Source: Circinella minor
Lineage: Eukaryota; Mucoromycota; Mucoromycetes; Mucorales; Lichtheimiaceae
Length of the DNA stretch: 64,000 bases
Reading direction: 5' to 3'
Assembly: GCA_016758965.1 (NCBI GenBank)
Contig: JAEPRB010000108.1
Coordinates: 1 to 64,000 of the forward strand
Shown here: positions 1 through 64,000 of the stretch, piece by piece
Layout of the letters: every line of letters begins with the position of its first letter
Position numbering within the stretch: position 1 is the first letter of the stretch
The notes under the pieces: generated by a model
Told to the model about the DNA's origin: nothing
What the model saw: only the letters and a program-made list of their open reading frames with translations
The model's database searches: none
Position numbers and translations under genes: made by a program

Positions 1-1151
1 AAAATAATATTCCAACCTGTAAGTCCATCTTCACCCATCTTTTCGATAACCTTCCGCAAGAATTTCTTCACGTCGTCATCTTCTAAGTCTTCGCATACTT
101 TATAAATTTGATGTAATACCTTGCTACGTGTGAATGCAACGAAAAAAACCATTGTTGTATCAAGAGGTTTGACAATCTTTTCTCGTTGGTTGATTTCTCT
201 ACCTTCTGTGATTGCTTTATTCATTCCAGCATCTCGCTTTTTCTGATCACCATATGTGCGGGTACTATCAATGTCAAATACCATCTCTCCAATAAATACA
301 CATTCTTTAGGGTTAACTCCTTTCTCGAACAAATAATGCATACAAGCATCATGAGATTGCGTGTTTTCATCCACCTCTAGTTGTTTGAATAGGATTTGAT
401 GTGAACGTAAGGTTATGCCAAAGTTTTGTTGTACATATTTTCTTAGGACATCTTTAGGAATCTTGGCATCCTTGAATTCGTTTTGGAAATGTAGATAGAT
501 TTGTTCATGCGATGCGATGCTATTGTCATCAACGTATCTACAAAGATTTCGATGCATTGCCTCGGTTATATCATGCACCTTTTTTTTTGGGCCTGGCTTT
601 CTTCTGGCAAGAGATCCAGTTTCAGCTTTCTTTGCCATACGACCGCGTAAGGTACTGTTTTTTATATTGTTGCTAGACGCAGCTTTTGAGATAGATTTGC
701 CCCTTGCCTTGTCAAGGATCGCTCTGCGAATATCTTCGTCAGAAGGTAGATTATACTTTCCCCTTTTTTTGCCTTTTCTGCTCGAATTGGTTGAACCAGG
801 TTCAATCATATTAATATCACCATCGCTATCAACTTGATTGTTGTTAAATGGGAAAAATATAAAATAATTAATCTACATATTCTCATATTGTACTCTAAAT
901 AACCAATGTGAGCTTCTTTACTATTATTATTAGTACATACCATCATTCTCTTCATCAAAATTAAGTTCACTTATGCTACGTTCAAGTGAACCAATTCCAT
1001 GCGACGATAAATTGGCCAGGGTACTAGCAGCCTCTAAATGTTCCACGGCTGATGGTGCATGCTTTTCAAAATAGTCCTCATCAATTTGCATAAACTGGGA
1101 AGCCTGACTAGGCGAGAGAGAGCGGTGAGTACGTTTGTTGTTTTGTTCCAT
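1..1151 (-). CDS. Partial Tc1/pogo-like DDE transposase with Psq-type HTH
   Basis: The gene is truncated by the left edge. Two exons are visible: 941-1151 (Met start) and <1-832, joined by a 108-nt intron (donor GTATGT, acceptor ending TCAAG) that preserves the frame, giving 347 visible residues. Residues 1-95 are acidic and Ser-rich. Residues 104-136 read as a helix-turn-helix of Psq/pogo type (SISKAAS...NSTLRGR), followed by a basic linker RRKPGPKKK. Residues 158-247 look like the N-terminal part of a Tc1/IS630-type transposase, then CVFIGEMVFDID near residue 248, where the family normally has an F-I-D-E block. Here Asp is replaced by Gly, so the first catalytic acid may be missing. The window ends just before the region where the second Asp is expected (GLTGWNII). 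The uninterrupted frame, correctly spliced intron and changed acid leave open either a recent mobile element or a domesticated copy. Confidence 0.7.
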
Positions 1152-1617
1152 TTTTATAGAGATTGTTGAAAAAGAAAAGAACTAAAGGTAAAAATAGTGA
1201 AATAAGATAAGGGAATAAAAATTAAGATAAAAAAGATAATTTTATATTATTCAATTTTATATTCTTTCATATATAATTTCCCTATTCTACGATGATGGAT
1301 TCACTTGTTTTAGTTTCAATATGTTTGATACGTGATACATTTTATCTAATATTATTATTCTTATTATTTTTATTATTGATATATGATTCTTAGTGGTATA
1401 TCGCTATTATATATTATTAAATGTTTCATTTTATATCGTTTGTTTGTTATGGTATAATAAAGAAGTAACTGATATGTTTATGTTTGACTTAGATCGGGCG
1501 TATATTAGAAGGTAAGAATATCACAGCCAGAATGGATACCACAAAGAAAGTTTAAGACAAATAGCTTTGATAATAGTGTATAGACTACGTATAGCAAATT
1601 AGTTTTTTCCTATTCAC
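1152..1617. other. AT-rich 5' flank of the transposase gene
   Basis: No gene is visible. This is AT-rich sequence between the transposase start codon and the first unit of the 22-bp array, so it probably contains the transposase promoter. No clear terminal inverted repeat was recognised. Confidence 0.5.
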
Positions 1618-2032
1618 GAAAAACCCGATCCTGTTGGTGAACAATATTCATTCCAAGTGTTAAAAATTAATGGCCAATTGTCGAATAATTCATGTACCAT
1701 GTGTGAACAATTGAATGCCCTCATGACGAATAGTGGATGTCTCACTGACGAACAACTATGTGTTTATTAACCAATAAAAATTTGGGCAGTAGTGAAAATA
1801 CAGGTGTCCTTGTGGCGAATAATTAACCTGCTCTTAAGCGAAAGTCATGATGGTCATGCATGAAAATTTTTTATTTCCAATCGCGAATAATTTACATCCC
1901 ATAAGTAAAAAATTTAGTGGCCCCAAGTGAAAACCCTACCAGCCCGAAATTCAAAAAATTACCAACCCGTAAGCAGAAGATTTGACCTCCCGTGTCGGTA
2001 ATTGGATGCAAAATCCTGTATGATAAATAAGA
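1618..2032 (+). repeat. Degenerate 22-23-bp tandem array, left segment
   Basis: About 18 consecutive units of 21-24 bp start with GAA, GAAAA or AAAAA and commonly end in a CCNNNAGT-like or CATAAGT-like tail (for example GAATAATTTACATCCCATAAGT). Units differ widely inside but keep the spacing of the A-rich head. Their orientation is the same as in the right arm of the neighbouring inverted repeat and opposite to the left arm. The last unit contains GCAAAATCCTGTA, which recurs at 3569-3581. Confidence 0.75.
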
Positions 2033-3894
2033 TTTTTCAATTATGATAAATAAGATTTTTCAATTATGAAAGAAAGGGTTTTCAATTATGAAAGATTAAA
2101 TTTTTCAGTAATAAAGGCAACGTTTTTTGGCTATGAAAGATAAGGCTTTTCAGTTATGAAAAATATGATTTTTCACTAATGCGGTGCGGAAATTTTCATA
2201 AAAAATGAATTTATTTTTGAAATATGAACTATGGAGTTTTTCGACCATAAGTGCATTAATTTTACAATTTTGAAGAGCAGAATTTTTCGTTTGTGAGAGG
2301 CCTTGTTTTTCAATGATGAGTAAACTTTATTTTCATATATGATTAGTTTATTACAGGATTTTGCGTTAATTACCACCGAAGGGAGAAAGATTTTCCAGAT
2401 ACAGGAGAATAATTTTTCATATAAGGAAATAAATTTTTCGAAATCAAGGCCGGTTTTTTTTCATAGGCGGGATTACATTTATCGTAAACGGGAGTGCCTT
2501 TTTTCGTATTTGAGGGAATTGATTTTTCAAAATTGAGCATATACAATATTCGTTGTTGGGTTACTAGTTTTTCATATATGGAGACAACGTTTTTCGCTTT
2601 TGAGACTATAGATTTTCGCAATCAAGCAAATGTAATTTTCGTAAACGAGTATTTGATAATTCATAATGGGGAATTATAGTTTTTCGAATGCGCCACAAAG
2701 ATTTTCGTTTGTGGGTCGATCAATGATCGCCATTGAGTACACTTTTTACATGTTTTTTTTTTATTTGTTTTTTTTTCTAAGTGCTAAGATATTTTTTTGT
2801 AAGAGACTAAAGAGCCTTTTCTTTCTTAAATAGCACGTCTGAATTTGAGAGGTACAACTAAGTTGAGATAGGGAATTAGAGAAAAAGTATATGAGGAAAG
2901 AGAAAAATAATAAAAGAATAATGCAAACCTGCGCCGAGGTTAAGCAAGATAATTGACAGTGCGCTAGGATATCGAGTTAATGTGCAACAGTTTCAAGGTT
3001 ACGTTTACACTCAGTGTAAAATATTTGTTCCTTCTCTTTCACTGCGTTTAACCAAAAAAAAAGGGATATTCCCCTCTGAAGTTGATAACAGAATAAAAAT
3101 GTATAACAGTGTAGCACATAATTCCCTGTACAAAGCCATGTCCCGCTCAGAGAAAAAAACAAATAAAAAAAAAACATGTAAAAAGTGTACTCAATGGCGA
3201 TCATTGATCGACCCACAAACGAAAATCTTTGTGGCGCATTCGAAAAACTATAATTCCCCATTATGAATTATCAAATACTCGTTTACGAAAATTACATTTG
3301 CTTGATTGCGAAAATCTATAGTCTCAAAAGCGAAAAACGTTGTCTCCATATATGAAAAACTAGTAACCCAACAACGAATATTGTATATGCTCAATTTTGA
3401 AAAATCAATTCCCTCAAATACGAAAAAAGGCACTCCCGTTTACGATAAATGTAATCCCGCCTATGAAAAAAAACCGGCCTTGATTTCGAAAATTTTATTT
3501 CCTTATATGAAAAATTATTCTCCTGTATCTGGAAAATCTTTCTCCCTTCGGTGGTAATTAACGCAAAATCCTGTAATAAACTAATCATATATGAAAATAA
3601 AGTTTACTCATCATTGAAAAACAAGGCCTCTCACAAACGAAAAATTCTGCTCTTCAAAATTGTAAAATTAATGCACTTATGGTCGAGAAACTCCATAGTT
3701 CATATTTCAAAAATAAATTCATTTTTTATGAAAATTTCCGCACCGCATTAGTGAAAAATCATATTTTTCATAACTGAAAAGCCTTATCTTTCATAGCCAA
3801 AAAACTTTGCCTTTATTACTGAAAAATTTAATCTTTCATAATTGAAAAACCTTTCTTTCATAATTGAAAAATCTTATTTATCATAATTGAAAAA
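2033..3894. repeat. 742-bp inverted repeat made of 22-23-bp units, 378-bp spacer
   Basis: Positions 2033-2774 and 3153-3894 are reverse complements about a centre at 2963.5. By eye only about five substitutions separate the arms (for example at the pairs 2119/3808 and 2240/3687), so identity is above 99%. Within each arm the sequence is a tandem array of diverged units of about 22-23 bp, roughly GAAAAAYYTTNNYTTTCATAAYT, in + orientation in the right arm and in - orientation in the left. The spacer 2775-3152 is unique and carries no convincing gene. The layout matches fold-back type elements: long terminal repeats built of short subrepeats. A transcript across it would form a hairpin of about 740 bp. 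Short reading frames of 60-96 codons in the arms arise from the repeat and are not genes. Confidence 0.9.
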
Positions 3895-4044
3895 CGTTTT
3901 GTTTCATAACTGAAAAGCAACTTTTTCATGACCGAAAAATCTTTCGTTTCATAACCAAAAAACAACTTTTTCACGATCGAAAAACCCTTCTTTCATAACC
4001 TAATTTTTTTTTTTTATTATTGAAAAATTTTCACTTCATCGCCA
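3895..4044 (+). repeat. Continuation of the 22-23-bp array beyond the right arm
   Basis: Six or seven more units in the same orientation as the right arm (such as GAAAAATCTTTCGTTTCATAACC) run to about 4044. They are not matched on the left side, so the array is older or longer than the inverted duplication. The last unit overlaps the end of the truncated coding fragment on the minus strand. Confidence 0.7.
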
Positions 4045-4220
4045 CTTTCAAAAGCAAAATACTGTACATATGGGACTGAGAGCTCTTTCGCCAATTCATC
4101 ACTTTTTTCTAAAAATAGTAAAAAGTCGAATTCAACATCAACCTATAAAAAAAAAAAAAATACAATTTACAATCAATAATACATTACTTACATTTATATC
4201 TCCAAATCCCCAGCATATGG
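4017..4220 (-). pseudogene. 3'-terminal fragment of an unknown gene, cut by the LINE
   Basis: On the minus strand an exon at 4017-4142 encodes 41 residues and a TAA stop (beginning VDVEFDFLLF, ending EVKIFQ). It is preceded by a 49-nt intron with good signals (GTAAGT donor at 4191, polypyrimidine tract, TATAG acceptor) and by about 30 nt of upstream exon. The upstream frame meets a stop at about 4219-4221, close to where the LINE begins. I read it as the tail of a gene interrupted or truncated by the retrotransposon. The family is not recognised, and chance splice signals cannot be excluded. Confidence 0.35.
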
Positions 4221-4231
4221 CGTACGGCTAA

Positions 4232-5485
4232 ATGACGAAGGGTAAACCCATGGAGTTGCTCGATGAAGCAACTATAAACATACTCTATCAAGATTTTGGA
4301 AAAATCAGGAAAATACTCATATGCCCAGGAACCAAAACCAAATGTAATCAAACTGGTTCGATAAGATTACATGTCACCAACAATTCTCAAAGTCCTGCGC
4401 AACCACAGTTCAGATGTTCAAAATGCAGGACAATATACAATGCACCAACTATGCAACAAATTGTACAAACCCACTCAGAAGTAGCTACCCAATCACACGA
4501 TTCTTCAATGGACCTTTTTGATGAAGTTGATCTAATTGACTCACAACCTCAACAAATGAACTATATACTACAAGAATTACAAAGTCAACGTACCCAGCTC
4601 CAACTACATACAACCCAATTTGAAGAATTAAACAAATTGCGCGAAGAACTCACCATAGCACATGATCGCATTATCGAATTAGAAAAAGTAAATCGCCAAC
4701 TCAAACAACAGTTGAAAGACCAACAATCACAAGACCAGAAGTCCCTAAATGAAGACTTCCTGCCTCTCCAAGGCACCACTACTCAACCAACACAAAACAC
4801 TACAACGAGCAGGTGGGCGCATCCTCTCCCCACACAACAGCAAAAACCATCAATCTCGCCAGCACAAAAACAACGACGCATTGAAGCAGCCGCACGACTC
4901 TTTCAACGACCATCAGCTATATATGGTTTTCAATACCTTTATTTTTTCTCTAAAGCACGAATGCCCATAGGACGTATGAGAGCCAGTCTCCGCCAATTTG
5001 GCGTAGATAACAGCTGAGTACTCGATATTCACTATCCCGCCAGACAGACCATCAGCGTATTAGTCCATAATGATTTCACAACATCTATCCTTGAATCACT
5101 TAATAAAGTGGGTATCAACCCAATTGATTTTGAACCCTTGGACCCCAAATATGTCTATGATCCAAAATACCAGGAGGACTCTCAGGAAATCCGCGCTAAT
5201 ATCGCACATGAGTTACAATGTGAACGTGCCAAGCGGGCAATTAACTATATACATGCACCAATCAAATATGCCGTCGCACGAGACTTCCAAGATAAAGGGT
5301 GGCTATCAATTGAAGACCTGAAAGCAATACTTGCAACAAAATGGAAACACCCTGACGAACATGATGACTTGATCCAAAACTTCAAACCAACTGATGATGA
5401 TGATTCACTTATGGAATATGAACTTACCAGAACGAACCGTAAACGCACCATTACAGAAAGGGGAGATTCCCCCCCTCGTGAATAA
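4232..5485 (+). pseudogene. LINE ORF1 (nucleic-acid-binding protein) with one in-frame TGA
   Basis: This is a 417-codon frame interrupted once by TGA at 5015-5017. The N-terminal part has a zinc-finger-like Cys/His pattern (ICPGTKTKC...H...CSKC, residues about 30-70) and a coiled coil (residues about 130-170, ELNKLREEL, ELEKVNRQLKQQLK). The part after the TGA stays open in the same frame through VLDIHYPARQTISVLV and ends in an acidic tail (DDDDS) and a basic stretch. That continuity shows the two pieces are one protein. ORF1 proteins of LINEs bind the element's RNA and help assemble the retrotransposition particle. ORF2 starts 93 bp downstream. The stop falls where a Trp codon would differ by one base. 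Confidence 0.75.
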
Positions 5486-5578
5486 AAACCAAAAACAACC
5501 AAATTTATTACCTGGAAAAAAAAAAACAAAACAAAACAAAAAAAAAAACACAAACAAATAAAAACAGGAATAATAATT

Positions 5579-8500
5579 ATGAGTAACAAACAAATTACTT
5601 TAACCTTATTTAATATTACAGGCCTTCGTAAGCAAGCCATCAATACCGTCATCTCATCTACACCAACGACAGATATACTCTTTCTCACAGAAACCTGGTT
5701 GCTCTCACCAAACAAGTATTACACCCACTGGACTCAACATCATACCTATGGAATACGCTCCACAACACAAACATCACGAGGACGTCTCGGCCTCTCTATT
5801 CTGGTAAACCCCCACTGCCATTATCATGTACATTTCATAACAAACAAACCCTTCCCCTACTCTTTATACACTATATCTTGTATGGTTGCAAATACCTTGA
5901 TACACTGCGTATATCTACCCCCTGAAAAAATAACACATCAATTTGCATTAGAAATAATCGAATCATTACCATTACATCACCCCAATACTAACAATACCAT
6001 TATATATTTGGAGATTTTAATGCTCGTCTTGGAGACATAACAGGTGATAATCTTTTTAATACTAGAGGATGTACATTGTACCCCTGGATAGGCAATAACT
6101 CGCTTACAATTTGGAACAAAGAAAAAGCTTATAGACAGCCAACATTTCTTCGATATGACGGAAGCAGTATTATTGACCTCTTCCTTAGTACATACTACTT
6201 AAACAATACTACAATTGACATTACTGATGGCAACACCCATGGTTCTGATCATAAAATGCTTCACTTTACCTTCGACATTGACAACAATACACCAACAAAT
6301 GCCATAAACCAATTACCACAATGACGACGCCTTTGGAAACTTAGTCAACTTAATAATGAAGAAAAACGATCCCAATACCAAGACACATTTTCCACTCACA
6401 TTACTCCAGCTACTACCCAACTCATGACTCAAATTACCGAAATATCTTTAGAAACTCCTAAGTCAACCATTACCCAATTAATTGATACATACTCTGACAA
6501 ACTGTACACTATCCTCTATAATAGTTTAGATACACTAGGAACCAAATCTAGTGGTACAGTAATTCGCACAAATTTTTGGACCACAGAATTACAAAGATTA
6601 GCCAATCATCGAGAATTTTGTTATAAAAAATGGCGCTCTGCACAGGGAATCAACAAACTGTCTTAGTGGCTAAAATTCCAACAAGCAAAAGCACGAATGC
6701 GACGAGCAATTACCAAGCGAGGACGAGAAACCTGGAAGCAGTTCTGCCAACAACTTGCAAATCATGATTACAATAAAACCACTGCAAAAATAAAAAAGAT
6801 ATGACGAAATCGCACAATTCAACCAAAATTCAGCAACCAACATGGGCCTGAGGCCGCAGCTCAAAGTATGGCAAATCATTTAAAAACAGTATATAATGGT
6901 AATTTATTATCCGATCCCGCACAAACGGCAAGGCAACCACCCCATTCAACTTCTGCCACTTCAATTACATCTATAAATACCACCTCTTTTCAAATAACAT
7001 CGCCAACTTCTGTTTTCTCTATATCGATTGAAACAATACAAGATGTCATTGGCCGCATACCAAATAACAAAGCTCCAGGAGTCGACCACCTAAGGGGTGA
7101 AATGCTAAAACCACTAACTACACCATTAGCATCTTTCCTTCATAAACTTTTTCATCTTTGCTGGATAGCTTCTTATACACCACTTGAATGGAGACTGGCA
7201 CAAGTTACACCAATTCACAAACGTGGCTCACCCAATGAACCAGGTAACTTCAGACCGATCAGCCTCATATCAATACTATGAAAAATATTAGAATACTGTT
7301 TACACGACCTCTTGCACGAGTCAAGCCCTCCACTCGATATAGCTCAAGGCGGGTTCCGACCAGCATGCAGTTCACATGACCAAGTCTTATGTTTACAAGA
7401 ACTCTGCCGTCAACATAAGCTAACACACCGTTGGAAAGCGCCAACATTGGCTTTTTTGGACATTCGATCGGCGTATGATACAGTTAATCGTGATATCATC
7501 TGGAATATCCTTCGTCATACAACACCAACACCCCTCTTATTATTAGTACAAAATCTTTTTAATAATGTAATGATTGAAGTAATAATCGATAATGCTATAT
7601 CTCATCGTTTTTCCCCAATAACAGGAGTACTACAAGGCTCTATTTTATCCCCCTTTTTATATTCTATCTATATAAATAGTTTACCTAGCTTGCTCAGGAA
7701 TGGAAGGTCCATACAAAACTCAAATGATCAAACTACCTCCCAGGATGACGACTTTCAACCAACAATCGAGCAACAGCAACCACAACAGGACCAACATAAC
7801 CACACCATTCCAATCTCACAAATAAATTGTCTTCTCTATGCTGATGATATTGCATTAGTTGGAACGGCGGCTGAAATAACAGACCTCTTAATATTATGTG
7901 AAGAATATAGCTATGAGGTTGGTTTCCGCTGGAACCCTCTCAAATGTGTCATAGTACAAAACCCACGATCATCAACAAGCTTTTAACTATATGAGACACC
8001 AATACCAACACAAAAAAAATTTACATACCTAGGAGTCCCAATTAACTATAGTGGCAACATTGACAACAAACAACTAATAAAAAAGAATGCAGCGTCAGCC
8101 GAGACCAGCATGTATGTACTCTCCTCAATAGGCCTTAACCCTTCTGGGCTACCCCACCTCCTTTCTACTCAACTTTATTCACAATTCATCAGGCCAAAAC
8201 TAGAATACGGCCTAGCCATCACAACGCTTACCACCACCAACATCAAACTACTAGAACAATCACAAAATAAATGTATTCGAATGATATTTGGAGCACACAA
8301 AAACTCAGAAACAAAAGTCATGAGACACATTACGAATCTACCAAGCATGCATGAACGTACTAATATCCTTCAAGCAAAATATGTATACCGAGAACAACTC
8401 CTTCCTGAGGACACCCTAATCAAGCTACTCAAAAATCAGTTTCTACAACAACCATCAACTAGTCATTGGAACAAATTATGCCAGTCTTCCATATGGCAAC

Positions 8501-9069
8501 TTATACAACAGCACACAGCAGCACCTTTGCCAACTGATCTTAAATCAGCAATAAGACAACATAAAAATAATAATCTTTCTTCCAAAAGGGCTGCACTCAG
8601 TGGATCCAAAACTCTTGCAGCTTATCGCACCACATTAGGAATCGACCCCATAATGTGGCTTCCAATGACAAGGAAGGAGCGAAGCCGTTGTATACGTTGG
8701 AGAATCGGCTGGCTCCCTGGTGGCAAACCAAAAACGTGCATGACATGCTTATCATCACAGTTCACCAAACAACATTCAATACACTGCCTCCAAATGCATA
8801 AACGCCTTAAAATGCACATCACCAAAACTGATGATCCTCTATCTTATATTCTTAATCGCCTGCCAAAAAGTAAACCATCTTCTGCATCAAGGATCCAAAG
8901 GCTAAAAGTCTTATGGCCAGTAGTATGTACAATCTTAGCCAAATTAGACGCTCATCAACATCCAACATCCACCCAACAGCAATATCAAGACGAAAATCCT
9001 GGTCAAGCATTACTAACATGGATTGATCCTCCTCCTCCTCCTCCTGAGCTTCCTAGGTACGAAACTTAA
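5579..9069 (+). pseudogene. LINE ORF2: endonuclease + reverse transcriptase, broken
   Basis: The endonuclease part begins at ATG 5579 (LFNITGLR, ETWL, YLPP). After a one-base frameshift near 5990-6001 it continues in the next frame with GDFNARLGD and THGSDHKMLHF. The reverse transcriptase shows NKAPGVDHLRGEML, FRPISLIS, LAFLDIRSAYD, GVLQGSILSP and the YADD active site at 7837-7848. The C-terminus has RIGWLPGGKP and a zinc knuckle CMTC...H...C...H at about 8740-8795. In-frame stops lie at 6322 (TGA), 6664 (TAG), 6802 (TGA), 7279 (TGA) and 7984 (TAA). All downstream pieces stay in one frame, so decay is by point mutation and is recent. The intact protein would nick the target DNA and prime cDNA synthesis there. 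Confidence 0.85.
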
Positions 9070-9385
9070 ATCCGCCACCACTTACAGAATACACTCACCG
9101 ATCGTTTAATAATAGTAATAATAATATTAAAAAAAAAAAAAAAAAAAAAACTTCCCCTCCCCTTCCCAAAATAAGAACGCACCTGCCCATAGCAAACTTT
9201 TAACACCTATTTTTCTGAACTTACTCAATCCCTCTCTAGTACCTCTTACTTTATTCCTCTGTCTTTTTCCCTGACATCCCAACAGGGTTTTTCTTTTTTA
9301 TTCATATACGTGTATGAGCTGTCTCAAACAAATATGCCAAACCTGGCGCTGTGTTTAACAGGAGACATTAAATAAAATAACAAAT

Positions 9386-11146
9386 TTTAACCATACATAT
9401 GGGACTTAATACCCTTAACTATGGATGTAATATTAACCGACGGGATTTAAAATATTTTTAATTTTGGACAAATGATGGTTTAAGTCAGAATGCACCATAT
9501 TTATATGAATCTTATTATCGGTGGGATATATATTGATATGTGTATATAGCTATATGTAAGATTTAAATTTGTCATGGTCGTGTGAATTATGAATATAAGA
9601 TTAATGATATTAAGATTAGACTTTGAGCGGTTGATGATATGATATATCTATGCAGCTGTTATCTGTTATCATTATAGAAGACGGACTTCTGTGTTCTTAC
9701 AAATCATGGTCCAAATAGGGAAGTACACGAAATGTCAGCAAAGCATAATTAAAAATACACTGTACTTTAATAATTAAAATGACAAATAATTATCTTTATG
9801 AATAATATGTGTTGGGTACAACAATGACTTTAATTTTCTGGGCAAGATAGATACTTTATAACTATAATAATGACTTTCAGTAAGATATCGCCCTTGACTA
9901 AACATTTTTTTTAGGCTTTTTTGAACGACCCATTATTATTAAAAAAAAATAAAGAAAGTAATGAAAAGAAACACCCATATGCAGTTATTTAAGGGCAACA
10001 ATCAATGTTATTATTTGTTTGCTTTGCTTCTTATGCAAATTTTTCTCCGTACTTTAACTAACAATTTCAGCCAATGGCAATAGCCAAATTCTTTAATTCC
10101 GCACATTAACTTTTACTTCCGCACATTAACGACTGGCTGTGATTGCACGAAAAACCCTGAGGCACCGACTAACAACAGCCAAAAAGTTATATACATATAC
10201 GGAATCTCGGATATATACTTTTCCGCGGTGCTTAAAAAATTACAAAATTTCGAACAAAATAAATTTTTAACGGTTATAAGCAGTATGCACCATAGCCATC
10301 AACCCCCTGCTGTGACACATATACCCCAATTATCTTTTTATTCTTCCCAGATGATATAAATAACTGATGTGTGTATTATGTGGCATTATTACTTTTTTTC
10401 GTGTTTACAAAGACGGCTATTGCAGCTCTGTGCTTTCCTCAAAAAAAATATTAAAAAATAGTAAATCTGCCCCAGGAATATTACTAGGGCCCCGATTTTT
10501 GTAGCCCATGTAGTCATCCTCTTGTCTAATTTCAATAAATTTTGACACACGCTCTCCCCCTTATAAAATAAAATAAAAAAAGCAAAATTGAAAACTGTAT
10601 TACCTAAAGACACTAATGATCACTAGGTGCGACATTATGTACCATTTTTTTTTTTAAAAAAAAAAAAAGGAAAAGCTAGTATTATATTGTTACTGTATAT
10701 TTCATACGAAAGCTACATCTACAAATTTTCCATTTTTTTGTGTTTTATAAATTTAGTGATAAGTATAATATGTGAAGGTTTAAAGATAGTAGTAATAACA
10801 GGGTGTTGAATTTATGAGGCGATTAAGACGTAAAAGAAATTCATTGATAAATCCCTTGACGTGACCATTTAATAAACTTTTTCTTCTTTCCTTTAACAAA
10901 AGTAAAACATTGACTGACTCGTATTCTCGTAATAAACAAAACCAATTTTGATATATAGTCGAAACAAGAACAAGCGACAAAAAAAAAGTTTTTTTTATAT
11001 ATTTAAATGTTGTGTGAACAGTAAAAAAGAAGGGGGAATATATTGAATAAAAAGAAAAATAAAAAAACTTATTAAATTACTACTATTTTCTATTTGTATT
11101 AAATAAAATCTTGTAAAGATTAAAAAAGATAAAGAATTTTTTATTT
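9386..11146. other. AT-rich gene-free stretch
   Basis: No gene is recognised. It contains long A/T runs and one direct repeat of 14 bp (TTCCGCACATTAAC, two copies 21 bp apart at about 10097-10131). A GAAAAACCC unit near 10149 resembles a head of the 22-bp array. The right end is the 3' flank of the myosin gene. Confidence 0.5.
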
Positions 11147-14100
11147 TTAGAATGCAATTGCTTTCATAAATTGCTCCAATCTATCAAGTTTAAGCTGTAT
11201 AAAAAAAATGATTTATTTAAATGAGTCATTAAAATTATTCTTATATTGAAATAAGATCTACACAAATAAAAAAAAACTTACATTATTGGGAAGATATGTA
11301 TCAGGAACAGCATCTGGGTATGGTGCAGGTACTTCATAAATGTTTTCATCAATTGGTACGGAACTTAACAAAACTTCTTTTTTATCGGTAATACGCGAAG
11401 CAGCTGCACGCATAACATCGTGATTGATAGGATCCTATAATGAAAAATAAAAAAGTAAAATTAATAACTATATATATATATATAACGTTCAAATAGCCCA
11501 AAAAAAAAAGAATATATTACCTCATATTCAGCAACATTATAACTTTGTATAAGTTTATGTACTTGAGCAGGAGATAAGATCCAACAAACATCATAAATAA
11601 TTTTGATATCATCAGCCGTTGCTTTCTTTAATTGTAATAATTTAGTAGCTTGTGATAAATGTTCCAATTGTAAAGTTGCATCTGTAATGTTTCTAGTTTT
11701 ACACCAATTTTCCAATACAGTAATATTGTGTTGAATTTGCATGGCTGTTATATATTAATTAGTATCATTTATAAAACATATTTTTTATATTTACATTTCT
11801 TTCTTACTCCTTTATCTACAAGTAAAATGAAATTGATGGCTTACCTCGTTTCCAAGAGTTAAAATTACGACGCATAATTAAATCATTGAATGCAGTTACT
11901 TCAATATACTTTAAAAGTTCATTCATGACTTGTTCCATTATTAATGGATACATCTCATAACCCTGCATGATTTCATATGTTTTGTTCAAAACAGATAATA
12001 AATCATCCATATTAATAGGTGTTGCTTGACCAGGCATAAGACTACTAGTAGTACCACTGTTACTAATAAATCCAGGTAATGTCTGACTTTCTACAAGAGC
12101 TGGGATAACCACTCGTTGTAATTGCTTTTTTAATTCGGAAACCCAATGATTATAAATACTATCTTGAACATATTGTAATTCATATTTCATTGATGCAATA
12201 ATTTTTTGAATTTCGTGCCATCTTGTTTCAGATTCAGGTTGACGTGCCTTTTGTTCGACTTCACTTTCAGAGGCGCTAATAACTGAAAGTAATTCATGCG
12301 CATTAATTAACCAGTAAGCAAATGTTTCAGTAGTTGCTTCACCAACAAGATCCTATCCATTTCATTATAAATATACCTGTTAATAAATATATATTATCTA
12401 CAAAAATAAACATAAATGGATATAGTTTTTATGCAAATTAAACGAAATATTTACCAAACATTTCTTTTCGATAGCTTCCATAACAGCAAATAACCATTGT
12501 TCTGATTCGACTAAATAACCTCGTTTCCACATCTGAATAACACAATAACCAATAACACGAGCAGGGAATGTCTTGTCCTTTGTTGTAGGTGGGCTTGACA
12601 CGTTAGAAGATACAATAGATAATTCTCTAATAAGGCCTTCCAATACATCAACATGCAAAAGATTTTCATCTTGCAAAAGGGTATACAATGGATCATCAGG
12701 TTGGCAAGTAGACATATTAGTTGATGTTTGTGTAACATGTTGTTCTACAGTTGTACTACTCTTTCGTCGCATAGCAGCTGTTGTACGTCGACCACGATAA
12801 GGAGTGTTCTTTTGTTGTGGTTGTTGTTGTACTTGTACTTGTTGACGACGTGAATGGCCCAATGTTTGTGAAAGTTGTGTTTTTAAGGCAGCAATTTGAC
12901 TCTTTAAATCAGACATATCTGCTTCTCCTAAAGGTTTTTCAACAGTTTCTTGAGAAGCTTTTCGTAATAGAGCTATTTCTTCTTTTTGTCGTGTCAATTC
13001 TTCAGTCAATCGTGCGATTTCTTTATCTTGTGTCTTGATCTTATTCAAAGAGGTCATATATTCATTCTTAAGTCCATCACGTTGTTGTTGAAGTGAAGAC
13101 CAATGATCACTCTCAGGTCCTGTTGTTTTGTCGATAATCACTGTGTTTAGATTCTTTGCTTTATCGTCTAAACTATCGTATTTAGTAATCCATGATTTCA
13201 CTTGTGTTTCTAATTCAGTGGCCTTGCTTTTAAGTTTTACTTTATCTTCCTTTTGTTGTGCTAAATTTTGTGTCAATTCGACAACTTTGGTTTCCAATTT
13301 ATAAGATACTTCTTTGAAATGACTAACAGACCGAGCTTCGGCACGCATAACAACCAATTGTTTTCGAGCATTTCTTCGGCGAATACATGTTTGAATACGA
13401 ATAACATGATTTCGAGTTGTTTGATATTTCTTTCGTGCAGACCTTTATATATATATATATATAAGCAAATTAAAATTATGATCGTCTCATTCATATACAA
13501 ACACAATCCTATTAAAAATAAAAATGTATATATATACCATCCACGAACAATTTTTTGGATTTGAGTTGCGGCATTATGTTCTCGAATCATGGAGAAGCGT
13601 TTTCTTGCAACCAATGCTCTTGATGCTAATTATATTACAAAAAACACATTAACCATTGTATTGTAAATAAAGTAAGTTTTTTTTTAGTTCTCTTTGGCTT
13701 TATCATCCAAAAGTACGTAACCCTCCCTTCTAATCTAAACCCAAAATAAATAAATAAAAAGAAGCCGTACCTGCTTGGATCTGAATAATTATAGAACGTT
13801 GTTTCAGGTACCATTTTCGAGCAGCATAACGTCGCCAATATTTCTGAATAGTTATTGCTGCCTTTTCTCGTCTTAATTGATCCAATTTCGCTTGCCCAAT
13901 CTTTTTTCGAATTACTTGTTGTAATTGAGTAACAACTTTTAATATACGTAAATATCGACGTCTGGCAATAAATCGACGAGCGTTCTTTTGTAAAATGATC
14001 GCTACTTCTGTCAAACGATCTGTACGAAGCTTTTCCAAGTAAGCAAGCTAGAAATAGCAAAAAAAAAAAAAATTAAAATCATTTTTTATATGCAATAAAA

Positions 14101-17100
14101 CTTTTTTTTTCTCATATCATGATCAACTATTTTACCTGTCCTGCACGGAAAAAGATCTTTGTAAGACCGATTTGAAACTTATCTGGATCACTAATATGTT
14201 GATCAACAATAGTTGAACAAAGTGTACGAATTTCTTTTTCTTTTTTAGGATACCAATGTTTAGCATCTACCAATGCGTAATATCTATAGTAATACAGTTT
14301 CATATGTAAGTTTATATATCCCTCTTCTAGCAGAAAAAATAATATTATTATTTACCTTTCAGCAAATTCTTCAAATGTCCATCGTGAAGGATATCCTGCA
14401 CAACTAATACGAATCGTTTCCAAAACACCACATGCACGAAGTTGTGCAAGAACCATATTAGGTTCAAATCCCCAAGCTTCCTTTGCTTCATTAGGTTTAA
14501 TACATCGAATATAATGTACATTTGTTTGACCAATTGTATCCATCAAATTAATTAAAGAAATCTAATTATATATATTTATATATCATTAGTTTTTTTTTTG
14601 TTTCTTTATAAAGCCTATATTAATGGAGATCGAGTTTCATTATATATATATCAATTTTTATCTTTTATTATATGTATAATTTACCTTAAACATAGAACCA
14701 AGTGTTGGTTTTTTGGCTGCATTTAATTTTGTAACACCAGGTTTTTTGGTAGGACTATCACCCTAATTTATTATATACATGCTGTTATTTCATCGATTCA
14801 AATTCTTATTCTCTTTCAACCCAATAGATTACATATAATATAACTCCTTAAAATCCAAATAAAATGAAAAACTTACAATACTATTTGATGGACTTGGTGT
14901 TGATGCAGCATTAGCACGTTTAATCATATTAGCAAGGAACTCAAATTGTGCATTTTCCAATAAAGTAAGATGTTCATCAGGTACAGTATCCTTATTCTTT
15001 TCCATAAATCCTTCAGATTCATATTGTACATCATGAGCATAATGTACAACAGTAAATGCATTATTAGAGAATCGGGGTTTCTTGAAATAATTTTGATAGG
15101 TTTGTGTACCAAAATTAGAATAAAGTTTGTTACAGAAACCTTGATCAGAACCAGAAGGTAAACGGGATTCCTATATATATATATATATACATAAACTTAT
15201 AAGTTTCTGAATCATTCTTATCAGCTTTCCTTGTTATATATATATATATATAATTTAAATACCTCATCCAATAAAGAAAGAATACCCATTTTAGCTTCAA
15301 TCATTTCAATACATTTTTGATTATCACTGAAATCAATAAATGTCCAATCAATATTTTCTCGTACATATTCCTATTTGTTTGTAATACGAAATTAATTATA
15401 CTTTTTTTTAAAAAAAATAGATTCATTCTTTTCTCTCATCAAATGTAATGTTACCTCTTGTTCCAATTTAAAAACATGTTGATTAAATTGTTGTTGTAAT
15501 TTTTCATTTGCATAATTAATACAAAATTGTTCAAACGAATTCTTTTTAAAATGTTCAAAACCATAAATATCTAATACACCAATAAATGTTGATACACGAT
15601 TGACATCGTCACAAGCAAGACTTTCATTCACAACACCCACAAGCCAATCGAATAAGTTGCTGTAAATATATTTCGCCATGGAATCTCGAACGACGTGAGC
15701 TTGTTGAGGACTTAAATTGGTCATAATTTTTTCTGATCGTGTACTGATTTGTTTACGAACAATCCATTTTTTGAATTCATTGGTATTGATACCCAATAAT
15801 TGCGTAGCCATTCCCAAAGATGAATCATTTTCAGATAACATAGCATCACTACGTCCACCAATTTCGATATTACCTAAATGAAGTAATGCTGCCAAGAGAC
15901 GTAAAATTTGTTGTTGTGTTTCTTTGTGGATACCAACCATAGATAAAGATTGTTTGGTAATTTCAAATTCGGCTATATCATCTACACCAGGAATTTCACC
16001 TGTACCTCCTTGTTTAAGATAATCGAAATTAGACCATTCTTGTAAACCAAATGCTTCACGATCTTCAGCAGATGCACCAGCACAGAACTATATATATATA
16101 TATATATATTTGATTATATTAATATTTTTTTTAAAAAAAAAAAGTTTCATAGATACTTATATAAATAATAAGTGCAACGAACCTGATAAAAAATATGATA
16201 ATTTCGTTCTGTTTCTGGTTGAAAGATAAGACGTGAACGTTCCAAAAGATAAGTACGAATTTTAGCACCAACAATATTACATTGTTTATCGAATTGAATC
16301 TATATACATATTAACCCATTCATATTAATAAAAATATTTCTTATTTATAATTATTATCCAGATATTTGAAATCATACCTCTATATATTTTCCAAAACGAG
16401 AACTATTGTCATTTCTAGTTGTTTTGGCATTACCGAAGGCTTCCATAATTGGATTTGTAGCTTTTTTTTAAAAAAAAATTATATAATAAATAATTAGAAT
16501 AAACAATTGAATAGAAAATGGTTTAATCTCTTTTTTTCGCTGTAATTATATCATTGAAAAAAAAAAAAAAGACTTACCCAAGATTTGTTCTTCAACTTCA
16601 GTCATTGCACTTTCACCATTTTTAGATTTTTTTCCAACAGTTTCTTTATCATCTGCTGTTGCAAAATATCTCATAATATATTTGGCACTTACTGTTTTAC
16701 CAGCACCACTATAATATTATTATTATTTTTTTAATACATATTATATTTATGAATAATAATAATAAAGTTATAATTTTACCTTTCTCCAGATACAATAATA
16801 GTTTGATTGGATTGTTCACGAATCATACAACGATAAGCATCTTCTGCAATAGCGAAAAGATGAGGTTCTAATTCTCCACGTCGACGACCGGAATATTGTT
16901 GAATAATATCAGGTTCATAAAGTCTTACACGATCAAATGGATTTGCTGCAATTAAAACGATACCCGAATATGTATAAATCTGTCGTTGTCCATATCGAAT
17001 TTTAATTGTATGAAGGACTATATAAAATATATTAGATTAATAACTGATCGATTAAAAAACTTATCTAAACTAACACTTAATATTAATCATACCAGAAGGT

Positions 17101-17586
17101 TCGTTTAAGTGACTCAAGTTAGTCAAGTCATCTTCAGCTTCCATTTTAGGTGGATTTCTTAATGGTGGTAAAGTACTACCATTCGTTTTTTCTAACTCGG
17201 TTATTGTTGCTTCAAATATATGTTCCTAAAAAAAAAAAAAGAAATGACAGATTATGAGGTTAAGTAAAGTATAGTTTCCTTGAATATATGATAACAGATA
17301 TTCATTTATTTATTTATTTTTGCCATTTGTCTTTTTTTTTCTTTTGTGTGTGTATTTAATAACAATATATTTTTATGTAGGAGTAAGTCATTATGAGTAT
17401 ATATGTATTATTATTATTTACCCGAGTCTCATCAATGTCATTATTGAAAACGATTTTGACGTGGCTGTCAGTGACATCTTTTGAAAGGAGAGAAGCGGAT
17501 ACCCAACCAGCTTCATCGTCGGGAAACCATGCTTTAATACCGTTGGTATATATATCAAGAGCCTGTTTTATTTGAGTTGAAGGCAT
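11147..17586 (-). CDS. MYO5: Class V myosin heavy chain
   Basis: This actin motor carries vesicles and organelles to growing hyphal tips. Nineteen exons give 1539 residues, the usual class V size: 17422-17586, 17093-17225, 16780-17017, 16578-16708, 16378-16460, 16183-16299, 15455-16087, 15263-15370, 14877-15170, 14685-14762, 14356-14561, 14136-14283, 13771-14047, 13538-13625, 12455-13442, 11845-12352, 11521-11744, 11282-11434, 11147-11194. The motor domain has the P-loop GESGAGKT (about residue 177, split by an intron), [12 protein letters not shown], the relay region [37 protein letters not shown] and KIFFRAGQ (771-778). Six IQ motifs follow (about 785-925), which bind calmodulin-type light chains. 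Next come a coiled coil (about 930-1120) and a C-terminal DIL cargo-binding domain (about 1300-1480, with [12 protein letters not shown]). The frame is intact throughout. Confidence 0.97.
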
Positions 17587-20500
17587 CTTGATAATTTAAA
17601 CTTCAAAAAGCTGATGAAGTTTTATAAATATATATATTGTTATAAAGTAAAAAAAAAAAAAGAAAAAGAAACTCGTGGGTCTATACTATTCCCTTTTGTG
17701 CCTTTTTCCATTTCTATGAAGCACAAAAAGGGTCGGAGCTTATCAGGAGAAGAAAGCTGGAAATTTATTTTACTGTTCTCCACACAACCCAAACTAAAAT
17801 ATTAAAGTTTCAACTTATTTTTTTGAGATCGTCCTTGTTACAAAGCTTATTTTTTTTATTTTATTTTTTTGAGTTATCAGGTTAAACAATAATAAATAAT
17901 TTAAATACTGAATAAGACACAGCTACTTTTTTTCTTTAACTTGGACTTGGTAACCCTTTCCCTCCCCTTATTCCTTCATTGAATAGTATATTACAGACCA
18001 CAGGGAGTAAGAAAAACATGTGCATCTCATTTCCTTTTTATAACACCGCTCCTCAAGAACACTCTATATAAAGGGGAAAAAGAATTAACTTAACAAAATT
18101 AACCACTTATTGAATAAAAGATCTGCTATTAATAAACAAGAAGAACTTGTTATAGTGAAATCATCTGCAACAAATAAATATACATCTTTCTACTGATAAT
18201 ATCTCTTATAAACGGTTATTATTTGAATAAAAGAAACACTACTAGCTGATAAATAATGAATAAGTTTTTCAAAAGAACGTTCTTTTTAAGTATTTGACAA
18301 TAATAATAATAATAAAACCTTTTGATATATAATATGAAGTCAATATATAATAGATTTATGTTATCTTGTACTGTAATTATCATATACAGGAATTTTAAAA
18401 ATAATTTTTTTAAAAAAAAGAATGATATCAAAGGTGAATAAGGACCCCTAATAGGTGAAACCCATATTACCCAGCAGATACTACTACTACTACTATTGAT
18501 ACCATGAATATCATTTCCAAGTAACAAATCTGAAAGTTCTAAATAACTACAGTAAAAAATTCTCTGGGATTTTTTTTTTTGATATGAAATAAGTTTTGTT
18601 ATGCTTTTAAATGACCTTATTGTTATAACCTAAATGAAAGTCTAGTTTATTCACTTGAAAACAAATGATTAAAATAACAATATAATGCCAATTTACTTTT
18701 AAAAAAAGAACAGGTGCTTAAAAAAAAGGAAGGCAAAAGTATGGACTAAAAAAAGGTAGTAAAATACAATACTTTATTGAGGATTTTTTCTTTTTGTACG
18801 TGAACCCTTTTTTTACTTGGAAATGTAAAAAAATCACTATACAGTGATTTGACGAAAGATATGGTAAAAAGACTCTACTACGTAGCCGCACTATTTTTTT
18901 TTATTGGTAAAAAATTTTATAATATAAATCTGTCTTCTTATAACTTTCTAAGACATCATATTTTATATCAAGTCTAGAATTCTTCTGTGTCAAGGGAAGA
19001 GAGGTGATGGGTAGAATTTTACTACCATATCTGAGCCCTAACGAAGGCAACAAGTACCGGAGCAACCAATTTTGTTTCTTGAAATGTGTCTACAAGGATT
19101 TTTTAGGACTATGAATTGAAGATATATATGATATAAAGTCCCATTAACTCAAAGGGGTAGTACATATACTTATTGGTGTGTTTCAAATATAATATATAGC
19201 TCCAGAATAAATAGGGTTGTATGCATCAGTATCGATATTACGTAACAGATTTGTTTTATCACTTGATTATTGAAAGTAATACTAGAAGGACTTTCTGAAA
19301 CAAGGACCAACATGGTATCTTGTAAGATTGTGATAACTTGCCAAAGGAGTGTTGTAAATGTTTGTTTATGCTATATTAACGCCCCCAAAAAATTTAACGA
19401 AATTGATGTATGTGGGACATAATGCGTTGAAGAATACAGGCGACAGGGACCTGTGCGTGTCAATTTAATAATGTTGACGTGCGTCTTCTGATAAATCAGA
19501 TAGTGTAGAACCTTAAAGTTTTAGAAAGATCGGTTGGGTTAGATTTAGCAATGGAGATATTGAAGCTTTTCAAGTTGGATGTAGATATAATTGCCATACT
19601 TTCCATAGAGGAGTAAGTTTATATCAATAATATAATTGTATTTTTTTTATTGCGTTGAGAGAGGGGGTTTGTGCTTGGAACGCAAGTTGTGTATTGATGG
19701 GATTAATCGTCAATATGTTGAGCTTTGGATTAGATATTTTACGATAGCCACATAGATGATACTCCGTTTGAGGTGGCATATTTATCTACATTCACCCATT
19801 CTATTTTCAAGTTGATGAACGGTACGTATATCTTAAAAAGATAATACTATGTTGTGTATGCAGAGCAATTCTGTATAGTTACGTGATAGTTTGATTTTTA
19901 TGGCTGAGGAAAACGTTGTTGGATTCAAGTCTTTTTTTTTTCAGATAAGTCTTCTATCCAAGAATAGTGAAGAAATCTGTAGCAGTTTGGAGCGCTACAA
20001 AAAGCTTGCTCACGACGTCGTCTACCTTAATAAAGAATGTACCTTTCTGTTACCTGTAACTGGGTATAATGTTGCATTAAAAAGAAAAGGAAGTTTCTGT
20101 TCAAGTTTCTTTCGATCTGACATACTGTTGTATAAATAGGTGGATGGAGGTATTGTTGAAATAATAACTGAACCTAATTCGCTAGACATTATATGTATCG
20201 CGGATGACCCAAAGTACTGTGTGTTCTTTTCAGATAAAAATGTTGAAAAAGACAGGGACTGTAGGAAAACCATAAGACATTTTATATTACATTGCTCTAG
20301 TGATCTCCAGCACACCCCAGTAGCACCAAGTCAGGCTTTTAACGAATATACAATATTTAAATTAACAGAGAAATTTTTGTTAATCATGAATAAATGTTAG
20401 TTGATTTTTTCTATCTTGGGAGATTGGTAAATGAAACAAGTTTTTGAGGCTTCAATAACGAACTGCTTTTGTCTGCTTGTTTCTCTCTCCCTCTCTCTGT

Positions 20501-21264
20501 ATATATATATATATATATATATTATTCTGCTTCTTCACTCCATGATAATATATTGACTGTATTACCCATAGTCTACTTCTACCTTTCATGAAAGCATAAT
20601 CTTTATTTTCTTGAATGGATATATCCGTAAAAGGCCAAATAATTTCAGCATTCCCACTGAACCAATCAATGGATAATATCATTGCAACTGTATTGATCGC
20701 TTTGCAAAAAATTAATTCCTCAAATTTAATGACGGATACAAGTCTAATTATCAAGTAGCTTGTAGATTATCTGTAACACTAAGTATAAAAATGATTCTGA
20801 GGTCTGAGCTAAACCAACATATAATCAATATAATTGTTCACTTCAGGAACACACCAACAGTAGATTTACTACCTCGTTGGGTTAATGAGATTTTATCATG
20901 TACGTATATTTTCAATTCATATGTAGTACTAAAGAATACTTGTGTAATTGCTTCCGTTATGGGCTCCAGATATTGTAAAACACAACCCACGGGCTCTTCT
21001 CTCTTGATACAGAAGAACTTTAGTCTTGCTATAAAATATGAAAAAAAAGGGCGGCTAATAGAGTCCTTTGCCATAACTTTTGTTCAAGTAAAAAGGTTTA
21101 CACTCGTCCAGAAAAATAATAATTTTTTAATTGGTCTAAAAAATTGTTATTTATCATGCAAATAAAAAAAAACGGTCTGAGCATTTTATAAACTTAAAAA
21201 ACACCTTCTTTTTTATATATACAATTACACATAATACTCACATTCAAGTTCATTCTTTATTAAA
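17587..21264. other. 3.7-kb gap between divergent genes
   Basis: The promoter side of both the myosin gene (minus) and the FAD oxidoreductase (plus) lies here. It is AT-rich with many A/T runs. A TATATAAAG box sits at 18065-18073 on the plus strand with no recognised gene after it. The only coding-like material is at 19.3-21.2 kb, described separately. No tRNA-like structure was seen. Confidence 0.5.
19260..21165 (+). other. Possible decayed or lineage-specific coding region
   Basis: Several plus-strand open stretches with protein-like composition follow one another: about 19265-19419, 19891-20136, 20140-20397 (same frame as the previous, separated by one TAG) and 20791-21162. None matches a family I recognise. 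Between them are stops and simple repeat, and no convincing intron pairs join all pieces. Minus-strand frames over the same DNA (20022-20315, 20452-20754, 20838-21074) look equally plausible, so even the strand is uncertain. It may be a degraded gene, an orphan gene, or chance. Confidence 0.2.
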
Positions 21265-22684
21265 ATGGCCAATAAACATATTATCGTTGTTGGTGGTGGT
21301 GTCATGGGAGCATGTGTAACTTATTATTTATCACTTCATAACAACATTCGTGTTACAGTTATTGAAAAAACATGTATTGCTTGTAATTCTAGTGGTAAAG
21401 CAGGTGGTTTTTTAGCATACAATTGGTAATTATTATTATCATTATGATTGACCTTTTTTTTTTAATAAAGTATGTACATTCATACTCATTTGTCATTCTC
21501 TGTGTATAACTTAAATAAATAAAAAAATAGGAGTGATGACACACCTCTTGGTGATCTTTCACGTAAATCGTTCAAATTACATGAAGAATTAGCAACAGAA
21601 CTTGATGGAGAAAATAAATATGGATATAGAAAAGTGAATACTTATTCTATACTTTATCAAAAAGAATCATCATTAAGAAAAGAAAGTAATAATAAAAAAC
21701 AAGAAAAAGATATTTTGACGCCATGGATTGATACTTCAGGTATACGTCATATGGAACAATTAGGCAATACAAGTGATACAGCACAGGTTCATCCAAGATT
21801 ATTTACCGAAACATTATTCGAAACTGCCAAGCAAAAGGATAATGTCACGTTACAAATTGGATTTGGTGTATCTCACGTTATCATTGATGATAATGAACAA
21901 TTAAAAGGTGTAGAATTGAATAATGGGGAAATTATTCAAGGAGATGCTGTAGTTATTTGTATGGGACCTTGGTCTGGTCAATTACCTATTTTAAAAGTAC
22001 CTATTGATGGTCAACGAGCTCATTCAATTGTTTTTAAACCGAAAACATCCATTCCTCCACAAATGTTATTTACAACTATACTTGATGGTACTCAAACACA
22101 TCATCCAGAGGTAATTTTTTTTTTTACTTATTATCATTATCAAGATGTATAATTATGTTGTTAACTAAATATGGAATATAAACGTAATCTACTTATCGAA
22201 TAGGTTTATCCACGACCAGTAAGAATTTAAGCTTTTATATGCCAAGAGAATTAGAGAAAACAAGAATGAAACAATGAACAAATGAACTTTTATTATTTAG
22301 GATGGTACAATTTATATGTGTGGTGCAACAGATAATTCAAAATTACCTTCTTCTGCGGATCAAATTCAAGTAGAATCGAAAGCAATTGAAGTTCTCGAAC
22401 GACTAAGGGATACTTTGGCTCCTGAATTGTATGATAATAAGAATGAAGAATTAATTGCAAAACAAGCTTGTTATTTACCTATTTCTGAAGATGGAACTGC
22501 TTTTGTTGGAATTTATCCAAAATATAATAAACAAGTTTTATTAGCTGCAGGTCATTCATGCTGGGGTATATTACAAGCACCAGCAACTGGTCTAATGATC
22601 ACAGAGTTACTTGTCAATGGTAAAATTTCTTGTGTGGATAAAGATGCTGTAGAAGCTTTAGATCCTACAGATAGATGTTGCTGA
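21265..22684 (+). CDS. TDA3: FAD-dependent oxidoreductase, DAO fold (TDA3-like)
   Basis: Four exons (21265-21425, 21531-22110, 22204-22218, 22301-22684) encode 379 residues. The N-terminus carries the dinucleotide-binding signature VVGGGVMGAC, and SGKAGGFLAYNW follows, as in D-amino-acid-oxidase-fold flavoproteins. Later come GDAVVICMGPWSG and, across the tiny third exon, EVYPRPDGTIYMCG, a block typical of the yeast TDA3/fungal FAD oxidoreductase family. The C-terminus has LAAGHSCWGILQAPATG, the FAD-contact end. Exon 3 is only 15 nt (VYPRP). Without it the conserved block breaks although the frame is kept. Yeast Tda3 is implicated in late-endosome/retrograde trafficking; the substrate is unknown and is not inferable here. 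Confidence 0.9.
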
Positions 22685-23131
22685 GCCTAATTTTTGTTTT
22701 CATTGTTTGTGGTTAATCTCATTATTATTAATCAACTTTTTTTTTTGTGTACTTAATAACCTTTCCCCTCCCCATACACATACGTACCCCCATTTTTATT
22801 TACGGATAACGGGTATCACACAGCATACGACATATTATAAAAGAGATGACCACACGACAAATATTATATACACACGCTCATAATAAATTAATTTATGGCT
22901 ATTGTTATTCTATATATGACAAAATATAATCCTTGTGTTATTCTTAAAATTCTATTTTACTTCTTAATTCTTAGTTTCTCGTTCCTTTCTTCTTTTTTCT
23001 TCTCGTTTTACTTTTTTTACTTTTTTACTTTTTCTTTCTTGGTAACCTTTTCTTATTATTATTATTAATTCACAAAGGACAAAAAAAAAATAACCTATAA
23101 AAACCTCCACCATTTCGGTTTGAATGACTCG
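22685..23131. other. Intergenic, AT/pyrimidine-rich
   Basis: This is the 3' flank of the oxidoreductase and promoter of the first PA-RING gene. Pyrimidine-rich runs lie at 22965-23045. A very short upstream reading frame (ATG ACT CGA TGA at 23124-23135) overlaps the chosen start codon of the next gene. No gene is seen. Confidence 0.5.
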
Positions 23132-25213
23132 ATGAATCAGTGTTTGCACATGCGGGTTTCATTTACCCTCCTGTTGTTATTGCTACACCTATTTTTATTA
23201 CTTATAACAGTACCTGGTGTCAATAGTCAAGCGAGTGAAAATAATCCATTTATTTGGTTTGTTGGTAGTTTTATTACTATTATTATATGAAAAATTATAT
23301 TGTGTTGTGTATATATGTTATTATCATTATTTAAACATGTCATAATACTAATATACTTATATATATATATAGGCAAGTAGTTGTTCAGTATGATATAGCA
23401 AGATCAAATCATTCTCAAAAATATCTCCCAGATACCTCTTTCAAATTATACAGTCAAGATTTTCAAACTGTAAATCTTCATGATGATTTATATGGTCATA
23501 ATCAGGTATATATAATAATCATTATTTATTTATTTTTGGCTGCAGTAATAAGATGGAATCCATATATCAACATGTTTATTCACTCTAAATCTAAAAAAAA
23601 AAATGGATATAATGATAGCGATTATTATTAGATTTTGGTGATGGATGTCCACAAACCACTATTGAAGATATTCAAACATTAAATGGAAATACGGCTACCA
23701 GTCCATCTATGATGTCTCAGCCTTCCATTGCATTAGTCGAAAGAGGGGGTAGATGTAATCTTTGGTCTGATAAGATCAATCATACTCAAGCCATCTCAAA
23801 AATTTATAATCTCAACATTGGAGCTGTGTTACTTTATGATAACATGATCTATAACGGTTCTTCTTCTAATGGTAGTAGTAGTGCTAGTGCTGAGGGACTT
23901 GTACAACTCAACACAAACAATGGTTCCTATCCAACTTGGTCAACACATTCTTTAGAACCTCCCTCAAGAAATATTCATTCTATGACCGATAACGATATTT
24001 CAAATAGTAATGGATCACAAAATTCAGATAGTGTTTTTATGGCCATTTATTTTGGATCTAATCATTATGGACGCGTATTAAAAGATATGGTTCATAAATA
24101 TACAAGTACACCAAGTAATTCAATGCATCAATATTATATTCAATTAACTTTCTTTTTCGCCGAGACAACATTTACAACAACTGAAAATCAACCTAATGGA
24201 TCTGGAGGAGAAAATGGAAATGGAAATAATGATAATAGTGATATGTGGACGGTATTTACAGGTGAACGTGGATACCTTGCTTATTTAATTGCTGCTGGCG
24301 CAGCTTTGATATTAGGTAAAAAAAAAATATTAAGGGAATTAAAAAAAAAACCCTCTCTTTTTTTTTTGTTAACCATCATCAATTTTTTTTAGGTGTTGTC
24401 CTATTACGATGGTGTCGAAATCCTCGTGAAGCGGAAAGTTATCAATCTAGAAATTCATTAGATGATGTTGAAAATGGAATTTATTTACAACCGACAACAA
24501 CAGGACAACAAACAGGAGGAGAAAGACGAAGAAAAATGGCATTAACAAAATTAAATGATATGTGTCCAGTAAAATCACTCACCATTGATGAAATACAACA
24601 AATAAAAAATTCCGTATGTGCCATTTGTTTGGAAGAACTTGAACAAGGTGGTCTCATTCGTGTTTTACCTTGTAATCATGGATTCTGTGTTGCCTGTATT
24701 GGTAAGATATAAATATTAAATAATCTCATTCATAATAATTATTTATATATTAAAATAATGATATGATATTATCAAATAGATGTTTGGTTAACAAAGAAAT
24801 CATGTCTATGTCCAATTTGTAAATATGATTGTGATACACGGGAGGAACAAGAGGTACAACAGGAAACAGATGAAAGTCAACAACCCCGAGGAAGTGTCGA
24901 TCTTGGTGATCCAAGAACACGTGAGACCCATGAAATGGGATCAGTTGAAACAACAACTGCCGTTGCCACTAATAATAATAATAATGACAACAATACTAGT
25001 GTACTAGCAAATACTATCACTAACACAGATCACCATAGCTCTTCACCCTCTTCTCCAACAATGACTCCTCCTACACAACAACAACAACAACAACAACAAA
25101 GTCGATATTCTTTACCTAATAATAATATTGGTAACAACGAAACCACTGTTACTACTACGATCTCTTCAAGTTCTCCTGTAAATGAAACATCCAATAATGG
25201 CAATAATCGATAA
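23132..25213 (+). CDS. PA-TM-RING ubiquitin ligase, copy 1
   Basis: Five exons (23132-23256, 23373-23505, 23619-24315, 24393-24701, 24780-25213) give 565 residues. There is an N-terminal signal peptide (Leu-rich, residues about 7-30), then a lumenal region with a protease-associated-like domain (SIALVERGGRCN, ISKIYNLNIGAVLLYDN). One membrane segment follows (about 303-325), then a cytosolic RING (394-435: CAIC, PCNHGFC, CPIC; C3HC4 pattern) and a long Asn/Gln/Ser/Thr-rich tail. The architecture matches RNF13/RMR-type E3 ligases of the endosome/vacuole system, which ubiquitinate membrane or sorting cargo. The next gene is a paralogue in tandem with introns at the same places in the TM and RING. 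The start could also be the second Met (23150), which still leaves the signal peptide. Confidence 0.88.
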
Positions 25214-25692
25214 CAACAATAGCAACAATAGTAATTATCTCTATTCTATGTAACTATTCTTATATATTAATAACTATTCTTCTTCTTACATATGTTGTAC
25301 CATATTATTATTCTATTTTAGTGGTTTCTTTATAAGTATATATATATACCACATTACACACCCTTCCTCTCAGGTCCCTTCGTTTCACAAACTTATTTTT
25401 ACTGTACTTATTACTATGTATATTTTTAACTAACCCTTACCCACTCCCCCCACACACATTATTTATTATTATTATTCTTCTTTTGCTTGAGAATTTTAAA
25501 TATATCATATATACTTCTTTATTACCATATTATAATGATGATGATTAAAAAAAAAATTCTAACACAAAAAAAAAAAAAATCTGGTTCCAATATTCTTCCG
25601 AGGTCAATTTTTTTTTTATACTTTTCTGTCAAAGAATAATTCGAACATCAATTCCTAATTTAATATTGTTTGTTATCTTTTTTTTTTTACAT

Positions 25693-25733
<41 letters not shown>

Positions 25734-25796
25734 CAACAAACAAAACTATTATCTTTCTAATATATTATTATTTTTGATATTAATACTTTTAAAATC
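25214..25796. other. Intergenic between the two PA-RING genes, with a 31-A run
   Basis: This stretch is AT-rich. An unbroken A tract covers 25700-25730, about 66 bp before the start codon of the next gene. Such poly(dA:dT) tracts often exclude nucleosomes from fungal promoters, so a promoter role is plausible. No gene is seen. Confidence 0.6.
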
Positions 25797-27858
25797 ATGT
25801 CACGTCTGGTGCCTACAATTATGTACGCACTAGCAATTATCATGATTCTTTGGTTAATTGTGGGAGCTATTACATTACCTAATGCATCACAATGGTTTAA
25901 AGGAAAATCAGCAAGTATTCAACAAGGTTAGTTTTTTTTTTTAACGTACCATATCAATGAAATAGGTATAGAGTATTTGTTTATATTTAATTTATTTGTT
26001 TGTTACTTTAGATGTTGTTATGTTACCATTCAATAAAAATAATAACACCATGATATCATCAGATATACATGTACAATACGTTTATGGTCAATGGCAATAT
26101 AATAGTCAAATGGTAGTAGCAGATAATGTTCCACAACCACCTATTGATGGATTACAAGGAATTTTATATGATCGTGGTAAATCATGTGAACTTCAAGATT
26201 TAAATGCTTTACCAAGTTTACATTTAACTACTCTTTTCCCCAATGTATCCAAAGTGGCTTTAATTCAACGTGGTGATTGTTTTTTTAGTCAAAAAATATT
26301 AAATGCTCAATTAGATGGTGCAAGTGCTGCTATTGTTTATAATAATATATCTTTTGATAATGATCCTGATTTAGATCATAATATGGTAAAAAAAAATTTC
26401 AACTTTTTATAACTCTTTGATTTTTATATGAAACAAAAAAAAAAAAAGTTTAAACTCATAGTTATTTAAACATTAGTGTATTCAACCAAATACAATTTCA
26501 ATTCCTGCTTATTATGTTGATCTTTCTATTGGATTAGAAATGTATGATCGATTAAAAAATCTTACTCAACTTGTACAAGATGAGAAAAACAATTTAACTG
26601 ATTCATATAATAAGTTACAAGGAGATAAAGAACCAGATACTTTAACACGTGTTACTTTATATCCTCCACAACGACCTCGTCTTGATCCTTGGCAATTTGC
26701 CCTTATTATTATTGGTGTTGTTATTGTAACAAGTCTTGCTATTGTTGGTAAGGATATTTTTTGTATCTCTGTTACTTTTTTTTTTTTTTTGTAAATCCAT
26801 ACTGTTAATTATAAATATGTATATATTTCTTTTTTCTAGTTGCAATGCAATGTCACCTATGGCGTATTAGTAGACAACAACGTAGAAATGGTAATCAAGA
26901 TGATAATGATAGTCTTCAAGATACATTACATGATGAAGATGAGTTATGGCGAGGTGTAGTTGGTCCAGGTGTAGTAAGTCATAGATCCAGAAAACGACGT
27001 TTAACACAAGCTATTGTAGATACATTACCGACACGTATTTATGGTGAAGAGAAACAAGTCGATAATGAATGTCAAAAATTATCATCAGAAGAGAAAAAAG
27101 GAGAACAAAACAAAACATGTAATAATGAGGAAGTAGTATTACCCTATTATCAAGACCATGAACAAAAACAATCAATGCAGATGAATAAAGAAGAAGAAGA
27201 AGGAGAAAAAAAAGAATCGAAACAAAAAGAAGATAGTGATGATTCATCATCATGTATTACCAATAAAACAAAATCTCATTCTATTTTATCCATGGTAATA
27301 ACATTAAATCATGATAATAATGAACAACAACAACAAGAACAACAAGAACAGGCTTCTTGTGTCATTTGCTTAGAATCGTTTATTCATGGTGATGTTTTAC
27401 GAACACTTCCATGCCAACATGAATACCATCGTGATTGTATTGGTAAGTTATTAAGAAAAACATTTTTTTTTATATTCCCCTCTCTCCATCATACACATAC
27501 GTACGTACACAAAATAATTCTTTTTTGTTTTTGTTTTTTAGATACCTGGCTTACTAAAAAAAGCGCAGCATGTCCACTTTGTCTACAAACAGTACAAATG
27601 CCAACCGAACCACCTGAAGCACATATACGAGAATCAACTCAATACACCAATGAGCGACCTTCTTCTATTCATCAATTTCAACAAATTCCAGTACGGACAA
27701 CAGAGGATGATCCAGGACGTATAGAAGAATCAATCGAATTGGAACCAACAAATACCACATCAAATTTCAATAATAATAATAATCATCATCATAATGAACG
27801 TGCTCATATTAATAGTATGAGAAGACTTTGGTGTTATGGAGAGCCCCCAATAATGTAA
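25797..27858 (+). CDS. PA-TM-RING ubiquitin ligase, copy 2
   Basis: Five exons (25797-25926, 26012-26385, 26477-26747, 26840-27442, 27542-27858) give 564 residues. Residues about 8-28 are a signal peptide or anchor. A PA-like lumenal domain follows (KVALIQRGDCFFSQKILNAQ, DGASAAIVYNN). A membrane segment at about 240-260 (FALIIIGVVIVTSLAIV) leads to an acidic, Lys/Glu/Gln-rich linker and a RING-H2 (432-473: CVIC, PCQHEYH, CPLC). The tail is Asn/His-rich. Compared with copy 1 the RING is C3H2C3 rather than C3HC4, and the linker between membrane and RING is much longer, so the copies have diverged in regulation or partners. The role is inferred as membrane E3 ligase in endosomal/vacuolar sorting. 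Confidence 0.88.
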
Positions 27859-28071
27859 AAAAAAAACCTCCCTCCCTCCAAAAAAAAAGTACATATATGT
27901 ATATATAATAATATAATAATAATAGTTGTAATTTTATTAATTAAAAATCCATGTTTAATAATACGTAATATATATAAAACTATATTCATTATTATTTTTG
28001 ATTCCATGATTTTTTTTTTTTTGCCATTGATTGAGAGAAGAAGAAGTATATATCTCCGGAAAGTATATAAT

Positions 28072-31000
28072 TTATTCCTTGGACTTTAGTTTTAAATCTT
28101 TGTTTTTGTTTTTACCATCATAAGGAAAAGGGGGTGGAGCAGGACTATAACCTGGTACAAGGAATAGAGTTCCCATTTCTTGTTCTGAAAAAGCGGGATG
28201 TCCATTTGCATTGGATTGAGGCAATAATTCATTTAACATTCTTGGTAACACACGACCCATTTCTTTATCCATCGCATATTCGAAACCCCAATTGGTCATA
28301 TTGGAAGGAATAAGTTCTTGTACAATAATACGATCTATATATAAATATATATAAAATTTGGTTCAGCTTTAGTGTTAATAAGAAAAAAATATGTTGTATA
28401 TGTAATTATATATTTGTATATATATGTTTTACTACGTTAAAAAAGAGCAAAGAAAGAAACTCCCCCACTCCCAACCATTTATCTATAAAGGGATTACAAA
28501 CCATTACGAATCAAATTGATAGCATCTGCCAAGACAGCACGTCCCATTGTATAGGGTAATCGAAGTCCTGTTGGTTTACTACGTTCGACCATAATACCCG
28601 CATATAATTCCACATTGTCAGGTTCCCCATATAAATCTTTTAACGCCTGTTGTACTGCAGGAATTTCACTGAAATCTTCAAATGTCTCCAAAGGTTTCAA
28701 ATTGAAATAACGTCGAAAATCGTTACATGAAGAACATCGTAATTGACGAAATTGCATGATACCTTGAATTTCAATATGCTCCATACTTGCAGGAACCTTA
28801 AGACCATTGCCAACTTCACCTGCAATTTGATTATATCCTTTACGTAAACATTTTGCCAAATCAAAATCAGAAAATTGTCCTGACTTGACATCACGATGTA
28901 AACCTGCGATAGGTAATCCCAATGCTAATTCTTCTTCAGAGGCATGAACAAAATGATCATTGAATACTGGTAGAAGAGATTCAAAGATACTTTGATCTGT
29001 GCCTCCTTGTTGTTGTTGACTATTGTTGGTGGAATCTTGACTCTTTTGTTTGGCACTTGATGCAGCATAAGCTTCACCCATTGGTTTCATAAGTGTCTTA
29101 ATTATTTCATCTGTCCATTTCGTATCTTCTTCTCCAAGTGCTTGATGCCAACGATAAATTGCATTAAATTCAATGGAAACAGCATTTCCATATAATGGTG
29201 GCGGAGGTTGACCCAAAACATCTAATGAAAAATAGGCATCTTGTCTAACTCCCAAAATGGCACGTGCATATTCTTGTTCAATAATTTTGAAATGACTATA
29301 TAAATAAAATAATTATTTTTTCATTATGTGAGTCTATGAATAGTTATATAGATTATATAATAAGTCCCAAGTAAATAGCCCCTTTTTTTCTCTCAGCTAC
29401 GTAGTTAAAATAAATTATTATACCAAGCATTATTAATTAATCGAGCAGTTTGAAATAATTCTTCATCTTGATCTTTTTCAGTAGCCAATGCTTTGCCTGG
29501 TCCATAAGAAAATCGACCTCCTTCATTCTTTTCCAATAATTGTTTTGCAATGTAATTATGATTTCGTGAAAATAAAACGAGCATTGCACCCACACCTATA
29601 AATATAAGAGATACATACACAAAATCCCCAACCCCCCCAGATATGTATATATATATGTATGTGTATGTGTATGTGTGATCGATAGTTTAATAAGTATTTT
29701 ATAATGAATAACATTAATACAAATATTAATTACGCCTTCTTTTTTGCCCAACTTTTTCTACTCTTTCTTAAAAATCACTCTTAAAAAAAACTAACCTGGC
29801 GGTTGAATAATTAAACGTTTATCGAACCATTGATCTGGTTTTAATAAACCTTCTTTCATTTGTCTGACAGATTCTTGATCTGTACGATTAAAACCATAAA
29901 GAAATGATCTATAGAGAAATGAATTCAAATATTTAGTCTCTTTCCCCTACTGATGTTAAAAATTAAAGATATATAGAAATATAAACAATAAACTTACTGA
30001 TCTGCATAACTAGTTGTAAGATTCTTTTTTGGATCATTTGGACTTGTATAAAATAGATCATGAATCTATTTTTTTTTAATGAGAAATTTACAAAAATATT
30101 ACTGATAGGTTGATAGGTAAAAAAAAAAAATCGTTTTTTTTTTCTCAATAAATTATACAACAAATGAGTACTTACAATTAAAATGGCAAAATAGAAAAGT
30201 AACATATTAATACCACTTTTATGTGGTGTAAATTCACTTCGCTTTAACAGACGATGAAAAACTTCGGATGGTTCTGGTAAATTGGTATTGACAGATGAAC
30301 GAGAAGTTACGGTGCGAACATAATTTGTATTTGATTTTCCCTATTGAAAAGTTATTATTATTATTATTATTAATCTAATTCTTATGTGAACATAATATAC
30401 TGTAATGTAAAAGTACAAATATATATTACTTACAACATCTGGAAATAACAAACTATTATAACTACCATCCGCTGTTCGAAAATTGTTTCCAACAAAATTA
30501 ATATATGGTTTTTGGATATCCATCTAAATAAAGTAAATAAACAAATATGCAAATATGCAAATATTAACAAGGTATTTTTACTCTTTGTGTACTAATATCA
30601 TCCCTCCCTCTATCTCTATTTCCCCCCCCCCTTAAAAAAAACGCCCAAATGTAATGATGTGACGTTTTAATCCTTTAATATGAATGAATATAATAACACG
30701 TACATGATATATTTGTAAAATAGGCTGGGTTAAAACCTGTATCAATTCTGCTTGTTCTTGACCCATAGTTCCAAAAATCTTCATTACAGCTTCAAATGTA
30801 TTATGACGATCATTTATAGGTGCATTTTTACTTAAAAGTCTACATGTATCATGTTTTATATAAAACGCATTATATAATTTATTTACACTTTTTTTTAAAA
30901 AATTAAAAACTAAAAATATTTTAGTTACGTACCTTTCAACAATGCCTTGGATTAATCGATATTGTTGTGGAAGAGGTAATCCCAACATTTCTTTAATTGC

Positions 31001-31420
31001 TTTTACATTCACTGGTGTAAGACCTGTCAATGCTTCTAAATTCTTGATAATAGCATCCGCTGTCCAAGCAATGCTACTTCCTAAATGAGAAGGTGTCTCT
31101 TCAAATGGATTATCTTCATGACTAATAAGTGAATCACTACTAGTACCAGTGCTACCACCACCTAAGGCTCTTCGAAGAATATTTTTTAAATTTTTTTTTG
31201 AATCATCATTATTTTGACTTTCACGCACACTGGTAACAAGAGCTTGTAATGTACGTAAAAGTCCAGCTTCACCTGATTCACTATGGATACCATTGATTTG
31301 AGACATAATTTTTTGTTGTTGTTGTTCTATTTTAGTATTTTCACCAGAAGCAAATAAAGTGGATTCAGAGGAAGATGATGATAATGTTCTATCAGTTCCT
31401 ATGGGACCTCTTCTTGCCAT
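28072..31420 (-). CDS. Heme peroxidase/fatty-acid dioxygenase (Ppo-like), no P450 domain
   Basis: Nine exons (30933-31420, 30704-30839, 30434-30523, 30176-30340, 29998-30065, 29796-29908, 29424-29595, 28502-29295, 28072-28334) encode 762 residues. The animal-heme-peroxidase fold is clear: FRTADGS (223-229), distal His in IHDLFYTS (His295), NLTTSYADQSFLYG, GLLKPD, LFSRNHNYIA, and the cyclooxygenase-like FNAIYRWH with catalytic Tyr458 and proximal heme ligand His461. Ascomycete Ppo proteins use this domain to make 8- or 10-hydroperoxides of linoleate/oleate, and a fused P450 then isomerises them. Here the sequence reaches the linker-like IPSNMTNWGF and ends about 65 residues later (tail KNKNKDLKLKSKE), so no P450 is present. 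The product would be hydroperoxy or hydroxy fatty acids used as developmental signals. Confidence 0.9.
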
Positions 31421-33125
31421 AATCTGTTGATGAGAGAGCTATATGTAATAATAATAAATAGTGAAAGTAAATAAAAAAGACGAGTGTGAATTCTGTAGTG
31501 TCATATTTAATAATACGTACCATGCTGTTGGTTACAGTAATCAATTAATTACTCTGGAAATAAGAAGAAGAAAAAGAAAAAGAAGAAGAGAACAAGTATT
31601 TTTTTATTTTATAGGTATTTATATTTTTTATATTTACATACAAAAAAGTGGCGTAACCTAACAATAAATTATTATTTCATTCAAAACTTAATTCATTCCG
31701 TTGTTGCTAAGGGAAGGTATAAATTATGCATATGTCTATAGCAACAATACAATTACTCTATTATCTTTTTTAGCATGTTAAAAAGAAAACAAAAGTGAAA
31801 TCCTTTTTTTTTACTTTATTGTTTATGCATAGTTTACTATAGTAAAATAAAAAAAAAACTCCAATACGTATCACTTGTATTCTTATTATTCCCTTTTTAT
31901 TCTTATATCGTTCCTACTTAATAATATAAATTTACTTATTTATTATGATAACGACATCCTTGTTTCCATCACTAATACACGTTCATGTAAGTAAAAATGC
32001 ATCTCAAAAAAAAACAATTATGCAGTTTCATCTCAAAGTTTGTTTATATTTTGATTTTTAGCATGTATATATACATTGAATAAATGAAAGAAAGGAAAAA
32101 AGGCATGTTCATTGTAATTACATTTATTAACAGTACGTAAATATAAATAATGAATTTTATTATATCATTTTACGTACGTATAATATATAACGAAATAGTA
32201 ATAGTAATAGATTTATAACCTTTATATGATAAAAAGTTTTTATTTTTACGTATTTTCTCAATTGTATGAACCAAAAAAGAAAAGAAAACGCCAAACAAGA
32301 ATAAATATACATAATGCATAACGCGTTAGCATTATTTATTTATTTTTACTCCCTATCAGTAGATACATCATTACACTTTGAAACAAGATCACAATGCATA
32401 ATTAATATATTGTACATAAATCGTGACCTTACGATTTTTTTTTAACTTTTTTTTTTTTTTTTATAAATGGGATAATAGTATCCAATGTAAAGTCAATGAT
32501 TAACAAGGGAAAATAAAAACTCATACCTTTTGTATATACAAGTGTAATGCATAAAAATATAGTTATTTTCAAGTGTTTTATTTGGATATAAATGAACCTG
32601 TGTAACTTATGTCAAATGATCATCGTCAAAAATAAAAATATAAAAAAAAATAGGTATCACAACGTTCGCATGTAAAATGGAACGCCTTTCTATATAACGA
32701 ATAATTTTAACGGGACTTACTATCAAAATGGAAATCAAGTTTTTTCTACACACACAAAATGAAAAGGTCATAGAAAATCTTTTCCTTCTATTATTTGATT
32801 ATATAAAGTACATATAATAAAAGAGTGAGAATCTGGATATATTTTAAACAAATTATTGTTGTACAAACCAAAAAAAAAAAAAAAAAAAAGTCAAATTGCA
32901 TGGGCCCAGATTTTTTCATTAAGCTTTTTTTTTTCTTTACAACTTTGAAAACCTTTATATTTTTGTTCAAAAAAAAAAAATACATTGAAAAAAAAAAGTA
33001 GGGAATATTACAAATGTGTTTGGCTTTTTTTTTATATAACCGAGAATATATATGGTGGATTTTTTTTTATGTTTTTTGTGTGTAAGTGTGTTCTGATATA
33101 CAAAATAATGATGGGGAATTTTCTT
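31421..33125. other. AT-rich gap, no gene seen
   Basis: This is the promoter region of the dioxygenase (left) and the 3' flank of the Gly-rich gene (right). It has many A/T homopolymers, including a run of A at about 32870-32889. No open frame has convincing coding character. Confidence 0.5.
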
Positions 33126-33941
33126 TTAAAGGAGTTTACCAATTAATTTGGCAGTCAATTTATCTTTCATGGAAGGTTCTTCTTGTTTTCCACCACTAAG
33201 TATGGAACCAACCATACCACCAAGGCCATCACTACCACTGTTCTTTTGACTTCCACCTCCTTGACCACCCATCAATGCACCAATCATGCTACCAATACCT
33301 CCATCAGAACCACCACCGGAACCACCAGCTTGCTTTTGAGAATATAACTTGAAAGCCATCATAGCAGCTGCTTGAAGAGCTTCAGACTTATCAGAAGAAG
33401 AAGCACCTCCACCACCACCTTGCTTTTGAGAAAAGAGTTTAGAAGCTTCACCCATAGCCATACCAAGTAAAGCATTCATACCACCATCTCCACCACTGGA
33501 ACGATGCTTTTGGAAAGCTTCTACAGCAGCAGCTGAACCAATATCATGGGGAGATGAAGCATCACCTCCTTCATTATACATTTGTCTATGGCTGTTTTCG
33601 GCGTATTGGACATCATCATCGGAAGCTTGAACTGAATCTTTTTTATCCAAGACTTTAGAGAGAACGCCAGAAAACATTCCTTCGTCATCGTCATCTTGAT
33701 CAGTATGTTGACGAGCATATCGGCTTGCATCAGCCACATTTTGACTATAAGGATTGTCATAAGGAGATTGTTGAGGTTGACCATAACCATGGCTTTCACC
33801 ACCACCACCACCTTTCACAAAGAAAAAAAAAAAAAAAAAAGACAGGTTAACTTTTTTTTTTCTTTTTCCCTTATTTATATATATGTTCTCAAACCAAATA
33901 AATTAAAGCTTACCGAGATAACTGCTTGCTTCACCAGACAT
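33126..33941 (-). CDS. Gly-rich fungal protein (DUF7721/'beta-flanking'-like)
   Basis: Two exons (33914-33941 and 33126-33811) encode 237 residues. The protein is acidic and disordered at the N-terminus (DQDDDDEGMFSGVLS). It then has two related Ala-rich helices of similar layout (GMNALLGMAMGEASKLFSQKQ and EALQAAAMMAFKLYSQKQ) separated by Gly/Ser loops, and a C-terminal helix (MKDKLTAKLIGKLL). This layout resembles a widespread small fungal family annotated as DUF7721 or beta-flanking protein, whose function is unknown. The assignment rests on pattern memory only. No signal peptide or membrane segment is visible, so it is probably cytosolic. Confidence 0.75.
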
Positions 33942-35002
33942 TGTTGTTAAGAATTAAGAAAGAGATGTGTGAAAAAGAAAAAAAAAAAAAGAAAAGAGAG
34001 AGAAAGAGAGAAAGGGAAACACGTTAAAAGTGAAAAAGAAATACCGGTTGGCTCCGCGTTAAAAAATAAAATAGATGTGAAATGCATGCGTGGTGAGTGG
34101 TTGATATTATACCTTTTTTTTTGCCACACACACACATCCTTTTAAAAACCCGTTTCTCTCACACACACACACTATTATTAACTATAGATATATGCTAACT
34201 ATTTAATCTAAATAAACCAAACTATTCATCCTAATTTACTATTATCAATTTCTCCTCATTTTATCTTTTTATTATTATAAAAAATAATATGCCAAGCTTA
34301 TTAAAAAAAAAAAAGATAACTACCAAAAACAAATCATTAACCGATTTTTTACTTAATGATTGGGTAAGTAGGGCATGTTGTGTAACCTTAAATCGCTCAG
34401 CCGCACTAAATCCTTTTTAACTTGATAATAAAAATATGCAGGTCGTTATAGACAGTAATAACGTAAAACTCCGTTTTTTTTTTCTCTCTCTTTCTAGGTG
34501 TCCTTATATCTTTTTCAACTTATTTCCCCAATGGTGTTACCCACACCACATCTATGTTATCACTTGTAAAATAGCATAAACTAAATTTTATCTTGTGAAA
34601 TGGTGTATAATAGAAATAAATATGTGGTTGGTTAAAGAATCATGGAAAAAGAAGAGCAAACAACGTTTCTATATTTTTTTTTCTTTTTTCTTAATAACTA
34701 TGTATTGATGTACTATTATAAAATAATCAGTAACTTTTATCAAACAATAAAATAGTTTTTATTTATTTTTATTACGTACGCAAACAATATAAAAAGATAA
34801 TATCTTTTCTTATAAATAAATATAAATGAGAGCATGCACTGCATGTTTACATTATGAGAAAGAAAAAAAGGAGGAGAGTTTGTATATAGCTTGAAGAAAA
34901 AGGAGGGGGGGAGAGAGGAAGAACGAAAATAAATAATTAGATAAAAGAAATGAAGAAAAGGATTCATTGTATGCTATTATATGGTGACATGGTTATTATT
35001 AT
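33942..35002. other. Intergenic, no gene seen
   Basis: This is the promoter side of the Gly-rich gene and 3' side of the collagen-like gene. It has pyrimidine runs, CA repeats near 34129 and 34162, and A/T tracts. No coding sequence was recognised. Confidence 0.5.
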
Positions 35003-35935
35003 CTACTTGGTATTATTATATGCTTCTGGACCATCTGCTGGTAATCCAGCCTTCTCCCGGTCATCTGAACTCATACTACCTGGTTCACCATCTTGGCCTG
35101 GCTGGCCTGGCTGGCCTGGTTGGCCTGGTTGACCTGGTTGACCTGGTTGGCCCGGTTGACCTGGTTGACCTGGTTGGCCCGGTTGGCCTGGCTGGCCTGG
35201 CTGACCTGGTTCTCCGTCTTGACCTGGCTGACCCGGCTGCCCTGGTTGACCTGGTTGACCTGGCTCGCCATCAGTAGATGAACTGCTTTTTGTATTTTGC
35301 TGACCAGACAAAATAGGCGGAATCACACTACCCAAGCCAACACCACCACGTTTTTTTAAATGCTTAGCTGAAGTATTCCCTTTTTCTGGTTTTATTGGAT
35401 CTGAAGAATGAGGCGGTAAATTAGTACCTTCACTTTCTTTTGTTGTTGTAGCCGACGATTTACTAGGAGCAGAATCTTTTTGTTGTTGTGAATGCGTATT
35501 GGCACTCTCCATTATTTCATCCACTTGAACTCCTACTTTTGTAAGTTCACTAACACTACTCATTCCAACACCTCCAAGACCAAATCCAACAGTAGTAATT
35601 GTATCTCCAAATCCAACATCTTTTGGCTTTTTCTGTTGTTGTCGTTTAGCATGAGCAGCCAATGTATGAACTCGATTTTGTCCTTGAGAAATACCAGATA
35701 ATTCACGTCGTTTTAATGTAGAAGAGCCGTCTGAAAAAGCGAGAGGACCATTTGAATTACTGTGAAGAGCTGGTCCGGATTTTTGAACAGTACCAATACG
35801 AAAAGCAGGTGTCCCTGTAGTCGTAGTACGTTTTGAATATTGAGCTTGATTATGTATGGCATTTTGTTCAATACCCAATACAGGCGATGTAATAGCACAA
35901 ATGGCTATAGCGGTCGTAATAACTGAAAGTTTCAT
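35003..35935 (-). CDS. Secreted collagen-like protein with Kex2-type sites
   Basis: A single exon encodes 310 residues. Residues 1-21 are a signal peptide ([21 protein letters not shown]). Four dibasic sites (SKR, LKRR, AKR, LKKR) punctuate the N-terminal 200 residues, as in fungal pro-proteins cut by Kex2 in the Golgi. The C-terminal third has 21 uninterrupted Gly-X-Y triplets, nearly all GQP with GEP and GQD at the ends and near one third of the way. It then ends in a short hydrophilic tail ([12 protein letters not shown]). Pro occupies the Y position, where prolyl hydroxylation occurs in animal collagens. The likely location is cell wall or medium. The collagen tract would allow trimerisation or adhesion; this is inference. 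No membrane anchor or GPI signal is visible. Confidence 0.85.
35078..35269 (-). repeat. 9-bp coding minisatellite (Gly-X-Y tract)
   Basis: Twenty-one tandem 9-bp units inside the collagen-like gene, mostly GGTCAACCA/GGCCAACCA-type on the coding strand. High similarity among units suggests copy number can change by slippage in steps that keep the reading frame. Confidence 0.85.
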
Positions 35936-37771
35936 TGTATTGTTATTATGTTGTAATATATAGAAGGTCGATAAATAAATAAAATAAAAAGAAAGAAGAC
36001 GATAAACAAAATAAAAATAACAATAAAAATCCTCCTCTTTTCTTTAAAGGAAAAAGAAAAATAATTTATAGTTTGTTATTCCATTCTTCTTTCTCCTTTC
36101 AATATATGTTTATATAATCAGTAGCAACAACAACAGCAATAAACAACAATAATGTCTATCCTCTATTGATTCCATAGATATATTACTACTGTTACTACTA
36201 CTATCAAATGTCCCTTATTTTCCATTCATCCCCCTTCCCTCTCTCTTTTATATAAGGGCGAAAGTGAATCAAAAGATTGATCTTACACTCCTTTTTTTTG
36301 TGCGTGTATGTATCGAGAGAATGTGTATAAAAATCTGTACTTATTCATCAAAGAATAAAGAAAAATCTCCGTCATTAGTTTCAGGGATAAAGATATATTT
36401 CTAACAAGTAGTCATTATCTTTATGTTTAACTCTAGCATAGAAATTGAGCATACCATACTCACATCATCAAAAAAAAAAAAAAAAAAAAAATTTTTTTAC
36501 AGGAGTTACTAACATTTCTTTTTAACCCTTCATAACATATTCGAATTCTATGCATTTGAATTGTAGGAAAAAAAATACCCCCATTATATAATATAGAGCT
36601 CTTTATTTTTAACTTATATTCGAATATCATAATTTTGTAGTAAAAATCTATAAAAGTTACGTACTCCACAAAAAAAAAAAAGAAAATTCTTCTTCATTGC
36701 TCCTTGTCATTATGTTAACTTTTAAAAAGGGATAATTACTTTTCTCCTTTTTATCAACATCCTACGTAGAATATATGTAGATAATCACTTTTGTCTTGTT
36801 TTACCATCTACCGTTGCTTTTCTTCATCATGAGGATTTTTCCACCACTATTACAATTACACATTATTCTTTTTTTATAACGACTAATGATAATCATGATC
36901 TAGTCTAATAGTATGTAGATTTTTTTTTTTGCTTTCTTCAATTAATTTTGATTGATACAGTAGTTACAAGATGTATTATACACTTCATTTCTTTGATACC
37001 CCTCGCCCCTTATCTTTTGGTTATGAGTAATTATTATATATGCCAAGTTTTTTACTTATATATACAAGTTTTTTATCTCCTCGATTTATTTATATATTAC
37101 GACCAAGTAGTAATAACAGTAAGCTTCTATATGTTATTTTCGTAATAAATCATCACTACTACTACTACTATTACTATCACTTACAATGATACATGATACT
37201 TAGTTTAGAATACAGTAATCAACTTTAATTTTTGTTTTCTAATACAATTATCGCAAATGTTGTGTAAAAAGAAAACATACTGTATAGGTTTTTTGTAGTA
37301 GAAAAAACGAAGCACAATTTATTTTCTTTGTCTTTATTAGCTTGGTTGACTTTGCTTATACGTAAGATTCATTCCTTTACGTATTTTATACGTATATCAT
37401 AGGTGTATATTACCCCTTTTCTGACTAGAATGTGTTCATTCACTTATAAAGTATTATATCATATAGGAGATGAAATTCTTTTAGTTTTGGTTTCTTTTGT
37501 TACTATAACGACGTATACTTTGTAAGAAACAACATAGTAACAATAAAAACCTCATGATTATTTTCACTAGAAATGACAAAAATAATAATAATAATAATGT
37601 GCAAGTACAAGTATAAAATAATTATCTGATTATGATTATTATTATAGTAGACTACTCATTTAATAGTTCCTATTTATTTTATTTATTTTTTTGTTGGTAT
37701 TATTATTATTATTATTATACTATGATTATTTTTTTATACAAATTATTACTAAGTAAAAAAAAAAAAGTTAA
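35936..37771. other. 1.8-kb AT-rich gap
   Basis: This is the promoter of the collagen-like gene at its left end and the 3' flank of BRE1 at its right end. In between are A/T runs, TAC/TAG triplet repeats (36185-36205, 37150-37170) and short AAT repeats. No gene was recognised. Confidence 0.5.
36246..36258 (-). promoter_or_regulatory. TATA-like box upstream of the collagen-like gene
   Basis: On the minus strand the sequence CCCTTATATAAAA lies about 310 bp before the start codon. It is the only clear TATA-type element in this promoter. The implied 5' UTR of about 280 nt is long but possible. Confidence 0.35.
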
Positions 37772-40700
37772 TTATAAAAAGAATTGTCGAACATCTCCTA
37801 CACCAAAAGGATCACCACAAGTCGGACACCTTCTTTGTCGAGTTTCTAAACGTTTATCAATACATTCTTTACAAAATGTATGCATACATCGAGATAATAA
37901 ACGTTTTCGTACACGATCTTGACAAGCACTACATTTAAGTAACATCTAAAAAATCAATTTTTTTTTTGGGTTATAAGTTAGTAAAAAGAAACAATCTTAT
38001 ATATATATATATTTGATAATATAAATATTTACCCTAAAGTTGTTACATTCTTGTTCTAATTCATCTTCTGCAGGACTTTCACCTTGAGTTGTCATTTTCC
38101 ATTTACGTTGCATTTTATTATATTCTTCTTCCACTTTTTTTTGTAATTGTTTTTCTTCGTCTAATGCACGTGTTTTTTCTTTTACCATTCCTTGTAACTA
38201 TCATGTTATTATTTAAACTATAAGTTAGTAAAGGACGGTAAAGATGATATGATGGATCGATAGGTTAAGAAAAAAGGGAATACTAACCTCAAGAAGAATT
38301 TGATCACTATGTTCCAATTGTATTCGAAGTTCACCACATTGATGTTGAAGATCTTCAACATCAATTCTTCGGTTTTCAAGCGTTTGTACAAGACGTCGAC
38401 ATTCATTTTCTTTATCATGCTATACATTTATATAGTTTGATTGTTAGAACTAATTCTTTAAGACTTTTATCCATATATAAAACTTACAATTTCTGTTTCA
38501 AGATCGTTTACTTCACTTTCTTGTTCACGAATGGTTTGAACTTGTTGTTCTGTTGTACGACGTAAACCAGCAACTTCTTCTAATTTTTTATCTTTAATCA
38601 TTTTTAAATTTGCAAATGTATGTCCATATTTCATTTTCTATATAGATAAAAAAAAAAAATTAAATCGGCCATCATAATAAAAAAAAAATAATTCAAAAAA
38701 ATTAGAGAATCCATTGAATAAAAGTTACAATTTACCTCAGCTTCCAATTTATTTTTTTGTTCATTTAAATGTGATAAATCAAAGACTGGTTTTGAACTTT
38801 GTTCTTCCAATTGTGTAAATATTGCTCCAGCTCGATCAATTTGTGTCATTAATTGTGCTTCATTCTAAATAATTATCCAATAATAAATAAATATACAATG
38901 TTTATATATAATGATGATAAATAAAAATATCTTTTGTACCTTTTGAAAAAAATCAACTAATAATTGTAATTGATTTGATTTTAATGTTTGTTGATCCACT
39001 TTTTTCATTAATAATTTAATTTTCTTGTACAGATCCGAGTTATTATTATTATTATTATCATCCATCCAATAAGAAAGTTTTTGTTGTAATATGTTGATAT
39101 CGTTTGATGAAAGAATGTTTTTATCAATAGTAGTAGCTGTTGAATTTGAATTGATTTTTTGTTCGAGGTGATTAACAATATCTTTTGCATTGCTATATAA
39201 AGATAGATTTATATATTATATGTTAGTTCCACAATTAAATATTATATATAGAAAGAATACATGTATATTTTATATTTTACTTTAATCTGGTATAATCTTT
39301 TTCATAAGCTGTTACTATTTCATTTAATGGATTTTCACCATCTCCTTGTTCACAAGATTTAATCAATGTTCGTAATGATGAAAGTTCTTTTTCCACTCGT
39401 AAAATATGATCCTTAAACAAATACATTTTATATTAATATACATGTATTTTTATATTAAATATCGATAATAATAACTGAACTTACTGCTTCATAATCAATA
39501 TCTTTCATCACTTGATCTTGTTTTTGTTTTTCACGTTCTTTTCGATCCATATAATCATTGACTACACTTTGAAATTCATCTCGTTGTTTTTTAATTCGTT
39601 TTAAAGCAACTTCCAAACTTTTCGTTTCAGAATCCATCGTTTGTCTTTGTAATTTCTTTTCTGCATCCATATCTTCATCAAATATTTTTCGATCTTTTTC
39701 TACTTGATGTAATTCATCAAGAAGTTGAGATTTCATTTCAACCAAATAATGTTCTCTGGATCGATAATGTTCAAGTGATAATTCCAATGTTTTATAATAT
39801 TCAGTAGCCATTAATTTTTCATTCGATAACATGCTAAATTCATTTTGTAAACGATCCATATCATCTAATAATGATTGTCGTTCTCCTTTTAAATCTTCAA
39901 GTTCTTTTGTACGTGCATCCACAATTAATTGTTGTTCAGCTACTTGTAATTTACATGCTTCACTTTGAGCTCCTGTCTATAATAAAATAATAATTAATAT
40001 TTAAGAGTAAGGCCTTACAATATCTATATACATCCTTTTTTTTTTTTTTTACCTCAGGTTGAACAATTTCTCCAGATTGTGTCGTTGTAGTTGATATTGT
40101 AGTTGTTGTAGTAGGAACATGTGTCGTATCAGTTGTAGATTGAATATTATCATTTGTATTACTAGTTATAATAGATGAATCATGTTGATAATCTTCTTGT
40201 TGTTCTCCAACTAATCCACTTGATAATAATAATGAAGTAACTGCTTTACTTTCAAGACGATCATGACGTTTTTCAGCTTGAGCTAATTTTTCAGTATATC
40301 CATATAATCCTTCTTCTGCTTGATCCAATTGTTGTTCTTTAGATCGAATTTGTCTTAATAAATGATTAGATTGTTCCAATAAAGATTGATATCGACGTTC
40401 CATTTCTTTTGAAAGTATTCGACTTTGTTCATAAGATTTACGTAATTGTTGAATTTCATCACGAACCCATTGATGAACTATATTAAATTATTATATTATT
40501 AATAACTAGTTTTTCGAAAATATATAATAATAATAATGAGTTAGGTAATAATAAGAACGAGGAAAGAAAGAAAGAAAGAAAAAAAAAAGAGGGAAAGATT
40601 GTTTTTTTTTTTTTTTTTTTTTTACCTTGTGATGATTGACTATCTTGTTGAATATTTAATTGATCTGAACGTTTTATCCAATGATGAATATATTCTAATA

Positions 40701-41639
40701 TATGAACTCCAATATCATGAATAGTTGTACGAGATTTATGTAATTCTTGTCCTAATCGATCATTATCCATATCATCATTTGGAATATCTAAATAAATAAA
40801 ATATATATAATTCAAATGTTATAAATTACGTATCTTTTTTTATTATATGTAAATAATAACATGGTTTTTTTTTTACCTTGAACAGAATTATTATCGACGT
40901 CTACAAGTGCTCTTGAAAATACAAGTATATCATTTTGTAACTATTAAAAAAAAATATTAAAATAAATATATTATCTTTTTTATTTTATTTTTCAATTAAA
41001 CAAATAAAATATATAAAGTACCATATTCCATTGAATTCGAATAATACTTCGATATACTTCAAAGTCTTTACATTGTCGTTCAATTTCAACTATTTGATTT
41101 TCTAAAGAATTAACTTCTTCCTAAAAAAAAAAAAAAAAATATTGAAATAAAAAAGATAAATTATCTATAGTAAAATATACAACACGTGTATTATATGTAT
41201 ATACCTTTGCAGACCGCATTCGTTTCATTAAGACGTCTTTTGGTAATTGATCGTAGTCAACCTAAAATAAAATAGATAACTTATTAATTTTAATAATTTA
41301 AATATTATTATAATTATTACAAAATTATAAAAACTTGTCCCTACGTACAGGTAATGAGTCATCTTGAGAAACTGTTGGCTTGGAAGAAATTGGATCGTTT
41401 AAAGTAGTAAAAGTAGTAGTAGTAGAAGAAGAAGACGGGACAGTAGTAGAAGAAGGAGGTGGTGGTGGTGGAATAGGTGAAGGACTAGTAATGGATATTT
41501 TTCCATTAGCTGTAAATCGTTTTTTTAATGGAGGTCTCGAAATAGTAGAAGAAGAAGAAGAAGTATCATTGGATAGAATATTTGATTCTGACGAAGATTC
41601 CATCCATCGACGTTTCTTGTCTACTGGAGAAGCAGACAT
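37772..41639 (-). CDS. BRE1: BRE1 E3 ubiquitin ligase (histone H2B)
   Basis: Fourteen exons give 907 residues: 41349-41639, 41205-41261, 41022-41120, 40877-40940, 40626-40787, 40053-40477, 39485-39976, 39281-39411, 38940-39192, 38736-38864, 38488-38637, 38288-38419, 38033-38197, 37772-37945. The N-terminus is Ser/Pro/Thr-rich with a basic patch (DKKRRW, LKKRF), then VDYDQLPKDVLMKRMR, the usual start of the BRE1 body. Long coiled coils fill the middle. The C-terminal RING (residues 851-907) reads LKCSACQDR, CMHTFCKECID, RQRRCPTCG, FGVGDVRQFFL, diagnostic for BRE1/RNF20. With Rad6 it monoubiquitinates H2B, which promotes H3K4 methylation and transcription elongation. The length lies between yeast Bre1 and human RNF20. 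Asn-rich and Thr-rich inserts are present. Confidence 0.95.
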
Positions 41640-41922
41640 TTTGAATTGTAACCTCTTTTTTTTTTTAAATTGTTGTTAAAGGAAAAAAAAAGTAATAATA
41701 ATAAAAAGGGAAAGAAAAGTTGATTAATATGTTTTAGGGAGTTTTAATTTTTTTTTTTTATATCTATTTATATAGGTAAATTATGTTGTGAATATATAGG
41801 AAGAACTCATTTGACTTGTGCTTGTTAAGGGCATGTGGTCACTTTTTTTTTTTTTTTTTTGGAGGTACATGGAGAAAATTGAAGAAGGGTGATTATATAT
41901 ACAAAAATGAAAAATGAAAGTA

Positions 41923-44408
41923 TTATAATAATAATTCTAGCTGTTCTTTATACCATTGATTATGAACACGATAATTATAATCAGTTAAAGCAGCAATGCG
42001 TATACATAAATCATGTAATGGTTTGCGTACATGATATAATCCATTGCTTTGTAAAATTGTATCTGATATTTTTTTATCTTCTTGTTGTTGATCTTGTTGC
42101 TTATGATTATTATTTATATACGTCTTGATAACCCTAGATACCCTTCTTGATAATAAAGAATAAATAGCATCTGTATGAGATAATGTTTTATCTACCATGG
42201 CATAAATCATTTCATTTGAATCGTTGTTGGTTCCTTCTTGCTCGTTATTATTATCATTAGTTTTTGTATAACAATGATGTTGAATTTCAGTTGCAAGGTG
42301 ATCTACAGTAGTTCCTTGTTGTTCCAATAATATAAATAATCGTTTCACCAAAGCATCATTATCATCATGTTGCGTAGCACCAAAATTACGTGTTAACATT
42401 AATAATGCAGCAACAATTGTAACAGCTTGAGCTTCATTTTGATATTCATGTAATCGACCTATATCAAGACGTAATGTTTCTGGACACATATCCGAATGAA
42501 TCAATTCTGATGACATTATTAAAGAAACTATAGCATCTTCATATATTTCTTGATGTTGAAAACCGGATAGTGGAGTAGTAGGAGGTAGTGTTATATTTTC
42601 TGGATTTCGTTGAGATGCTTTTTCTTGTAATTGTTGAATGGTTTTTTGAAGCCATTGTTTGGTTTTTGGTAATTCATTTTGTATACCTTGTTCTTGCATA
42701 GCTTGAATAAATTTGGAACGACCATAGTCAATGGCAATAGGTAATAAATGTGGACGTAAAGAATAAAGTTGATGATTAGCCAAATCAAGTGCCATTTCTT
42801 GTAATAGATCAAATATAAGTTGAATTTGTTTTATTGTGACTCCTTCTTGTTGTTGATCTGATGATAATGATCGAATTTTTTGAACAGTAGGATCTCGAAT
42901 ACTTGCACAAGAACGTTGAATAAGGTCTAAAATGAATTCAATCATTTTATCAAGATCAAATACTTTTTGTTCAATTTGTTGTTTAATTAATTGAATATCG
43001 ATTCCTTCTTGTAACTCATTTTTCATAGAGGGTGCAACAAGATCATTTAATCGCTGATTTTTACATTATATTTATATGTATGACGAAATAACATAATATA
43101 TTTGATATGGTTAAATATAAATATCTATGTAAGAAATTTCTTTTTTTATTTTCGCTAATTTTATAATATCATTTACCTCTCGAATTTCATAAAAAAGTTG
43201 TGGTACGATTTCATTATATTTAGTGATACCCTTCTCGATATCTTCTGCAAGTTTATCAAAATAAGCTTTTGTAGCAATATCAGTGACTTGTCGTTCAATA
43301 GAATTCTGATGATGTCTTTCAAGTTTAAAGTTAGGATTTAATATAATCTCGTGGGCTAATTGTTCATTTGTCAATGTCGATGCTATCGCTGAAGGAAGCA
43401 TCTCATTCAAATTATTTTTGCTATCTTCTTGTATTATTGATTCTTTCTTGGATGATGATGGTGACTGTTGATTACTTTCATTCTTGTTTTTATCTTGATT
43501 AGAGTATTGTTGCTGTTGAGTACTATTAGATGATTCGTTGCTTTGTTGCTTTGCAAGTTCAAGCCTTTCCGCACCACCCTGAATAGATCTAATCTTTTGT
43601 TCCAGTTGCTGAATTTGATTCTCTAATTCAAAACAAGCATCATTTGTTTCCATGACATTATATCCTTTTTGTTGTAAAGTAATTTGAAGTTGTTGAAGTT
43701 CTTGGTAATGAGTAATCATACCGGTTAACAATTGAGCTTTATCATTGTAAAGCCATCCCTGAAATAAAGTAACATAATTTGTCCAATAGCCTTTCATTTT
43801 AGCCAATGATGGAGGTGAATGTTGTTCGATAAGGGTTGTATTTGTTGGTTTTGTTGTTGTTGTTGTTGTGTTATTCATCCAATTTTCAAAATTTACCAAT
43901 AGTCTTTTGGCAGCAAGTCGAAGACGCTGATATCATTTACATAAATATATATACGTCAGTGTACCATTTACATTACTAGAAAGTAGTTTATTTTTCTTAT
44001 TCTTGAAGATATTACCTTTCTTTGTGGAATAGGAGCTTCTTGTAAAATACTTTCCGGACAAGTCAATATAACATAGGCTGTCAAAAATACACGTGCTCGT
44101 CTATTACATTGTTTTGTATTTTTGGTAATAAGTGGTATTAAAAACATATCCAAAATAGATGCTGTTGTTGATATTGTATCAGGTTGTGATATAAGTTTAG
44201 AAAGTGTATCAAAATCGATCCATGTTTTTTTATCAAAAGTTTTTGGAAGTCCCAATTGAAGAAAATCATTCACATTATTCATCATTTTTGTTGTTATCCT
44301 TATTGGATTGAATGATGATAATGACGAGTTATTCATAACACTATTATTATTATTATTATTATTGTTATTATGTTGTTGTTGCTGTGTTGAATAAATTGAT
44401 TGATCCAT
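41923..44408 (-). CDS. TCP11/SOK1-family protein
   Basis: Three exons (44016-44408, 43177-43926, 41923-43053) encode 757 residues. The Asn/Gln-rich start is followed by a mostly helical protein with the family's characteristic segment IQRSCASIRDPTV (about residues 426-438), then further conserved helical stretches (QEMALDLANHQLYSLRPHL) and DLCIRIAAL near the end. Yeast Sok1 suppresses loss of cAMP-dependent kinase, and mammalian TCP11 acts in cAMP/PKA signalling; the molecular activity is unknown. Insertions of Asn, Gln, Ser and Thr runs lie between conserved parts. It sits 283 bp downstream-to-upstream of BRE1 on the same strand, each with its own promoter region. Confidence 0.85.
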
Positions 44409-45151
44409 TACTCTCTTTTTTTTTTTTTGTTTGTAAATAAATTATAAAGACCAAAAAAGAAAAAAAAAACAAAAAAAGGGATGATTTAAATATCATATAT
44501 ATATATATATAATAATAAATAATAATTACGTACTCGGTTTTTAAAAAATGAGAGAGAGAAACCCACATTGATAAGTAGAGTATAATAAGAACAAATAAAT
44601 CGGCTATTTACATTTAAGAAACATTTTTTTTTTTTGATTTTTAAATATTAAATAATATTTTAATCAAATAAGTAACATGAGAAACATTTAGTAGAGTATT
44701 ATTACATCATTTTGTATTAAAATATTACATATATATACATCAAGTGTTATATTTTAGCATGAAACTCTTTAATCACTCTATATTATATATACAAAAGTAT
44801 GATATTAAGTTGTAAACAAATAAATCGATTCTTTTTTTTTTTTGTTATAGGACAATGATGATACCATATATAAAGAAAATAAAATAAGTAATTTGGGCTG
44901 GCAGAAAAAGTTCCACTTTGGGGGCAAAAACGTCACACGTCTCATTTTTTTGATTGCAGAAAAAAAAAAAAAGTGAAGCACAACCCACCATAAACAATAA
45001 TTTATCTTGTTCGCAAGGTGGGTTATAAATTCCGCTCCCTTTTTGTTGTTGTTTTCTTAAACCCGCCACCAAAAAACACCAACCTAACAAACAACCCTAA
45101 TATACGTCCTTTTTTTAACACTCAACAAAAAAAAATAAATAAAAATAAACC
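44409..45151. other. Shared promoter region between divergent genes
   Basis: This lies between TCP11/SOK1 (minus) and Mrp51 (plus). It contains A/T runs and a CCCTAA motif at about 45095, close to the Mrp51 start. No gene is seen. Confidence 0.5.
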
Positions 45152-46057
45152 ATGGACAAGTCCTTTGCAGGTTTACTACGTAATTCGCGTTTAGCCAGTT
45201 ACGATCGTAAATTAGGTCAAGTCTATCAAGTTTCTAGTAAAAACCAAAAAAAGGGTAACTGGGGCTTAAAACGTAACTTACCAAGTGTTATCCGAACTCC
45301 TTATGTTACCATTAACGATCTCGACACAGCTGAACATCAAACACCATGGGAATCGGGTACTTCAAAAGTCATGTTTGTTCGTCGATGGAAAGAAAATTTC
45401 CCCAACTCTAAAAAACCAACACCACGTCCTGAACATGTCGATCACAATGTCACTTTAATGACACCGGGTGAATTTAAACAATTTATTAAATCAGCCTCGA
45501 AACGTTCCAGTCAATTCCAACAACAAATTAAAGAACATAAATTGAAACCAGAACAAGTATATGAATTCTTGGGTGCTACATTTAATGATACACCAGCAGC
45601 AACAGTCGTTGGACCTACGTATAGTGATTATGATATAGGTGTCACCAATTATCCAGTAGAAGGTAGATTCTTGAATAGTAATCAACAAGGTTATGCTGTG
45701 GGTATTGCTGGTATTGTGGCATTATGTCAAAAGAGACACATGGATACTGTAAGATATCATGGAGATCGACGATTACGCTTATTTTATGTGGAAGAAGCTT
45801 CGGTGGATGCTCAAGGTCGACCGAATGTCATGGTACGACCTAATCAACCAGGATCTTCGTCTATTCCAGCTATTTTGGGTCAACAAGATGATGGATATAA
45901 TACAAGTCCGGATCATATGAAGGCAAATGATATGTGGAATTATGGTCGATCATCAAGAAACATTAATAATAAATCTCGTGATGATAACTCTCAAGAAAAC
46001 CCACAACATGAAGCTCTGATGGAACAATTCAAGGATTTGGATACTAAAAACGAGTAA
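45152..46057 (+). CDS. MRP51: Mitochondrial small-subunit ribosomal protein Mrp51 (bS1m)
   Basis: An intronless frame of 301 residues. The N-terminus MDKSFAGLLRNSRLASYDR and the block KGNWGLKRNLPSVIRTPYVTINDLDT are typical of the MRP51 family of fungal 37S subunits, as is the downstream MTPGEFKQF. The C-terminal third is less conserved and hydrophilic. Mrp51 is a component of the mitochondrial small ribosomal subunit and, in yeast, is linked to translation of mRNAs with particular 5' leaders. The start codon is the first in-frame Met and sits in AACCATGG, a favourable context. Being intronless is unusual next to its neighbours. Confidence 0.9.
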   Translation: MDKSFAGLLRNSRLASYDRKLGQVYQVSSKNQKKGNWGLKRNLPSVIRTPYVTINDLDTAEHQTPWESGTSKVMFVRRWKENFPNSKKPTPRPEHVDHNVTLMTPGEFKQFIKSASKRSSQFQQQIKEHKLKPEQVYEFLGATFNDTPAATVVGPTYSDYDIGVTNYPVEGRFLNSNQQGYAVGIAGIVALCQKRHMDTVRYHGDRRLRLFYVEEASVDAQGRPNVMVRPNQPGSSSIPAILGQQDDGYNTSPDHMKANDMWNYGRSSRNINNKSRDDNSQENPQHEALMEQFKDLDTKNE

Positions 46058-46276
46058 AATAATAACAATAAAAAAAAAAAGAAAAGAAAAGTTTGTTTAT
46101 TTTTTATTTTTTATTTTTTATTTTTTTTGCATTATAGAATATTAATAATAATGATAATATATATTATGAGTTTATGATTTTTTTTTTTTGATGATGAGAA
46201 AGAGGGAAGGGTTGTTTATTGAATTAAATGGTTGATTGGTTGGTTTTCTATTATGGATGTTGAAGGGAAAAAAATG

Positions 46277-47761
46277 TTACGATCTAGGAGTTTGAGTTAT
46301 AACAAATGAATTCCAACGTCCAGCAAAACAATCGACTGCAAAACCTGTATAAGCTGTACATAATCTAAATACATCATCATACGGAGATTCCTCGTTTTCT
46401 CTATCTGTAGTTCGACCTAGTTGCTTGTATTGATCTTTGATATGAATAGTATCTTTATAAGTAACTAAGTCATATAGATCTTTCTCCCTTCCCTTTTTTT
46501 TTTATATATTTAAATTATTGACTTACTGCTTCCACATGTCCATACTTGTCCTTGATCTATCATATGTTGACAGAAAGAAAGGAAAGAAAGTGAGAAAGAA
46601 AGAATTACTTTGATAACAACAATAAAAACTTTACCATCTAAAACCATTGTATGATTTATTCCACATACAACTTTTATAATATAAATATCTTCAACCACTT
46701 GATTTTCATTATCTCTAAATTCTGCTAATCCAATAATATCATCATCCTCATCTTCATCTACTTTTATGGAGGAAAAAGAAAACGATCGACCCAATCGACC
46801 TGATTTTTTCCAACCAAATGTATATAATTCACCATCTATCACCACAGCTGAATGAAAAGAATTACATGCTATATTTGCTTCTTTTTGAACCATTAATCCA
46901 CTGAAAAAATCAATTGGAATAGGTTCATCATTTACATTTTGTATTGTTGTTGTATCAAATCCAAGTTGAGAATATCGATTGGAATTTAAACCAAAGATTG
47001 GATCTGTTCCTTTTTGAATATAAAAAATCACATGAGAAAATGAAATGGCCATACTATACACTTTAGGTATGGAAAATCGTTTTTTAAATGTAAACAAGTC
47101 ATCTTGTTCTTTTTTTTGTTGATAACAATCCACACATCCTTGATCTAATATTTAAAGGGTGTGTTTTTAGTTATCTGTGTGCATAAATATGGTGCAATCA
47201 TAATGTTTTACCCGTAAGAACATAGATTTCTTCACGACTTTGACAATAGTCGGCATCTTTAATATTTATGGCAAGTTTTTTCTTATTTTTCGAATTAAAA
47301 TTATAATACCATAAAATGTTATTATAATCAATCACACCTATCCAACCGAGATCAATAGGTCCAAATATTCGTTTTATCTTTTGATTTTCCCATGTTTTTA
47401 AAAAATAATTGTTTTCAGAACACGTTTCTGGTATCCAACCCCACATTTCAAGTTGATTGTCATCTGTAAAAATTAATAATAAAATGAGTTATATTATTGT
47501 CTTCAATCGTATTTATGTCCTAAAAGAAAGAAAAAAAAAGAACTTCACATGTACCTCTCCCATGTATGTATATTATTGACTATTAATACCTTTTGTAATA
47601 ATAGTTGATTCCCATGATGCAAAAATGACATTATTAACATTTGTTTGAGTATATTGAGTCATAGGATCCTCATTGTTATGAGGAGAAGTTTGATTAAACG
47701 CGTTAAATCCGAAACTGTATAAGGAACGTTGTGGTTGTGGCATTATATTATGGTAGCGCAT
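46277..47761 (-). CDS. RCC1-repeat protein (ATS1/SERGEF-like)
   Basis: Five exons: 47590-47761, 47212-47463, 46635-47144, 46527-46556 and 46277-46479, giving about 388 residues. The last acceptor is uncertain; 46464 also keeps the frame and would remove five residues. RCC1-type blade signatures appear as LYSFGFNAFNQ, LEMWGWIPE, PIFGLNSNRYSQLG, ELYTFGWKKSGRLG, VVCGINHTMVLD and QVWTCGSN, so a beta-propeller of about five to seven blades is expected. Length and weak repeats resemble yeast Ats1 and animal SERGEF more than true RCC1. Whether it is an exchange factor cannot be told. The 30-nt fourth exon lies inside a blade. A mixed Asp/Glu loop (VDEDEDDDIIG) interrupts blade four. Confidence 0.75.
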
Positions 47762-48394
47762 TAAGGTTAAAAATAAATATGCTAAACAACTAAAATAGCG
47801 GGTTGGGATAATTAACCCCTATAAGATTGATTTTTTAGATAAGATTTTCGGCCAGATTTTTCTTTTTCATATTATTTTTCACAATTTTCCATGAATGAAA
47901 AAAAAAAAAACACTCACCCTTTTTTTTTATTATTATTATATGAATTCAATGTAACTAGTAGAAATACTGATACTAAGGATATTCCAATTCTCTTTCTATT
48001 CTTATATTATTTATAAAGCGCCTAATAAAGGATGAGAGGGAATGAAGAGGACAGGAGCCCAAAAAAGTAGTAATAATAATAACATGTTTGATCGATCGAC
48101 AACCATTATAGTTTTAAACAATGAATCTAACTATATATGTTTTAGTGTGTTTAAAAAAATACACGAAATTGTAAGATCCTTGATGAGATGCATATTTATA
48201 AGAAAAAAAATAAAATGCATCATGTCATTGAAAAATATAATAGTAACAATAGTAATGTTTGTTGTTGTTGTTATTTATATCGCGAACCTTTCATTTCTGA
48301 TGACATTATACAAGATACCCCCCCCATATTATTTTAACTACTCACGACAAGTTTTCATGTACAGAATTATCACTAATGTTTGGCAGATTTTGGC

Positions 48395-48525
48395 ACAGGT
48401 GATTTTTCACAATGGCGGATTTTATAATGCAAATTATACATAATTCGCACCAACTGAAAAAATCTACTTTATGCCAAGTGGAAAATCATGATGCGTCAAC
48501 CATTAGTCAAAATCCTGTAAGCAAG
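48395..48525. repeat. Short GAAAAATC cluster resembling the 22-bp array
   Basis: A GATTTTTC unit (48401) faces three units in the opposite orientation (GAAAAAATC 48455, GGAAAATC 48480, CAAAATCCTGTAA 48508) spaced 25 and 28 bp. The phrase CAAAATCCTGTAA repeats that found at 2010 and 3570 within the main array. Confidence 0.4.
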
Positions 48526-49249
48526 GGATATATGTTGTGAGATTTTTTTTTTGGGGGGAGGGGGTTATAGGAAAGTAGGAGAGTTGATAACGAGAAGGGG
48601 GGGGAATGACATTTAACTAATCTTTGACTTAAAAAAAAACCAGATTCACATGATAAAGCTTTTTATGCCAAGAAAGTTTTTAATATTAGCATTGTAATAA
48701 TTGATATACATGAATGCACATGGCTTTTAAAATGAATATTTAGTGACATAATAAATGTTGCAGTGTAAGATTCCTTTTTCTAATTATTATTACTATTTAG
48801 ATTCAATGAGTATTATAGTAACTATCATTTATAGAATATTAGTATTATAATAAGTGTATTATATCATCTAGCTTTAATCCATTTTATGACATATCAATCA
48901 TTCTATCTATTGTTAAATGGACCTTACATAAAAGAAGAAACCTTCTTTTTTTTTTTCTCTCTCTCCTATTTTTATATTTGCATATAAAACTCACATACAA
49001 AATATATCGGTTTAAGCTATTTACATAGTAAAATGTTGATCTTTTGTAATTCATGTCCCTCCCCCTGTTCGCAAAATTCTTTTCTAGGTTATTACTATTA
49101 TATATTCACTGCAACACCCTGAATTAGTAATGGTTTTTTTAATACTCCTGATCGACCTGTTTTGAGAAAAAAAAAGAAACGAATTCAACATGTTTATCAG
49201 TACATGTAGATGTTCATGTATTCATATGTTCGCGTAAAGTATATACGTT

Positions 49250-49251
<2 letters not shown>

Positions 49252-49293
<42 letters not shown>
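49252..49293 (+). repeat. GT dinucleotide microsatellite, 21 units
   Basis: A perfect (GT)21 tract of 42 bp in intergenic DNA, the longest uninterrupted GT run in the window. Confidence 0.97.
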
Positions 49294-49297
<4 letters not shown>

Positions 49298-50090
49298 GAG
49301 ACAAAGAGAAAAACAGACTACTAATTCTTCTTCATCTAGACTATGATGTAAAATAATAATTAACCTACTTAATTTGTTATACCATAAAAATACGTACAAA
49401 CAATGAATAAAACTAACGCTTACTTCAAGTTTATAAAAAAAAATTGTACACATCATTATGTGCGCTACTTCCCATGTGTTTTTTAAGTTATTTATATAAT
49501 TTGATAGTTATTATTATCACTATCATCAATTAAAATAGTTAAAATGATTAATTTTGGCTAGAATATTCAAATTTATGACACGAACATTTGTTGATCTAAA
49601 CGCGTGTGCCGTATAAGTATGTAATTATTGACTCTTACTTTTTTTTTCTAGTTAGTACAGTAATTTATTCGACAACTTTCTTTTCGTTTCTATTGAATTC
49701 TATAATATATAATATATAATATATAATGTAGTACCTATATTTGAAAAGTTAATTATATAATAACTCTGAATAACAAGAAAAAGTAGAACTTGTTTTATAA
49801 TTTCAACTATTAAACAAAAAACAAAATTGATGGAACCTTGATGAAAAATCGAGAAATTTCTATAAGTTATTGTACTACCAACTTTTGTCGTCGTTATATC
49901 CTATTTGATAGTCTTTCACCTTCTTTTAATTTCTTTCTCCTCTCTTTTGACCCCCTTCTCCAAAAATAAAATAAAAATAACACTTCTCTATCAATCCATC
50001 GTACTGTAACTATATTTCTATATTTGGTTAGATTTATTTGTCTTTTTTTTTGTGTTCCCATAAATTATTAAAACACCACCAAACTCTAAT

Positions 50091-50261
50091 TTATGTTAAC
50101 AAGAGCTTTTTTTTTTTATTCTCATCATTAGGGGTCTCAATTTTTGGCGTTTGGGGGGGAGTGTCTATTGTAATTTTTGTAATTTCATATGGTGACAATA
50201 AGGAATAAAACAAAATGCTTAGGCATACAAGCGTTATTGTACCAACTATTTTCAGCTTCAT
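50091..50261 (-). CDS. Possible small secreted or membrane peptide
   Basis: A 56-residue frame starts MKLKIVGTITLVCLSILFYS, a good signal peptide or anchor. It is followed by a Thr/Pro-rich stretch (DTPPQTPKIETP) and a Lys-rich end. The upstream frame extends another 31 codons to a Met at 50354. There is no homology, neighbour or regulatory signal to confirm it. Hydrophobic frames are common by chance in T-rich DNA. Confidence 0.2.
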   Translation of the reverse strand: MKLKIVGTITLVCLSILFYSLLSPYEITKITIDTPPQTPKIETPNDENKKKKLLLT

Positions 50262-51444
50262 AACTTGAACGCAATCTTTTTTTTTAATACGTAGAATTTT
50301 GTATGAGAGAGAACATTTGTAACAAAACAAAAAATATGTACCAATATGATCCAATTGAATATAATGTAATTTTGCTTTGTTAAATCCATTATGCTCTTCT
50401 ATGATTATTCGTAGCTTTCAAAGAAAGTAAATTTCACTTCAGTAAGGTACATCTTCTCTAAATCCAATCTTTTTCTTCTTGGCTGGTTACATCGATGATA
50501 TGAAATGTTTGCTGAAAGAACGTCTTTTGTTTGCTGTTACTGGGTAAGTCATCAAATAAAGAAATTGAGAGGGCTGAACTTGGATCTGATAAAAATATAC
50601 ATAATTAGATGAAACATAGAAATAATATGATTTGAATGACAAAATGTAGTTTATAAGCAAGAAAAAGTAGTGTTATGGGAATGACAATATAAATCAATTT
50701 AATTAGACTATGACAATACTGAACCAGGAATGGGATTCTTTTAATGAAAGATAAATATAAGATCTTGGAGAATATGAATCAGATGGAATAACCTTCTTTT
50801 ATATATAAATTTGAACATTATTAGAAAGTACGTAATAAAAGCACTTTACTGTTATCTAAGAGATGAGCGTTTTCCCGATCACCACAGCTTTCTATCATGT
50901 CATCGCCAACTGTAAAATATCTTATTGTTTTATTTATGTGTATAAGTAAGATAATACAAGACATCATATTTGATCGCTTCATTACAACCGATATTTTTAT
51001 ATTACTATAGGTTGTTCGAAAAACAGTATTAAACTCGCACACCATCTCGCTAATCATAACAGGCTAGATACAAGAAAGTCCTTTTTTAATACCAATTAAT
51101 ATGTTTCAATAAAGCAATACCTACATAGAGCTCATTGAAAAATGAAATTAATAGCATCTGTAAGTGTCATTTTCAAATATTCATTTACATTGTCTTTATA
51201 GTCACTTTAAGTCTATATATACTTGTAAATATTATATATAGCTGGAGGCAACATAAGCCATCACAGCCATCGTACTAAGATGTCAAAAGATATTTACAAA
51301 AGATTCAATTTATTTTTATGCAAGTTAACTTGACAGTATTTTGGGTAAGAAGTATTTTTAAACAGTTTGAAGCACATGCATAATATATTGTAATTCTCCC
51401 CTTAATCACAAAAACCACAAAAGACCCCCCCCCAAATGCCAGGT

Positions 51445-51525
51445 TGAAAAAAAAAATTACACTGTTATGGTCGGAAAAAAAAGTCTCCGCCAATCATTAA
51501 GAAAAAACAAATCTCCTGTAAGCTT
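51445..51525 (+). repeat. Three GAAAAA-headed units, 28-bp spacing
   Basis: Units at 51445, 51473 and 51501 begin GAAAAA or GGAAAA. The last ends CTCCTGTAAGC, similar to CTCCTGTATCT in the right arm of the large inverted repeat. It may be a diverged relative of the 22-bp array. Confidence 0.3.
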
Positions 51526-51957
51526 TTAACAATATCAATGACGTAGTTAAAACATTCGATGGTAACCCGAAAAAAAAAAAGTAAGTGGCAAGTGCACACA
51601 AATAATAGTGATAAACTTTATTCTTAATAGAGTCCGGCCGATCTTCAATAAAATATATAAAAAGGCCCAAGTTACTACTCTTTCTTCTTCTTTTTTTTTT
51701 TTTTTTTTCGCATCTTTTCATTAGTTTTTTTTTCTTCATCATTTAAAAACAACCATATAATACATTGATATAGACATATATATATTTATATATAAGCAAC
51801 AGCAACAACAATAGTAATAACATCAAATACATTTCTTTTCCTTCCGAATTTTTTTTATTATCATTGTTAATAAAAACAATTGCTTATAGTTTTGTTGGCC
51901 AAGTAAGCCATACAAAAGAAAGAATCTATCTGAATCAGCTTATACGACCTATCATAT

Positions 51958-54919
51958 ATGCAACAAGAGAACGAAGTAACTACCATATCGTTTAGTTCAG
52001 AGGATCCTGGACATTGTGAAGTAAAAGAATTATTATCTCGTTGTAAATTATTACAATATTTAGAAATATTTTTGAACGAAGGTTTTGATTCGTTGAAATC
52101 GGTAATGTAATGATAATTATAATAAGTGAAAAAAAAAGTCACTTTATTTTTGGAGGGGGGTTGAGTCTATTGCCGGAACAAGAAAAGAACTATTATTTAT
52201 TATCAATAAACAAAAATCTCATTATATATTAAAAAAAAAACAATAAAATATATTTTTATTATTAGTTATGCGAAGTGAGCGAAGACGATATGATCGTCAT
52301 GAAAGTCAAACGGGGTCATCGTAGGGTAAAGTAAACATTTACAGATTTAATAACGTCATATCAAACATATTTGGAGTTTCTTGAGCATAGAGGTTAAACT
52401 CGATTAGGCTTAGTTGTCTATCACTTTTAACAAAGTTTTGTACTAATCCTTTTTTTTTTTGTAAACTATCTAAATACGATCAATGTAGTTAATACAACGT
52501 GAAATTGCTTCATTAAAAGGTATCCCACGTCATGAACCTTTAAGTATTAGTAGAACGGGTACCGTTACTACAACTACTTCAAACGGTAAAGTATTCTTTT
52601 TTAGTGGTTACATTTTTTACACAAAAGAATTATTTAAGCTACGTATCATCTGACACATTTATGCACGCATTATACGTATTCTATATATAGTGCCGACTCT
52701 TACACGTACAATAAACACTGCAACTACAACAACAACATCAAGTGACGGTAGTTGTAGTAGCAGTAATAACAGTAGCGGTAATACAAGTCGACAAGAAGCA
52801 AGTGCTACAAGTAGTAATAACAGTGGTACTATTACCTCTGCAACCACCCTAAGTGGTGAAACGGGAACAAGTAGTCGATTTCAACAGACTCCAAGAACAC
52901 CAGTGATATCTACTCCAACATCTTTATTATCTAATCAACAGCAACAACATTATTATCATCATCATCAACAACAGCAACAACAACGACAACAACAACCAAA
53001 GCATTATCATCATTATCATCAACATCGATCGACCATTCGTACTATGAATAATTTTCCAACAAATAAAGGAAGTGATTCATCCAATGACGATGGTGTAGTC
53101 AACACAAACAAAGAAACTAAAAATTCGAAACAACAAGAAAAACAACGTCAAGAAAACATGTTACCACCCAAACGACGTTATCGACGTCATCCTAAACCGG
53201 ATCGAAATGCCCCTGTGAAACCCCCTTCTGCTTATGTGATGTTTTCTAATGATTTACGTATCGAATTAAAAGATCAAAATTTAACATTTGCACAACTTGC
53301 TAAGGTTACAGGAGAACGATGGAAATCATTGGATTCAGAAGGAAAAAATCGATATGAAGCAACAGCAACAGAAGCTAAAAATGTATATATTGTATCATTA
53401 AATCAATATCGTCAAACTTCTGAATTTAAGGTAACAATTTATTTTAATAGAAATTTACATAATAATAATAAAAAAAAAAATTCAAAATTTTATTTTATTA
53501 TTACAATTTATTATAAGTTGTTATTATTACGTATTGTGATTTTTTATTTATTAATTTTGTTTTACCTATAATGCATCTCGCATATTTTGTTCCTCTCTTT
53601 TTTTTTTTTTTTGGGTTCTTTTTGGGTTCTTTTTGGGTTACCTTTTTTATTATTTTGTTAATAAAAAAAAAATTGTAGAAATATCAAGAATATCTTGATG
53701 ATTTTCGTGCAAAATATGGTAAAATTAGACCTGTTGGAAATGGTACTAGAAAACGATTTAAGACAGCCATTGGATCTCCAGGAAGGTAAGCTTATATTTC
53801 CCGGGTTCTTTCTAATTTTTCTTTTTCAATTGAATATTATTCATTATGATCAGTGTTGGCGGCTCTCTTCCAACTTATCAAAGTTGGATATAAGCAGGAA
53901 ACCTCTTCATTTATATGTATATACATTTTTTCACAAAATGGGAGTTTTTTTTATTTATTTCTTGTTAGTTATTCGCTTTGAATAAATGGGGTAGAAAAGC
54001 CTAACCGACACTGATTTATATTTTTTGAACTAAATAATATACTCATAGTCCTTTTTTTAATTCTATCCATAGTGGAAGTTTGGCTGATTCTAGTTCAAAT
54101 GGTAACAGTAGTAACGGAGGTCAGGGTAGTTCTTCAGGTGGTGGTAATGGTAGTAGTAGTGGTAGTAGTAGTAGCGGAGGATCAGCTGATGGTAATTATT
54201 ATGAGAGTAGTAATGGCAGTAATGACCCTTTACCTACTACTGCTACTAAAGCTTCTGCTACTACTCTTGATAAACAGCAACATCAACAACAAAACCGACG
54301 CCAACGAAGGAGATCTAAGGTAATCCCATCTTCAGCGACAAAAGAGACGACAACGACGAAAATGACAACGACGCCGCCCGCTAATGACGATGATGATAAC
54401 AGGGAACGGATAGTAGAAGATAATATTGTTGATGAGAATGGAACTACTGACAGCAACAATAATAATACTTCTACTTATACTACTTCTGTGGTTCGTGGAT
54501 TTTTCATACAGGATACGAATAATAATGATAATGATAATAATATTGATGTTGTTGATAAAAATAATAATTATAATAATAATGATGTTTTCACCAACAACAC
54601 CAATAATAACAATGATGATAACGCCTGGCCTGAATATTTTCATGATTCTATTGCTAGTTTTACAGGTCTATTCGATTTCCAGTTACCTACGGCCACCAAA
54701 CCACAATCAACCGCGATGACGACTATCGATCCTGAGAGGGATTCAGCTGATAATAATTCAGATATTGAGAAATTAAATAATAAAGACAATGATAGAAATG
54801 ATGGTATGTTATTACAATTTTTAACAAATAAAAAAAAAGGCGGGTTGAATGATCAAATGACACTAGTGACTCATTTTAGTATTGTAATTGATTTATATAT
54901 ATATATATATATATCATAG
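51958..54919 (+). CDS. SAM-domain + HMG-box DNA-binding protein
   Basis: Six exons (51958-52101, 52266-52325, 52489-52585, 52691-53430, 53679-53785, 54073-54919) give 664 residues. A SAM domain occupies residues about 18-80, ending in the typical VKRGHRRLIQREIA. A long Ser/Thr/Gln/His-rich region follows. Then an HMG box (about 275-360: NAPVKPPSAYVMFSNDLR, WKSLDSEGKNRYE, KYQEYLDDFRAKYG) with a basic lead (PPKRRYRRHPKPDRN) binds DNA. The C-terminal half is Ser/Gly then Asn/Asp low complexity. SAM probably mediates oligomerisation. The last intron (287 nt) is longer than usual and the extreme C-terminus is uncertain, since a GTATGT donor-like site lies at 54804. The target genes are unknown. 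Confidence 0.8.
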
Positions 54920-55651
54920 TTCGGTGACGAGGTTCTTTTATGCCAATTAACAAGATTCATTCCCTTATGGTTTTTACACAATAACATTTCCCGACATACC
55001 CAAAATTGCTCACACATACATACATTTGAACATTCAATGGAAAATTATATATATATATATATATATGGTCACCTACTACATCTTATTTACACTACGACAA
55101 ATTAGTATACGAAACAACATTTTTCTGTTTTTTTTTTCTGCGCCACAATATCCACATATACACGTACAACAACCATCACTTAAAAAAAGATATGCAATTT
55201 ATACGAAAATATGATAAATATAATAGAGTCATCATAAAAAAAAAATCATCATGCGGCTATTCTTTGTCATTAACAACCACCACCAATTCTGCCTTATTTT
55301 TTATATAATTCATCCAGGTTTTTATATATCAAAAAATTTCTTTATGTTTTTATGTTGCTGCTCGCTTTTTTATATCATTATGCTTTTCATTTTCTATTCA
55401 TTTTCTTTTACATATGTTTAATTTTTCCTGCTCATTTTCTTTCTTTTCTTTTTCCTTCATCTGTTACATATACGTATGTATATGTACATACATATACCTA
55501 TAAAGTGTCTATCACTTGCATTCATCATTCTGAACATAATACGTATTACCATTTTTTTTTCAAAAGAAAAAAAATAGAGGATATTATTATTATTATTATT
55601 ATTACATAGGTAGGATTATATATATAATTTGCTGGGGGTTTTTTTTTATTA

Positions 55652-55687
<36 letters not shown>

Positions 55688-55706
55688 TATTCATCATTAT
55701 TTTTTT
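54920..55706. other. Convergent intergenic region with AT microsatellites
   Basis: This lies between the 3' ends of the HMG gene (plus) and the RhoGAP gene (minus). It has TA repeats at about 55046-55066 and 55656-55685 and ATT repeats near 55583. No gene is seen. Confidence 0.55.
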
Positions 55707-58700
55707 TTAAAAGTCTTCATCTTTAAAAAAAGAATCTAAACTTCCTTGTGACGATATCCTTGAATGTCTTGTTTGTTTTTGTTGTTTTGTTATATAATCA
55801 TCTTCATCAATATTACTGTTTTGGGTTTTATCTTTGGGTGGTGGAGCAGGCCCAGGAGGTTCATTAATATCTAATTGTACTAGCAAGGGTGAATCGGTAA
55901 TTGTACGATTCGTAACATTGTTGTTGTTGATGTTTGTAGTACTTGGTATTATAATATCCTTGGGTTTATGTAATTTATGATTTTCAGAGAATGATGAATT
56001 ATTAAAAAGAATTGTTGTTGTTGTTGTTGGTTCATCCGATACTCGTCGTTTCCCAGGCAATTCATCTAATGTAAATGAACTTCTTGGTCGCGTTGGAGGT
56101 TCTGCTGATGCTCGACCTGGTCGACGAGAATGAGAAGGTGTTTCATCTGGATCTTCAAAAAGTGTACTGGATGATGGTACAGGAATCGGTCGATGCGGAG
56201 AAGCGGCCGACATGGTAGCTGATCTTGCAAGTTCCGCTGTTGATGTCGATGAACTTCTTCTCATAAATGATAATAAAGTACGTCGTCGTTGCGGTGGTGA
56301 AGATGAAAGAGGAAATTCTGGTTGTCTATTACTATTATTATTACTCGTGATGTGATTATGACCTTGAGTAGTAGGATCTGAATGTTTTTCCTTTTGTTGC
56401 GCAAGAATGTTATTGTTGTTGTTATTATGATGTTGTATCACTCCGTTGTTTGTTTCTCGCGTAGGTGTAGCCAATTGAGTAGATGCGATAGATGATGTGG
56501 TAGATGCTGCAGATGATGACATCTCAAGTGATGGTTCCTTTACAGATGAATTATTTGTAGACGATGGATGACCATTTTCATTACTGGTATTGGACGATGG
56601 AGCGACAATGATACGTCGATTCGAATATTCTTCATGTGCTTTGATCGCATCTTCTGAAAATATGGTTTCGACGTTACTTATAAGGTCTCGTATAAGTCTA
56701 TAAGGGTGTCGATCGTGTGAATTCAAGGTACTTGCTAATTGAGGTCGTATCAATACATGACAGAAATGTGATGCAAGTTCATGTAAAATTTCTTCTTGAT
56801 CTGTTTCATCATTATCTGAGTAGGCCAATAGTCTTATATGAAGAATTATAAATTTGGTAAAACAAAAATATATAAGTTATTGTTATTTTAATGTTCAAAT
56901 AATAAAACAGTAATAATATTAATACACTAATGTACTATACCTATGAAAATGTTCCAAAAGTTCTTTGAGGGTATAAAAGTTGGATGCAGGTAAAGTAGTT
57001 AATAGCTTACCAATGGAAGCTAATCGCAAATTATTATCAAGATGTTCTATTTATATATAGATACAATAATATGAACGAAAAGTTTAGCATATGTAATATT
57101 TGATAGACCCCCAGAAGCACATTTATTATTAATTACACTCATAATAATAAAAACTTACGATTGGTATATAATAATTTGATGGGGTCATATAATTCAAAGG
57201 TTAAGAGACATTCAGGTAACTCCAAAAGGTATAAACGTATTAATGAAGCCAACACCATGACATCATATCTTTCAAGATTTTGACTCATTAAAACAAGAGA
57301 AAGTGATGGAATATTTAATCTTTCTCGAGCTTCATGTGCTTGATCTAATTGAATTTCTGAGGTCCACATTTTCGTACGTTCTACATTAATATAATAAAAA
57401 TTCAATGAGCTGTTATTATTATTATTATTTTTTTTACCCCTTACTACTTTTTTTTTTCTTCTTCTAAACTTAAAACACGCATTTTCATACCTTCTTTGTA
57501 AATTTGTGAAAAACCTAAAATAAAAACAAAATAAAATATTTTCTTATTATTATTATGATTATTCATTTATCTCATGTTATTTTTTTTTTTCATTTTTACT
57601 TACTAGATTCAATTGCTGATAAACCTTGTGATATCAAAGGGGGCACAACCACTTTATGAATATGTGCATATTCTTCTAATGATACACCAAATAATTGATC
57701 TATATACATATCAAATAAATATAAGATGTTGATATATAATAAATACTTTCTGTAGGAAAAAAAAAAGGATGAAATTTATTTATTTTTTCATTTATATAAT
57801 ATAAATACCTATAGCCGCTCCATGGAAATAGTTAACATATAAAGGTGGACGTGGACAAAATCGACCCGTATGATATTGCTCAACAATAAATTGTACATCT
57901 TTATCTGGTTTTAACGTTTCTTGATATAACATCATTCGATCATAAAGCTCCTTATAAAATGGTATTGAATTGGACAATATTGCGGCAGTACTCACAAATG
58001 CTATAAATATGTGGTTAAGAGAAAAAAAAATTATATAATTTTTCAATATATATCTATATACAAACTTTTATTTTCTATTCGAAAATTGAATAAAAAAAAA
58101 TACGTTCAGAACTTTATATATATACCTTGCTTAATAGTTTGTATACGTTCAAGTTCAAGACTTTCCATTTCTTCATAATGAGAAAACTAAGTATAAATTA
58201 TATTAAAGAAGCGTCAGTAAATTACCAAACAAATAAAAAAAAAAGTAATAGTCATAGTTTATTTATAAATATATAAGCACTTACTATTTCTTCTTCAGTT
58301 TCCATACGTATCCTATCCACTTCTTTTACACAATTTCGATATCCTTTATCAGCTTGATCCATTTCATGAATGGCTCGATTACAAGCCTGTTCTGTTACAT
58401 TACCATTACTTGATCGTCCCCAGCGTCCGAATAATGAACCCATTCCACTTGAGGAAGGATCGGATGATTTACTTTGCTCGGCTAAAAATTCCGAATAAGT
58501 TGTTCCCGGTATACCAATGTTGGGATATTCGACAACATAGTAAACATTTTGAGAAAATTCATTCGTTGTACCAGTGTTCGTTGTAGAAGAAGAAGCTTTT
58601 AAATATCCTTGATTCACCAGTGCCTGACAAAAAGTTTCGGAATCTTTTTCTGGATCATCAAAACGGGGACCAAGATCCGTAGTGGCAATAGACCAGCCAC

Positions 58701-59424
58701 TTACATTACTGTGGCGTGAGGAAACTTCATCTGCTCCAACAGCTTGTTGTTCTTGACTATTATTGTACGACATTGCTTGCTGTTGTTTAATAATATATTT
58801 TAATATTTCTTGACCCATCATTTCTTTATTATCTAATTGCTCCAAAAGTCGACAAACTTGTATTCTTGTAAACATCCAATCATCAATCCAAATAGGATCA
58901 TCAGGATGTTTATATTCTGGGCACATGGATTGAACGGTACGACATTTTCCAACGTATTGTATACTGGATTGATCCAACGATTTAAAAGATTCTACAAATA
59001 AACTAATTTGATCATCCATTTGTTTCTTGCTTTGTGTGACAATACGTTCATATCTTTTTGTAAATCGACTTAATGGGTCTAACACTTGGTCGATTAAATT
59101 ATTTGCGCGTTGTTGGTGGGTTTTGGCCGATTCACTACTTTCACAACGAACAACTTCGAAGCATTTCTTGAGCCCAGCGCCAATGTCTCGATCGAATGCT
59201 TTGTCATCGTTCAAAACGTTATCTTTGTCAAGTGTTGTCAAGTGTTCAGCATAAGCTTGCTCTACTGTAGCTCTTTTTTGTAAATATTCTGCAATCACTT
59301 GATTTTCTTCAATGGATTGTTGAAGTTTTTGATGAAGTACATTGAGTCCGTGAGAAAAATCAGGAATGCCATTTTGAGAGGCATTCGGTGACCAAAAAGA
59401 TGTATAGAAAGGGTGATGAGGCAT
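55707..59424 (-). CDS. RGD2: F-BAR/DEP/RhoGAP protein (Rgd2-like)
   Basis: Eight exons (58285-59424, 58126-58186, 57809-58000, 57604-57699, 57491-57514, 57159-57380, 56941-57046, 55707-56832) encode 988 residues. The F-BAR membrane-binding domain starts at residue about 15 (FSHGLNVLHQKLQQSIEENQ) and is interrupted by a DEP domain (about 240-330), as in yeast Rgd2. It resumes to about residue 460. A RhoGAP-like domain spans about 467-640 (LFGVSLEEYAHIHKVVVPPLI, LRLYLLELPECLLTFELYD-like block, NLRLASIGKLLTTLP). The usual arginine-finger block (GIYRxSG) is absent. The corresponding place reads IESSFSQIYKEERTKMW, so GTPase activation may be weak or absent. The C-terminal 330 residues are disordered, Ser/Thr/Pro-rich. 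The likely role is Cdc42/Rho signalling at membranes. Exon 5 is only 24 nt. Confidence 0.9.
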
Positions 59425-62359
59425 ATATAATTGTATAAAAAAAAGTTTGCCTTTTTGTTTGTTATAAAAAAAAAAGAGCAGAAAAAGAAAAATGTGAAAA
59501 AAAAAACAACGAGGGAGATATATAATATATATATATATATATGTAGAAGTTTAAGTGTCTTTTTTTTTTTTTTATTTCGTGCTGAGAAAAAGAAAAAGTT
59601 AGATTTCATGCATATTTGTCCTCATTTAGGTTATCCGCCACTCAAAGATATAAAACCATTTATTCTTTATTTTAATTAAAGTTTCAAAACGAATATGTAA
59701 ATCACCCCAGTTTTATTTGCTATAATTATAATATGATATTTTCATAAATGTTATTATCCAAGAGATAAAATAATGTGATACAAAGATAAAAATATTTTTT
59801 TAGTTTAATGTTTTTTTATTTATTTTACATAACTATATTGGCATTTGTTTCTGTCTAGCATTTTTTAAATCAGTAATATCAATTATAATAAAATTAATCT
59901 CCTGATAAACCTATATAAAATAATAAGCATGATAATAATTTACATTTCCTAATATATAGCTTTGTTTTTGATCCATATATTTTATACAATATGGGTAATT
60001 AGTGAAAATAATCAATATTGTTATTAATAGTAGCGATAATAGTAAATAATAATAAAATAATTTGTCGATTAAAAAAAGACATTTTCACTTAGTTACATGG
60101 TAACTATGGTGACACATCAGTTGCAATTTGATGCCATAATGTAACAGTGCCATTATTTGACTTTATGATTTACAATGTTGCGTAGTAATAAATTTGTGTA
60201 AATATATATTATATTAAGCTATACGACAAGAACATAAATTGTACTAACTACACCCAAACCCCAAATGACCACGACATACACTATTATTATAATATACGTA
60301 TCGATTATGGTTTATAGAATTTTAAACGTTTGTTTCAAGCGTTGAATATAATAAGTAAAGAGTAGTTAATCTATTTCATGCATATGATACGTAGAACAGA
60401 TTAGTTGTTATGCTCCCCTCTTTTTTATTTCTACTATTTCCCCTGCACTTTTCGTTGATTCCATTCAAAAAATAAAACATTTCCATTTTTTTTCATTCAA
60501 TAATGAGAACTGTCACAGTTTACCCAAGGTAAAAAAAAAAAGTGACTTATTTTTTCACCAGTTTTCTGTACAATTTATCATGATAATTTTTGTTTGCAAA
60601 CATTACATAAATATACAATCTAGTTATAAAGAGACTCCAGCTCAAGTGTCATTATCCTAAACTCATACTTTTGAAAGTTAACCTCAAAATGTTTCACTAT
60701 GAAATAATGCTATTACTGCAAAAACCATGAGACTATGTGCAATCATTTATATCATATTGATCAAAGTAAAAAAAAAAAAAAAAAAAAGGGCCTCGGTAGT
60801 TGTAGAAATTTGGGTCTCACCCACTACCATTGTAAAAGTAGAGTTGGGCTGTAGTACTCTTTACCAGAGTTGAGAAGTTAAAGCTTTTAACATACTTCTT
60901 AGTTAGAAAAGAAAATAACTAATGCTTTTCTTTCTTTTTTTTTTTTTTTGCACGCGTATCATTGGAATTTACGCATCCGTTGCGAATATTCTCGCCCATA
61001 GTTTTATAAGAAGGTAGAAGGCAACGCTGATATAATGGAAAGACGAATATAAAAATGAAACAATCTAGAAATTAAGAAGAGGAACAAACAAACAAAAAAA
61101 AGAATGAAAACTGATTACCACAGTAGAGTAAAAACTAATAGCTGTGATTTATACTCACTTTGCCTAAAAACGTCCATAATTTTTTCCCTCTCTAACTGTA
61201 CAAAGGAATAGAATTTATTCAAATATGAAGATATTAAAAAGATTAATACAGCATTGAAATATTTCTTTATATACGTAATCTGACAATATGTTCTCTTTAT
61301 TGGTAATGTATGCCACTATCTCGGAATAAGTGTAAGCAAAAAGTGTTTGGAATGTTTTGGATCGTTAATATAATACTAATATCCACGTTATTATAAAGGA
61401 TATTGAAAAGGGAGTCTTTTTTCTAGAAATACTTGACCACATAAATGTTTTTCATCTTCTTAACCGTTGTCGACTTTGTGTTCTCAAATTCAGATATAAA
61501 AATTTCAAACCTAAGTTGATCCGTTCGAAACTTGTTATTAATAGCAACTAAAAGGTGGTATAATTAATAACGACCCTTTACATATTAATTCTAAACGTGA
61601 TGAAAGTGTATTCATTGACACACATAGAAACATTAGATAATAATAGAATAACAGTAGCAGAAAAATTAATTGTGTAGTGTTTTCAATAGCACTATTCATT
61701 CTCTTTATGGTCATGTATATTATTAATAAATACAGCACATCAAAATAACGAACCAAGTCATTCAATCACATCATCAATTATCATATGCTCATTGATAAAA
61801 CAGATAAGGTTCATAATACTTTTAATAAATTATATTTTAACCACAACTAGAAAAAGCTTTCCATGGACTGTAAGTATTATTATTATCTTTATTTTATTCG
61901 AGCATGAAAAAATAACTAAACGTCTCATAATGGAAAACCAGTTAGACCATCCATGCATCAACAATGTGTTGTTTAAATTAGACTATAAAAAACAGTGTAT
62001 GCAACCTGTTTCAATTTCCGCCGTTTTTTTTTTTTTTTTTGTTGCTACTTTGCTTACAAAAAAAAAAAATGAAAAAAGCGCGCGGCACACATGCTTTTTC
62101 ATTCTGCTGTCGCTTTTCTCTAACTCTTTTTTTTTCACCAAACTTTCTTTATTTTACTGCAGTAATCGGTTTAAGTTGGGTTGCTTTTCTTCCCCTTTTT
62201 CTTTTTTTTCTATTTTTTTTTTCTTTTTTAAGAAATAACTTTGTATTTATTTACATATATATCTTACTATTTACCTATTTCTATTACATTTTCACCGACA
62301 TTCCCTTTTATTTTTATTTTTAATATAACTTCTCTTTTTTATTATTATTATTATTCGCG
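59425..62359. other. 2.9-kb gap between divergent genes
   Basis: The promoter regions of the RhoGAP gene (minus) and the right-edge gene (plus) lie here. Features include TA repeats at 59520-59541, an A run at about 60770-60787, and long pyrimidine runs at 62024-62235 just before the plus-strand gene. The frames at 61792-62323 are hydrophobic by-products of the T-rich DNA. No gene is recognised. Confidence 0.5.
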
Positions 62360-64000
62360 ATGGATATGAATTCACAGTCTATCGAAGAGTTCGAACGGAG
62401 TAGAAGTCAAAGCACTGGTAGTAATATTAGTAATAGTAGTAGTAACCATCTTTCTACTACATCTATTTCAATGGAACGAAGTACCAGTACAAATACATTA
62501 AAGTTTCGTAACAATTATGATGCATTATTAAAAGAAGTATTGGAAGAAACTTCAGAAGACGAGTCCGAGGATTTATTGGATAATATTGAAATTGACGTGA
62601 ATGCTGCAACGGCAGAACTACCCGATGAACTTCGTGCAGCTTTGGAGGATCGAGCATTGGCTGATAAATATTTAGCTAATCTTAAATCATACATGAACCA
62701 TCGTCGATCGCATTCTATTGGTTCAACAACAAGTTTAAAGGGTGATTATTCAAGGTATAAAAAAAAAAGACAAAAAGACAGAATAATATCTAGTTTTGAA
62801 TAGTTTGATTGGAGGTGTAGAGGGGTTGAGAGAGTTAAAAAAAAAGGGTAGGGGTTGTTAAAAAAGAAAAGAAAGGATATAAAATGCATAAGAGAAAAGA
62901 AAACTAAAATAAATATATAATGCAGCCCCAATACCCCGATACAATCATCATTTCCACAACCACCTAAACCTTTCTTTCGTGCTCAACCTAATCCATTATC
63001 GAAAATTCTCGATGCTGTACCTTATCATACCCGTCTAGTCAATGGTGTTCAACCATTAACGATACTCGAACAAAAGTTTCATGCTTTACGTATTCCCGAA
63101 TTAGATTTACCTTCCGTTGCTGACGGTATTATTCAATCACGTCTTGGTGATCTTTATAAAATTCAAGATGAACTTAATATTCATTTACATGGTGGTCCAC
63201 TTGTAAAAAATACAAGTAAGGCTTATAAGATTGGTGAAAAAAAGAAACATAAGGTAATGGACCTTTTGGATGAAATTAGTAAAGAAATTGGATTGTATGA
63301 AGAATTTGTTAAACGAGGTAAACCAAAACATAAATAAATGGGAAAAGTGTCATTTTTTTTCGGTGGGAGGGGGGAAAGGTCATATAGAGATGAAATAAAA
63401 TAAATAAAAATTGTGGATTTGTATTAAATTTTTAATTTTGTTCTATTTTATAGCAAAATATTTGACATTGGAAAATATTTTGAATGCAGAAGATAGCGAT
63501 GATGAATATTACCCTGAAGATAATGAACATTTATTAACAAATTTAAATATAAATTATCCTGTAAGTTTACAAGGAGAAACACAGTTTTAGATTGGAGTAA
63601 ATATATTTTTACCGGATGGAAGAAGAGATAACAAAAAAAAAACGAGAGAGATAAGATATGTAATTAACAACATAGAGTATAATATAATGATACTTAGGAA
63701 TTCTCGTCAGATATAGCCCATACAACACCCGGAACTCCTGTTTCACCGGCAACATTTTCACCTACAATATCAAAGACTCCACGACGTATTTCATCCAACC
63801 CAGCACTTTCTTCTTTATCATCTGTTGATCATGCTTCATCATCGTCATCATCATCAAAATTGACTCATGTTAATAGTGCTGCTATTACACGAACTTCTGT
63901 TTCCGAAAACGATAATCAAAACAATACATCTCGACAATCTTCTGAATTTGGTACATTTGCTTCTGATCGATCACCCTCAGTATCATTGATGGCAGAAGAT
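62360..64000 (+). CDS. Conserved-looking protein of unknown function, 3' truncated
   Basis: Four exons are visible (62360-62754, 62926-63317, 63454-63560, 63698->64000), giving 399 residues before the window ends in frame. The N-terminus is Ser/Asn-rich and acidic (ETSEDESEDLLDNIEIDV). Exon 2 encodes the best-ordered part: Pro-rich PQPPKPFFRAQPNPL, then LEQKFHALRIPELDLPSVADG and predicted helices up to KVMDLLDEISKEIGLYEEFVKRG. Exon 3 has an acidic segment (AEDSDDEYYPEDNEH). Exon 4 is Ser/Thr/Pro-rich with TTPGTPVSP and TPRR, possible phosphorylation sites. No family, signal peptide or membrane segment is recognised. The helical region could be coiled coil. Its function is not assigned. Confidence 0.8.

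Follow-up and report, generated by a model that had tools for sequence, protein, structure and literature searches.

A probable nest of Tc1/mariner-type transposons with arrayed ends in Circinella minor, and a triad-less transposase paralogue in their relatives

Arms of the inverted repeat and element A

Is the large inverted repeat near the start of contig C108 of the fungus Circinella minor one transposon, or several? The window, that is, the whole 64,000-bp stretch analysed here, is the start of this contig (129,786 bases), in a genome of 46.6 Mb assembled into 619 contigs (designated Cnnn). A preliminary description had read positions 2033-3894 as a fold-back element with 742-bp arms over 99% identical, built from diverged 22-23-bp units, possibly non-autonomous and mobilised by a transposase at 1-1151. 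BLASTN of the window against itself aligns 763-bp inverted arms (2019-2781 and 3908-3146) at 98.6% identity with an E-value of 0.0, and a repeat finder concurs; the gap-free core of the arms (2044-2781 and 3146-3883, 738 bp) has six mismatches. The near-identical arms are thus confirmed, the left one alone carrying an additional 23-bp unit at 2021-2043, as read from the sequence. Identity autocorrelation detects a peak at lag 22 in the inner part of the arm (0.43 versus 0.37, the 99th percentile of shuffles) and at lags 23 and 45 in the outer part (0.50 versus 0.38 for shuffles), which bears out both the short diverged units and the reading of the arms as long terminal repeats made of such subrepeats.

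The preliminary description had called for a genome-wide search for further copies, and had named units confined to one locus with no sign of mobility as the outcome that would speak against it. A search of the genome with 2019-4040 returned at least 79 matches, with copies at other loci, and that outcome did not occur. When loci from this search are mapped back onto the arm, identity switches at 2351/3576. Matches to the inner part stop at or near this point (C465, C445, C470, C569, both ends of C359, C432, C411, C166 and C116, the last extending about 30 bp beyond at 81%), and matches to the outer part lie on C382, C338, C402 and C435, of which the first three then diverge inward into different sequence. 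Since both parts occur separately elsewhere, each with a terminus of its own, we assign the inner part to an element A (2352-3575) and the outer part to the end of an element B. Judged by sequence, each arm is composite, a 430-bp terminal repeat of A joined to part of a B terminal repeat.

Element A includes one TA at each end, and its termini read TACAGGATTTTGC and GCAAAATCCTGTA; it has dispersed relatives, and the flanks at its mapped loci seem unrelated when compared by eye. The terminus is incomplete at C411, where the last bases are missing, and the left ends of the C465 and C116 copies are degenerate. In the window the left terminal inverted repeat, a 430-bp unit array on the forward strand (2352-2781), is 99.3% identical to the right one (3146-3575, forward strand). 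The former is the end on the side of a gene that we call ORF2, and the latter the end on the side of ORF1, both described below. Between them, the interior (2782-3145) retains remnants of the 5' regions on the ORF2 side (2970-3040) and the ORF1 side (3056-3145), and neither gene; no open reading frame of at least 120 aa was found within A. The ends of A are 86-90% alike to those of the C359 and C445 elements, which makes these terminal inverted repeats common to A and its autonomous-type relatives. The same gene-less structure recurs with minor differences at C465 and C116. From its sequence, A is an internally deleted, non-autonomous derivative of a two-gene element, in keeping with the non-autonomous status first proposed, and the presence of the deleted form at three sites suggests movement in trans. 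A piece of the A spacer (2792-2911) has 73-84% similar stretches on C168, C156, C210 and C24, with no A ends in the stretches compared. We also considered an RNA gene and set it aside, as Rfam gave no match up to an E-value of 0.1 in 1200-4300.

Probable nesting of A, A2, B and a LINE

Left of the palindrome lies the ORF2-side end of a third element, A2, which occupies 1-2020 on the forward strand, the remainder lying past the contig start. Its terminus, GATGCAAAATCCTGTA, ends at 2020, and its final TA is the target TA; the same terminus is found in copies at C471, C398, C542, C579, C217 and C414, with a different flank each time, and 1150-2020 has 44 matches genome-wide. A2 carries a unit array at 1580-2020 (forward strand) and, on the reverse strand, the ORF2 main exon (3-872, truncated by the contig start) and a probable first exon (942-1151; 70 aa, open from ATG, with putative intron borders). 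The encoded protein is a transposase paralogue in which G replaces the first catalytic Asp. Over 300 aa it shares 90% identity with the ORF2 of C471, which is complete; Pfam alone gives nothing above cut-off for the 3-872 fragment. A related transposase gene does therefore adjoin the palindrome, as had been noticed; however, it belongs to A2 and is a catalytically degenerate ORF2, which makes a cutting role improbable for it.

Element B is represented on the right by the outer 491 bp of its terminal repeat (3576-4066, forward strand). The terminus, GCAAAATACTGTA, ends at 4066, and different flanks follow it at C382, C338 and C435, with the same end base in C382 (94% identical) and C338 (85%). 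On the left, the inner part of the repeat is present in inverted orientation (2021-2351, reverse strand; 98% identical to 3576-3908), and its outer part is found past A2 on C435, where 201-381 corresponds to B 3884-4066. C435:1-381 consists of the terminal repeat of A2 (with a single mismatch over 202 bp), TA and B from 3884 to its terminus, after which the flank differs from the right flank of the window B. On the window side, the A2 terminus is followed by TA and then by inverted B running inward from the same point. Joined, the two restore B around the TA at 3884-3885, save that the window side is longer by a 23-bp unit. This suggests that C435 and the window, which are unlinked in the assembly, are the two sides of one A2 insertion in B.

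Immediately to the right of B, and outside both A and B, lies a 5.3-kb LINE retrotransposon (4078-9393, forward strand; RVT_1 at 1.7e-19, with several in-frame breaks). It is flanked by 13-bp copies of TACATATGGGACT (4065-4077 and 9394-9406, forward strand), and none of 500 shuffles of the 60-bp flanks gave an equally long shared word. This duplication, together with the B copies whose end precedes other sequence, rules out the array as a promoter or 5' part of the LINE. Mucor has a mosaic centromere and pericentromeric LINEs (Grem-LINE1; PMC9089191, PMC7377519), and a LINE beside repeats led us to consider a centromere here; the idea was dropped because the repeats are dispersed transposon ends.

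Junctions are consistent with a TA target. TA stands at the corresponding junction in the B copies of C382, C338 and C402 where the window A sits; it also flanks A2 on either side within B, provided that C435 and the window represent one and the same insertion. Of five intact copies of the gene that A interrupts in C432, one has TA at the junction (C284, the closest match, TATAGTG) and four have TG there (TATGGTG). A TA target fits Tc1/mariner, and the C432 site alone is no proof of it. Taken jointly with the two-gene reading of the relatives set out below, we consider it probable that the locus is a nest of three related Tc1/mariner-type transposons, in which two B ends enclose A, one B end has received A2, and the LINE borders B.

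How did A come to lie between two mirrored pieces of B? Once A and one TA are removed, the B flanks are perfectly palindromic about a central TA over the 54 bp compared. In C382 and C338, which share 91% identity over 763 bp, the B terminal repeat reaches about 270 bp deeper into the element than the window piece does; next to A, both B repeats of the window are therefore truncated at the same position. By eye, the C382 reading frames resemble the start of ORF1, and C338 carries ORF2. A could have inserted into one B repeat at a TA; gene conversion between the B repeats could then have copied A into the second, and the stretch of B enclosed by the A pair could have been lost, or skipped by the assembler. 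The equal cut may reflect gene conversion and interior loss, or an assembler's joining of two A copies, which would explain it as well.

Other accounts of the palindrome have to be weighed against this. That 2033-3894 is a single fold-back element gains something from arms that run unbroken and 99% alike across 2351/3576, with mismatches as numerous in one part as in the other (of the six in the core, three lie up to and including right-arm position 3575 and three past it). However, the joined arm occurs at no other locus among the at least 79 matches, and the two parts are found apart, each with its own terminus, which leaves this account scarcely credible. What stands of the fold-back proposal is the array-type long ends and the Mucoromycota host; what falls is the single element, A lying instead between two pieces of B, and the superfamily is Tc1/mariner on the evidence of DD34E relatives and TA insertion sites. 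A collapse in assembly, in which A sat in each B repeat and the assembler fused the copies and dropped the B interior, is unlikely but deserves to be taken seriously: the repeats of A and B are long and near-identical, many contigs end within such repeats (C435, C382, C338, C470 and C569), and the cut base is the same in both. Against it, the inner B repeat, found at three loci in the genome, never adjoins an A end, so that no remnant of such an arrangement came to light. That A inserted at the central TA of a B that was already a perfect palindrome would account directly for the symmetry that remains when A and one TA are taken out, but both repeats would first have to lose exactly the same inner part, and long palindromes are unstable; we hold it to be decidedly unlikely. 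We continue with the nest of A, A2 and B.

A further nested insertion was seen elsewhere: on C471, a Tc1-like element with inverted repeats of about 168 bp and TACAGGATTTTTCC ends (15762-17642) separates ORF1 from ORF2 in an A2 copy. In an A copy on C411, the stretch from ORF1 to ORF2 contains an inverted repeat of 528 bp with 98.7% identity (4548-6488). The window also contains a tandem array of the 9-bp unit ACCTGGTTG (35078-35263, 20.7 copies), which may be coding, since the unit is a multiple of three.

Two-gene relatives and their array-type ends

A whole relative of A is present at C359:3031-7953, with 441-bp terminal repeats (97.7% alike) and two convergent genes. Its ORF1 is 463 aa long, apparently with a further exon upstream, and has a DDE_3 match at 4.7e-17; with 34 residues between the second D and the E the catalytic spacing of ORF1 is DD34E. 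The C359 ORF2 is frameshifted, with HTH_psq at 2.4e-7 in one piece and in the other a weak DDE_3 match (2.6e-4) below the Pfam cut-off. With 92 of 179 ORF1 candidates scored, 11 loci show an ORF1 match whose identity is 44% or higher across 200 aa or more. In protein searches of the genome, nine of these have ORF2 in convergent orientation next to ORF1 (C359, C445, C432, C398, C471, C411, C557, C282 and C619), and the other two, C515 and C579, give no ORF2 match. ORF2 occurs without ORF1 in the window, at C470 and at C338, all contig ends, and at C542.

ORF2 lacks the residues expected of a cutting enzyme. In an alignment of 10 of the 14 listed ORF2 proteins (fragments P0011-P0014 omitted) with genome copies, where some rows give one copy twice (P0001 is C411), the first Asp of the catalytic triad is present in none of 18 rows and the Glu in none of 15. 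The ORF1 copies of C619, C432 and C557 have also lost one catalytic residue. In the tree, ORF2 forms a single clade on a long stem (1.78); P0032, labelled as outgroup, groups with A2-type ORF1. The predicted structure of ORF2 is of middling confidence (pLDDT 61.4) and has HTH-like helices. Sequence searches of the PDB gave nothing at E 0.001 for the ORF1 alignment and two weak matches for ORF2 (E 0.013 and 0.06).

Relatives of ORF2 exist outside this genome, in Circinella umbellata (P0003, P0004 and P0012) and in records from the sources ena and lgn (P0005, P0007, P0009, P0010, P0011 and P0013). P0005 (ORF2) and P0024 (ORF1) each lie on a 4,935-base contig, and P0007 and P0027 each on a 4,294-base contig, which suggests that these are ORF1/ORF2 pairs. 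Distant ORF1 relatives include Rhizopus proteins; no Rhizopus protein was among the listed matches of the ORF2 profile search. By these comparisons, the full-length relatives carry a DD34E Tc1/mariner transposase, ORF1, and a convergent paralogue of single origin, ORF2, without the catalytic triad. At C408:13455-17382, an ORF1-like gene precedes a second protein encoded on that strand, which bears a weak resemblance to ORF1 and to ORF2 alike; this may be another two-gene arrangement.

Eight of 11 stretches have a 22-23-bp period above shuffles, among them A, A2, B, C359, C398 and one end each of C282 and C619. No unit period was detected in C282:33400-34200, C557:2700-3800 and C619:1-700, stretches that may stop short of the element ends. 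By rough anchoring we count 14 units in A (right repeat), 12 in A2, 13 in B, 21 in C282 and 5 in C619. Array-type ends are thus shared by several families of the group and not confined to the window locus.

A possible role for ORF2 and comparison with known systems

We suppose that ORF1, ORF2 or both would bind the 22-23-bp units, so that many subunits load on each end; the loaded ends would then pair, and ORF1 would cut at TA. ORF2 would not cut, but as a partner would assist pairing or hold activity down, and deleted copies such as the window A would move in trans. The start of each gene lies directly inward of a terminal array, so that binding of this kind could regulate the two genes as well. 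The likeliest role of ORF2 is that of a partner or regulator that does not cut and that binds to the unit arrays. More tentatively, we propose a Tc1/mariner lineage turned two-subunit, in which an ancient transposase duplicate lost its active site and was kept as a DNA-binding partner, co-evolving with long arrays that replaced the usual one or two sites per end.

ORF2 could instead be a decaying duplicate without a role, given that its catalytic residues are gone and several copies carry stops. Yet it forms a single clade, its frame is unbroken over 390 aa at C445, C432 and C411, and it has relatives in Circinella umbellata and other records; with dN/dS at 0.21-0.38, ORF2 is by this measure under purifying selection, and we regard decay as very unlikely. 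A somewhat doubtful but still reasonable alternative is that ORF2 is mainly a repressor competing with ORF1 for the arrays, and not a helper. Competitors typically take the form of a site-dead paralogue that retains helices for DNA binding, and the position of both gene starts next to an array agrees with this; against it can be set that the evidence here does not separate helper from repressor.

Several known systems resemble parts of this picture. Foldback elements such as FB and Galileo make a target duplication longer than TA, whereas the junctions here are TA. Tc4 of Caenorhabditis elegans is likewise a fold-back element related to Tc1/mariner; it differs in its TNA target duplication and, to our knowledge, has neither an array of 22-23-bp units nor a second gene. 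In CACTA elements, which belong to a different superfamily, a non-cutting protein (TnpA) occupies many short subterminal sites beside a cutting enzyme (TnpD), an arrangement that the predicted binder and cutter would parallel, although we know of no indication that TnpA is a dead transposase copy. Structure matches include SETMAR/Metnase, a host fusion gene whose mariner transposase domain has been kept for another use; it shares the altered triad, but is not transposon-borne.

Closest in host and type is Tc1-MP1 of Mucoraceae and Rhizopodaceae, described as having 1,688 bp, one 434-aa ORF and 141-bp repeats, with a homologue named in Circinella minor (PMC9977792). As described there, it shares with our elements the Tc1 type, DD34E, terminal inverted repeats and a Mucorales host, whereas ours have about 4.9 kb, two convergent genes and repeats of 430-490 bp or longer made of 22-23-bp units. 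Galileo and the Foldback-like elements of Drosophila also have long, internally repetitive terminal repeats, and Galileo has several transposase binding sites in them (PMC3688188), a precedent for many sites in long repetitive ends. Galileo belongs to the P-element superfamily, however, while the relatives here encode a Tc1-type DDE_3 transposase with DD34E. For the related pogo superfamily, two-ORF elements of up to 5.2 kb are reported, and the ORFs, whether one or two, are said to encode transposases (PMC7386202). A literature search by title, mostly covering journals other than subscription ones, found no two-gene Tc1 group with a dead paralogue.

In the classical model, one Tc1 transposon encodes one transposase (PMC9977792). 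A selected, site-dead copy inside the transposon would, if true, show how a one-protein element gains a regulator or a structural subunit, and the array ends make the dependence of many-site ends on ORF2 testable. Our results also suggest a separate origin of fold-back-like ends within the Tc1/mariner group, and the locus offers a worked case of related elements nested in each other's AT-rich ends.
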